Positions 1 through 64,000 of a DNA stretch of 64,000 bases are shown here, piece after piece; within the stretch, counting starts at the first letter, position 1; each line of letters starts with the position of its first letter. A program made the position numbers and the translations under genes. The DNA lies in assembly GCA_036925085.1 (NCBI GenBank), contig JAUPFP010000049.1, positions 921,144 through 985,143 on the forward strand, in the 5' to 3' direction. A model generated the notes under the pieces. It did no database searches. It was not told the origin of the DNA and worked only from the letters and a program-made list of their open reading frames with translations. Source of the stretch: Brachycybe producta. Its lineage: Eukaryota; Arthropoda; Diplopoda; Playtdesmida; Andrognathidae.

Positions 1-441
1 ACATTCGGCCTTCATTTAACTTAATCTATTATTATTGTGACCTGGATTAAGAGAGAAATAATATTTTGATAAAAACTATGATTTCATCTATAATTGACGT
101 CAGAAATCTTTGTTTTTTACACATTTTCAAGTAATGTAAAAAAAAAAAATCGGGAAAAAGCCTTTTCCAAAACAATTTATGAAAGAATTTAAAAGATGTA
201 TTCGTAAATGTGCGAATAAAATGATGCCAAGAAAAAAATTGAGAAAAAAGTTTTTCAAACTACCATAAAATTAAAAAAAATCAAAGAAACTACCTACGCA
301 CCTTTAGTTTACTCTTCTAGTTTCCAAAAAAAAAATATTAAATTCTAAAATCTGTCAAAGCTGCTTAAAAACTGTTCCGATTGTTTTGTGTGCGTGTGCA
401 AAATCAGAAAACATTGACAAAAACGAATTAAAAAAACATAC
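1..441 (-). other. Unkempt intron, left-edge part
   Basis: AT-rich sequence with poly-A runs after the exon 5 donor. I searched the minus strand for the expected next exon, which should begin around IYKSTKCND, and did not find it. It should lie beyond the window. Confidence 0.6.
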
Positions 442-3036
442 TTCGGGATGAAACTGCTGTTCTGTTCTTGTATGACAATACTGACAACTGTCGCCGTTCT
501 CACAATTCCCAGGTTCGCACCATTCGTCCACGTGTTTTACGTGAGGGCAAGGCGTCGTTCTGACACGAAATAAAGTTCAAGATTATCACAGGTCTTTCTA
601 CAGGTCACGAGCAAGAAGACAAAGTGTACCTGTATTTGAACTTGCGTGGACTTCTTCTTCGGTCTCGACTGTTATGATATTGAGGACAGGTGTAACCCTG
701 ACGACAGAGACGAGGTGGTTTCTTACAAGGTTCCGTTTTATAATTCGCCAACACGTAAGTGGTATCTATGATAAGTACACAATTTATAATATAAAACAAC
801 ATACGATCTTAAATATAAATTATGTGTTTACTCTCAACCTTGCCATCTCGGATCTTCTCCCAGATTCCGTTCTTTATCTAAATTATTAGGTCCCGTTCCA
901 TTCGCTCCCGGTTCCTCTTGATTATCCAGTGCCTGTATCTCTCGTATGTCCAACACGGGAGCTCTTAGATCCTGTGCACCATGGGCGTAGGCGCAGTGAG
1001 GACCGTTCTTCTTACAGAAACCTTTCGAATCCGTGTCGTACATACACATACAGGTCTTGTAATGACGCAAGTGGTAGTGTTTCTCCGTGTCGCCGGCCGT
1101 TTTGTGCAAAAGTGGGCAACTAAGGTATAAAATAAAACAACAAACGGACCGTTTAGCATCGTGTCAGTTCATTGTGAGGTGTCTTTATTGCGCAGCGATC
1201 GTAAAAAAAAAAAAGGTCGAGGACCTAGTCCATTAACGGAATAAGAGACTTCCCTAAACAAAACCATAACCTTGAACTTGTTTTAATATTTGGCGCCATT
1301 TTTATTGGTCTGGTCCACCGTATGACAACAGGGGGGGGGGGGTGAACAAAGAGGAGGAGGAGGAGGAGGTGGGGTGAAATTGATTCAGCCGTCACAACAA
1401 TAACAATCCCAAATAAAAATGAGGACAATGAAATTTACAAATGAACTGGGTTACTGAACTATATTTTCTTATGGACAAACAGATGTCTCATAAACTCCCT
1501 TTATTTTCCATATTACAACCACACGCCCATAAGGAAATGTATTTTCTCATACTTTTTCAATGAATCGGATCTGTGTATGCGAATTGTACAAGTTTACGAC
1601 CGCCCCTCCATTCCTTCCAACTTTTATTATATTGTGCTTTTCATCATGAAATGCGCCTGTAGTTACAGTCACAATGCATGAAAGTAGAATAATTGCAATG
1701 AATAGCCGTATGACGTAACAATCATACACACACATATGTTATCAGGCCACATGTTGTATAATAGTATACTTGTCAATTGGTGCTATGCCCGAAAAGCTCG
1801 AAACTAATAAACGATCGCGTTTAGCAATGGCCGCCAATGACGATATGCAAAAGGGGGAGGAGCTGCGCTCACGTTGTTATTAATTGTCAACAAAGCCTCA
1901 CTTCTGACAAATGGTTCAACAAAATCAGTTCAATACATCAATAAAGTCAAACGACTCCAATGTAAATGGATGAGAAACTGGTGAAAACGTTGTTTTTTCG
2001 TTAATTTCAACAATGTTTTCGAGTTTATATATGGTTAAATTACTCGTTTTGAAGGGGACGTCACGTAAACGAAAAACGAGCATGGCTGACGTAGCGAAAA
2101 AGCGCTCACTTAAATCCCGCCATAATCAAAACAATACCTAGAAAAACAAGAGCACAGGGCATGACTGAACGTCCTAACGATAACACAAGGAAGTACAGGG
2201 CGTGGCCTATAAAACAATAGCAGTGCATATAAATAAAATCTATTATGACGACGAAAAACATAGATATTCAATAATAGACACGCCATCTTCGTACACCTAA
2301 AGCTTAATCAAAACTATGACATAATAGCTTCGTAGCATCCTTCTTGAGAGTGGTGATTAGACTGAATCACATCAAATGTCATTTAGAAGCACAGGGCGTG
2401 ACCTACAAATTTACAGTGACATAAGCCAGTAGGGTAACCGAATATAGCGTCAAAAGACAATAAACTTCCTGTTAAATACGCCATATTACTACACCTCTTT
2501 GAGGTCAATAATATGCCGTCATGTTACAAGAGGATATATATTTATAACATAGACTAGAAGAGCATAAGCTAAGCGTAAAAGCGCTCATTTAAAGCACCCT
2601 CCCTCCCCGTAGAAATCCATAGACAAACATGACCATGTTTATAATGATATTGGGATTGGAAAACAAACGTACTTATCTCCGTCCGGGCATATTCCTGTAG
2701 CTTCGTCGTATTTCTTGCAATAGTCATCAGGGCTATAATTAAAAGTACCGTCACGTTTACGTAGCGGTCTACGTCGCCTCTGATTCAAGAAATGCCAATA
2801 GAAACAGGAGAAAGGTTTGTGGTTGGGACACTGATGTTCACGAAACAGTTTGCACTGTTCGACGCGGAACTCCTTCAAATATCTGCAATAATAAAATACG
2901 TCAGTCTCGTTGGTTGTCAGCTCATCCATGATCTTTCTTTTGTCACACTTGTCGTCTATCTCTTTCTTCACTTGCAACACTCTCTAACTCACCCGTAATG
3001 ATCTGGTTTCTCTGCTTGCGTATTTACGGTCGACAT
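442..3036 (-). CDS. unk: Unkempt CCCH zinc-finger RNA-binding protein, 5' part (partial)
   Basis: Exons (5' to 3'): 3036-2993, 2882-2673, 1119-839, 765-630, 559-442. Phases add up to 263 complete codons, then a GTATGT donor at 441; the rest lies off the left edge. Unkempt proteins bind mRNA in the cytoplasm and repress translation. Seen: an N-terminus ending EKPDHY, then YLKEFR and a run of CCCH fingers including EQCKLF...CFYWH, YDEATGICPDGDNC, YDTDSKGFC...CAYAH, KTEPCKKPPRLCRQGYTC and a fifth ending GDSCQYCHTRTEQQFHPE. The sixth finger and the C-terminal RING are missing here. The start was chosen because ATG at 3036 gives MSTVNTQAEKPDHYG, in phase with finger 1 and like the family N-terminus. 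Splice sites were read by eye. Identity is very secure; exact exon ends are well supported by phase. Confidence 0.95.
1120..2672 (-). other. Unkempt intron 2, with degenerate repeat units
   Basis: A 1.55 kb intron. It holds an 11-base G run next to a GGA repeat (1331-1371). Three diverged direct repeats start with ACAGGGCRTG at about 2155, 2205 and 2392; the last two are followed by similar AT-rich stretches. No exon-like sequence seen. A short ORF near 1547-1735 is hydrophobic but has no recognisable family. Confidence 0.5.
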
Positions 3037-3052
3037 ACTTCTCGCTAAACAT
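2838..3052 (-). other. Overlapping upstream ORF of unkempt
   Basis: An ATG at 3052-3050, 16 nt before the unkempt start and in another frame, opens a 34-codon frame. It crosses exon 1 (to 2993), continues after the same splice at 2882, and ends TGA at 2840-2838 inside exon 2. It has G at -3, while the main ATG has A at -3. If the transcript starts upstream of 3052, scanning ribosomes would meet it first. Not conserved-coding as far as I can tell; possibly chance. Confidence 0.4.
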
Positions 3053-3059
3053 TACTTAC

Positions 3060-3220
3060 TACATTCACACACTGTCTGTAATGGCGCGCACAAACACACG
3101 TCATTTAACATTGTCCAAGGAGCTCCTCTCCTTACATTGGTCGACGCTAGTCACGTGACGTATGCGCCGTATTCCATTCGTTTCTCGTGTTTGGCCGCGC
3201 CCACAAAATGGCGCAACTTT
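3060..3220 (-). promoter_or_regulatory. Probable unkempt promoter
   Basis: A GC- and CpG-richer island directly upstream of unkempt exon 1 in otherwise AT-rich DNA. It holds a palindromic E-box CACGTG (3152-3157) overlapping a CRE-like GTGACGTA, an inverted CCAAT box (ATTGG, 3136-3140) correctly oriented for the minus strand, and an AAAATGGCG motif (3206-3214, YY1-like). No TATA box is evident. Inference from motifs and position only. Confidence 0.45.
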
Positions 3221-6097
3221 GAAAATGTCACGGACTCATTTTTCATTTTTTAATTTAATCTTTTCAATTTGTCAGTAAAGAATTTCTTTTTAAATAAAAA
3301 TGTTTGTTTGTTGTGTGTTTATTTTTAATAAGAATACATTCCATTTATCTCTCTGTAGAATGTCTGTTGTTATTGTGAATTTCTGATTACGAAACGAAAA
3401 TTCGTTTCTGTCAAAATGTATATCAGATATATTCACTAGATGGCACCACGTTCTGCAATAGCTTGAATTCAATTCACAGTAACTTCAAATTCAGCGCTCT
3501 GATTGGTAGATTTGATTTCAGCGCGAAATACAAATTTAAGAAGAAGAATATTTTTGCTTCCTGGAGGCAATAAGAAGCTATGAAAGTATACAATATGACC
3601 AAAAATCTTTTTTTTTGCTTTGCTATAAATATTGAAATATACTTTTAATAAATATATATAATTTCTAGATAATAAAGCCCAGGGGCCCAATTATTTAAAG
3701 GTGACCTTCTGGGTTCAAATATCTGAATTTTTTTTTTTAAAAAATTCAATTTATTTTTTAAACTAATATTTAATCATTCAATAATCAATTATTAATAATG
3801 GTAATCTTCATAAAAATAAGGAAAAAAAATTGACAATATTTTAAAATATCCTACAAACAATATTTATAAAAGTATTTCAGTGTGGCCTCATGGGTTATTG
3901 TTTTACTGACCTCAGGGTGAACCTTGGTTTTGTGATAGTTGATGACAGTGACTATTGTTTGAAACACTGCTCTGAAGAGGCACCCTTTCTTAATGTGTTG
4001 GTCCGATACAAAATGCATCTTTTAACATAGACATTTCCTATGGTCACGACTGTCTAGTCGCCCCTCAAAGCTACCCGTAAGCCGTGCAGTGAAGTAAAAA
4101 CGTATAAGGATCCATCAAAAAGTTCCCTTTCAATAGTACAAAATCTGTACAAATTGTTCTAAACTATTGCATTTTTGTTATAAGTGCGAAATATTAAGAA
4201 AGTATTAATACAATTCTATTGCAATATTTTTTTTACCTTTTAAACTTTTAGGTTGCTGAAAGACGACAGGTCCTCGTTATAAATAAAATTAGACGGAATA
4301 ACGAAGCTCGTGAGATATATATTTTTCATTGCAATGTCATTTCTTTCAAAATGCTACTCTCGCTTTTTTTTCCCTTGCAGTAGAAAAAAAAAAAGAGTTG
4401 CGAGTTGGCTTTTCTACAAATAAATCGATTTTGGCAAACCTCAATCCCTTCCTTGTCTCTCTACGCAACATACATACACGTACTGTGTATGTACAGAATA
4501 TGTACAGTACAGCAAAACAAAAATAAATTATATTTCTTATTGCCCTTTTTTAATCTTAAAACATCAATTATTTTTTAAATATATATAATTGTTATTTAAT
4601 TATTATTATCCATGATTTATATTAAATTGAAAAAAGAACAACCCCAGGCTACAAAAAAAATGTGAGTAGAGCTCTCTAAAACGAAGATGAAATAAAATCT
4701 TGAAGCCGGGTCAATAAATTAGCTCCTCTTCAGCTGCTATGCCAGAGTGCAAAAATGAATTACATTTCCTATTTCTTTATGTAGCCAACTATCTTCATAT
4801 CAACCAATCACAATTGTCATCTTGTTTACCCTCTTATTTAGGCGGAGTTTAGCAAAGAATGGCTCGCGGGCTACTTGCGGCTCATATTACATAAAATATC
4901 AATATATTTTACCTATGTCTAACATAAAAAGCTGTAATCAACAACAAAATTCATTTTATTTATTACGAAAATCGATCGCATTTGTATTTTTTGTTTTCAT
5001 TCGATAAATTTTTCGTATTGTTATTATTGATCAGCAAATTTTAATATGTGTGCGTGTGGCCCTTTAAATAAACAGTCATTTTCACCTCTTGTATCAAAGG
5101 CTATGTTTTGAAGAAAAAAAAAATAACTCTCGTTTGCTACAAATAGCCTCAAATACACCCAGGTCTGGCGAGAAACTCAAAGACGTAATGTTAACCTATG
5201 AATGAGTGGATCATGCTTGGATGTGTTTGAGGCTATTTTCTATTAATAGGCTGTATTTCTAAACAAAGCCATTGCGAAAACAAATGAATATAAAGAACCC
5301 TACACACATATGCAAATAAATTATCCATAAGTTTAAAAAAAATCGGATGACGTCATATAACTGCATTATGCATAAAATATTGCGTTAAGCCATCTGATTT
5401 TTCTGTAAGCTCTTGTCGATACCGATGCAGAAAAGATTTTCATAGAGTAGAGATGACATATAGGGTTAAATAATAATAATAAAGATCGTAAATGAAGCTG
5501 TTTCAAAAAAAAAAAAAATGACGTCATAGACACGTCAAGCTCTCTGATTTGTTCTTTTTTGGAATCCATTGTACGCCCCCTTGACGCATTCATTCTAGTA
5601 TCTAGATGAGGAAGAATTAGGGGAGAAAAAAAGAGATGTGGGAACCAGAATGATGTAGCTTAGGATTTTTTTAGCCTGGATTTTTTTTTCCTTCTCTCTA
5701 CTCTTTCGTTTTCATCCGATTATCAATTATTATTAGCAATGTAAAAATGTCAAAAATTAAGATAAGTGTATTTTTTTAATTTTTCTTAAGTGTTATACAT
5801 TTTTTTTAACTAAGCATTTCAAAGATTACACAGTTTAAATAATCATAATAGGAAGAGAGAAAAAAAAAAATCCCGACAGGTTGTGCAAACAATGAAAGTG
5901 GAAATGCTCAATTTTTCATAATGGAATTATTTTTTTTAAACAAAAGGCTTTATTTAAAAATGATGATTTCTCATATGGTAATATAATAATTTATTTTAAT
6001 TTTAAATTGTAAGAAAATGTAGTATTTTTTTTATAGATTTACACAATTTTTTTTTCACGACATAATTTAATGAGTGGTCATTGGTCAAGTGTATTGT
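3221..6097. other. Intergenic region between divergent unkempt and FBXL16
   Basis: About 2.9 kb of AT-rich sequence with many homopolymer A/T runs. It separates two divergently transcribed genes, so it should include the FBXL16 promoter and any 5' untranslated exon. I see no conserved coding exon, RNA gene or clear terminal inverted repeats. Confidence 0.5.
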
Positions 6098-9000
6098 ATG
6101 TGTGAGGGTGGTGGTGCGTGTGTTCTGTGTTATGATTATTTGGCTATGGGCACCATAAGCCAAAGTATGAGTGCAACGGTTGATAAAGCTGCACCGTGTT
6201 GTACAATGGGAAGTAATGCAGCCAAAGATAAACTGGTATCAGCTGTTCCTTTTGGTATTGGAACTGGACACTTTCATTTTGGTGGCCTAAAAGAGAACAA
6301 TAGTAGTAATAATAGAGGTGGTGGGGGTGGTGCTGGTGGCGGAGGTGTTGGAGGTGGAGGAGACACCTACACGGGTTCAACAATGCAACAAAATGCAAAT
6401 ATTACTAATGGAGATGATTTAAGTGTTAGATCGACCAAAAATAATCCATCATTGTCTCCTGTAAGAAGAAATGTCAATTCGGGAGGTGACCTCGAGGTCA
6501 ATGGATACAATCAAGATAGAGGTTGTCTACCACTGGGACTACAATCACCTCGTGTTGGACAGAAACGTCCAACTCCGCCCAAACCACCTCCAAAACCTGC
6601 TGGACTTGCACGTTTGGCAAATCTACGTTGTGCCAGGATGGGTTCAGTGGGAGGTGGAGGAGGAGGAGGTGGTGGGACAACATTAGGGTCGGAAATGTTA
6701 AAGGATGTCCGATTTCTTAGCCGTTTTTTCTGCTATTTTGCAGCTACTGAAAGGCGCCTTTTAGCTCAGGTATGCCATATTTATTTCATTCATCGATTCA
6801 TTTCTATTTTTTTTTAAAAAAAATGTCATTCATTCATTCACAATCATTTTCTCATTTATTCGACTTAAAAGTAAAAACATCACTAGAATTGTAAATTAAA
6901 ATGTTTTGTAAACACATTTTAAGAAAAAATAAAATGTATATTAGAAAAAATAAATGAATAATGCAAAACCAAGATCCCACATACAGAAAACGCCAACTAA
7001 AAATGGAATTTATGTATTGATAGTTTTAAAATTAGATAAATTATGTTTTTTTTGTTGTTGTTTTCTGCGTGTAGGATCTTGGCCTAATACCTTGTTAAAT
7101 GAAGTTACACATGAGTTAAATGAATTCAAATTAAATGTGTTTAGGTGAATTATACGGAATCCAGTTAAGGACATGAACACCCAAATAAAAATTGATTTTA
7201 ATTATTAATATTTTAAATTGAAATACTAAATCAATATTTTGTCAATAGTTTATATATTTTATTTAAGTATTGACTCAATATTTTCAGATTATTAACTGAA
7301 TAAATTGAATTCGACATATTGTTTGTTTGTCCTTCACGGGGCTCTGTAGAACACGTTTATTATTTAAATACATTTAAATTATCAGGTGTGTATTAGGTAT
7401 AAGAGTATCTTCATACTGATCACGTTTATAGAAATATAAATTTAATAAAAAGCAGAATGTTTTTTTGTTTATAAATTTTGCGTTTTATGTAAATAGAAAA
7501 TAAATAAAAAAAAAATGCAAAATATGCAAAAAAATTGTTTGTTTTATGCAAATAAAAATATTTATTATATATTAAATGCACAATTAAAACGATTTGGTTT
7601 AAAAAAAAACCTTTGTAAAAATTTTCAAGCCAATAAATAACATTTTAAAAAGAAATATGTGAAATAATGCGATTTTACGTAGTTTTTTTTAAAAGAAAAT
7701 TATGCAATTTTATTTAGGTTTAAACTGATTATTATTGCACATAATTATGAAACTCTTATGGTATTATTAGTGTATTCAAACAGTGTATTCAAAAGAGGTT
7801 AGAACTGTGATTATTAGGGCTCGGATTTTGATGCAATATCAACCGGACTGTTTCTCAATATGTGGCCCAAGTGCCAATTGTGAAGTGACAATCTCTTTTA
7901 GATAATAAAAAAAAAATAATTGTTCTTTCAAATTAAAAACAATGGTTAGAGGCTAGAACTCTAGTTGACAACTGATAGTAACCAGACATCTATCTAGCTT
8001 CTCTACCAGGCTTTTTTTTTATTAGAAATAACATACTTACAGTTGCTCTAATGATAATTACTTCACAGTTGGCTCATGGGCCACAAATTGAGAAACATTC
8101 CGGTTGATATTGCATCAAAATCCGAGCCCTAGTAATCAGATTATGCCCAACTTTCTACTAACGGTCATTCAAACTTTAAACAAAATCTCGTTCTAATCGT
8201 TGATGTGTTGAAATTCTTTCAAGGTTTGTTCTTCGTGGCGCAATGTTCTCTACCAAGCTCGTTTTTGGAGAGGTGTCCTTCCAGTGGTGAATTTCCGCCA
8301 AATGCGTGTCATGAATGGAGATCCATTGACCACAGTTGACCAGAGACTTCGATTCTACGGTAGTCTTCAACAGCGTGGTTTTGATTCTGTCTGTCTTTGC
8401 GGTGGTAACGATGACGATATTCGTGACTTTGTTACCAATTGTCCATCTGCGGCCAAACACATTCATCATGTTGTTCTTCGTTGTTCGTCTATCACTGACA
8501 AAGGATTGGAAATATTATTAGATGGAATGCAAAGTGTTTACCAATTGGAATTGGTTAGTTGCAATGAAGTGAGCGAAGCTGGACTTTGGTCGTCTCTCAA
8601 TCCTCGGATAGTCTCGCTCACTATTCACGATTGTATCAATGTGGCCGATGAAAGTCTCGGTGCTGTGTCACAACTTTTGCCTTCACTCTACGAGTTTAAT
8701 TTGCAGGTAAAAAGCAAACAAGGGCCCTACTCGGGAGTTTTCATTTTTGCATCTGATTTCACATATTACGATTACACGCGTGCATACAAAGATCACGCTG
8801 ACACAAACACACACTGTCACACACATGTACATTGTACATGTATACATGTATTAACAAATAACACAGACACATGCAAAACAATAATACATACCATAGGCGT
8901 AAATTGGTATTGAAAAGTGGGGTGGCAAGAGTTGAGAGACCAAGAACAAAAAAAAAACCTAGTATTGCATTGCATTTTCGGAAGGATTGAACTGTTAGGG

Positions 9001-9373
9001 CATTAGAAATGCTTCATGCTGGCCATGCAGCATGAATGCAGCAGCGTCCATGAATATTTTTTCCAGAAATGAGTCTTCTAGATGCCCTGACAACCCCTGA
9101 GATGAACTCGGGAGGGCCCAACAGACTTCCGAGGACCATAAAAACCCATAAATTCAAAAAAAAAAAGTAAAAAATTTGCCAAAAAATGAAATTCTTCCAA
9201 GAATATTAGGGCATTAGAAATGCTTCATGCGGACCATGTAGCATGAACAGGAACAGATAAATTGGTGTGGGTCTCGCGCCCTCTAATTTACGCCTATGGT
9301 ACACACGAAGATTAAACAAACACTCAAATGTCACACATATAAACACAATCACCCACACAAAAAATTAGACAAC

Positions 9374-9413
<40 letters not shown>

Positions 9414-12400
9414 TAGATAAAAAAAGACCCTAGAAACACCAAAAAATGTTCACAAAAGACGCATACCTACAAAGAGAAATATCGTACAAATATAGAAAAC
9501 AAGAAGATGAATAACTTCCAACGAACAAATTGTAAACAGACATTGAAATGATAAAAATCCCATAACACTTTGTAATATAAAACATTCATGCATGAAATTC
9601 TTATCAACTCCCCCCCCCCCCTGAAATAGGGCAATCACACAAAGCTATACTATTATGCCCGAGAACGAAGGTAAAAAAAAAAATTAATCTTTAATGAGGC
9701 CGTTTCGAGGATAAGAACTCTCATAAAGTGAACTTACTTCACCTAGAGTGAATGAAGCCTCCGACTGGCCTTGTTGATTGCCAAAAGCATAATTATCAAA
9801 GTAGGCCTACACATAATATGCTCGGTCTGCACGGTTTATAGTCTTTAAAATTACGAATATCTAAGAAACAATAACAGCTACATAAAAATCCGAACTTTAA
9901 GGTGATTTTTAACAACATATCAAATGTAGTTATACAAAAGAAAATTAGTTTTAAAAAGTTATTGAATTAAAAAAAAACAATATTAGTTATAATTTAATCC
10001 TTAGTTTGTTTTTAAAAAAAAATCAGTAACTTTTTAATTAATTTTAATTAATTTTAATTAACTGAAGTTTTAAATGTTTCTGAGATATTTAACTTTTCAG
10101 TTTCAACTACAAACTATGGAACCCAAATATTTTTTGAAAATAAACCTGAGCTTTGTTTCCGGTATGTCTCACTATGATATCGAACATCAATAATAAACAC
10201 AAACTCTTAAGATGGTTTAGGAACAGTTGATTTTCAAACTCTGTTCCGTTCTTCAGAAACAAAATTAAAAGAAACTACAAAGTATTTTAAAAACTAGAAT
10301 GGTAACTAAATCACTTCAGGATATTCAGTGCCGTCTTAAGAATTAATGGGGCCCTGGGCTAAGTGAAAAATGTGGGGGGGCCCACGGGCTCCCCCAAAAA
10401 TGTTACATTTAAACATCAGCCACCTACTTCGTAACCCATGCCCTTCACTTTTGATTCAGAAGTGGTGGGGATTATAAATTTCCAAAAAACATTATGATTT
10501 TGAATGTTTAATTTTTTTTAAAGTTAAAAGACGGTGCCCTTTAAAACTAAGATGCCCTGGGCTACAGCCCTGCCAGTCCGTGGCTTAAGGTGGCACTGAG
10601 GGTATTCTCATGTTGATATCTTTCAAAATAAACCTTTTTTTTATAGGAAAGCGTCATCTGCTTAAAGTTGGGTCATTTTCAAACACACATAAAAGCTTAA
10701 TTTGAAAGATATCAACATGAAAATACCCTTAAGTGATTGATTTACACTTAAAGTTCCTAATACACTTTTAAGTTTCTCGTTATTTTTCACAATGAAAGAC
10801 AAAATAATTAAAATTCGAGAAGTGTTTACACTTTAAAACCAACTTTATAATCTCATTTGAAAAGGGTTAAATTTTCATTTTATGTTTTTTACCCTCTCAC
10901 GTTCTCTATTTAGGCCTATCATGTCACAGATTCAGCACTAACCTATTTCAGTCCAAAACAGAGTGGAAGTCTAAGTATTTTAAGGCTCCAATCATGTTGG
11001 GAAATTAGTAACCAAGGTATAGGAAACCTGGTCCATGCTCTTCCTAATTTAACCGTGCTAAGTCTTGCTGGATGCTCAAAAGTCACCGATGCAGGCATCG
11101 AAGTGATTGCAGAAAACCTAAAGAAATTAAAATCACTTGATTTGTCTTGGTGTCCGAGAATTACTGATGCGGCACTCGAATACATTGCCTGTGATCTCAC
11201 TCAACTGGAACAACTTACTTTAGACAGGTAAAAAAAAAACAAATTGCAGTTGCAGATGCGTATTTGCTACGATTGTCACAACACCTTATGATTAGTGAAA
11301 TCATAAGTATGCTTTCTTTCTTCTAATAAAAAAAAGTAACTGGCTTGAGGCCGAAGTCTTCTAGTTGGTACATTCTAGTCACTCGTGACTGGACAACTAT
11401 AGCCTCTAAAAAGCATTTTTTTTATTGGATAAAAAGCAAACACACTAAAACTTTAATATATATATATATATACGTATAATATAAATATTCAATATTAAGG
11501 TCCAAAATAAAACCAACTTCAACTATAGAATGCTCTGAACAAGATTTCAATATAGAAAAACAAATATTTGTTTAAATGTACTAAATTAGACAGCTTTTTC
11601 TGTGTTGAAATCCCTCTCTGAGGGTTTAAGTGTTAAGTTTCCTTCATGAAACCTAACTTTAACATGAAACTTAAAAAGGAAAAATATAAATAAAAGCATT
11701 CTAGACACAACACATAATTTGATATAAAAAAGTTAGTGAACTGCAAAGATTCAAATTAAAGAATCACTGCTTATGGCTTTATCAGTATAAAGAGTATCTA
11801 CGAGTATATAAATAAAGCGATGAGGTGCAACATGTCTTTAATCTATTAAACTTAATAATATATACTTAAGTAGGCCTACATTTTTATGTAAAAACACCTC
11901 TAGAACTGTGAAGCCTGGTTACAGAATATAGAAAAGTAAAAATCATATCTTATTGTTTGGCCTCACACGGGCCACTTCTTTGTGGCACCGCAAATTGGTT
12001 AACACGGCGTGCTTATCATGGACCACAATTAAAAACAATCGCCTACTGTCAGTGAGGGCCACTGGTATGGCCTTGATCATCACTGACAAATAGGCGGTGG
12101 TTGCCACTTGTGGCAGGACTCAAATTCTCATCGCCACTGTGGTGCGAAATAAACGGTGGTGGCTTCCGGGAACACCCTCTATGTGAACAATAGTCTGCTA
12201 TAAACGACCACTTTATGTGGCGCCACAAGGTGTTCTATTTCTGACTCGCATATTATGCTCAACAGTCAATACCAGTAATTAATCGGCAATCATCAAAATA
12301 TATTGTCATTTGTTAGTTAAAAATATTTCGTTATATTTGGTTTTGTGACTGTTACAAGAATATGAGAGACTAGATATGAAGATTTACTCGCATATGATAG

Positions 12401-15400
12401 TCCTACTATATCTCTGCAATGAAAACATAACATCGATTTATTAAAAAAATATTTTGTAACTCCAGTGTACAGAAACATTGAATAAGCCTAATGAAAAGTC
12501 ATTTATAACAACCGTTACTAGCCTTACTTGTAGGAAACCATGCGTGCATGGACAGTTATTTCGGCAATTAAAAATAACAGTGGACCATTTTTTCATGAAT
12601 GCGACACAGGATTTTTTCATGGGGGGATGGGCGCAGATTTTCAAGAAGCTGGTTACGCGCCCACACTAATCTCTCTCTCTCTCTCTCTTTCCCTTCCCTC
12701 CTTTTTAGTGGGGGCGCGCCCCCCACCTCTGGATCCGCCACTGACCCTTTGCGACAAAACTTGTAGTTAATTTCTTCTTTCTGTAAAAGCATAAAAGTAT
12801 TTTTTTTTTAGATTTGGTGGCTTTCTTGAAATCCATTTAATTTGCAATTCAATGTTGTAGTAAATTTCTTATAAATTCAATTTACTTTCATTGAGCCTGG
12901 GGGTGGGTTCAAAACCTAAACATATATAATTCAGGTGTTATGCTGCTACTGTGTAGAGGGCATCGACCATTTAACATAACATCTCCTCATTTGAACCATA
13001 CATAAATGGAACAACATCCTTTTAGAGAGAATCCAACTCGATATTCTAACTTCTATTACCTTCTTCGTCTCAATGTTCCACTTTCCTCTACCTTTCAACA
13101 TAAAAAAAATCAATATTCCCCCTCCCCCCCCCGGCAAGAACTATACTTGTATATCAACGTGAATATTCATAAGTCTATGGCGCAAATTCAAGAAGGAACT
13201 TAGCATTTAAGTTCAGCGTGCATAGCCTCCTCAAAACAAGAGTTCCAACGCAAATAAACAGTTTTATAGATTACTCCTGCACAATGAGGTTTTTCTATGT
13301 TGGAACCTTGTTTAGAGGGTGCAAGTTAAAAGTTCAAATACCAAGTTTCCAATCTTGAATGCGATTATAATCCATTATAGGTTTTTTAAAAAAAAGTTTA
13401 TAAACTGCGAAGGTAAATGACTCCTGCAACATTATGAAAAATAATTAATCCTATGTATTACATTATAAACATCAAGGGCCTCATTACAGAAAGAAAATAA
13501 GACTCATATTACATTAATTGTCATATCTATCTCATAATGTTGCAACACTCACAAAAACAAATTACAAAATATTATTATGACAAAAATTGTTATATGAATG
13601 TTATTGACTGGTGAACAACATAACGTGATAGTCATAAAATAATATCTTACAAGCAGTTACGATTGTTACAACTTTATGACTTTTTTCTGTAATGCAACCC
13701 TATTTATTTTAAACATTTAAGGCTTAGTTCACACAAAGATTTAACACGGCAGCAACACAAGATTGCTTTTTATTAGGCACTTTCATTAGTACAATGCATC
13801 AACCGAAGTAGATAATACTTTGTAAACTGCATTCTAGCCACACACACACACACACACACGGTAAAGAACGACCTTGCATTGCTTCTGCATTACTTCATGG
13901 TGAGTATTAGGCCTACAATACAGTGTACTATATTCATTTTAGTGCTCACAACCCGTTTATTCATGTGACATCCAGGAGATATAGGGACCCTTAGATTACC
14001 TTCCAGGTGAAGATCCTTCTGGTTAAGACACCAATAATATTAAGTATCAATTATTATTAATTTTTTGTTTATTTATCAGGATTGCTGGAAATTCCTGATT
14101 TTTCTAGGTTTCCAGATTGAGTAGAAAGCCTGTTTTTCTCAGTTTTTTAATTTTAAAAATTCTTGAATCTTTACTCTTTTTTGAACATTTTCTAATTCCC
14201 TTACATTTCCATGTTTTCTGGTTGTGGGGCAACCCTGTTCATAATTGACCAAGCTATGAATTTCTATGGTATTTGGTTGCTATGTGAAATTCTCCTTTTA
14301 AACATGCTATAATTGACTTTTTCATATTGCAATAGAAAATTACATTATTTATATAAAAAAACGGGGAAGCAAACCTTGAGAGTATGTTATTTATTGCAGA
14401 ATAACGAAGTTAGCTTCAAATTAAAATTTAATTTGAAATACTTCCCTTTAGACCAATTATAATGAGATCTAAATAAACATATACAGGTAGTGATATTGCT
14501 TCTTTTTTATGCTCCTGTTTGTATCAGATCAAAATAAATATGAAAATGAACTTTTACTATACTGAAAAGAGTTCAATTTAAGTAAAATTAAAAGATGTGA
14601 ATTTTTTTAAGAATATGTTTGTTTTATGCAATTAAAAATATACACTATATTGCAAAAGCACAAGTAAATAAATGACTAACTCAATTTATAGTAACGAGCA
14701 TCATAGCAATAGCAGAAAATGCAAAATAAAAAAACTCGATTGTACGAGCTACAAAACCCTTCATTGCATTTATTTTTTCAACAAAAATCCTCCGTTTATT
14801 TAAAGGAATCAATGAAATTATGCAACATTCTGCAAATTTCCAATAATTATGCCATTTGTGCATTTTATGTACTTATGTATTAATCATTAAATTGATTAGG
14901 ACATCTCCATGCAAATAATATAATAGTGAATTTTGTGCTTTGCATCATTAACGTATAAACAGCAAACATTTGCACAAGTAGCTTCAAAGCCACAAATGAA
15001 CTCTCCAATAAATAAGTAGTTTTAAATTCAATTTAAAGAAAATTGCAAGTATGCTTATAAACAAATGTGGCAATGAATATTTAATTTATATATCCAATTA
15101 GGCAAGGTCTTTATTTCGACTAATTTAACATACGAGCAATTTTTTTAACCTCAACGTTTTCCCAGTAAACATTGCAAATTGAAAAAGAAATAAAAGTTTA
15201 AATACGGTAATTGAACCCATTTTTTGTCACTGTTGATTGCAACATTTCGACCGAAAATAGCTTGATGTTTACTGCTGAATGACAATACTATTTACTCACA
15301 CAAGTTTCCATTTGAAGTAGATAATAATCATCTCAAACTAGGTATAAATAGAATTCTGTTGACACAAACTGAAAGTAACAACCTTATCACCAAATGTGAG

Positions 15401-16781
15401 ATTTCATCATCTCAAGGGGAATTGTGACACCTCAATTTATTTGGTTTGAATGAAAAAAATACTCAGTTATCTTAATAAATACAATTGAATTTGTGTGAAT
15501 TCGCTTGATGCAAATAAGAAAATAAAAACCATTTTTCATCTTCTGGAAGCAATAATAGTCAAGATAAGTTTTTGTGTCGTGGAGTTGTGACAATCATGTT
15601 TGAAGCTATTTATGAAAAACATATGACACATTTTGACTCTTGCCAAAGGGTTCATACAACTTACTGATACTGACAATACACATTACACCCGTAAAGTGCG
15701 GGTCCTATACTCTATATGTGAAAAAAAAGCACTAAATAGAAATATAAAATTACAAAAACGTTTCCTCTGCATTTCTACTTTCCTTTGTATTCAACGGTTT
15801 TCACACATTAAATTAGGAAACACTTCAACGATATATTTTTGTTTACAACAAACGGTTAGAAGAAATAAGAAGAGGAGCCAACTGTACATCCAAATTAATA
15901 GAAACAAATTTAGGGCCTTGGTACACAAACGACTTTTAAAAAACTTTTCGGCGACAAAATGAAGTCGAAGGTCGCTCTGATCTGTCGTCGCAATCTATTT
16001 TTTTATTGGAAGACGCCAACAATCGCACACAAGCGACTTTTAACAAACTTTCCAATTTCTTTCTCCGGAAAGTGTCCGATGCCCGCGACTGGCGAGATCT
16101 TTTTTTTTTTTTTGCACGTTTAAAAATACCGCGGTGTTTTGAAACTGTTCAGTTTTGGCGACAACTCGACTTCATTTTGTTGCCGAAAAATCTTTCAAAA
16201 GTCGCCTGTGTTGGCGTCTTTCCATAAAAAATACATTACAGCGACCTCCGACTTCATTATGTTGCCAAAAAGTCATTCAAAAGTCGCGTGAGGCCTTACT
16301 CATAATCTTTTTTTTTGGGGGGGGGGGGGGGGGGGGGTTACTTAATGTGTGGCCATCCGAACGTGACACTTATTAATACATGTTTTATGTTTGTCTTCTA
16401 GATGTGTTCATATAACCGATATTGGCATTGGGTATGTATCAACAATGCTTTCACTGAATGCATTGTTTCTACGTTGGTGCAGTCAGATGCGTGATTTTGG
16501 CCTGCAGCATTTGTGCAGTATGAGAAACCTTCAAGTTCTTTCAGTAGCTGGTATGGAATTTAAAATATTCATAAGCTTGTTTCTCATTATCTTTTTTTTA
16601 ACAAAAAACATGGGTATGTGTTTGATATCTAGGATGTCCTTTATTGTCAGCTGGAGGTCTTTCTGCACTGATACAATTGCGACATCTTCGTGAACTCGAG
16701 CTAACAAATTGTCCCGGTGCATCACAGGAACTGTTTGATTACTTACGACAGCACTTACCGCATTGTCTAATCATCGAGTGA
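6098..16781 (+). CDS. FBXL16: F-box/leucine-rich repeat protein 16
   Basis: Coding exons: about 6098-6769, 8224-8706, 10914-11227, 16402-16550, 16633-16781 (TGA). All phases agree, giving about 588 residues from the first ATG. In-frame ATGs at 6146 and 6167 have better contexts and may be the real start; a stop lies just upstream at 6071. FBXL16 is an unusual F-box protein linked to PP2A rather than a typical SCF subunit. Order: a Gly/Ser/Pro-rich N-terminus with a PPKPPPKP motif, an F-box ending [14 protein letters not shown] then [15 protein letters not shown], then leucine-rich repeats such as [29 protein letters not shown] and [14 protein letters not shown]. It ends [14 protein letters not shown]...LIIE, matching the family. 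Exons 2-5 are very secure; the N-terminal region is Gly-rich and diverged. Confidence 0.95.
7082..7408. repeat. Dispersed repeat, copy 1 (FBXL16 intron 1)
   Basis: Nearly identical to 36391-36700, including the shared stretch GTTTAGGTGAATTATACGGA and a conserved end near GGTGTGTAYTAGGTAT. Same orientation in both places. No coding capacity seen. Confidence 0.8.
7815..8131. mobile_element. MITE with about 85-bp terminal inverted repeats
   Basis: Left end TAGGGCTCGGATTTTGATGC and right end GCATCAAAATCCGAGCCCTA are perfect inverted repeats. The match continues inwards for about 85 bases (ATATCAACCGG...TTTCTCAAT...GTGGCCCA) with few mismatches. About 317 bp, no ORF. The flanking 8-mers match only partly (GTGATTAT/GTAATCAG), so the target duplication is decayed or absent. 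Lies in FBXL16 intron 1. Confidence 0.85.
8890..9300. mobile_element. Non-autonomous element with ACCATAGGCGTAAATT ends
   Basis: The left end ACCATAGGCGTAAATT pairs with AATTTACGCCTATGGT at the right end. Inside are two direct repeats beginning TTAGGGCATTAGAAATGCTT (about 8996 and 9207). 411 bp, in FBXL16 intron 2; no coding sequence. Confidence 0.75.
9375..9411. repeat. (CA)n microsatellite
   Basis: Dinucleotide run with one interruption, in FBXL16 intron 2. A shorter run lies at 13839-13859 and a (TC)n run at 12670-12688, both in intron 3. Confidence 0.95.
10278..10772. mobile_element. Foldback element, split by a hAT insertion
   Basis: Long inverted repeats: the left arm contains ACTAGAATGGTAACTAAATC, then CTCATGTTGATATCTTTC. 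The right arm is its inverse, through GAAAGATATCAACATGAAAA and CCCTTAAGTGATT. The left arm is interrupted at 10326-10598 by a hAT-like element. Related copies lie at 21455-21640, about 31684-31850, 34340-34445, 37527-37810 and 39655-39790, so this is a local repeat family. Confidence 0.8.
10326..10598. mobile_element. hAT-like MITE nested in a foldback element
   Basis: The ends are CAGTGCCGTCTTAAG and CTTAAGGTGGCACTG, typical hAT-type CAG termini. It is flanked by AGGATATT (10318-10325) and AGGGTATT (10599-10606), an 8-bp target duplication with one mismatch. Removing the element and one copy restores the foldback arm, confirming the boundaries. 273 bp, no ORF. Confidence 0.85.
11965..12240. 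repeat. Palindrome-rich repeat, FBXL16 intron 3
   Basis: Several nested inverted repeats, for example CGCCTACTGTCAGTG against CACTGACAAATAGGCG and GGCCACTGG against TGGCC, plus repeated GTGGC/GCCAC words. Probably a decayed foldback MITE. No clear outer ends. Nearby at 12700-12746 is a lone hAT-like terminus ending CTGGATCCGCCACTG. Confidence 0.55.
15911..16298. mobile_element. MITE with TAGGGCCTTGG ends
   Basis: The left part reads TAGGGCCTTGG...CGACTTTT, followed by CGGCGACAAAATGAAGTCG. The right part carries the inverse (CGACTTCATTATGTTGCC...AAAAGTCGCGTGAGGCCTTA). An extra inverted internal copy lies near 16160-16215. It sits just before a 21-base G run and FBXL16 exon 4. Confidence 0.7.
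16317..16337 (+). repeat. Poly-G tract of 21 bases
   Basis: An uninterrupted G run only about 65 bases before the FBXL16 exon 4 acceptor. Other G/C runs occur at 1331, 9610, 13120, 22700, 53194, 53491 and 62698. Confidence 0.9.
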
Positions 16782-19700
16782 ACAAAGAGAGCAATATTAA
16801 GTTAAATTTACAAAATGAAAACTAAAAGCAAAAGTTTAGTTTGTCTGTCGTAGTGCAGGTGTCGTTGTGTGTATCCTCCTAGGTGTGATTGTGTCCTTGA
16901 GTTTTGTATACGCCATGCAATGATGTGCAACAATATCTCTCCGTCCACTACGACTAAGACATTATAAATGGAGAGCTTCCAAACGATTTTTTTTTTAAAA
17001 CCATGAATTCAAACTCATCCATACTTAGCAACTGAAAAGAGAGATAAAAACTAATTAGATCATCATCAGGTTATGTATCAAAGTGTTCAACTACGGACAA
17101 CTGAAAAAAAAAAAGATGTCGCAAGGAAGACTATAAGATTTGAAAATTACAATACAAGTTGCAGAACATTTTTGTAGAAAACGAGACTTAGGCCCTTGGC
17201 CCACTTTTTGACTGCAAAATGAATTGGTGTTGTTGCCCAAATCTACCACTTCGAGTCCACTGCGGAGGTTGGAATTTGGTCCAAATATGTCCTTATAACA
17301 AAGGCTGAAGTGGTCGGTTTTTTTCGACAGCCCACGAGTTCATTTTGCATTCAAAAATTGGTCCATGTGCCAATTGTCTAAGACAAAATCACAAACTACT
17401 TTTATTTTTTAGGATCGAATTCTTTATGATTGCTAAGTCAGATCTAGTGCTAAAATCATGTAAAAGCTGACAAGTTTAGCAATTGCTTTCATTTAAGAAC
17501 AATTAAGAATACGACCATCATAGGTGCCACTCTGTAACTTGTTGTAAGTTTAAACGTGCTATCCAACATAAAATGGGTAATAACAAATGCATCCAAGTTA
17601 CCCTTTGTTTTAAGGTGTTGGGAACTTTTGCTATAATCTGTTTTTCAAGTTACATTGCTGTAACTATATACGAAAAATTGGACCGTAAGGTGCATGTAGT
17701 TTGACAGTACTTTTGAAGCTGCTCAAAATGCTTGCTATTTATGGGCACAATTTCAAGAAAGAAACTTAGCGCTTAAATGTTAAATTGGAACATGCTTAAA
17801 CATAGGGAAATCATATTCAGGAATACTCATAAAATAGGGGTTTTCATGTTTGAAACCCTATTCAGAGGATGCAAAGTTTTTTTCTTGAATTGTTGGCCAT
17901 TGAAGCGCTGTCCATGCCAATATTTTATTAATGGACCAATGATCAACAAATTAAAATTATTAATACAAAATTATTGGCTATTTCAGTTTTGGAAATGGAT
18001 AACCAACTTGTGTTTCTGAAATATTTACGATAAATTCATTTACATATTATTCTGTAAATACACACCATATTGTATAATTTTACTTGATTTGATAATAATC
18101 AATTTTTGAAACACTTTAATTTTCAAAAACGATGGGGTTAACCATCGTATATGTACTGCCGGAGTAGTTGTTGTTGTCACCGAGGCACCAACGCTTCACC
18201 ATCTGGACAAAACTATAATTGATACATACAACGATAGTCACAATCGTTTTTTTTTAATGAAAACAGGATTTTATAATTTCAAAGTAATCATTATTCTTCT
18301 TGTATCTTATGCAGAATGTATGCAGAACCATCGCCCCAGTCTATTATCATCAAAGTATACTTAGGTGGCCACTGTCTATTGTTTAAAATTATCTCTTAGA
18401 AATTATAAAATCTACAAAATGAAACGTACAAAAATTAGTTAAATTTCGGTGACTTTTTTTTTATTATCAATTTTAAGCAGCATTTTTAAGCATTCATGAA
18501 AGTTGATTATAATTTAAAATTAATTTATTTATTCTTCCCTTTTTAATTGTCAATAAAAATTATCTGACTTATTTCCTTAAGTTTTAAATGTGTAGCACTT
18601 ATAATTTCCAAGATACTTAATTTTAAATGATGTTCCGGTAACTCAACTAGAAGCTCTTCCTACGGAGCATTTTGTGCCAAAACTGAGTGTGGTCAATAGA
18701 TGGCGCAAACTGTACTTAGTGCTTCAGTTACACTTTGATTCAATGAACATACAAGAAAATAGATGACATTTTAAAAAAGATGCCTTCCTTCTAGCTTGTT
18801 TATTCAATTTTGGCGTTTTTTTTCTTCTTCTTCTAACATGGAGTTGCGTTACCTTTATAAATTTATCTTGCTTCGTTCGGTAATAAGACTGTAGCTTTGG
18901 TTTTGTTTCATACTGTATATTAATAAAACAAATTAGATTGTAATAGTCATGATCAAACAAAGGCATATACAGTATTTCGAAATTGTGGTGAAGTGTAATA
19001 CAATTTACACGAGTTACATTTTCATTTGCATTTTGCCTTCATTTGTAATAAAAAAAATCTTCAAAATAAAATATTCTTTTAAAAGTTTAGTTTTAAATGA
19101 AATTTTGAAAGTTGTGACCCAAATAATTTTTATTGAGGTGTTCAGCAGCTTTTGAAATAAATTCAAAGATTACCTTTAACAAGAAAAGAAAATGATTTAC
19201 AAAACGAATTCCATGATGGCATTTTTCATTATTTCTTTAAAATGACAACTAATTTCGCCAACTTGAAACGAACAAACCAAAATGTATTTTTTAAAAACCT
19301 AACAAACTCTTCTAAGTTCATACAGACCTAAGTAGAACTCTAAGGGCCAGCCCCATGGCCCATAAGGAGAATTTGATAAGCATTAAATCGACTCTACCCT
19401 CTGAATCACAGAGGTGAACTTAACTTAAGTGAAGGTACGTTCATAAACCAGCTCAAGTTTCAACAAATGTTTTGACTTACTGTTACCCTTTATTTATTCT
19501 AAGACGGTGTTTAATAAGCTAAAAATGCCAATCATGACGTCAACAATCGTTGTTAATTATACCAGTAAATGTAGCAGGTCTTGCAGTGAAAACAAATTGT
19601 TTCTTCCTTCAGAGCAAGCTTAAATTTAAGTTTAGTTTTTAAATTTCATAAGCACCGTTTTAGAATACGGGTGTAAATCTAGATTTGCGTTATTGAATTG

Positions 19701-20029
19701 TGTTAAAAACGTTCTTTCAAGTTCACGTTAAAAACAATTTTTGATGAATACAATTTTCAGTTTTAAACCATGTAAAAAGTTCGTACTCTTGCATTTATTA
19801 ATCTCAATGCACGGATAACCGTAACGTAGCCTAAAAGGGCTAACGATGAATTAACCACGCTCATTCAACGTGATTTTATATTTCTCGTTAACATGTAACA
19901 CAATCTGTTCTTTTACAGCATATTTCGCTATTTAAAATTGCATTAATGTAACATAAATCGATGTTAACATAAACAATAAAAAATGTAATAATAATAAAAT
20001 AACAAACAAAACGAATGTCCAGTTGCAGT
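16782..20029. other. FBXL16 3' UTR and convergent intergenic region
   Basis: Between the FBXL16 stop (plus) and the POLR3H stop (minus), two genes that converge. Candidate plus-strand AATAAA signals at 18552-18557 and 18922-18927; minus-strand signals (TTTATT) at 19489-19498 for POLR3H. Apart from the MITE at 17188 I see no gene. Confidence 0.5.
17188..17381. mobile_element. Small MITE with 3-bp GAC target duplication
   Basis: Ends TTAGGCCCTTGGCCCA and (inverted) TTAGACAATTGGCACATGG, with inner inverted matches around TGCAAAATGAA. Flanked on both sides by GAC (17185-17187, 17382-17384). 194 bp, about 400 bp past the FBXL16 stop, so probably in its 3' UTR. Confidence 0.65.
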
Positions 20030-22347
20030 TCAGTTATTCCACCAAGAAAGAAGACCCAACGTACTTTCAGTGATACTACCCTAAATGTGAATTATAACAT
20101 CTGTTCACAAAATGGATTGGAAAAAATAAACGTAAAACACAAAATAACTGACTATTATCATGTAGGGAATCTTCCTTTCTTCCATCTCCTCGACTGGTTC
20201 CACACGCTCCGGACCCTCAGGTCTCGTTTCGACAAATATTTCATCGAATACTCGAAACCTTGGGTTTTAAAACAAAATACAATGATCACGAATATTACAA
20301 AAGAACGAATTATAGGATTATTATGAAAAATAACGTCTACTGAAGACCGTTTAACACGAAATTGAAGGGGACCAAAAGATTTTTTCATGAATTTCGTGTT
20401 AAAAGAAAAAGATTTCAAAGCATTAAATACATTCCCTACATTATACTTGAGTGCCTCAGATGTAAACTGTGTTAAGTCACCAAACTTAACTTTTACAGGA
20501 AAGTCATTTGAAAGTTTTTCTCTTCATTGAAGGGAATAGGACTTAACATGGTATTAACACTGTTTACCGCTGATAGAACTTGTCAAGCTGATTCATAAAA
20601 TGTAAAAATCATGTATTTTAATAACTGTGACTTTAACACAGTTTACCTCTGAAGCGCTGATATACGTGTATTATAATGCAAACATCGATCATAATTAATT
20701 ATTTAAAACTTATGTTTTGGTTCCTCGGACTCCTCCGATAAAAAATTCGGAGATTTGAATTTTGTATACTACACGTAAAAATGCAGAAAAAAAAGCGATT
20801 TTGAAATACTCGGAAACTGATTTACATGTTTTTCGTGCCTGAAAAGCTTTTTTACAAAATTAATGCATAAAAGCCAATTTGAAAATTTTAAATCACGTTC
20901 TTTTTAATTAAAAAAAAAATCAATTGATTTAAATCCACCCTGTTGTTTCATACCGATAAAGAGTTAAAACGATTCATGGTTTTTAATCTCAGATTGAAAC
21001 AATTCTGAAAAGTAACTTTTGAAATTTACAGTAATTTTAACTAATGTTTTTTCAGTAACTGCTGCTATAATTCATTGCGATAAAATATGACTCGACGTCA
21101 TCCCCATACCTTATCTTTTCTCTGTTCTCCATGGCCAATTCGTGTTTTTCTCCGTCCTCTGTCTCGTATTCCCAGCACCAATACTGACGTGTTCCATTGC
21201 TAACAAAAACAAAAACAAAAACAAAATAGAATATCCATAAAAAAAGCAGACAAAGGACTAAAGATACAAGCTTGAAGGATGTTGAAGATTTGCAGACGGA
21301 ATGAAAATGTCATCAAAAAACCCCAAACTAACTGAAAACAAAAAAAAAAAAAAAAAACCGAGGCCATTCTAGTATTTTACGGTGGTTTAAAACTCGAACT
21401 TAAACTCGTAACATCAAAGTCTGATTCTTCTGTCTTTTAGTCAAAACATTAAGACAAACTTGAAAGGGGTTTAGAAACTAAAACTGTAGCACACTCACTT
21501 AAGGTTATTTTCATGTTGCTATCTTTCAAAATAAGCTTTTTATTTCAGTTTGAATATAACCCACAAAAAGTTTATATTGAAAGATACCAACATGAAATGA
21601 TTGAGCTACCCTTCTAGTTTCTAAAAGACTTCTGGTTTATTTTGTTTCTGAAAGACAGAATAACCAAACAGATTATACCATAAACGCCCTCCGTTGTGTT
21701 TCGTTTAATTTCTCCAACAAGAATCTCATCAATGAACGGTCTGAACACGATGTATCGAAAACGAACTAAGAAAAATATAAAGTAGGTGAACAACATTAAG
21801 CTCACGAGCCAACTTAGTCTATCACTAATTTCGTTTTAAATTCAATCAGTAATTTGTAAACAAAAGAAATCAACTAAATTGATATAAAAATCTTCATTAT
21901 TATTGCCAAGTGGGGATGATTTTCATTTACAGTTGATTAAAAATAGCCAGTGAATCTATTCGGCGGCCCAGACGGTTGTATGGTTTGGGTACCCTTCCTC
22001 TGTGAGGCGCGGAAACATTTGACTTTTTAAAATTCACCTTTAGTGTATGAAGCACCATCGCCTGGTAATATGTAGGAATCTGCTAGGTCCTTAATATCAT
22101 ACAAAGCCACACACAAACCAGTTCCAGGAATAACCTAAATAATGATAAATTTACTATAATAATTGTAACCGGAAGTGAGAAATTCGGCGGCAAATCGACC
22201 ATATCCATGTGCTTTTCTACTTTTCTTCTTCGATACCTTGTTAGCCAGTTTTCTATTCAGTTCTTCTTCTACCGCATTATTTAGACTCTTATTAAAGTGA
22301 AGAGGCGGTATTCGTACTGTATCTTCAAAATCAACAACAATAAACAT
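20030..22347 (-). CDS. POLR3H: DNA-directed RNA polymerase III subunit RPC8 (POLR3H/RPC25)
   Basis: Seven exons: 22347-22237, 22134-22038, 21765-21679, 21331-21268, 21199-21110, 20258-20153, 20080-20030 (TGA). They sum to 606 nt, 201 residues; the human protein has about 204. This subunit is the Pol III counterpart of RPB7 and forms the stalk with RPC9 used in initiation. Seen: [15 protein letters not shown] at the start, [62 protein letters not shown] and the terminal LGLLSWW, all in family order. N-terminal RNP-like half about residues 1-80, then an S1/OB-type half. The exon 6 donor is GTCAGT, weaker than usual but needed for PYMII-GSIT. An in-frame ATG at 22398 is ignored because MFIVV matches the family start. 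Confidence 0.96.
21455..21640. mobile_element. Foldback element, compact copy (POLR3H intron 3)
   Basis: Arms CACTTAAGGTTATTTTCATG...CTATCTTTCAAAATAAGC and TTTATATTGAAAGATACCAA...GATTGAGCTAC, with outer TTTAGAAACTA/TAGTTTCTAAA. Uninterrupted, so it serves as the empty-site reference for the copy at 10278. Confidence 0.75.
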
Positions 22348-22963
22348 CCTTTTATCACTATTTTCAACGTAACTTGACAGACGAAAGGACGCAGACACGA
22401 AACAATTGCAAACGACACAATTAGCCGCCGCTCAAAACTACAAAACTTATCAGCGGCGATTATTATACTCAAGTCTTTCATTGAGAAATTAAAATTACGA
22501 TTTATTTATTTGTTTTTTGCTTCAATTTAAAACGGTCATTTTAATATCGTTCTTTTAGAAACATAAAATTAAAGCTTTAGAAGATTAATCGAATATTTCT
22601 GTACAAAGTCTGCTTAGCCGCATATTCGTTACCTACCCCGCCGGCTGGTTATGAATGATTAAACAAAATATCGATATTCAAGGGGGACGACACAAAAGGT
22701 GGGGGGGGGGGATTCTCGTAAGATGTGGAAAGCTATGGAAGCCCGTTTGGGACCTTTCGCACAATAATTTACACTGTGTGGTCAATAATATTGCAGCGAC
22801 AACTAGCCTCTCCCTGCCAACACAAACAAATTCCCCTCCAAAATTTAAGAAATTTTTTTAATGGAGATGGTATCGCCATCTATTGTTATTCTCTTAAACA
22901 TGAGTTATGTGTGTATATTTTTTCAAATTGTAAATATTCCCTCTAACCCCCCACTAACATAGC
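22348..22963. other. Spacer upstream of POLR3H
   Basis: The POLR3H promoter should start here. At 22730-22790 is a repeat fragment (TATGGAAGCCCGTTTGGGAC) shared with 52675 and, inverted, 55365. A G run lies at about 22700. No gene seen. Confidence 0.45.
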
Positions 22964-22967
22964 TTAA

Positions 22968-23866
22968 GAGCCTAGATACACGTCCATCTTGTTGTTTTGA
23001 GCAGACGACAACGAGACAAATGAGTGTTCTTATATAGTGTTACTAAAATTGAAAGAAATCGCCTCACAATCGCTTAATTCAAATACAGTAAAGCGCAAAA
23101 TGCAATAAAAAGTATTGTTCTTCACGTGCTCGATTTATATCATTTTTGAAAAGGTCCTTCTATTTTTAAACAACGTTCAAAATCGTTCGTTTTTTCAACC
23201 CCATGTTAAATCCCATAGGATCAAAAACCGTCCCACAAACATTTGAAAAACTCTCGTTAAAACTGATTTAGAACAATAACAAAATAATTAGCACATACAT
23301 TCATGTATTGGCTTCACGATGTTTTCTTTTTATAAATTTTGAAAAGGTCCTTCTATTTTTTAATAACGTTTAAAATCGTACGTTTTTAAACTCCATGTTA
23401 AGTCCCATAGGAGCAAAAAACCGTCCCACAAACGTTGGAAGAACTCCCATTAAAAATGACTTAGAGCGATCAGAAAAATTAGCACGTACTTACATGTGTT
23501 TATTGCCTTCAGGATTATTCCTTTTTCTAAATTTTAAAAGGTCCTTCTATTTTTAAATAACATTTAAATCTTACGTTTTTTTAACTCCATGTTAAGTCCC
23601 ATAGGAGCAAAAAACCGTCACCCAAACATTTGAAGAACTCCCGTTAAAAACAACTCAGAACAATAACAAAATAATTATTACGTGCATTAATCTACTGGCT
23701 TCACAATGTTTTCTTTTTATAAGGTTAGCATGCGAAATTATTTTTCTATTAATTATTATGTGACTTCGAACAGGGAGAAAAAACGTTAAAAAACCGTTTT
23801 TCAATCAACAATGATCGCAGCGCCTACATTCGGAGAAATTTTGAACTAAACGATGTATCTAGCCTC
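22968..23866. mobile_element. TTAA-flanked non-autonomous DNA element, copy A (piggyBac-like)
   Basis: Flanked by TTAA at 22964-22967 and 23867-23870. Ends GAGCCTAGATACA and TGTATCTAGCCTC. Interior has no long ORF but about three tandem copies of a 194-bp unit, starting at 23147, 23340 and 23535, each opening with AAAAGGTCCTTCTATTTTT and carrying CATGTTAARTCCCATAGGA. TTAA target duplication is the hallmark of the piggyBac superfamily; assignment is inferred from this and the short inverted ends, with no transposase here. Confidence 0.85.
23147..23725. repeat. 194-bp tandem sub-repeats inside copy A
   Basis: Three units of about 193-195 bp, diverged by substitutions and small indels. The same array is present in the second element at about 24408-24985, so it predates the two insertions. 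Confidence 0.85.
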
Positions 23867-23939
23867 TTAACCTAACCTAACACATGATTATACATGGGCT
23901 CTATGTAATAGTTGATTATAGCGCCGCCTATAACTGTAA

Positions 23940-24210
23940 AATCCTATACCTCAAAAAAAAGTTTTTGCTTTTTGACAAAACTATTTTAATGGAGACGGTG
24001 GCTCCATCTATTTTGGCTGAATTTTTTAAATTTTGTTTTAGGAAACAGTCAAGATTGGGAAAGATCCTGAGTATAAGGTATTAGACTTGCTAATGCAGTT
24101 TATCTGTTTAGATGTGAGGTAAACATCACTGCCTTCTGTACTGGTGTTCATGGGTTCAAACCTTCGTGGTGTCTGTTGAATTTTAATGTTTTTAAATTGC
24201 TGAAATAATC
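23940..24210. repeat. Dispersed repeat with tRNA-like B-box, left half
   Basis: This stretch and 25129-25285 are two halves of one repeat, split by the element at 24215. The intact version lies inverted at about 54600-55010. It includes ACTGGTGTTCATGGGTTCAAACC, close to a Pol III B-box (GGTTCRANNCC), so part may come from a tRNA-derived SINE. The A-box is unclear. Confidence 0.6.
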
Positions 24211-24214
24211 TTAA

Positions 24215-25124
24215 GAGCCTAGATACACCGCCATCTTGTTGTTTTGAGCAGACGACAACGAGGCAAATGAGTGTTCTTATATGGTGTTACTAAAACTGCA
24301 AGAAAACTGCAAGAAATCGCCTCACAATCGCTCAATTAAAATACAGTAAAGTGCAAAATGCAATAAAAAGTATTGTTCTTCACGTGCTCGATTTATATCA
24401 TTTTTGAAAAGGTCTTTCTATTTATAAACAAGGTTCAAAGTCGTTCGTTTTTTAACCCCATGTTAAATCCCATTGGCCCCAAAACCGTCCCACAAACATT
24501 TGAAAAAAACTCGTTAAAAACGATTTAGAACAATAACAAAATAATTAGCACATACTTTCATGTATTGGCTTCACGATGTTTCGTTTTTATAAATCTTGAA
24601 AAGGTCCTTCTATTTTTTAATAACGTTTAAAATAGTGCTTTTTTTAACTCCATGTTAAGTCCCCTAGGACTAAAACACCATCCAACAAAAGTTAAGAGAA
24701 CTCTCATTAAAAATGATTTAGAGCAATCAGAAAAATTAGCACGTACTTACACGTGTTTATTGCCCTCAGGGTTATTCCTTTTTCTAAATTTTAAAAGGGC
24801 TTTCTATTTTTAAATAACATTTAAAATCTTACGTTTTTTTAACTCCATGTTAATTCCCATAGGAGCAAAAAACCGTCCCACAAACATTTGAAGAACTTCC
24901 ATTAAAAACGACTTAGAACAATCACATAATAATTAGCACGTGCGTTAATCTATTGGCTGCATGGTGTTTTCTTTTTATAAGATTAACACGCGAAATTATT
25001 TTTCTATTAATTATTATGTGACTTCGAACTGGGAGGAAAAACGTTAAAAAACCGTTTTTCAATCAACAACGATCGCAGCGCCTACATTCGGAGAAATTTT
25101 GAACTAAACGATGTATCTAGGCTC
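24215..25124. mobile_element. TTAA-flanked non-autonomous DNA element, copy B (piggyBac-like)
   Basis: TTAA at 24211-24214 and 25125-25128; ends GAGCCTAGATACACCGCC and TGTATCTAGGCTC are perfect inverse 13-mers at the tips. About 910 bp, with the same three tandem sub-repeats as copy A. The flanks join to match 54738-54760 (inverted) with a single TTAA, an unfilled site. Confidence 0.9.
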
Positions 25125-25285
25125 TTAAATACATTTATTGTTAAAATTCTTGTTCTTAAAAAGTTTATTTTTAAAGATATTAACAAGAAACAATTCTTAT
25201 TTTCTTCCATGACCCTTCTACTTTCTATTAAATGGTAAATTTGTTCTTAAAAAATTTAAAATTGACTTTTTAAGTTAAAAAACGC

Positions 25286-27538
25286 AAAAATCAACAAAGG
25301 GGACGATACAAAATGATAAATCTCGTAATGTATGGCACGTATTTTACTGTGTTTTAAAATTCATTTTAATTCTGGGTGTTCAGTAAAACGCCAATAAAAA
25401 GGAAAATGGCTTGAACTTTTTCAATGGGCATGCCTGTTTGAAAAACGTTGAACGAAATGCAAACTTTGAAGCTGTATCACTTTTGATTAATAAATTACAC
25501 ATAGGAAATTCGATCATTTTTATAAAGGGCGTGATTTTGTAAAGTTTTGTCTTGCAATTTCCGTTAGAAATCTCGCCGTTCTCGGTTAATTTTTTTTTTA
25601 TCAATTTTTTTAATGTGCGCCAGACGTTTTCAACGATCATTGAAAACGTCTGGTGTGTCAATTGAAAAACGTCTCTAACAAAAGGAATTAAACTTTGAAG
25701 CTGCATAACTTTTGATTACCAAATCACACGTTTCAAATTCAATAATTTCTCGAAACAGTGAAAATCAGACCATTACAACATCTGTAAATTAAAAGTTACC
25801 AGTTAGAATATATTATAAATTTTTGTATTATGTGCGGACATCCTCTGATTCGAATTGCCTCTTTCCAAGGATATTTTTATCCTTCTAATTTCAGGGGTGA
25901 TTACAAAGGGAAGATTACAACAATCAATAATAGCAAAGACTTTGCCATTATTGAATGTTGTATATTTGGATGATTTATGTCAAAAACAAATCATCTTATT
26001 TCTGTCATTTTGCGCGCAATGTCTTCTTTCTTTGATATTTCTTAGTAAGAGCCTAAGAGGTTCGATCAAAAATTACGCAGAATGGAGTTGTAAATATTAA
26101 GTGGCTTATCTATGATTAGTATAATTTAGTCCCTTCAAATTAATTGCATTCCTTTCTTGCACATTCATACATCAACACCACTTTCAAAAGCACTCATCCA
26201 GGAATTGTCGAACCGACGATGCATTCTAAGTGTGTGCTAGTTGAACGGACATACCTGCAGTGTCCGCCGGACACGTTGCCTTGTTTGTTCGAAAATTCTT
26301 GGCTGCAAAAAACATTGCTGTTGTCCCCCACCCTCCGTCCTCACCAGACCTTATAGCTGTCCAATTTTTTTTTTTATTTCCAAAGTTAAATATTATCAAA
26401 GGACATCCGTAGCTTTGATGATGTGGATAAAATTAAAGCCCAAACGATGAACATTCTCAACACCACAGTGTTCCACAAACGGACTTCCATGAATGCTTTT
26501 GAAAGTCGGAAAGGCACTGGGCAATCAGGGGCGGATTGGCTTATCTGGCATTCCGTTTGAGGGCCGGCGTTTCGGATTAGAGAGTCGATTTTATGTTGAA
26601 ACTCTATGAAGGTTTAAAAACTGCGCAAGAAAAAATATCAGAAAGCCGATGTTTTTTTTAAATAATAGACAATTCAAAAAAGTAGAATGACTCCTTTTGA
26701 CAAAAAAAAATGGAAACTAGAAAAATATGTTATAAGGAAAAAATGATTTTGTTAGTTATCCTAAAGTTTTAGGGCAAATGTCCCTTTAGGTCAAATGGTT
26801 TTCAGGTAAACCTCCTTTTAGGGCAAATGTCTTTAGGGCAATTGTCCCTTTAGTGCAAACGCTTTTAGGGCAAATGGCTTTAGAGCAAGTGTCCATAGGG
26901 CAAATGTCTATATCCCTAACGGAGCATGAACTACACGTTTCTTTCTCAAATGTATTTTGCCATTGTGCAGATAGATATTTAGTATTGATCATTGTTTTAA
27001 TCCTGGTGGTTTGTGTAGTGTATCCTAAAGATAGTTAGATGGGGCCTGAAGGTGCACAGTTCCAAGCACCAAAAAGGAACTAGAGGCCGTTCTTGAATTG
27101 ATCCGGACCCTAGATCATATAGCTATTAAGCCAGTAAGGCTCCTATTTTAGGCCCTGTAGTGTAGGTAAGTACATTTTTTTTTATCTATAGACTATATTT
27201 TCCTAATCTGAGGTTGCTGACGAAGTATTTTTTTTTGTGGAGTCGGAGTCGTTTACTTTATACCGACTCTTGACTCCACAGCTCTATATTTTACAGTGCC
27301 AGTCAGATAACTTTTTGATTCATCCTCATATATCAATGAATGAAATGTGTTTTTTTACAGTACGAAAATGTATTATTCATCAATAATTCAAGAAAGAACC
27401 TTTTGTTAAGTTTTTACTATATTGAGCATCTTCTTCCAATTACAACAACTTCTATAAATCTAATAATATGGTTTAGTTTCAAGCAATATATTTTTTTGTG
27501 AGTTGCGTGCTCTATTTGTCTGTCACATGAATCACCCG
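25286..27538. other. Intergenic repeats before the ionotropic receptor
   Basis: No gene found. At 26526-26565 is a lone hAT-like terminus (CAGGGGCGGATTGGCTTATC); an inverted relative lies at 28175-28215 and another at 42775-42835. At about 26771-26920 there is a degenerate array of TTAGGGCAAATG-type units. ORFs here look like shadows of AT-rich DNA. Confidence 0.5.
26771..26920. repeat. Degenerate TTAGGGCAAATG array
   Basis: Seven or so irregular repeats of (C)TTTAGGGCAAATGTC, spaced 15-25 bases, with variants TTTAGTGCAAACG and TTTAGAGCAAGTG. A short inverted version (TTTGCCCTAAAGAGACA) occurs at about 62262-62330. Confidence 0.7.
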
Positions 27539-27596
27539 AATGTTCGAATGAATCAAAATAATGTAACAATACATTATTTTGATTCATTCGAACATT
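27539..27596. repeat. Perfect 27-bp snapback palindrome
   Basis: Left arm 27539-27565 and right arm 27570-27596 are exact inverse complements, separated by ACAA. The arm begins AATGTTCGAATGAATC. It lies about 185 bp upstream of the ionotropic receptor start codon. Confidence 0.95.
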
Positions 27597-27780
27597 TGAC
27601 ACAGTGCATCATTGTTTATACGACTAAAAATTTATAAGTCACAAACCGATTGTCGCAATTGGTGTTCTTTTAAATGAAACCTCGTATTTATTAACGATGA
27701 TTAAATAAGTCTGTATCTGTTTCTTTTTGTAGTGACGGTAGTATTTATTGTGTGTGTTTATTTGTATACTGAAAAAAAAA

Positions 27781-30700
27781 ATGATTTCGCATCTGGGTAT
27801 CTTCGTGGTTTATTGTTTTGTACTTTCGTGTCAAAGAATGTCATGCGTTAACAATGTTAACGAAGTTGGATCTTTTTGTTTGAAGTATAATCGTCTAGAA
27901 ATGAAAAAGTTTGTCGATAGTGACTGGCCTTTAGCTTTGGGCATTGTACTGCAAAGTATCGTTGATTTGGTCAGCTTTTGGAAAATTAAAAGTATTGTCG
28001 TTTTCACAACAGTTACAAATGGTATAATACAGCAAGACATGGTCTTGTTATTCATTATTATTATATACTATTTCAGTTATACAAGAATCGATCAATTACT
28101 TTTAACTTAATTTTCTTGTTCGACTTATAAACTTTTATTAAATTTCATATACTGAAAACTTCTGGCGTTCAAATTAATTGGCCAATCGGGGAAATGCTCG
28201 ATTGCCCAGTCCGCCTCTTAGCATTATATGGTTTGGACATGTCACTGAACTTCTTTTTTTCTCTTGCTAAAAACTATAATGGTGACATTTCTTGATTTTT
28301 GTCTTTCATCTCAGGTAACGCAGAAATGTATCTTCTTCACAGAATTTCTAACGCCATTTTAATGCCATTAGATGTCGATTCATTGCTGATTCTCAAATTT
28401 GCAGACATACAAACTTTCATAATTCTCGACAACGAGAATGTAACTTTTGACTTTTTTCAACAGGTTACAAATATTTTTTTTTTTAGTTTTCTATTTGGGT
28501 GGCAGGTGATTTTTTTTCTTCTATTTATTTGGAAAAATTTTATAGAATTAAAAAAGAAACTAAAGCATTTCAGCTAAAGGTTATGAAAGTTTTTCGAGAA
28601 TTTCATTTAAAGTTTTAACTGAAATGCATGAGAAAAAAAAAACAGTTGACACACTAGTTGTTTCAATGTTGGGCCAACGTCGACTACCAACGCCAACCAA
28701 AATGAAATTGGAAGGAAAAAGATCACTGCCTACCTGAAATCTAGATTTTAAGAGCCTTTTCACACGAACCACTTTTGAGTGGTTGAGCCCCTAATTGTCA
28801 AAACTATAACTATAAAAAAGTAACCTTATTTGTTACATCTCAAAAATCAGGCTTTCAAACTGGGTCTGTTTGAAAAGAACAATTCTTGGATAATTTTTTC
28901 AAAGAATTTCCTGCAACCCGGACGTCTACCTTCGAGTTCTTTCGAAGCTCAGATTACTTTACTTCAGTACAACGAAACTGCAAAAGTATACATAATTAGG
29001 GCCTATTATTATCGGCACATTTGACCACTGATCTCCTCATTTTTCTTTTATTTAGCTGTTGAGAGGTGCGAATTTGTTTCATTTGAGTGAAGTCGACATT
29101 TACGATGTTTTTCAATCGAAGCAAAACAGTGGAGAACTGTATCATGTCCAGTTTGCAACTTGGTCTCGTGAACGTGGCTTCTTATCAAAGGAAAAATTCT
29201 CGACAGACGATGAAGTCGCACTTCAAAACAAAGTTATTCATTTCTACTCGTTCAATGTCAGATTTCTGATTATTATTTCATTTGTTTCATTCTTTTGCTG
29301 TTCTAATTATATATTTATTTTATATTATTGCAGCATTTACCATATAATTCGGTAACTTTCAAGAACGGTGGATCCGTTACTGGAGGTTACATAAAAGATG
29401 TTTATGACATCTTCTTTGATAGAAGAATGTTTCGGTATGCTGCAGGGGCGGAAGCAATAATATTTTCGATGGGGGAGTGGGATGCTGGTGACACAGAGGC
29501 TAAATTTGAAAATGATTAAATAGGGCAGAACTACTAGCACTAATACCAACTAATACCACTAATATGTTAAGATACCTTTGTCGATTTCTGTTTCAGGCCA
29601 AAGTATCTCATTCAAGCCATAAACAACTTTGGCTTAATTGTAAACGGTAGTTATACCGGTGCGATTGGCAGTTTAATAAGAAGGGTACGTAACGTACCGT
29701 ATGCGTATGTGTATGCAGAGTGGCAATTAAACAAAAACGATGTCTGTTTTCAATTATTCAAAAGGATGAACAGGCAACGTTCGTTATATAACATTTTTCA
29801 AACAATGATTGAAAATTATTTTGTTTGAAAAAAAGGAACCAAAATTTCATTAGATTTGAATAAACTTTGTTTAGTTTTTTCCCCGTCATCTTTTCAAAAC
29901 AGATATCATTTTTTTTTTCTTCTTCAATTTGTATATATAAGTAGTTAATTATACAAAATAAACAACTAATGGCAATGTTTATTAAATTTTAATCAGAATG
30001 TGGACATATCCATGACTGTTATGATCATTACATCATCAAGGTATAGTGTGATTAGATTCACTAATCACGGTACCATTTATCACTCCCTTGGTATCTGCAT
30101 TGCAACACCGAAACCGAGTTTTTCGACCAATTCATATATTATGCCTTTTGAGAAGCACGTCTGGAGAGTTTTAGCCATTACTCTTGTCATTTCGATTGCT
30201 CTCCTGTGTGTAACTGCTGTTTTTTCTCCGTCTTCTGCTCAGCAAGGCAGCGTTAAACCTCGATACAAGACTTCGTATTGGTGTACTGTATACTGGATCT
30301 TCAGTGGAACATGCTTTATTGATGGTATAAATTACAAATGTTATTTGACAGGTTAGTAGTACGAGGTGCAGCTGCAGATTCAAATGTCTTTTGTCTTTAG
30401 TTCTTGCAGAAACGCCAAGTATCGCTGTGAAGATAATTACGAGAACACTAATGCTGACCACGATGGTCACCTTTATCTATTACACATCGTTGTTCACGTC
30501 CATTTTGGCATATCGTGGAGACGAAATTCCGATTAAAACGTTGGACGACGTGTACAAGAGCGAAGAATACGGGGCGCTCTCTTTGCCGTACACACGCTAC
30601 TTGGATTTATTTAAAGTAATATCATGTAATTAATTATTTTTTCTCTAAGAAATAACTTAGGTTTTCGTTGTTTTTGCGATGTGTAGTTAGCGCACGACGA

Positions 30701-31239
30701 TGTTTATGCCGATATTTGGAATAGCAAGTTGTCTAAAATTAAGAATGATGATCTTCCAACAGATGTCGTCGAAGGTGTCAAAATGATTAGAAGTGTAAAG
30801 GCTGCACTTCTTTACGATATGTTTTCGATCGCTTACGAAGCTGGCGGAGATTGCAGTATAACCATAAGCAACGAGAAATACAACAGAGAATACACTCATG
30901 CTGCAACTCGTTTCGATTTTCCCTACACGATGATGATTTCCTTTCAGTAAGATCGAAATGTATTTTAGTTGCATTGACAGTCAATTGTTTGTTTGCTTCT
31001 TTTTTTTATATAGATTTCTTCTTATGAGGGAAAAGGGTATTTTGGATAGAATCAAGAGAAAGAATATGCCGAATTACAGAGAACTTTGCCAAAAATTACC
31101 AAATAAGATGATTTCTTTAAGTTTTACTCAAGTTATTGTGTTGTTTTTTATTATAATCGCAGGAGTTGCGATATCAATTTTCGCTCTCATGGTAGAAATC
31201 TTAATTTGGAAGTTGAAAAATCATTTCGGCAGATCTTAA
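27781..31239 (+). CDS. Ionotropic receptor (variant ionotropic glutamate receptor family)
   Basis: Nine exons: 27781-28021, 28315-28463, 29056-29256, 29334-29434, 29597-29684, 29997-30324, 30410-30615, 30687-30946, 31014-31239 (TAA). All phases agree: 1800 nt, 599 residues. Begins with a signal peptide (MISHLGIFVVYCFVLSC). Ligand-binding half S1 starts near residue 198 (VTGGYIKDVYDIFF, NGSYTGAIGSLIRR, ISMTVMIITSSRYSVIRFT); M1 about 315-336 (VWRVLAITLVISIALLCVTA); pore loop about 353-370 (SYWCTVYWIFSGTCF); M3 about 382-405; S2 with RYLDLFK, ALLYDMFSIAYEA and LLMREKGILDRI; M4 about 562-586 (VIVLFFIIIAGVAISIFALM). These receptors are cation channels used in protostome chemosensation. The M3 SYTANLAAF motif of glutamate receptors is replaced by YYTSLFTSILAY. 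No amino-terminal domain. The exon 3 donor GTCAGA is the least certain junction. Confidence 0.9.
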
Positions 31240-31982
31240 ACTTGTGTAACGTCAATACTAGACAGAGGAAGCACTATTTTCACCACTAGCATTTACAGTG
31301 TATCCACCCTGTCGCTTGCTAAATCCAAATCCCCCCCCAAAAAAATGCGATGTCAAATTAAATATGGCCAAGATTTGAATACATCTGCCTAATCGTAAGA
31401 AGAAGCGTAGGATTGTGTCACCCAGTCTAATGGAAAATGACACATACATCAAGTTTTTATTAAGTCCTCTGGCATCGCATGCTTCTTCTAAGGATTACAC
31501 AAATATAAATAAGTCAAATAATTGTTACATTTCCCTAATACACAAAGAAAAAAGTTATTGTAAATTTAGTTTCATTCTTTTTTTAAGAGAAATACTTTAA
31601 TAAAAATTATCAGTTAGTCATTTTAGTAGTCATTTGTATAAATAAATATATAGAAAATGTATTTAGGTAGCGTATATTTCACTTGAAAGCGTTTTAGAAA
31701 CTAGAAGAAGAAGATATACTTTAAAAATAATTTTTTATGACAGTTCGAAACTGAAAAAAAGATTTAATTTTTGGAAATTATCAGGAGTTTTTTTTTATTT
31801 TTGATCCAACTTGAAGAGACAAACGATTTTCTAGTTTCTAAACCGCTTTAATTTTTTTATACTGTTGCTTCTAAAACGTATAGATTAAAAATCCATAGTT
31901 CTATTTCATACTTCTCATTTACATATTTTGCATTTGCTTCTTATGAAACATCATAATTCTTCATTTGATGTAATACATATTT
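31240..31982. other. Convergent spacer between ionotropic receptor and caspase
   Basis: 3' ends of two converging genes. About 31684-31850 holds a diverged foldback-family copy (GTTTTAGAAACTAGAAG ... CTAGTTTCTAAACCGCTTT). No other gene. Confidence 0.55.
31599..31604 (+). terminator. Candidate polyadenylation signal of the ionotropic receptor
   Basis: AATAAA 360 bases past the stop codon and the first good match on this strand. Confidence 0.5.
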
Positions 31983-34737
31983 TTAACCTAATTCAAAATT
32001 AAACGAAACTGTCTGATTATTAGCAATTGATTCAGAAATAGATGCTGAAATGCGAAATTTTTGTGTTCTGTCAGAATTATTAATAAATGAAGTTTTTCGT
32101 TTCTGATGGTTAATTACAGCATCATGATGAGAATGATTATCCGCAGTAATGCATTTCTTTAGAAACAATTTCTTGGTCAATGTGGACAGTACAGTAATGG
32201 TTTGCTTCTTTTCGTTGAGCTCGCAATTTTGTGTGTTGTAAGATTCAAAGTTTCGAGCAACTGTATATTTAACCAGGGTTAACATGCTCTCAAAATCCAT
32301 TTGCCCAAATTCTGTCATTTTATCACACAATGTTTTCAAAAACCACGATCCCGTTTTACATCGAAAGGATACATAGCCTGGAAATAAATATTGTGAATTA
32401 TTAACATTGTGAAAATTAATTGATTGTTCAATAGACAGTATGTGAGAGACCATTGCTACAATTTATTAGCAAAGTTTAAGAAGTGGCGCAGCTAAATTGT
32501 TTAGAATTTAATATTTGAGAAACTATAAATTAGACCTAGACAACTCGGTTGAGGGCGAGGGTCATATTATCCTCCAAAAAATCCAACTTATCTGAAGCAG
32601 TATACCTTAACGTAAGCACTATTCTAAACTATAATACGTCAGTGTATATGCAAGACTCTGCCACTCTCCCTGTACTAATCCACTCTTTTTCTTGTTGAGG
32701 GCGCCTTTATGAGAGTTTGCACAAGGGCGCCTCATACCCACGCAGTGGTGCTGAGCCTCATACATGGAGACCATAGTGTAAACATGACGTCTACTTATGC
32801 ATGGTCTTTAAATTATCACCTAAACACTAAAGGCCACCATATTCTAATGTTCTCCAGAAAGCAAGTACATATGTGGACTAGACACTTGATTTTTGGAGAA
32901 TGGTAGGCGGATCGAGCGAGCATAGCTAATATGATGTTCCCAGACGCTATATTTTTGTTTTCTTTAAGGATAATATTGTATAGCTTTTTTAATATCCGAA
33001 TGCGTTCAATGCACATATTACCATATGTTGTACTGCGAACAAGTAAAAGCTCATTGTAGCGAGGAATAACTTCCACATTATCGAAGTTCAGACAAGGTGC
33101 AGGTAGATGACATGTTGAATCAGTTACAGTTACTTTGTCCTCAGCTTCGGTACCAAGACATGCCTTGAGGATTTTAGGTTGAAATAAAGAAGAAAAAAAA
33201 AAAATGCAAAACGTTAAAAGAAATTAAAATATGAAGTTCTTATGTTAAATGCATAGAAATAATAAAATAGAAAATGTAATTCTTGGGTTTACAGAGTGGA
33301 TGTAAACTTTTTGGGTTCAAAAACAATTTTAAGAAATTAATATAATGTTTGTAAATTTAAACGAATTAAAATATTTGAAAACCCCTATACTGAAGGACAG
33401 TAACGAAAATATAGTTCATGTTATCTGATTATTCATGTTAACCGTTTCGTGTTAAACGGTTTCCATTCGTACGACTCCGTAGTTATGAAAATATATTTAA
33501 CACATTCACATACTATTCTAGTTTTTAATGAACTTTAAATTTTCCTCTGAAAACAAACATGAAAAAAATGTACTGAAAATATCACCTGAAGTAGGAATAA
33601 TTTTGGTTTTCCGTGCCATTTAGACTCGTCCACTAAGAATGGTTCGTACAAAGCTGCAGTTGGATACCAACCGTCATGAGCTAACAATTGTCCTCCAGTA
33701 CCATGAGTGTGTAAAACACAAACAAAGCAAGTGTCTTTTCCATAGTCTTTTTTCGACACTAAAATGATTTTTTCATTATATTAAAATTCACATTAAATTA
33801 AAAATAAATAATACAACCCTTTTCAATTCTTGATTTAATTTCGGAAGATGTTAAGTTATCTGAACTATACACTTCGAAATTTCTTTCCTTCCAAACTTTT
33901 TTCATGTTTCTTTTGTCTTCTTCCCAATAGTGCCGATTGTACTTCGAATTTCTGTATTCTCCATGATTAAAAATCAGAACAACTCCAGGACTTTTTTCAT
34001 TGATGTTGTAGTTTAATTCATTATTTCCTATTGAACCTAAAAAAGACAATTTTATATAAAGGAGAACTATTTAAAAGAATAGTTTGATTATATTTTTTAA
34101 TATAACATCGTATTTTAATAAATAATACAATGATTCATAATATAATAAATTATATTAATTACATTAATTCTTAACTACGAGTGTTTATTAAAAGTTTAAA
34201 AGAAAAACCATTTCTGTGTTTTGTAATCAATATTAAATTTAAACACTAGTTGAGTAACTGAATAAAGTGAGTGTTGATATCCTAAAAAATGAATTTTTTA
34301 TGGCCGTTTTAGACATTACCAGACAATTGTTTTCGATTTTTGTTATCATAAAAAGTTTATTTTTTAAATATATTAACGTCAAAATACTCTTAAGTAATTT
34401 ATTTATTAATCTAGTTTTTAAAACTCTTTTAAGGTTGCTTCTAAAAACAACAGACTAAGGGATTATTAATCATATTTTTTTTTTATAAATCTATTATTAT
34501 GTTTTCATTGAAACTTTCAGAATTGTATTTCTTTTACCAGGTTGTGCTGTTTTGGAAGAAACTGCTTTAGGTTCAGGCTCAACAAAAACCTTAGCATCCA
34601 CCATATCACATACTACATTATTAATAACAATGGAAACAATAATTAATAATAGTGTATTATAACTTATAATTAATAATAACAGGTATTAATAAAATTGAAG
34701 AAAAAACATTTAACTAACCCTTTTTGTTGTTATCCAT
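31983..34737 (-). CDS. Caspase (cysteine protease), short prodomain
   Basis: Six exons: 34737-34719, 34612-34538, 34036-33818, 33758-33586, 33163-33022, 32377-31983 (TAA); 1023 nt, 340 residues. Caspases cleave after Asp and act in apoptosis or signalling. The N-terminal extension before the p20 fold is only about 40 residues with no CARD or DED, as in executioner caspases. Seen: VVLIFNHGEYRN; catalytic His123 in LHTHGTGG; KPKLFLLQ followed by catalytic Cys164 in ACLGTE (the usual QACRG/QACQG becomes QACLG); Asp171 and Asp177 (VTVTDS) as candidate inter-subunit cleavage sites; p10 with GYVSFRCKTGSWF (S1-pocket Ser213, Arg215) and STLTKKLFL. A C-terminal tail of about 55 residues follows the p10 core. 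Paralogue of the gene at 37285, facing away from it. Confidence 0.93.
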
Positions 34738-37284
34738 TTTGAAGTTAACTTCAAAAATGATTACATTTACACCTCACAGCCTACAGAAATAGCAACAAAA
34801 TGAAACTAAAGTGTCCATTTACTTATCACAGTTTTTATAGTGACTTTTGTGACTAATGCAATATCAAAAGTTAAATTGCATTAACATAATTGCTGTCGTT
34901 GGTGATAATGAAGTTTTCAGTATCACTTTCCTTATTTTCATAACTTTCAGATGTTCTGCTCGATACAATGTATTGATACAGAAAGGGATAACTTTGATAA
35001 GTGTAAATTAAAAGCAACAGTGATTGTCTGATTGATAACGCATAATATAAACAAACTCAATTCACTTTCGATAGTTAGTTGCAATTTTGGAATGACTTCT
35101 TTTGAAAGTTTATTTAGAATTACGCCAAAAATAAAGCTAAACAACTAAAAATGCTAAACTGTACAATAAAAGTACACTTAAGTGCTAAAGTCTTACATAA
35201 ATTACATAAATTTTATATTCAACTTGCGAATATACATGTAATTAATTATACACAAATATATAAATAAAAATACAGTGAGAACTATTTCAGTCACATTAAC
35301 CAATATTTTCGAGTTAACGGTTTCGTCTTAAACGAATTAAAATATATGAAAAAACCGTATACTGAGTTACAAGACAGAAAATATATTTCGTGCTATCAGA
35401 TTTTTTTTCCTGTTAAACAGTTTCCACGGTACCTAATAGATTTTATATTTGTTTTATCAACCTAGAAAAATTGCAATATGATAAGAAAATTTATTTTTTC
35501 ATTTTACTTATTCATATCATTCGAATAGATTAGACGTAATATTGACACAAAATGAGTAATAAAGTAAAATTGAAAGCAAAACATGATTTAAAACACTCGA
35601 TAATTAAAACAGAAAAGAAACAAACTTATTTTCTTATCATTTAATGTTTATAAAAAAGCACACAAAAAATGAAATGAATAAAATATATTATACATGGATG
35701 CCCGGTACCTGAATTTGAAAGATAACAATGGGGAAAAACAATGGTTATTTAAATATTCAGAGATTCTGATTACTTCCTAAAAACTTAAAATTCTGTTATT
35801 TTAAAACTACTATAAAAAGGGTTTTTATAAAAGATAAATGTCAAAACTTTTATGCAAATAAAAATTCAACGAAATGCATTTCTTTTCTTTAATTGTGCAC
35901 TTCATACAAATAAAAAAAAAATAAACCAAAAAAATTGCAAAATATGCTACATATTGGTTTTGATTTATATATAAATAAAAAATTCACATTAGATAGCAAA
36001 AGAACAATTAATTTTAAAATCGCTCAAATAATTAATAGCTACAGTCATCTGAAACAATAACAGAAAACGCAGAATTCTATTAATAAATGCTATTGTAAAA
36101 ATTCTTTATGGTTTTTTTTTATTACAAAACCGTGTTTTTAAATGAGTAAAATTATGCAACTTTAAAAAAAATTATGCAATTTGTGCGTTTTATACATATT
36201 TTGTGTTAAACTGACATGGAATTATAGTGTAAACCTACCAAAGGAGATTGGAACTGTCATTAGGAAGTGTAAAGTTGAGCATTACTCAATTGGTCAATAC
36301 TAAATATAAATAATTTACCCTAAGTAGGCCTACTATTTTTTTGCTTTTGTCCATCATTTTTGAACCAAATTTTATTTTGAATCGCTCTGTGGCTAATACC
36401 TTGTACACACATGAGTTAAATGAATTCAAATTAAATGTGTTTAGGTGAATTATACGGAATCCAGTTAAGGACATGAACCAAATAAAAATTGACTTTATTA
36501 TTAATATTTTAAATTGAAATACTAATTCAATATTTTGTCAATAGTTTATATATTATATTTAAGTATTAACTCAATATTTTAGATTATTAACTGAATAAAT
36601 TGAATTCGACATATTGTTTGTTTGTCTTTCACAGGGCTCTGTAGAATACATTTATTATTTAAATGCATTTAAATTATCAGGTGTGTACTAGGTATTAGAA
36701 TGGACAGACAAATGGATGGGTGGGAATATGTTAGCTTGTTGGTAGACAAGGACAGGGTGATGGATAAATGGTACACAATACAACTTGGGCGCTCGCCTAA
36801 GGCGCAGGAGTACAAATTTTAAGCCTAAGCTAGTGCCTTAAGAAACCCTTGAGCCGGCGGCACATTAAATTTGATTATAGAGGGGTTCTTGGACCTATTC
36901 ATACATGTATAATAAAAATATTAAAACAATTAAAAGTATATTATTCTAAAATATACAGCTGCTGTGAATAAAGAAACTTGTTTTGATTATGAAACAGGAC
37001 TTCAACAGAAACCAACATATTTAATATGATATCATTGATATTATAATCGGGTACCTTTAACCTTTATTCATATATCCAGATATGAATATACAGTATGTAC
37101 ATGTAGATATAATAATCATAAGATTATCTAATAGGATATTTCACTTTCAGATTAGATATCGTATAAAATATAAATTTTCAAGTAGATTGTTGCTTTTTGG
37201 CTTTTATTTATACCTGGTGCATGTTCACAGCTAGATTAAATACTAAAATTAGAATAACTGTAAAAAAATAATTTAAAGTACATA
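34738..37284. other. Shared upstream region of the divergent caspase pair
   Basis: 2.5 kb between the two start codons; promoters of both must lie here. It contains a dispersed repeat at 36391-36700 (copy of 7082-7408). A diverged AT-rich repeat at about 35860-36210 (ATGCAA...TTTGTGCGTTTTAT) is also seen near 7500-7700 and 14590-14880. At 35290-35440 is a fragment of the TTAACACGAA repeat. No exon found. Confidence 0.5.
36391..36700. repeat. Dispersed repeat, copy 2
   Basis: Same sequence and orientation as 7082-7408, with an 11-base difference near the start (TAAATGAAGTT absent here). Ends near GGTGTGTACTAGGTATTAGA. Confidence 0.8.
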
Positions 37285-40200
37285 ATGGCAAGTGGATCAA
37301 TTCAGACAGGTATGTAAATAATTTTCATAAATAATAATAAATAATTTTGTTAAGAAAATGTTTTTTTCTAGATTTTGGAGATCCTTTTAGATCACCAACA
37401 AAGAAAGAAAGAAGCGAAGTTGATGGAGCCTGTTTTTCAATGTCAACTAAACGAGAAAGTCTACTGTCAAGTAAAAAAAATTTCTAAGACTCTTCTTATT
37501 CTGAGTTTTCAATATAATTTAAAGAAAAAAATTGAAAGCGTTTTAGAAAGAAGAAAAACTCAGTGACGTAAAGTTATTTTCATGTTGATAATTTTGCAAA
37601 TAAACTTTTTATAACTTTATAAAAATGACAAAATGCTAAGTTTATGAACTTTAGCTGACTTTTTTTGTTTTGCATTTTGGGCCAGAAGAAAGAAAAAAAA
37701 CTTTAGAATTAAAAATTGACATAAAAATTTTTTTTATTTGTTAAAAATATTAATATCTTAAGCCTCTTAAGTGATTCCTTTATACTTCTAGTTTTTAAAA
37801 CACTTTTAATTTTGTCAAATGAAATCGATGTCGCTTCTGAAGTTCTATTCAATATTTTGTATTGCTTGCTCATAAAACATCATAAATATTTAATAAATAA
37901 ATAAACATGTAGAGTATAAATAAACAAAATAAATAAAATTTACATTATTTACTTATTTTTCTTATGCTAGGTGTAAAAGACGAAGTGTATCTGATGCCTT
38001 TGGAACGTGTTCGTAAAGAATACGTGTATAACACGGACAAAGGACAAAGAGGATTAGTTTACATCTTGAACCATTCTAAATTCAATACAAGAGCGAAAAA
38101 GGACGACAACTCGAACATTATGGCTAAAATAAGAAAGACCTGGGAAGAACTCGAGTTTAATGTGATCGAACACAATGACTTCTCTAAAACACAAATAGCA
38201 TCATTAATGAAAAACGGTTCATTTCTTTTATCAAAATTTATAATTTGTCATTAATATTAAGTCCACTGATGATCACGAAATACTAAAAATGAAAGTTCTA
38301 CAAGTGTATAACTACTTGTTAACTACTTTTGCTTAAACTTAAATTATGTATAATTTAATTAGAATTTAGATTTATGGACTAAAAAGTTTAATTTTAAATG
38401 AAAATGCAATTTTAATTGAACGTGACTAACACTACCGTACCATTAGACTATGCTCATACTTAGAAAGCAATTTAACTAGTAGTTTAAAAACATGTAGTTT
38501 AACTATTTTCCCATCTCTGATTAACCTTCCATTTGCTTCACGTACTAATCGACATATATTTACAGTGAGTTCTGCTAGCTACAATTATGCATGCTTCATA
38601 TGCATCGTGAAAACGCAAGGAAAAGAAGACAACCTTAAGGCTAACGACGGCTGGTACAATGCCGAGAACTTGTGGAAGCCTTTTTTAGATAAAGACAATT
38701 GTCAATGGCACGGAAAACCCAAAATATTTATCTTAGAGGTAAGCAAAAAAAAAAAAAAGGTAATTCCCGGTTTCTGTTTTTATTTTTCCTGACTCTCTTC
38801 TCATCTTTAAAAAGGCCCAACGAGGTACAAAAGTAGACAAGGGAATTAAACTTGCACAATTCCAAAGTGAAGGGCCAATTGATGTTCCTGACTCGATAAA
38901 TTATTATGCGGACGAACGAAGAGAAATGAAGCTTTACGGAATCCCACTTCATGCTGATTTCTTATTTGTTCACAGTACATTCAATGGTATTGTTACTTTA
39001 TATACAGTATATATTTAACTATAGTACTTCCAAATTTATAAGTATATTAGTGGGGTAACCCATCATAAATGACGAGAGCGAAATTCACAGGCAATTTTGC
39101 CCAGCATTAGAATTTCTTTTCCGCTGCCCTTTTATGACGTCAGACCAAGTAACAAACCAATTAGAAATTGATGACGTTCATAAAAGGGCGGAGCAAAAGA
39201 AATTCTAATGCTGGGCACAATTGCCTGTGAGAAACTGTAGTTTAATTTTGCTACTATTATCTCCTCCCCTTTCTTATATTTGAAAAAGGTGTGCTTTCTC
39301 TGGTGTGCGCATGCGCGTCGTTTGTTCCTTTTTTACTCCTTTCATTTCAATTTCAGTCACCCCTCAACGTTTCTCTCTCTCCCCCTCTACACTTTCCAAC
39401 CTTACCCCTCTCCAATTTAATATCATGGGGTTCTTGAATGGGGAGTGTGCAACATACAGTTGACCTGGAGAAAAAAATGCGGTTCATTTATTCATTTAAA
39501 TTTATATAAATTCCGATGTGCTTCAAGGTTTTTGTTCTTGTTTGTACAGCATTAATCACACACACAGACCTGGCTTAATATATATATAATTATATATATA
39601 ATTATAAGTAGAACAGTAGATACTCAAAGTTTCCAAAAAAACTTTAAGAATAAAAACTGAAAGTGTTTTAGAAAGGAGAAAGGGTATCTTTAAATTAATG
39701 TTATAAAAAAGAAATAAATGTTTGATGCCACGTTTGCTCAATGTAATTCGTTTACTAGTCTAGTTTCTAAAACACTTTTAACTTCTTAAAGTTACTTTTA
39801 AAATATGGCGTATCCATATTTCAATTTAGCTGCTATAAAAATTCAATTGCATTTTTTTAGCAGCTATAAAAATTCAATTTAAGTTCATTTTTCCTATAGA
39901 ATTGTTTTCTGTAAATAATAAGGCTGTACCGATGTCACTTTTTTTTACCAAGCCAATACCGAAACGATCACACACAAAAAAAATTGGCATGCCGATCGAT
40001 TTAACCGAGCCGATCATGTGGATTTTCACTACCGATTTTGGCTGCTTGCGTCGGTCAAGAGAGAAGCGGTTCGCACAAGAACGTCTGGAAAAAGACTTAA
40101 ATTATAATTTTCGAGTTTACAAAGCAATGGCAAGACAACAATTTCCTTTTAAAGATGAATTAGTGATAAAGTTGGTAATAAATTGATTGACCCTCCACCG

Positions 40201-40984
40201 CTGAAGTTTTATCGGGGAGCAGCTGACCTAATTGTTGAGTTCGGAAATCGGTTAACATTTGTTCGCCGATCCGATTTTTGCCAATTAATAGTAAATTGGC
40301 AAAAATCGGCTTGGTACAGCCTTAGTAAATAATAAGTGTACTGCAATTTATGTAACTTCCCTGACAGGCTCACAGAAAAAAATCTGCATACAAAATTCTA
40401 CATTTTTATGGAGATTTCTAAAACTTTTCTGCAGTTTTCTATGAATTTTTCTATGGATGCAAGTTTCGTCAAGTTCATGTAATTTCTTCTGTGTTTTCAG
40501 TATATTGCTGACGTTTAACCATTTTATTACGATCCTTCTCGCTGACCAAAAACTAATACTATGTAACCAGAAACTTGTAAAACTAATTCTCTTATAATCC
40601 ACAGGTCACGTTACGTACGAAGATGAGAACGGAGTTCCAATCTTTCTTAACGAATTATGTGATGTACTTAAAAAACATGCAAAAGACATTGACTTCGAAA
40701 GTATGCTAACCATCGTCAAATACAAGTTATCTCGCTACAAGCTGGACGACACGAGTGAACCGTACAAACAAATGCCCTGCACCTTCTCAACTCTTACGAA
40801 AATATTATATTTTAGAGCACTGGATAACTTTGTCTTGACCGATGCTAAAATGGATATGATAGATTCTAAACAAGAAAATAACGAAAACGAACAACAACTG
40901 CACGAGCATCCCACATTTACAATTGAAGGGACATTAGCTGGTTTCGATGCTAGAAAACTTAATATAAACGTGAGTGTCTCATAA
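37285..40984 (+). CDS. Pseudocaspase (caspase paralogue with catalytic dyad replaced)
   Basis: Six exons: 37285-37309, 37372-37470, 37971-38216, 38566-38738, 38815-38986, 40605-40984 (TAA); 1095 nt, 364 residues. Intron phases (1,1,1,0,1) match the caspase at 34737 exactly, and exon 4 is 173 nt in both. Shared core: LVYILNHSKF, ACFICIV, NDGWYN, WHGKPKIFILE, DFESMLTIVKY, FSTLTKILYF. But the His position reads VKTQGKED (Gln141), the Cys position reads AQRGTK (Gln183), and the p10 S1-pocket segment reads GHVTYEDENG (Ser to Thr242, Arg to Glu244). So protease activity is not expected, though fold and dimer strand look kept. Open frames and intact splice sites argue against a pseudogene. A GTGAGT donor at 40970 near the end leaves open a further 3' exon. 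No prodomain motif. Confidence 0.9.
37527..37810. mobile_element. Foldback element copy in pseudocaspase intron 2
   Basis: Left arm GCGTTTTAGAAAGAAG...TTATTTTCATGTTGATAAT; right arm ...TTAAGTGATTCCTTTATACT then CTAGTTTTTAAAACACTTTT. The left arm overlaps the sequence just after the exon 2 donor. A half copy lies at 34340-34445 in intron 2 of the active caspase, and another at 39655-39790 in intron 5 here. Confidence 0.6.
39085..39230. mobile_element. 146-bp foldback MITE, pseudocaspase intron 5
   Basis: Arms of about 60 bp: TCACAGGCAATTTTGCCCAG...GACGTCAG against TGATGACGTTCATAAAAGGG...TTGCCTGTGA, with a short AT-rich loop. Each arm carries a TGACGT half-site. Confidence 0.85.
39919..40324. 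mobile_element. hAT-like element with perfect 8-bp target duplication
   Basis: Flanked by GTAAATAA at 39911-39918 and 40325-40332. Ends TAAGGCTGTACC and GGTACAGCCTTA; inner inverted matches (CCAAGCC...ATACCG / CGGCTTGG). 406 bp in pseudocaspase intron 5. A 65-residue open stretch in it (around LTEPIMWIFTTDFG) resembles no transposase domain I know. Confidence 0.88.
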
Positions 40985-42280
40985 ATTCATAATGTGAACA
41001 GAGTTGAGAAAAAAAGGTACTTTGTGAGCTTTTATTTAACATATATTGGGAAAAAAAACACACATGTCACACAACATAAACAAGAGATAAGTAACTTAAT
41101 CAAAGAGGTGTAATTTACTAATTAGTTTCCTTTCAACGGTATGATGACATCACAGACAGTGGTAACAGCCGAAGAATTGTCGTTTGAAACTTTCTATATA
41201 AAAGTAACACAAGACAAAATCCTAAAACGTCAAAACAATTTCTACACAAAAAAAATGAAATAACCAGACGATGCCCACTCTCGGACATCTTTTGTTTCTT
41301 GTCCCACTTCCCAAATGAGCACTTTTTTTTTAAAAAAAAGGCCTACATTATAATCTTTGTTGATTTTTTTCAGAAATTATTAAGATCTATTTTATATTAT
41401 AAGTAAACAGTTTTGTATTTACAGTAAAAACCGTTTAACACAAATATTCGGATAACAATAAAAATATTTTCGGTCCAGACAGTATTTTGTTTTCCACGTA
41501 ATATATTGTAATTTGTTTAAAATGTGACGAATAATTCTAAAAAAATCGGTTAACACGAACACATTTCCCCGTCCTATAAAATAAAAATCTATGTAAAATC
41601 CCCTTTTAAACACAAAAAAAATTAAGACCCGTTTTCCAAATTCACTTTGAGATTTTGTCTTTTGAAAAGCCCTTTTCAAACACGAAAAAACCTTTAAATC
41701 AGTGGCCTTGGATTCCCAAATTTGCTTCCTTTCTGGACAATACTGAGAAATAAAAAAATAATGATTTTCTAAAAAGAAATGTAAGCTGCGCCAAATTGTA
41801 AGTTAATTAATAAAAAAATATTCACTTTCTTTTGTTTATAGTGTTCTATTAAATTTATGCTGTCGTCTTTTGATTATCATCATTATATCAGATACATGAT
41901 GTAATACCATAATAAATACACCATAAAATGTGTTTTGGAAATTATTCTTTAATTATGTTAAACTCTTTATTATTATTTTATAATCTTTGATTAAATTATT
42001 TTTTTTTTCTATTCACAAAATAATTATATAATTTCGGTTTTATTCCTTCCATTTTGTGTTAAAAGGTTTCCACTGCATATTTCCACTAAACCTATCGACT
42101 CGTGTAAGAACACATGCTGAATTAAACAACTAAACGTGGTCGATAAAACAAAAACAAAAAAAGATAGTAAAAGAGAACGAGGAAACAAGAAACAATCGTT
42201 TCGGTTAGTAGTAAGACCGATGAGCTTAAATTCGTAACAACGAAATTGGAAGTGTGTGCGCAGGAAGTTATTCGTCGTAA
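40985..42280. other. Convergent spacer between pseudocaspase and CSN1
   Basis: 3' regions of two converging genes. Mostly the pogo/mariner-like element at 41422-42075. No conserved exon was recognised between the pseudocaspase stop and 41422. Confidence 0.5.
41422..42075. mobile_element. Pogo/Tigger-like non-autonomous element
   Basis: Left end CAGTAAAAACCGTTTAACAC preceded by TA; right end GTGTTAAAAGGTTTCCACTG (inverse CAGTGGAAACC...TTTTAACAC). Related termini at about 20335-20405 (POLR3H intron), 33355-33475 (caspase intron 4) and 35300-35440. The superfamily is inferred from the CAGTRRAAACC ends and the left TA; the right flank is CATA, so the TA duplication is not clean. Confidence 0.6.
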
Positions 42281-45880
<3,600 letters not shown>

Positions 45881-47683
45881 ATTTCACAGGTTACAACATA
45901 AAAATTGCTGATTTCTGCCAAATAAATAAGAAAATTATAACAAAACGACGATAGACGTTGGAAGATAGAGCTAAATAGCGCCCCTAGTGGCAGATTAGTG
46001 GCGTAACAGCCTCGCATAAATAGTGTCCTTAGCCCTAGCGGCAGTTTCTTATGAGTGACGTGGTGCAGCACCAAATTTAAAATTAAAAGGCGCCAATACA
46101 CAAGTTACATAGGTACCTATGTAAGCCCTGGAGGCTCATGTGTGAAATAATTTTCAACGTACTATCTCTGAAATTTCAGAGATACTAACTCTGAAATTTC
46201 AGAGATACTAAGTCAGAACAATTATAACAGACGAGAAAAACGATAAGGGAATTCCTGTTGACGAGATGGACTTTGAAATGAAAATAATATACGTTGATAA
46301 TTTCCAAAAAACAAGTATCGACCTGCTCGAGAAGGAGAGACACCGAACGGTAGATTTATGAAGCACGTCAGCTGGAATCTGTATGCGGCTGTAATGGATG
46401 TACCAAAAAAACGTCATAAGTTACTGAAATAAAATGTGAATAAAAATAAAAAGCTTGACAGAATTTTGTTTTAATGAAAGGCTGTGTTCAAAAGACTGTC
46501 ACTAGTTAGCTTTATTGTTTGGTAACATAAAAATCAAGTCACAACCCCTGTTGTGAACTTAACAGTATGTGTTACAGTCGCAACACTGCAACACACCTGA
46601 GGCCACCTGTGGATGATCATTATTCATTATTCATGATATGCTAGACTTTGAATTTGCAAGATTATCCTAAAAGCAGCCATGCAGGACCCTAATAAATTTA
46701 ATCAGAACGGAAATATACATAAAAAATGATACCACGCTCGGGAAAGATATCACATTTCAGAAATGATTCGTGGTGACACTGCATTTTCTGACGAGTCATA
46801 CCCCAGCTTTCAATGTCTGTTCTAAACTTCTAAGGCAGTGTTTCTCATACTGTAGACCACCATACAGTTGGTCCGCAGCAGTGTACGAGGTGGATCCACA
46901 GAGGAGACAATAGTAGAGGAAAATCAACTGGGCTAAATGTGCCAGTTCATGCTCAATAGGTCTTTTGATCAATTACATTGTTCCAGAAGTAAATTTTAGT
47001 GCATTTTATTTAACCAAAAATATCCGTTTTACAATAAAAGTTTTCATAACTTTTATTCAATGAAGGTCTTCTGACCTGCTGCTCGTGAAAGATTTGGAGC
47101 GAGTGTAATTTGGACGAAAAAAGTATCAAAAAGTATCCAATAAAAGTTCACACCTGTCCACTGGGAAAATAAAATTAACCAAACTAATTAAGTACTAATT
47201 CAGATGAGATATTTTCTGTGCTCAACAATTCTATTGATTTTTCACATAAAAATCATCCAATACCAATAAAATAATTTTATACAAATCAGCACGAAGATTT
47301 AACAAAAAGTCAATTTGTTGCAAGATTCTCTCAAGCACTAAAATTATAAACATAAATTAAAAATTATTCAGGACCACTTTAACTATTTCTGCTTTCGATC
47401 ACTGAGTATGAACGGGAATTCAGCGTTTGGTTTGGTTTTTCTTTTCCCCCCCATAACATTCTGAACTTCCATCTGTTCGAAGGTTGGGTTTGTGTGAAAC
47501 TATACCTCAGGAAGGAAGTTATTTTTAAAAATTGGACAACTTTCTAAAAATTCTTTTTCAGTCAACAGTGATTTTTTTGGTCATGAAAGTTTCGAGAAAT
47601 TTCCCCCGCGGCACCTCTCACCTCTCTTGGATACCCACTGCCTTAGAATGTTGAGGATATGGAAAATATCGTGGACATTCCGA
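45881..47683. other. Spacer between CSN1 and the MADF gene
   Basis: CSN1 promoter region, then AT-rich sequence. Contains the tandem palindromes at 46165-46208. No exon recognised; the 46.4-47.6 kb part is probably 3' UTR or downstream DNA of the MADF gene. Confidence 0.45.
46165..46208. repeat. Tandem pair of perfect palindromes
   Basis: CTCTGAAATTTCAGAG occurs twice, separated by ATACTAA and each followed by ATACTAA. The 16-mer is its own inverse complement and contains TTTCAGAG. Located about 290 bp upstream of the CSN1 start codon. Confidence 0.9.
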
Positions 47684-49005
47684 TTAAATCGAAGGGAGAA
47701 TAGAATGGGAAGGTCGGTCATAGTAACCGGTATCCGCACTAAACAAAATGTTCATAATGGCTTGCTGAACTCCAATTCGTGCTGTAGGAGTATACTTTTG
47801 CATCTTTTTTACAATAAGGTTGCAAAAAATCTGACATTCATCATCATCCCCGTGATTTTTTGAAGCTGATGCCTCCAAAAGACGAACTGCTTTCTCGAAT
47901 CTACCATCCACAGTTGTGTGTTTACGTTTTTTCCCGACATGGTTTGGAGAAGAAGGAACATTTTTGGACATCTGATCTTTCATCTTTGTTGGTGCTTGTG
48001 GTTTGCCGATGTCATCATTTGAGATCTATAAAACAATGTTACAAACCTGAAATGAATATTTTCTGCTTTTGTTTAAAGGCCTAAATTGACAGTTTGTATG
48101 AACGTTTAATGACATTGGCGTAACTTAGTTCATCATCCTTTGTAAATGAATTTCATGTAATTTACAGTAAAGGTCAACGTTTATTTCAAAATTTGCATTC
48201 TAAGGGCTCTTTAAAGGCAAAGAGGCAAGTATTTAAATAAGAATTCGTCTCATTAACTCATTGTCTTTTTTCGGTGGGTGGCTCATCTTAGATCTCATTT
48301 CAACCAGACACACCGTAAAAGACGGGCTTGTTTATTACAGTATAAATTTCAACTTACACTTGTTAATCTTTGTGTTGGTTTATCCTTTTCCCAAAAAAAC
48401 ATCAAAGGTTTAAATGCAAACCACGAACTTTGATACACGTCATCTTTTCCTATGAAAATTGAAATAAAGTAAGGATATACTTTTGTATTGTACAGTATAT
48501 ACAATATAGTCATGCGATATTTATTTGGTACCTGTTCCCGCTCGTATGCTTTTTTTAATTTTTGATTTCACTCTTCGAAGCGATGAAAGCAACCCAGAAA
48601 TTTTTCTTCGGCAATCTTCCGTTGTTGTTTGTAATTCAAAGGCTATCTCCTCCCAGGCCTCATTTTTATTAACTTTATTAAAATGTTTGGGATGTTTTGG
48701 ATCCCATAACAACACTTTCTCCCTGTAGACATCAATAAGACGCAGTGTGTTTGCCTCTGTCCACTCTATACATGAGGTAGTACATGCTAGAAGAATCAAC
48801 ACCAAGCAAACACAAACAAAACAAGAACGAATGAAAATGACCAAGTGACAAATAATTCTATGAAATCTGATATATGTTCGTCCAAACCTGTGTAAGTGGG
48901 TTCTGTACTATGAACGTGTAACATCTCTGAAGTTTCATCCAAAAAATCACCAGACATGGAGTGCGGTGACTCCGGCTGCATAACATCATGCTTGTTACAC
49001 GGCAT
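47684..49005 (-). CDS. MADF (Myb/SANT-like) DNA-binding domain protein
   Basis: Four exons: 49005-48888, 48765-48532, 48449-48358, 48025-47684; 786 nt, 261 residues, phases consistent. Residues about 40-115 form a MADF-type domain (EWTEANTLRLIDVYREK, LLWDPKHPKHFNKVNK, AWEEIAFEL, DCRRKISGLLSSLRR), the fold used by Adf-1-like transcription factors; some are domesticated from Harbinger transposons. Next comes a short Trp-rich segment (QSSWFAFKPLMFFWEKDK), then a basic linker (KKRKH, likely nuclear signal) and a C-terminal helix region (KMQKYTPTARIGVQQAIMNI) where BESS motifs often sit. Function unknown. Exon 1 (MPCNKHDVMQPESP) joins in phase at E-W-T-E. Duplicate module at 49309-51446. Confidence 0.8.
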
Positions 49006-49028
49006 TTTTGTAATTATAGTACATAGTA

Positions 49029-49284
49029 CAGTAGAGTCTCAATTACACAAGGAACCGTGTTGTCCGAGATAGTATTTTTTTATGCTTTTTTTGTTTGCGT
49101 CAATTCAACCACTTAGGTTATGGTTTCTTGCATTGCGTTATTTTAGAGAGTTGTTTAAATTCATATGTATGAGTGCAAAGAAAGGGGGATAGGTAGTAAT
49201 AGGTTACTTTTTCGTGTTAAGCGAGTTTGACCGTATACAAGTTGCTCTTGGTCCACATTAGCTCGGATAATCGCGACTCTACTG
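49029..49284. mobile_element. Pogo-like MITE between the two MADF modules
   Basis: Left CAGTAGAGTCTCAATTA preceded by TA; right inverse CAGTAGAGTCGCGATTA. About 256 bp, with inner GTGTTAAGCGAGTTTGACC. Right flank TGTA, so the TA duplication is imperfect. Ends like these are common in Tigger/pogo elements. Confidence 0.6.
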
Positions 49285-49308
49285 TGTATAGTATAAATTT
49301 TAACTTAC

Positions 49309-51446
49309 TGTTGTCATCGTTTGCTGCTGTTTATTCTTGTCCCAAAGGAACATCAAACTTTGAAATGCAAACCAGGAACTGTGATATACTTCTTCTTTCC
49401 ATATGCGAATAAAAAGAAGCGATAATAGAAGTGATATATGTTGCTCTAATTGAGAAAATATTACTATGGAAAGGACCTTGGAGGCCATCGGCTCCTCGTC
49501 GAAAGAATACCCAGAGCTGGGCAAAATGCATTTGAAACAATAGTTTGAATTCAATTAAAACATGTATTTCGATAACAAAACACAAGATACTTTCAAAAAC
49601 ATGTATTTCAGTATTTGCAATACAAATATAGGCAACCTTGTAAGATACATTTCAAAATATAAAATACAGCTTATATACTAATAAAATAAGTTTTTAAAAT
49701 ACATCATCATAAATTGAATGTAGAATCACGGAACTAGATGCCAAGTTCGTGTTATATTCCATGAAAACTACTTAGATCAATGCATAGTCATCCAACAATT
49801 AAACATACTGACTTTTTCCTCTCAATTCTCTCTTTCTTGCAGTTCCACTTTTGTTATGATTTGCACGGCTTTTGCTAGTTAACAATAGCTACTAAGGTGA
49901 CTGACGTGTCAGTCATTTATTTAATTTAGCCCGTAAGGTAGCTTTGAAAATGACAAGTTTGGTTGCACTAGTAGAAACATTGTAGGAGGCTAGTTGCTTC
50001 TATATTTTATGAACATCAGCACCCTTTGAAGACATTAGAACCAAAATAATAGCAGAACCATTGCGAGTATACTAGTGTCAAATTCTGCACTGTTTCAGTT
50101 TTCTGCGTCATTTTGGTTATTTCTAACATCGTTCTCCAGTCATCATTGTAGTTATTTAGAAGCAGAATAGAAAAAAAAACATGAATTTTATTTTAAAAAA
50201 TCCAAAAAAATGAAAAAATAGGATTTTTTATGCTTTTCTCGTCATGATTTCGAAAAAAGCAGTATTTACAATAAAATTAAAAATTTAAATATATATTACA
50301 TTTCATACGCAACACAAACACTAAATATGAACCAATGAAAGTTTTAAGAAACATGCCGTTTAATTATTTATTAACTTCGTAATTACAAATTATAATTATT
50401 AATTTAAAAGTTTCTAAAAAAACTTGTCATTTTAGTCATTTAAGTAACATTATACTAATATCTTATTTTTCCACTCTTAACACACTTAAAAATAACAAAT
50501 AATGAAGTCTCAATTTTTCTAAAAAATTTATTTTAAAAAATAAAACAGAATGTTATATTTTATTTTTAATTAAAAAAAATCTTTTGATATAAATCACGAG
50601 ATTATAATCAATACACCATGTCATGGCCACCACAAACGTTCCGGTAAACCTGTATGCACAGGTAGACCAGAGCGTGTAGATGATAAAACTAAGCTCTAAG
50701 CAGTTATTTTCACCTGCGCAGGCGACTGGAGCAAATATAAAAAAAATCATTCGATATGCATTCTTGCGTAGACAAACCGGAGCATGTGTATACCAGGTGC
50801 CGGGCCGTCGCAGACGGTAACAGAAAGTGTGAATAGTGACAGGCACGGTACACTACTGTTGTCAGATCGACTTACACAGGCCTGCCTGCACAGACAAACT
50901 TGAAAGGCTTATTGATCGGAACTTGTGGGTGCACAATGGTAGGCCGGTCGACCTGCACAGGCATCTGACAGGTTTACCAGAACGTTTGTGGTGGCCTTTA
51001 GTGACACTGTGTACTATTTAAATAGAAATACTCAGGATTGTCTTACCTGTACACATTGCACTAAATAAATATAGAAAACTGTATTTTCTAAAATTCAAAA
51101 ATGTATTTCCAATACAAAATAAATTGTATTGGGGACGTGTATTCCAAAATACATGTATTTGCATAATACCCAGCTTTGCGAATTCCCATTACTGCAATGA
51201 ATAAATACCTTTTCCTGTTTGTATGCTTTTCTTTAATTTCGCTTTCTCTCTTCGAAGAGATGTAAGTAACACCGACATTTTTTTTCGGCATTCCTGCCCT
51301 GTTGTTTGTAATTCAAAGCCTATCTCCTCCCAAGCAGATCTTTTACTAACTTTACTGTAATGTCTGGGATGTTTTCCATTCCACAACAACTCTTTTTCTC
51401 TGTATGCATCAACAAGACACAATGTGTTTTCCTCTGTCCACTCCAT
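49309..51446 (-). CDS. Duplicated MADF module (alternative 5' exons or truncated paralogue)
   Basis: Two exons: 51446-51209 (MEWTEENTLCLVDAYREK...WEEIGFELQT...LLTSLRREK) and 49394-49309 (EEVYHSSWFAFQSLMFLWDK). They are paralogous to exons 2 and 3 of the downstream MADF gene. Phase is 1 then 0, so the second exon could splice to the shared last exon at 48025 (phase 0). No own last exon is found before the downstream gene starts at 49005. Options: alternative promoter and N-terminus of one gene, or a paralogue that lost its 3' end. The Met replaces the Glu residue seen in the downstream copy, giving a direct start. A 1.8 kb intron holds a MITE. Confidence 0.65.
50625..50996. mobile_element. MITE with GGCCACCACAAACGTTC ends
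   Basis: GGCCACCACAAACGTTCCGG...AAACCTGT pairs with ACAGGTTTACCAGAACG...TTTGTGGTGGCC. Additional internal GACAAAC/ACAGGC inverted words. Lies in the intron of the upstream MADF module. Confidence 0.8.
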
Positions 51447-52839
51447 ACTAAATGGTATAATTATAAAATAATACAAATGTAATCAATTTGCTGAAATTGA
51501 TTTAAAACTGCATGGCTCTGGCTAAATTGATAAAATGTATTTGAGTTTGAATAATTGCAATTCAAGCAGCGCAGGGTGTTTCCAACAAATTACTAAAACT
51601 TATTATTACTTGCGCACGGGGGTGTCACAAACTTTCGTAGGCCTACGACTTTTCAAAATTCAACCGCATTTTGTGGTTTTTTGCACTATGCCCTGCAAAG
51701 TTGCGGGCAACGTACCGCTAGTCGTGCCTTACAAATTGGCGGAAAAACTATACTTTGCCTAAACTGATGAAATGTACGAAAAATAACAAAAAAATACATG
51801 ATATACTTCAAATAAAATTGTTGATACCGGCAAAAAATGGAATTTGCGTGAACTAATGAAATAATTTAATGAATGGAAAATAATGAAGTGCTTCAAAATG
51901 AAATTGACAGTACAGTAGTGTAACAAACGAAAGTTACGTAGTTACGCCTAAATATAAGCCATAGCCACCTACAATACCGCCCCATTGAAGGGTGGGGGGC
52001 TAGGTATAAGCTCAATAATTGACCATATGCACAAACAGCGCCTCTAGTAGTATATACCGAAAATACGGCTGCTTAATCATAGCCTCCTATAGATACTATA
52101 GAATACTATAGCGTAAAATAAAACAAAGTCAAAAATCAATATACTAATTTCTAAAAAAATTTTTTCACATCAACTGCGGTTTTATTTTTCTTGGCATGTA
52201 AAAAATAACTGTCGCTTCTAAATTCGACGAAGTGAAAGCAACCCCACGCAACCTACGCACCTGAATTCCCATAGAATTCCATGTTAACGATTTTAGACTA
52301 TAAGAACCGTCCCTTGGCTTACTTGCTAGAGGCGCTGTTTAAGCAAATAGTCAAATTGACCATTTATTCTTTCAAACCTTGTGTAACCACGCTCCGTACA
52401 GTGCACGCGTATCAACTCTTAAATTCCACCAAAATAAAACGCGTATTTGTTCATGTTAAGCACCGTTTAAGCCACGTCCACGCCTAATTAGATTGCGTTA
52501 CGTAACGCGGTGCAGCACGTTACGTGCAAGTGGTTACGTGGATTTGTTCCAAGTCTTACACACTCTAGTGATGGGCGATTTCGATTCGATATTTTGATAT
52601 ATCGATACTTTTTAAAATATCGAATATCGAAATTTTTAACTCAAGTTACTCAACTTTCTGAAAGAAAGCTGTTATGGAAGCCCGTTTGGGACATTTCGCG
52701 CTCAATAATATTGTGCACAGCACAGTGCACACACACACACACACACAATAATACTGTGCACAAACATTGATTAAAATGTCCCAATTGGAGCACCAGTGAG
52801 AAAGAAGTAATTTAGTAAACGTGCACAATACCTTATTGG
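51447..52839. other. Intergenic repeats right of the MADF module
   Basis: No gene. At 52567-52640 a TAGTGATGGGCGAT terminus with ATCGATA-rich sequence; at 52672-52790 a repeat with CCCGTTTGGGACATTTCGC and an (AC)n run at 52728-52747, shared with 22725 and 55290-55385. Confidence 0.5.
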
Positions 52840-53732
52840 CAGTGGCGTAGCTAGGCTTGGTTGCGCCCCCCCCCCCGCCGCGTAAAACTTTGCGCCCCCC
52901 CGGGCTGCTTAAAACGTTGCGCTCCCTTTAAGTCCCCCTCCACTTAGCCTCATACTGGGAGGAGGTGCTATTTTGATGAACGGCGGATCAGTAAGAACAG
53001 TCGGAAGGTTAGGTTTAGTAAAATGAAGCTTGTTGCAGGGGGCCTGGGGGGCGCAGCCCCCCATTTTTTTAGCGTTATTAAATCAAATTTGTCCATTTTT
53101 CCGACCGTTCCTCCCATTGAACAAATTACAGAACAGTCGGAACAATGGACTAATTTGATTTAATAATTCTTTTAAAAAAAAGTCGGGGTCTGCGCCCCCC
53201 CCCCCCCCAGACTCCCTGCAACAACTTAATTTTACTAAACCAAACCTTCGGACTGCTCCTACTATTTTTCCGACTGTTCGTACCGTTGTTCGGACCTTTC
53301 CGCTGTTCATCAAAATAGTACCCTCCTATCAAAATCTCTAAGCACAATAAACGAAATGAAAGTCGATTTATATTTGAAAATAACTGAATAAATTAAGCGA
53401 GTGATTAGGAATCACTTGCTTAATTTATTCAATTATTTTTGAAAATACATCGACTTTCATTTTGTTTTTTGCGTCTCCAAACTTCCTGCGCCCCCCCCCC
53501 CCCCCCCCCCCCGCAGTTGCGGGTCTGGTGGGTCCCTAGCTACGCCACTGCCCGCCCCTCCCATGAATATTTACTAGTGCAACTATGTAGTTTTTAAAAG
53601 TAAATATTAAATGAAAGTCGATTTATTTTCGAAAATAAATCGACTTTCATTTTGTTTTTTGCGCCCCCAAACCTGCTGCGCCCCCCCCCCCCCCGCAGTT
53701 GCGGGTCCTGCGGGTGCCTAGCTACGCCAGTG
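52840..53732. mobile_element. hAT-like element with perfect CTTATTGG target duplication
   Basis: CTTATTGG at 52832-52839 and 53733-53740 flanks CAGTGGCGTAGCTAGG at the left and CCTAGCTACGCCAGTG at the right. A second, internal terminus CCTAGCTACGCCACTG ends at about 53551, followed by a repeat of the last 180 bp, so the right end was duplicated. The interior has a large hairpin (arms about 52958-53064 and 53192-53326) and C runs of up to 22 bases (53491-53512). No transposase ORF. Non-autonomous. Confidence 0.9.
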
Positions 53733-54234
53733 CTTATTGGTCGAGAGAAATGGGGTGGGGTTTTCCTGCTTGAAAGACACTGCCCAGAATGACGACACAG
53801 GATGTCCCCCTGTTTTGGCTGCTTTTCATATATAAAAAAAAATTTTAGATTACAACACTCTTTATGATGTCGTTTATGCAAGGATACTACATAATAGGAT
53901 GAAACACTTTGCCCCTTATAAACTGGAGTCTATATGTACATATACTCGGTTTTTTGGTCCCCTTAGTGACGTCATTTTTCGCACCATCTTTCAACAGGTC
54001 CTACTATTTTTAGCTATTTTTTTTTTTTACAAAGGACTATGCAAATCAATAGAATAACATACAAATAAATAATTATAATTTCGCTATTTTAGTTATTTTA
54101 AAAATACACATACATTTACAATATTATTAATGCAATAAATTAAATAGTTTCAGAAAATAAACAATTATATTTTAGTTTCACAATTATTGTAAAGCAAAAA
54201 TGTAATAATTTATACTAAATATATACACTAATGT

Positions 54235-55280
54235 ATTATAATGTAGGCCTATACATAAATGTATTAGAACTAGGGTTTGCAAAAATCACAAAGATTATCA
54301 ATCCCAGGATTCTGGATTGCATAGTAATCCAAATCCCGGAATTAAACATTTTCTAAAAGAAAAGTTGACAACGGGAAAGTATAATACATTTATTTGTATT
54401 TTTTTCTATATCGTAATACAAACTCGAAATAATACGTATTTAAATTTATTTATTTAGGTAAGCGTAACAACTACATAGTAATTGAAAACAATCCATGTAT
54501 ATGTATATGTATACAGTAGCTATATTGCAGGCAAAAATCACGAACATGTTTGGGACTCCTAAACATGTTCGTAATTTTTGTGTTGTTTTTTGCTTAAACT
54601 TTTTAACTTAAAAAGTCAATTTTAAATTTTTGAAAAACAAATTAACCATAGAAAAAAATAAGAATTCTTTCTTGTTAATATCTTTAAAAATAAACTTTTT
54701 ACAAACAAGAATTTTAACCCATAAGAATTTTAACAATAAATGTATTTAAGATTATTTCAGCAATTTAAAAGCATTAAAATTTAACACACACTACTGAGAT
54801 TTGAACCAATGAACACCAGTTCAGAAGGCAGTGATGTTAAGCCCACAGCAGAACTGACAAACGCTACAGCAGGTCTACTAAATTATACTTAGGAACCTGC
54901 CCAACCTTGAATGTTTCCTAAAACAAAATGAAAAAAATTCAGCCAAAGTAGCTGGAGCCACCATCTCCTTTAAAAAAATTTTTTGCCAAAAAGCAAAAAC
55001 TTTTTTTGGAGGTTTTTTTGGATACATGGATTGTTTTTGAATTACTATGTAGTTACGCTTTCCTAAATAAATAAATTTAAATACGTATTATTTCGAGTTT
55101 GTATTACGATAAAAAATACAAATAAATGGATTAGACTTTCTCGTTGTCAACTTTTCTTTTAGAATACGTTTAATCCCAGGATTTGGATTACCATGCAATC
55201 CCGAATTCTGGGATTAATAATCTTCATGATTTTTGCAAACCCTAGTTGTAATACATTTATATATAGGCCTACATTATAAT
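54235..55280. mobile_element. Large foldback element carrying an internal repeat
   Basis: About 260-bp inverted arms: ATTATAATGTAGGCCTATA ... ACTAGGGTTTGCAAAAATCA ... ATTGAAAACAATCCATGTAT, repeated inversely from 55020 to 55280. The central part (about 54600-55010) is the intact version of the repeat split at 23940/25129. The terminal ATTATAAT is itself palindromic, so target duplication cannot be judged. Confidence 0.8.
54746..54749. other. Unfilled TTAA site matching the copy B insertion
   Basis: Local sequence TGTATTTAAGATTATTTCAG is the inverse of the junctions around 24211 and 25128 with the element and one TTAA removed. It fixes the element boundaries by comparison rather than by motif alone. 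Confidence 0.85.
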
Positions 55281-55669
55281 AATTGGGACATTTTAATCGA
55301 TGTATGTGCACAATATTATTGAGCGCGTACGCAATATTATTGAACGTAAATTATTGTGCGATTGTCCCAAACGGGCTTCCATAGATATCGCCCCTCACTA
55401 TACCATAGCCTATAGAAGGCTATGACTATACGCAGTTAACACAGCTTAGCGGCGACTAATTTGTATATATTAGCTGCTAATTAGTTAGCCGATGTCTAAA
55501 CGTTGATAGTATATTTTTTTTAAATTTATTTAATTAAATATAAATAATAAATTTATTTGTTTTTGAAGTCCAAGTTTATGTCAATTTTATAAAAATTTAC
55601 TTCCAAATAAAATTGAATTGTCGTTATAATAGAAAATATCGAAGCGTCAAAGACTAGCAGCTAAAAAAA

Positions 55670-55829
55670 ATAAAAACGTAGCCGCCGCCAACACTTTTAC
55701 TCATTCGTTTACTGGCGGAGCACGTTGAACACGCGGTCTTGCTTTTTGTCTCCCGTGAAACGTAGTTTTCATTTACTGCGTAGAGGAGAAACATTTAAAC
55801 ATCGTTAATTTCACATTTTCAGAAGCAAA
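55670..55829 (+). promoter_or_regulatory. Probable SNU13 promoter and 5' UTR
   Basis: A GC-richer patch (CGTAGCCGCCGCC, GCACGTTGAACACGCGGTC) before the start codon. Includes pyrimidine-rich GGTCTTGCTTTTTGTCTCCC, a possible TOP-like start. No TATA box. Motif-based guess. Confidence 0.35.
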
Positions 55830-56414
55830 ATGGTAAGGATCGTTGTATATCTTATGCATGAAAATTACAATAAGTAGAATTTATGGGTTTTTAATGTGTT
55901 TTTTTTAGACAGAGGAAGTGAATCCGAAAGCGTATCCATTGGCTGATGCCGCCCTAACTACCAAAATATTGAATCTAATTCAACAGGCGGCCAACTACAA
56001 ACAAATAAGAAAAGGAGCAAACGAAGGTATTGAGATTAGGAGGCAATTAAAAAAGCTATAAAATAAAAGGGATTTGTGTTTTACAGCAACAAAGACGTTG
56101 AATCGTGGTTTGTCCGAGTTCATTGTAATGGCTGCAGATGCGGAACCGCTGGAAATTTTACTTCATTTGCCACTTTTGTGCGAAGATAAGGTACGGAAAC
56201 GAATAAGTAACGATATGTAGCTAGTTTAATCTATAAAAAAACATTTTTTTTTCAGAACGTTCCTTATGTTTTTGTTCGCTCCAAACAAGCTCTTGGAAGA
56301 GCTTGTGGTGTTTCGCGACCCGTTATTTCGTGCAGCATTACAGTAAATGAAGGGTCGCAGTTAAAACAACAAATTCAGTCATTGCAGCAAGAAATCGAGA
56401 AGCTGTTGATTTGA
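55830..56414 (+). CDS. SNU13: NHP2-like protein 1 / SNU13 (15.5K), L7Ae family
   Basis: Four exons: 55830-55832 (only the ATG), 55909-56026, 56087-56190, 56256-56414 (TGA); 384 nt, 127 residues, one fewer than human. SNU13 binds kink-turns in U4 snRNA and box C/D snoRNAs, nucleating both RNPs in the nucleus. Seen: [36 protein letters not shown] (RNA-binding), [60 protein letters not shown]. Near-complete family match. The ATG-only first coding exon agrees with the human gene, as I recall it. Introns of 60-76 nt. Confidence 0.98.
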
Positions 56415-56517
56415 ATCTTTCATATTTTTTTTTTTTGCACTTTTTCATTTACCGATTTAATTATAATATTAAATCAAATGTTTCATTTTTATGTTTTCGT
56501 TATTTGATTGTGCGATA

Positions 56518-56523
56518 AATAAA
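56518..56523 (+). terminator. SNU13 polyadenylation signal
   Basis: AATAAA 104 bases after the stop, followed by a GTGG/T-rich stretch. Confidence 0.7.
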
Positions 56524-57390
56524 GAGTGGTGGAATTTCCATTTTTTTCTTCTTCTGAAAATAGGCTTTTATTTTCGTTATTTTTTTTTGGAAATAATCGG
56601 TATTTTAAAATGTTTTAAAAGGTAGACGAAGGTGGACGAAAGAAAGAAAAGTATTCATCCGCGTGAGATGAAGTTCAATCGGAGTGCTCTGAGCTAACAC
56701 CGAATTAATTTTGAATGTTTTTAGGTGATGATTGTTGGCTCCGAGTGCACCGAGCATAAAGAAATGTTTCTTTTTAGCATCTGTTTTTCTTGGTAGTGAC
56801 GCAATTTCATTTCTGCTAGAAACTGCGCCGGAGGAAGATGGAATGTTTGTTTTTGGTGAGTTTTGTTTGTTATTATTTACTATTTATTGAGTTTGTTTTC
56901 ATTCAATTTGTGAATTTTTATAATATAATATGGTGACCATGATGTTGAGGCGTGATAATGAAGAGTGTAATAACTTGTAATGAGACAAAAAACGCTTGTT
57001 TTGTTGTATCGATGTTAATTTTGGCGCCATAAAATGGCTGCTTGTTTTTTCTTGACGCGATTAGAGCTCGTATCTTCTAGTAATCTAGTAGCTGTTTCAT
57101 TGCGCAGATAATGATGATGTTGATTTAAAAAAAAGTTAATTTGGCGCCTTTATTGTAAATACGACTAGGTAAATAGCCTTATTATTATTACTTTATTTTT
57201 TTTTATATGTAAAACGAAGCTCTGTATTCAAAGTTAGATACATTATTAATTAGCTGTTCATGAAGTTCAGTTTCTTTTCTTTCGGATGATCTCAAAAGGT
57301 CAATTTTTAGACTAAAACGGCCAAGATGCAATTTTTACTGTCAAATAACAGCTTTGACCTTTAAAAAATCCAAGTGGCGCTCTGACAAGA

Positions 57391-57694
57391 ATGAACGAAT
57401 CCTAAATTTTCTCGAATCCAAATCCTAAAAGGTTCTCGAATGTCTCGAATCCTTCATATAAAAATCTTGTGCTATTCATTGATATTGATATTGGTGATCC
57501 GCGTTGGAACAATCGCCGTTTTTTTTTTGTTAGTGCACGCTTCTATTGGATGTCAATGGAGTTAAAACTAATTTTCCCAAGGTTTTTAGTAATTTTTTTG
57601 GGTTAGGATTCGAAAGACGAAAAAAGCGCGAAGATTCGAGTTTTCGAATCTCGAATATTTTTCAAGCTTCGAGGATTCGAATGGCCCATCCCTA
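57391..57694. mobile_element. hAT-like MITE rich in TTCGAAT, copy 1
   Basis: Right end CGAATGGCCCATCCCTA; interior GCGCGAAGATTCGAGTTTTC. The inverse-oriented relative lies at 61054-61419, whose ends are TAGGGATGGGCCATTCGAAT and GGATTCGTCCCAACTA. The left boundary of this copy is approximate. Confidence 0.6.
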
Positions 57695-58813
57695 ATTTTT
57701 TTATTTAAAAAAAAAAAGATTTAAATCACGATTCAAATTTAAATATACATATGTTACTATCAATCTGCGGAATCAGTCAATCTGCTACAACAACCAACCT
57801 GCTAGTGAATCTGCAAAAATCAACATTTAAAATCTATTGAATTTTCCAGATTCACTAGCAGTTTGGTGGTTTTGCAGATTACCTAGGCAATTTGCAGATT
57901 GACTAACATACACAGTATATTACATTATTACACGCACAACACACACAAAGTTTTAAGAAGTGTGCCATTTGATTGTTAATGAACTTTATAATTGCAAATT
58001 ATTCATTTATGTTTATAGTAATTTACAAATTTAGCTTTAGTTTTGAATATCTTATTTTCTAGCTGATAACATAGATCAACTAACGACTAATAAATAGCAA
58101 AAGTCTCAATTTACCTAATTTTTTTAATAAAAAATTGATTTTTTTAATAAAAAATTTATTTTTTTAAAAATCTCTTTTAAATAATTTGTTTTAAATCGCG
58201 ATTTAAATCAATCCACCCTGCTCTCAAGCCACAACTTTTACTCCTTAAGAACGATAAATGTATTGCAAACAAAACTTACCTCACGACTCTCTTAAGTAGG
58301 CTCTCAAACCTAAATTTTGACCCTCCATCCAGTCTGGGCCTGTGTGAAGTCCTCGGTTAATTAAAAAAGCCTAAAAAAAGGCCTAAGCCGGGCCTCTCTT
58401 AATTGTGTAACATAAATTTGTGTTTACCAAAATTTAACAGCTGCTTAAATTTCAAACATGTTTGCATGTTTGATGCTAAACTGAAGTAATGCTGCTAATT
58501 TTTGGGGCTCGCTTTGCTCGCCACTAGAAAAAAATATATTTCGGGAAGGGGGTCAATTGCTGATTTCGAATATTGCCGATCTGTGATTTTGTATCCAGTA
58601 CGTGCCTAAATGTAGGAGGCAAAAAAAGCACAGTATTTTTTGGCACCATCTCTAACTTGTAAATTAATAATAAAAAACGCTTAAATTTGAAAATGCTACT
58701 TTATTTTGTAAAGTTAGAACTTAGAATCATAAATCCAAAAGGCCCATCTGTGCCAGCATCTGAAAAGATAATTTTTTTTTTGCAGATGCAGAGCAATAAT
58801 TGCCACCCTAATG

Positions 58814-59245
58814 GCGCAGTCACACTAGGCTGGTTTCCCAGCCACTGCATGTTGCTGCTGGCTGGTTGCAGCGCTCTAGCAGCATAGTCTGAACTGCTAC
58901 TATCAGCTGCTTTCTCCAGCGGCTAGTGATTTTAACAGCGGCTGGTGAAGTTGGACATATCCAACTTTAGCAGCTACCAGCTGGTCATGTGACTCCCTTC
59001 CTGCTGCTGCCATCTAGTGTGAACTTTTTGTTGCTAGTAGTGGCACTAGTGGTAGTTGAAACTCCACTGCTTGGGTTGGTTGTTGTTAAGAGTTTGTGTT
59101 TTTGCAAGACGGTGATTGGATGACTTGCACTGCTAATACCAGCAGTGACTGGACAAGTGTGAACCCAAAGCAGCTGCTGCTTGCTGTTGCTGCTAATAGC
59201 CAGCAGCAACCAGCGAATTGTAAACCAGCCTAGTGTGACTGCCGC
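58814..59245. mobile_element. MITE dense in CAGCTG/GCTGCTG motifs
   Basis: Ends GCGCAGTCACACTAGGCTGG and (inverse) GCGGCAGTCACACTAGGCTGG. The 430-bp interior is packed with GCTGCTG, CAGCTG, CAGCAG and AGCTGGT words forming many short hairpins. No ORF of note. The flanks carry CTAATG and TTAATG. Confidence 0.8.
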
Positions 59246-59879
59246 TTTAATGTTGCAATGTTGACTGGTTTACAAAGTTCCTTTCTTGTCCAGAATATTA
59301 TAGATTGAGATACATGAGACTGTTCCGCAGCATTTTCATTTGCCGCCACTACATTTGCTGCTTTTTCTTTGTGTTTATTGTTATTGCATGGCCATGGCTT
59401 TTGAAAATGTTTCTGAGTGATAAATTTACCTTTTTATTTTCGTAATATATATATATATATATTTTTTAAATTATCACTTTGAAATTCTTAACAATATAAT
59501 CAATTGAAATAATCATGTTGGTTATAAAACAGAGACAGAGAACCCCTTCCCCCTCGTTCTCTCATAATTTGGCCCAGACAGAAGTCCAACTTATATAATT
59601 ATATGCCTAATCACGCTTAGCGGTTCTAGTGAGCTGTAATTTCAAAGCATTGATGCGTTTTTCACGCCCGAATTTCATTGAAACAGCAATAATAATAAAT
59701 TAATAATAGACTCAAATAAGGCACACGAAATCTTGTCAATTATTTATTGATTTACAATTGATAAATTATTCACAGTGGATTTTCTATATGGAAACTTTTT
59801 AGCTTAAATCAATAGTTTTAATATGTGTGCACGTTTCGTTGCCCCCAATTTTTATTTAAAAACTAAAGTTGTACTGTTA

Positions 59880-62386
59880 TTATATTGTTTTGCCTACTTG
59901 AGTTGCTATAATATTGAAGATGAATTTCAACAAGCGTTTAAGTTTACTTGAACCATCGTCAGTGACACCGAGCACAGCGAGGATTTTGGTAGCGAATGTG
60001 TCAAGGGCGCTGTTGATCTCGTCTCCTTCCTCCGTTCCTGGAGCCAGTGTCACATTTAGCTGGTGGAGTCCAACGTCGAGATATTCGCCGAAATTCACGA
60101 AACCCTCTTTGAAAAGATATTCTAGTACAGCTTGTAAGTGTGTAGCCGACGCATCCGTTTCTTCTGTTGTTGCTTCTTCGGTCTCCGTTGTCGTTGCCTT
60201 AGCTGGTTCTTTAGTTGTTGCTTCTTCGGTCTTCGTTGTCGTTGTTTTAGCTGGTTCTGTAGTTGTCGTAGGAGCTGGGGTTGTTGGCGTCGTAGTCGGA
60301 ACTGGAGTTGTTGTAGTTGGGACTGGCGTTGTTGTAGTCGGGACTGGCGTTGTTGTAGTCGGTGCAGCAGTCGTCGTTTTTGTCGTTGTAGTTATTTTTG
60401 TTGTTGTTGTCGGCTTCGACGTAGTACGTACCATTTTTCCAGGTTTGAAATTGGCAGAAATAGCCTATTGTAAACGATATGAAGGTTGTCGATGCTACAT
60501 TTTAGGCCAACAATCAAAAGTTTTCTGATCGACACTCAAGTTTCAGTCTGAGCGCCTCTAATCATACACTTCATACCTTTAGGATGCGAAAAGGAGACCA
60601 TTCTTTGCTTTCCTAATGAAAAGAGTACGGTTAGAGGTGCTCAGTGGCAAATCAGCTTTACACTTGTCGTACAATTTTACTCTTTCGGTGTTACAAAGTT
60701 AATACTGGACAGAAAAAACCGTTCGTAAGTTTGTAACACTGAATTCAGTAATGTCTATAGTTTCAAAAAAAAAATGAAACAATTATCTTGGTTTTTAAAA
60801 TATATTAGGGCCGGAGGTGTAATCTAAAAATGTTGTATGTCGGTATACAAGTGTATAAAATCAGGAGGTGGTAGTGTATAATGGTGCAGTGGTGACCTGG
60901 GGAAAATGGCCCATGCAGTAAACAATTACTTCATTGTTCTCTTTCCTGAACTTTTCAGTTCTTCTTGTGGTTAGATTTTTCATTATTCATTTTGCCAACA
61001 AAAGAAAGTCATTTTTTTTTTTCGTAAGAAATATTTATTTGGATTCATTTTTTTAGGGATGGGCCATTCGAATCCTGGAATCCCGCGAATCTTGAAAAAT
61101 ATTCGAGATTCGAAAACTCGAATCTTCGCGCTTTTTTCGTCTTTCGAATCTTTCGAATCTTAATATAAAAAAAAATATTAAAAACCTTAGTAAAATTAGT
61201 TTTAACAGAAGCGTTCACTAACAAAAAAAAAATCGGCGATTGTTGCAATAGATTACCTTGTGGCGACCCTGAGTGCCACACACACTTTTTTATTATTAAT
61301 AATTTAATATAATTTCATTTATTTGTAATTTCTTAATGAATAATAGAGAATTCTTATATGAGGGATTCGAGAACCTCTTTTGATTCGGATTCGAAAAAAT
61401 TTAGGATTCGTCCCAACTATTAATTTTTTTGGACCTCATATACTTGAGCCACACCAAACTGACAAAACAACAACAAAGCAGAAACTCTGTGTTTCAAGAT
61501 AAATTGGCAATAAATCTAAAACATTTCTGCTACTTTTTTGTTTCGTTTTGTTTTGTTTGTAATTTTACAAAAAAACAATGTGTTTTGTCTTCAGCATACT
61601 GCTGACAGTTGTTTCAAGTTTCTTTTGTTTTCAAAATCGGCTTTTTTCGAGCGTTTTTGTTTTGTTTTCGTCCCGAACTCGTGTTGCACTTTTGTCAACT
61701 TGATGTGGATCGAACTTTAGACTTTTTACGTGCATTGCATTTATTATGAATGCATTGCACGTGAAAAAACAATCAACAACGCCCTCAAAACACCACTAAT
61801 TAGGGTTTCTTGTTTGTTAACTCATTCTAACTTTAACGGACCTACTCCAATTCCATTGATGTTTTCTATAGTCCGTTTTTTTTCTGATTTCTTGAACTAG
61901 AGCTAAGTCGACTAACAAGTTCCATTTTAATTAAAATTCATCAACTGTGATAGGCCTATAGCACTTTCTGCAGAGTTGAGCTTGATTGTTCAGCACAGGG
62001 CTGGCAACTTATTGTGATTACAACTTTTTGTTGTTGTTAACAATGCTAGCAGTTGAATATCAATCAATTATTTCATTAAGATTCTAATGAACACAATTCA
62101 TTTTCCACAATTTTCTTCCATATTTTTTTTCAGAATCACAATTTTCAAAAAAAAATTCCGAAATTTTCACAAAAATGTTTATAAAGTTTCTTTAAAAAAA
62201 AAAGAAGTAAAATTTGCAGTTTTATTTTTTCAGAATTTTAATTAGACCTTAGAAAGGGACACTTGCCCTAAAGAGACATTTGCCCTAAAACGATTTTCTT
62301 GGCCTAAAATCATTTGCCCTAAAGAGACATAAAACCTTGTGAGGTCATAGTGGCATAAACATGATACTGGTACCTAATGGGACTGG

Positions 62387-62422
<36 letters not shown>

Positions 62423-62804
62423 CGACAGTCTGCCGAAAGTGGTTATGGGGGTATATTGGGTAATACATTGAGGGTCAGTTATCGTTAGAAGTTTAAGAAC
62501 CTCTGCTCTAGAGTCTAAACGAAAGTATGTAAACGAAAAGTGAACATCATTTTAAACAGCTATACTAGGTATTGCATCATACTGATTGCCTCTTAAAATT
62601 TCTTCACAAGGGTATCTTAAATATATATTCAATAACAATGTAAAGTTTCAAGGATGTATAGTGTGTTAATACATCCCAAATTGTGGCCTTTTCTGCGCCC
62701 CCCCCCCCGGGTATAATGTGAAAAATAGAAGTAATTATCATTGAAATACTTACACTAATGTGGTTTAAGATGAGAAAAAAGGAAAAAATAATAACGATCT
62801 TCAT
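59880..62804 (-). CDS. Secreted Thr-rich mucin-like protein
   Basis: Two exons: 62804-62754 (MKIVIIFSFFLILNHIS, then a perfect GTAAGT donor) and 60464-59880; joined in phase 0 this gives 211 residues. Exon 1 is a signal peptide, probably cut near AISA; the mature start would be about NFKPGK. Residues about 30-125 are a Thr/Pro/Glu-rich stalk with repeats of TTTTPVP and TTEPAK/TEEATT, typical of O-glycosylated mucins or cuticle and peritrophic matrix proteins. The last about 85 residues (LQAVLEYLFKEGFVNFGEYL ... LLKFIFNIIATQVGKTI) form an amphipathic helical domain I do not recognise. The signal exon lies 2.3 kb away. An alternative is a start at 60434 without signal. The plus-strand readings of this stretch are shadows of the repeat. 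Confidence 0.7.
61054..61419. mobile_element. hAT-like MITE rich in TTCGAAT, copy 2
   Basis: Inverse orientation to the copy at 57391. Lies in the long intron of the mucin-like gene. Both flanks are T-rich (ATTTTTTT on the left, TTAATTTTTTT on the right), compatible with an 8-bp duplication but not decisive. Confidence 0.65.
62262..62330. repeat. Short TTTGCCCTAAAG repeat
   Basis: Three imperfect units of TTGCCCTAAAGAGACA, inverse to the array at 26771-26920. Confidence 0.6.
62387..62420. repeat. (GAT)n microsatellite
   Basis: Eleven GAT units in a row, in the intron of the mucin-like gene. Confidence 0.95.
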
Positions 62805-64000
62805 GTTGTTTTTGTTTTTTGGTTTTTGAAAAAAAAAGTATCTTTGTGTTTTCAAGTTAAAAGAAAAACGTAAATCTCTAGATTTTTAGAAAATATGAAG
62901 CTTTTTATATCTGATCTGTGCGTGTATTTGTCACCTTTTCGTGTTTGTTTTTTTCTCTTTTGTTTTGCAATCACAAAAGGTCTTCCGTTAATTAACACTT
63001 TGGTTGTGATGACAATCAATTGGACTTCATTTTAGGTTTGTTCCAATTGATTTGTCCAAATTTTGTGTCATCTAAAGTAAACGTTTGCTATTCGATTCAC
63101 AAATGTCTTTTCATCAATGGATAACATGGACTTTTTTCTTTATCAATTTTTTTTAGTTTATTTTTTTTATGAAAAGAAAAAGTAAACGCCCATTAATTAA
63201 TAAAACTAAATGAAACTGAAAGTGTGACAAAAACAAGTCTAGATGTTCCACATGCTTTTTATTAAATGGCTGCAAGTGTACAGTATAGAGAGCAAATTTA
63301 CTCCTACTGGGGGTCTCTATAATGTCTATTAAACAATCCTCAATTGAGCATTTTCTCAAAACACATTATAAATACAGGGTGTGTCAATTGTCCTCACTCT
63401 TGGAATGATGATAAGTTTGGTGGTATAAGAATGAAATTCTGAGAATACTGTTGTTGATTTCGGTTTTTCTATGCTTGAACTTTGTGGAAACCGTTTAAGG
63501 TGAAAATTGGGTGACAAGTGATGATCACTAAGACACAGAATAAGGAGATACAATCATCACAGAAGGGAAACAGGGCCATTAATATACATAGACTACTATG
63601 CTAAAATATCTTTTCCAATCTTTTTTTTTTTGAAAATGGCGAATCTAATCCTTTTCAAAATGTCGGCTCCATAGATGTGGCTTGAGTAACAGATTCCAAG
63701 GTTATGAATTTCTGTCACAGTGACATCAAAGGTTCCACACAAGAGTTTCCCTTCTGTGTATTTTCTTATTCTGTGACTAAAAGTTGTACAAACATAAAGT
63801 GTGACAAAAACCGTTATAATTTTTTCATTATAAAGAAAAACCCACTGAAAATGTTTTTAAACGCATGTTACAAAAAATATCTTAGTCGATACTTGTAATT
63901 GGCGATAATCGATGGAAAGCCGATTGGATTACATATGATATGGGCTTGCAGAGGCTAATTTACCTAAATTCTCATAAACGAAAATCTTCCTTTTGTATTG
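62805..64000. other. Right-end region, no gene seen
   Basis: Upstream of the mucin-like gene, so its promoter should begin here. Otherwise AT-rich with short ORFs that have no recognisable domain. No inverted repeats with clear ends. Confidence 0.5.

Follow-up and report, generated by a model that had tools for sequence, protein, structure and literature searches.

The plus-strand member of a head-to-head pair of caspase genes in Brachycybe producta has lost its catalytic and substrate-pocket residues and is very probably a retained, catalytically dead caspase homologue. The two genes, here called PLUS and MINUS after their strands, lie in the window, by which we mean the whole 64,000-nucleotide stretch of DNA analysed. 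PLUS (window 37285-40984, plus strand) encodes 364 aa and MINUS (window 31983-34737, minus strand) 340 aa, each in six exons. The features of the locus are:

37285..37309, plus strand: PLUS exon 1 with the ATG, placed by the GT donor and the frame
37372..37470, plus strand: PLUS exon 2, short prodomain with SEVD-G, placed by splice sites and frame
37971..38216, plus strand: PLUS exon 3, caspase core begins; Lys at the Arg64 place according to the alignment
38566..38738, plus strand: PLUS exon 4, 173 nt; KTQG, with Gln141 replacing the catalytic His; Glu181 replacing Gln161
38815..38986, plus strand: PLUS exon 5; Gln183 (CAA) replacing the catalytic Cys; intersubunit linker with IDVPD-S
40605..40984, plus strand: PLUS exon 6; Thr242, Tyr243 and Glu244 replacing Ser-Trp-Arg; final strand KQMPCTFSTLTKILYF; stop
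34719..34737, minus strand: MINUS exon 1 with the ATG, in the gene with the intact dyad
34538..34612, minus strand: MINUS exon 2, short prodomain with DMVD-AKVF
33818..34036, minus strand: MINUS exon 3, caspase core begins; Arg at the Arg64 place
33586..33758, minus strand: MINUS exon 4, 173 nt; HTHG with His123
33022..33163, minus strand: MINUS exon 5; Cys164 within QACLG; linker with VTVTD-S
31983..32377, minus strand: MINUS exon 6; Ser213-Phe-Arg215, small subunit and stop
34738..37284, no strand: intergenic stretch separating the two ATGs, 2547 bp, 26% GC, without detectable caspase exon

Neither gene has an internal stop (coding length including the stop 1095 nt in PLUS, 1023 nt in MINUS). 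All ten introns are bounded by GT..AG, and the intron phases 1,1,1,0,1 are common to both genes, those of MINUS being derived via exon lengths. Gene models, splice sites and Pfam agree with the first-pass annotation, which had described two caspase paralogues head to head with equal intron phases. Its description of an identical 173-nt exon 4 holds for the length and not for the sequence: the encoded peptides are identical at 26 of 56 aligned positions (hand count on the alignment), and two offsetting gaps of one residue each make the lengths equal. The shared promoter considered there is unsupported; the AT-rich intergenic stretch listed above separates the start codons.

Peptidase_C14 (PF00656) matches PLUS from residue 68 (E 2.8e-31, 109.4 bits, profile 1-233) and MINUS from residue 49 (E 4.5e-36, 125.1 bits, profile 2-233), the curated cut-off being 21.4 bits. 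It is the only family found in a Pfam scan of both proteins at E up to 0.01, with no CARD, DED or other prodomain family, and both proteins have the short prodomain without CARD or DED that characterises effector caspases. As first annotated, the alignment reveals His123, Cys164, Ser213 and Arg215 in MINUS, to which Arg at Arg64 and Gln at Gln161 (caspase-3 numbering) are to be added. MINUS carries the full residue set of an active caspase and is predicted to be active. It is divergent too, with QACLG, Trp206 changed to Phe and Pro263-Cys264 to Ile-Thr. In PLUS, Gln141, Gln183, Thr242 and Glu244, all four likewise seen in the alignment, stand for His, Cys, Ser205 and Arg207. Further replacements are Gln161 to Glu, Trp214 to Ile and Arg64 to Lys; the last is alignment-dependent, as an Arg lies just ahead of a gap and another gap placement could count Arg64 as kept. 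Judged by His, Cys, Arg64, Gln161 and Arg207, MINUS has the residues of an active caspase and PLUS does not. The open frame and caspase core ascribed to PLUS are confirmed by 364 codons without a stop and by the Peptidase_C14 score, and this combination of caspase domain, dead site and intact frame is that of a pseudo-caspase.

An exon model restoring His and Cys in PLUS was sought by six-frame tblastn with nine caspase queries in window 30000-43000. None was found; with hits on known exons excluded, the best E value was 0.43. One candidate on the minus strand at 40331-40381 (E 0.70), in which ACQG follows a stop codon, seems to be a chance match. Nor is a base-calling error likely at the active site of PLUS, because contig C61 carries a second copy of the locus, probably from the other haplotype, that is identical in every PLUS exon and 10 flanking bases. 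Compared with window 31701-41760, this copy has two single-base differences and one 2-base gap, and its sole coding difference lies in MINUS and is silent (Asn188, AAC/AAT). As a separate observation on the genome (295 Mb in 442 contigs), the mitochondrial contig C442 of 15,359 bases follows the invertebrate code, and cox1 adjoins cox2. The gene order published for the centipede Strigamia is a different one (PMC4368715), and a Drice-like caspase elsewhere in the genome points to an arthropod or a close relation of arthropods.

Loss of the catalytic residues is also what a recent pseudogene would display, in which a stop has yet to appear. We regard this as quite improbable. The four key codons are CAA, CAA, ACG and GAA in PLUS versus CAT, TGT, TCC and CGA in MINUS, and since 8 of these 12 bases differ, the losses do not represent a single fresh mutation; yet all 364 codons and five introns are intact. 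When neutral decay was simulated on the coding sequence of MINUS, with substitutions but no indels and with MINUS rather than the ancestor as the starting point, the frame was lost far earlier: it stayed open in 27 of 400 runs at 0.05 substitution events per site, in 4 of 400 at 0.1 and in none of 400 each at 0.2, 0.4 and 0.6. Between PLUS and MINUS, pS is 0.77 (saturated) versus a pN of 0.47 over 325 codons, and part of this divergence may be older than the loss of catalysis. Neither available pair yields a usable dN/dS ratio, because PLUS and MINUS are saturated at silent sites and the C61 copy, with its one coding difference, is nearly identical.

The distribution of changes was assessed at 60 positions that are invariant among six effector caspases with catalytic residues, gaps being counted as changes; one of the six, a Drice-like caspase on contig C24, belongs to the genome studied here and is a putatively active enzyme. 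PLUS is changed at 8 of 9 active-site positions (7 of 9 if the other gap placement keeps Arg64), at 9 of the 19 around the site and at 7 of the 32 farther away. The corresponding counts in MINUS are 1 of 9, 6 of 19 and 12 of 32. Fisher's test of the active site against the rest gives p 0.0019 for PLUS and p 0.25 for MINUS; the former value is post hoc, because the nine-residue set was fixed after the changed positions were known. Changes of PLUS at conserved positions gather in the active site instead of being scattered as a young pseudogene would have them. With its open frame, intact splicing sites, saturated silent sites and site-focused changes, PLUS does not resemble a pseudogene in decay, and we infer that selection acted on the protein after catalysis had been lost.

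Concerning the origin of the pair, the first-pass annotation had argued for an inverted duplication from the intron phases and the 173-nt exon 4. This argument is weak: in the C24 caspase, modelled for its later exons, the phases of the final three introns are the same and exon 4 measures 176 nt, so that at least this portion of the anatomy predates the pair. The duplication itself finds better evidence in a tree that unites PLUS and MINUS as sisters (support 97/96, with a warning by the tool of a possible false join of long branches), and an old inverted duplication is on this basis likely. Alternatively, two separate old caspases may merely have come to lie side by side, their sisterhood being long-branch attraction with no inverted duplication of their own. 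Besides the warning, this reading draws on the equal distance of PLUS to MINUS, C24 and human caspase-7 (31-32% identity over the whole alignment in each case) and on the behaviour of the tree when one sister is omitted, as the remaining one then joins C24 weakly (PLUS 79/66, MINUS 70/46). Against it, AU tests reject the groupings MINUS+C24 (p 0.015) and PLUS+C24 (p 0.013), both chosen once the tree was already known. Moreover, 4 of the 9 otherwise invariant positions altered in both PLUS and MINUS carry identical changes, compared with one for PLUS with C30 and none for MINUS with C30, and adjacency in itself speaks for a common origin. We consider separate origins unlikely.

Taken as a whole, the best explanation, to which we give about even credence, is that PLUS is a pseudo-protease modulator derived from an old inverted duplication. 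An effector-type caspase with a short prodomain would have duplicated into PLUS and MINUS; MINUS would have retained the catalytic equipment, and PLUS would have lost catalysis and the Asp-binding pocket while remaining selected as a caspase-shaped protein. PLUS may then fold and pair, through the small-subunit dimer strand, with MINUS or with the Drice-like C24 caspase, and pairing would either promote activation of the partner or consume half of the dimers. Action through pairing with an active caspase is a proposition that could fall either way. The putative dimer strand is retained in PLUS: in the last strand (KKQIPCIVSMLTKELYF in caspase-3) PLUS keeps 6 of 7 invariant residues, with M268 changed, and MINUS keeps 4 of 7, with P263, C264 and M268 changed. 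Overall identity of the strand gives PLUS no advantage, because of its 17 residues MINUS shares 10 with C24, and PLUS shares 9 with it (hand count). Folding, pairing, partner and direction of effect are what we infer from the genes; to name MINUS as the partner would be a guess, the C24 caspase being an equal candidate. A still more specific model appears quite improbable: PLUS and MINUS would form an obligate mixed dimer, an effector caspase with a single working site. Its PLUS pocket, charge-reversed by Glu for Gln161 and Arg207, would accept a basic ligand or a partner protein in place of Asp peptides, and MINUS, without Pro263/Cys264, may need PLUS for activation.

PLUS might instead be a selected decoy at another step, without pairing with a caspase; it could, for instance, engage an activator that acts upstream, or an inhibitor-of-apoptosis protein (IAP), and be cleaved in its linker in the true caspase's stead. 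Asp-X motifs are kept at the processing places, SEVD-G in the prodomain and IDVPD-S in the linker, so PLUS could still be a substrate; such short Asp motifs arise by chance, however. The N-terminus that cleavage of PLUS would expose, GACF, is unlike the IAP-binding motif, whereas AKVF of MINUS resembles it. A decoy of this kind seems improbable to us. Slightly less probable again is a new role outside cell death, with the caspase fold serving as a scaffold or for binding and its charge-reversed pocket holding a ligand other than Asp peptides. The two S1 residues turned acidic and the approximately 50 residues beyond the last caspase strand would fit such a role, but pocket loss through drift under relaxed constraint would have the same appearance, and the C-terminal tail of MINUS is similarly long.

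Several known systems come close to PLUS and MINUS. The effector caspases Drice of Drosophila and caspase-1 of Spodoptera have the caspase core in common with PLUS, MINUS and the C24 caspase. The latter matches 3sir at 251 bits and 1m72 at 250 bits and is 47-48% identical to the two insect enzymes, compared with 26-34% for PLUS and MINUS; PLUS lacks their catalytic and S1 residues. In Aedes aegypti, enhancement of CASPS19 by CASPS18 is, to judge by the title, reported by Bryant et al. 2010. A further account regards CASPS18 as a decoy that enhances CASPS19 and is said to lack a catalytic domain of its own (PMC4840389). Like PLUS, it is an arthropod caspase homologue, and as in that system PLUS is the dead paralogue of a gene with catalytic residues, according to a tree with a long-branch warning. 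The Aedes proteins are termed Decay homologues, whereas the nearest canonical caspase here is Drice-like. In vertebrates, CFLAR shares a chromosomal region with CASP8 and CASP10, and c-FLIP pairs with caspase-8 (PMC7586951, excerpt). As there described, c-FLIP(L) has an altered active site and lies near its active paralogues caspase-8 and caspase-10, as PLUS lies near MINUS. PLUS and MINUS are not of the c-FLIP type, which has two death effector domains, whereas they have a caspase domain only (Pfam). Coral caspase-X, in the account consulted in part (PMC4715348), combines one dead caspase domain with one live one, modelled as pairing via their beta-6 strands; its dead domain lacks the catalytic His and Cys like PLUS, but it is a single polypeptide, and PLUS and MINUS are two oppositely oriented genes. 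Several bivalve caspases also lack the conserved His and Cys, and no head-to-head regulatory pair is described for them in the excerpt at hand (PMC7836458).

The proposal of a new regulatory module was overdrawn, because comparable arrangements of dead and live caspases are known, as far as these partial accounts go, from Aedes, vertebrates and coral. With PLUS as a probable regulator, the pair would be a further case of a kind of arrangement known from mosquitoes and vertebrates. Pseudo-caspases related or fused to active caspases have been reported in mosquitoes, vertebrates and corals, and an effector-type case with active-site-focused changes would suggest that duplicate caspases have repeatedly been turned into regulators. 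PLUS and MINUS offer a simple protein pair in which such a conversion can be tested.

The caspase homologues of the window form a head-to-head pair:

34737 to 31983, minus strand: caspase gene, 340 aa, catalytic residues kept (the minus-strand gene)
37285 to 40984, plus strand: caspase homologue, 364 aa, without the catalytic residues (the plus-strand gene)

Modelled exon by exon, both genes reveal an open frame with GT..AG introns, common intron phases 1,1,1,0,1 and an exon 4 of 173 nt. Their ATG codons are 2547 bp apart. Both cover the Peptidase_C14 profile nearly fully (plus-strand gene 109.4 bits, minus-strand gene 125.1 bits). Among solved structures, caspase-7 chains are the top matches of the plus-strand product and caspase-3 chains those of the minus-strand product, for which insect caspase-1 ranks fourth. 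Asp motifs at putative processing sites, read from the sequence, are SEVD-G and IDVPD-S in the former, DMVD-A and VTVTD-S in the latter. Intron 5 of the plus-strand gene carries an inverted repeat (39085-39230; 53-nt arms, 92% complementary, 40-nt spacing), which looks like a small mobile element; an 85% relative of the surrounding stretch (39048-39451) occurs on another contig, at C61:897864-898302.

Active-site residues were compared by alignment with six effector caspases possessing the catalytic residues: Drice, Spodoptera caspase-1, zebrafish caspase-3a, human caspase-3 and human caspase-7, all taken from solved structures, and a Drice-like caspase on contig C24 of the same genome, known by sequence. 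The site set comprises nine residues (caspase-3 numbering): Arg64, His121, Gly122, Gln161, Cys163, Ser205, Trp206, Arg207 and Trp214. The minus-strand gene keeps all but Trp206, which is Phe (8/9). The plus-strand gene keeps Gly122 only (1/9); His121 is replaced by Gln, Gln161 by Glu, Cys163 by Gln, Ser205 by Thr, Trp206 by Tyr, Arg207 by Glu, Trp214 by Ile and Arg64 by Lys, the last column hinging on gap placement, as an Arg sits directly before the gap. The four active-site substitutions read in this gene by the first-pass annotation are thus all correct. A search of 30000-43000 for alternative exons restoring His and Cys revealed none (best E outside the modelled exons 0.43).

Several observations bear on whether the plus-strand gene is retained. 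When neutral change of the minus-strand coding sequence was simulated, with events including hits without base change and no indels, the frame stayed open in 27/400 runs at 0.05 events per site, 4/400 at 0.1 and 0/400 at 0.2. Between the two genes, 8 of the 12 bases in four key active-site codons differ; pS is 0.77 and pN 0.47, computed over 325 aligned codons that take in the poorly aligned tails. Sixty positions are invariant in the six effector caspases. Counting gaps as changes and positions within 6 residues of a site residue as near, the plus-strand gene is changed at 8/9 site, 9/19 near and 7/32 far positions, the minus-strand gene at 1/9, 6/19 and 12/32; the plus-strand gene therefore retains more remote invariant positions than its neighbour. 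The p of 0.0019 for concentration of its changes at the site is a description and no planned test, since the site set was picked from general caspase-3 knowledge after the changes had been seen. GC content is 0.378 in its coding sequence versus 0.297 in its introns. As far as sequence can tell, the frame, codon, pS/pN, change-distribution and GC data favour a retained protein.

Concerning the origin of the pair, the first-pass annotation had deduced an inverted duplication from the intron phases and exon 4. This argument is weak: at each of the three core positions the C24 caspase (locus L012) is likewise interrupted by an intron (phases 1,0,1), and its exon 4 measures 176 nt; the comparison covers these three introns. 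The core part of the gene anatomy was thus inherited from an older caspase, and the equal length of exon 4 in the pair is the product of two offsetting one-residue gaps. The duplication itself is supported by the tree of nine sequences, where the two genes are joined at 97/96 and the pair joins C24 at 85/82 on an unstarred branch. Both genes are long branches, and the tree tool warns that their grouping may be a false join; when one sister is left out, the other groups weakly with C24. Against a false join, AU tests, whose groups were named once the tree had been seen, reject the minus-strand gene with C24 (p 0.015) and the plus-strand gene with C24 (p 0.013) or with human caspase-7 (p 0.0004). 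Moreover, 4 of the 9 invariant positions changed in both genes carry identical changes, the corresponding counts with the caspase on contig C30 being 1/6 for the plus-strand and 0/7 for the minus-strand gene. An old inverted duplication, suggested by tree, shared changes and adjacency, is the best reading.

The region recurs on contig C61: window 31674-53442 matches C61 917897-939669 at 99.5% and window 54943-62518 matches C61 at 99.3%, the plus-strand gene's exons being identical in both. Most simply the C61 copy is the other haplotype; it may also be a recent segmental duplication. The match ends at window 31674 (C61 near 917897), 309 bases past the end of the minus-strand gene, and the 31 kb of C61 preceding 917897 share one short repeat with the window and nothing else among matches >300 bases. 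Insertion, haplotype break and misjoin are alternatives for this end.

A family search of the genome (G000; 295 Mb, 442 contigs) gave at least 14 matches. Besides the pair, and with C61 copies counted once, the set comprises:

C24, 3172 kb: Drice-like caspase
L013 (G000:C24:2703000-2712999), ~4038-4960 (2707 kb), minus strand: partial copy of the Drice-like caspase
L011 (G000:C30:660000-669999), 6554-7299: caspase with active-site motif QHCRG, matched best among solved structures by caspase-2, Drice and caspase-9
C36: caspase, active-site motif QACRT
L015 (G000:C8:3051000-3060500), 3813-4571: immunoglobulin-domain exon (PF13927, PF13895), then caspase-domain exon, from domain matches

With the plus-strand gene as query, the genome search matched only this gene, its neighbour and C24. 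Matches of the partial copy start within exon 4; a search of L013 for the portion holding the His together with the first core exon gave no match. A further exon-4 fragment of the Drice-like caspase lies at C24:3166756-3166857. In the C30 gene model a single exon holds His and Cys. The exon order in L015 is like that of the paracaspase MALT1. Upstream activators of type 1 paracaspases in arthropods and nematodes are said to be wholly unknown (PMC5978004).

Two further features were seen. Mitochondrial cox1-like stretches, probably nuclear copies, occur in long contigs besides the mitochondrial C442 (G000:C1:12697416-12698753 and four places on C17). A 194-aa open frame with Thr/Pro-rich repeats and a mucin-like look lies on the minus strand at 59880-60464; a Pfam search with it gave no match at E <=0.01.

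A dead caspase beside or with a live one is a kind already known. CASPS18 of Aedes is considered a decoy enhancing CASPS19 (PMC4840389), and coral caspase-X has one dead and one live domain (PMC4715348); the present pair would be of the same kind. CASP8 and CASP10 share their chromosomal region with the c-FLIP gene (PMC7586951), a parallel to the adjoining genes here, and some bivalve caspases are without the conserved His and Cys (PMC7836458), as is the plus-strand product. Among the titles listed on inactive caspases in a partial literature (3 of 3, 5 of 5, 10 of 1,025 and 12 of 31), none names this head-to-head pair, which says little.

The C-terminal strand compared here is taken to be the dimer strand by its role in caspase-3. 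It reads YKQMPCTFSTLTKILYF in the plus-strand product, KKQTITVLSTLTKKLFL in the minus-strand product, KKQIPCVSSMLTRKLYL in C24 and KKQIPCIVSMLTKELYF in caspase-3 (alignment). Its invariant residues are kept at 6/7 in the plus-strand and 4/7 in the minus-strand product; over all 17 residues, 9 and 10, respectively, agree with C24 (hand count). A working caspase is described as a dimer with two catalytic units (PMC7836458), and c-FLIP(L) as pairing with caspase-8 (PMC7586951). A catalytically dead unit retaining the dimer strand can pair with a live one in the manner of c-FLIP(L) and caspase-8. With this strand largely kept, it is possible that the plus-strand product pairs with its neighbour or with C24, and the effect may be activating or inhibiting.
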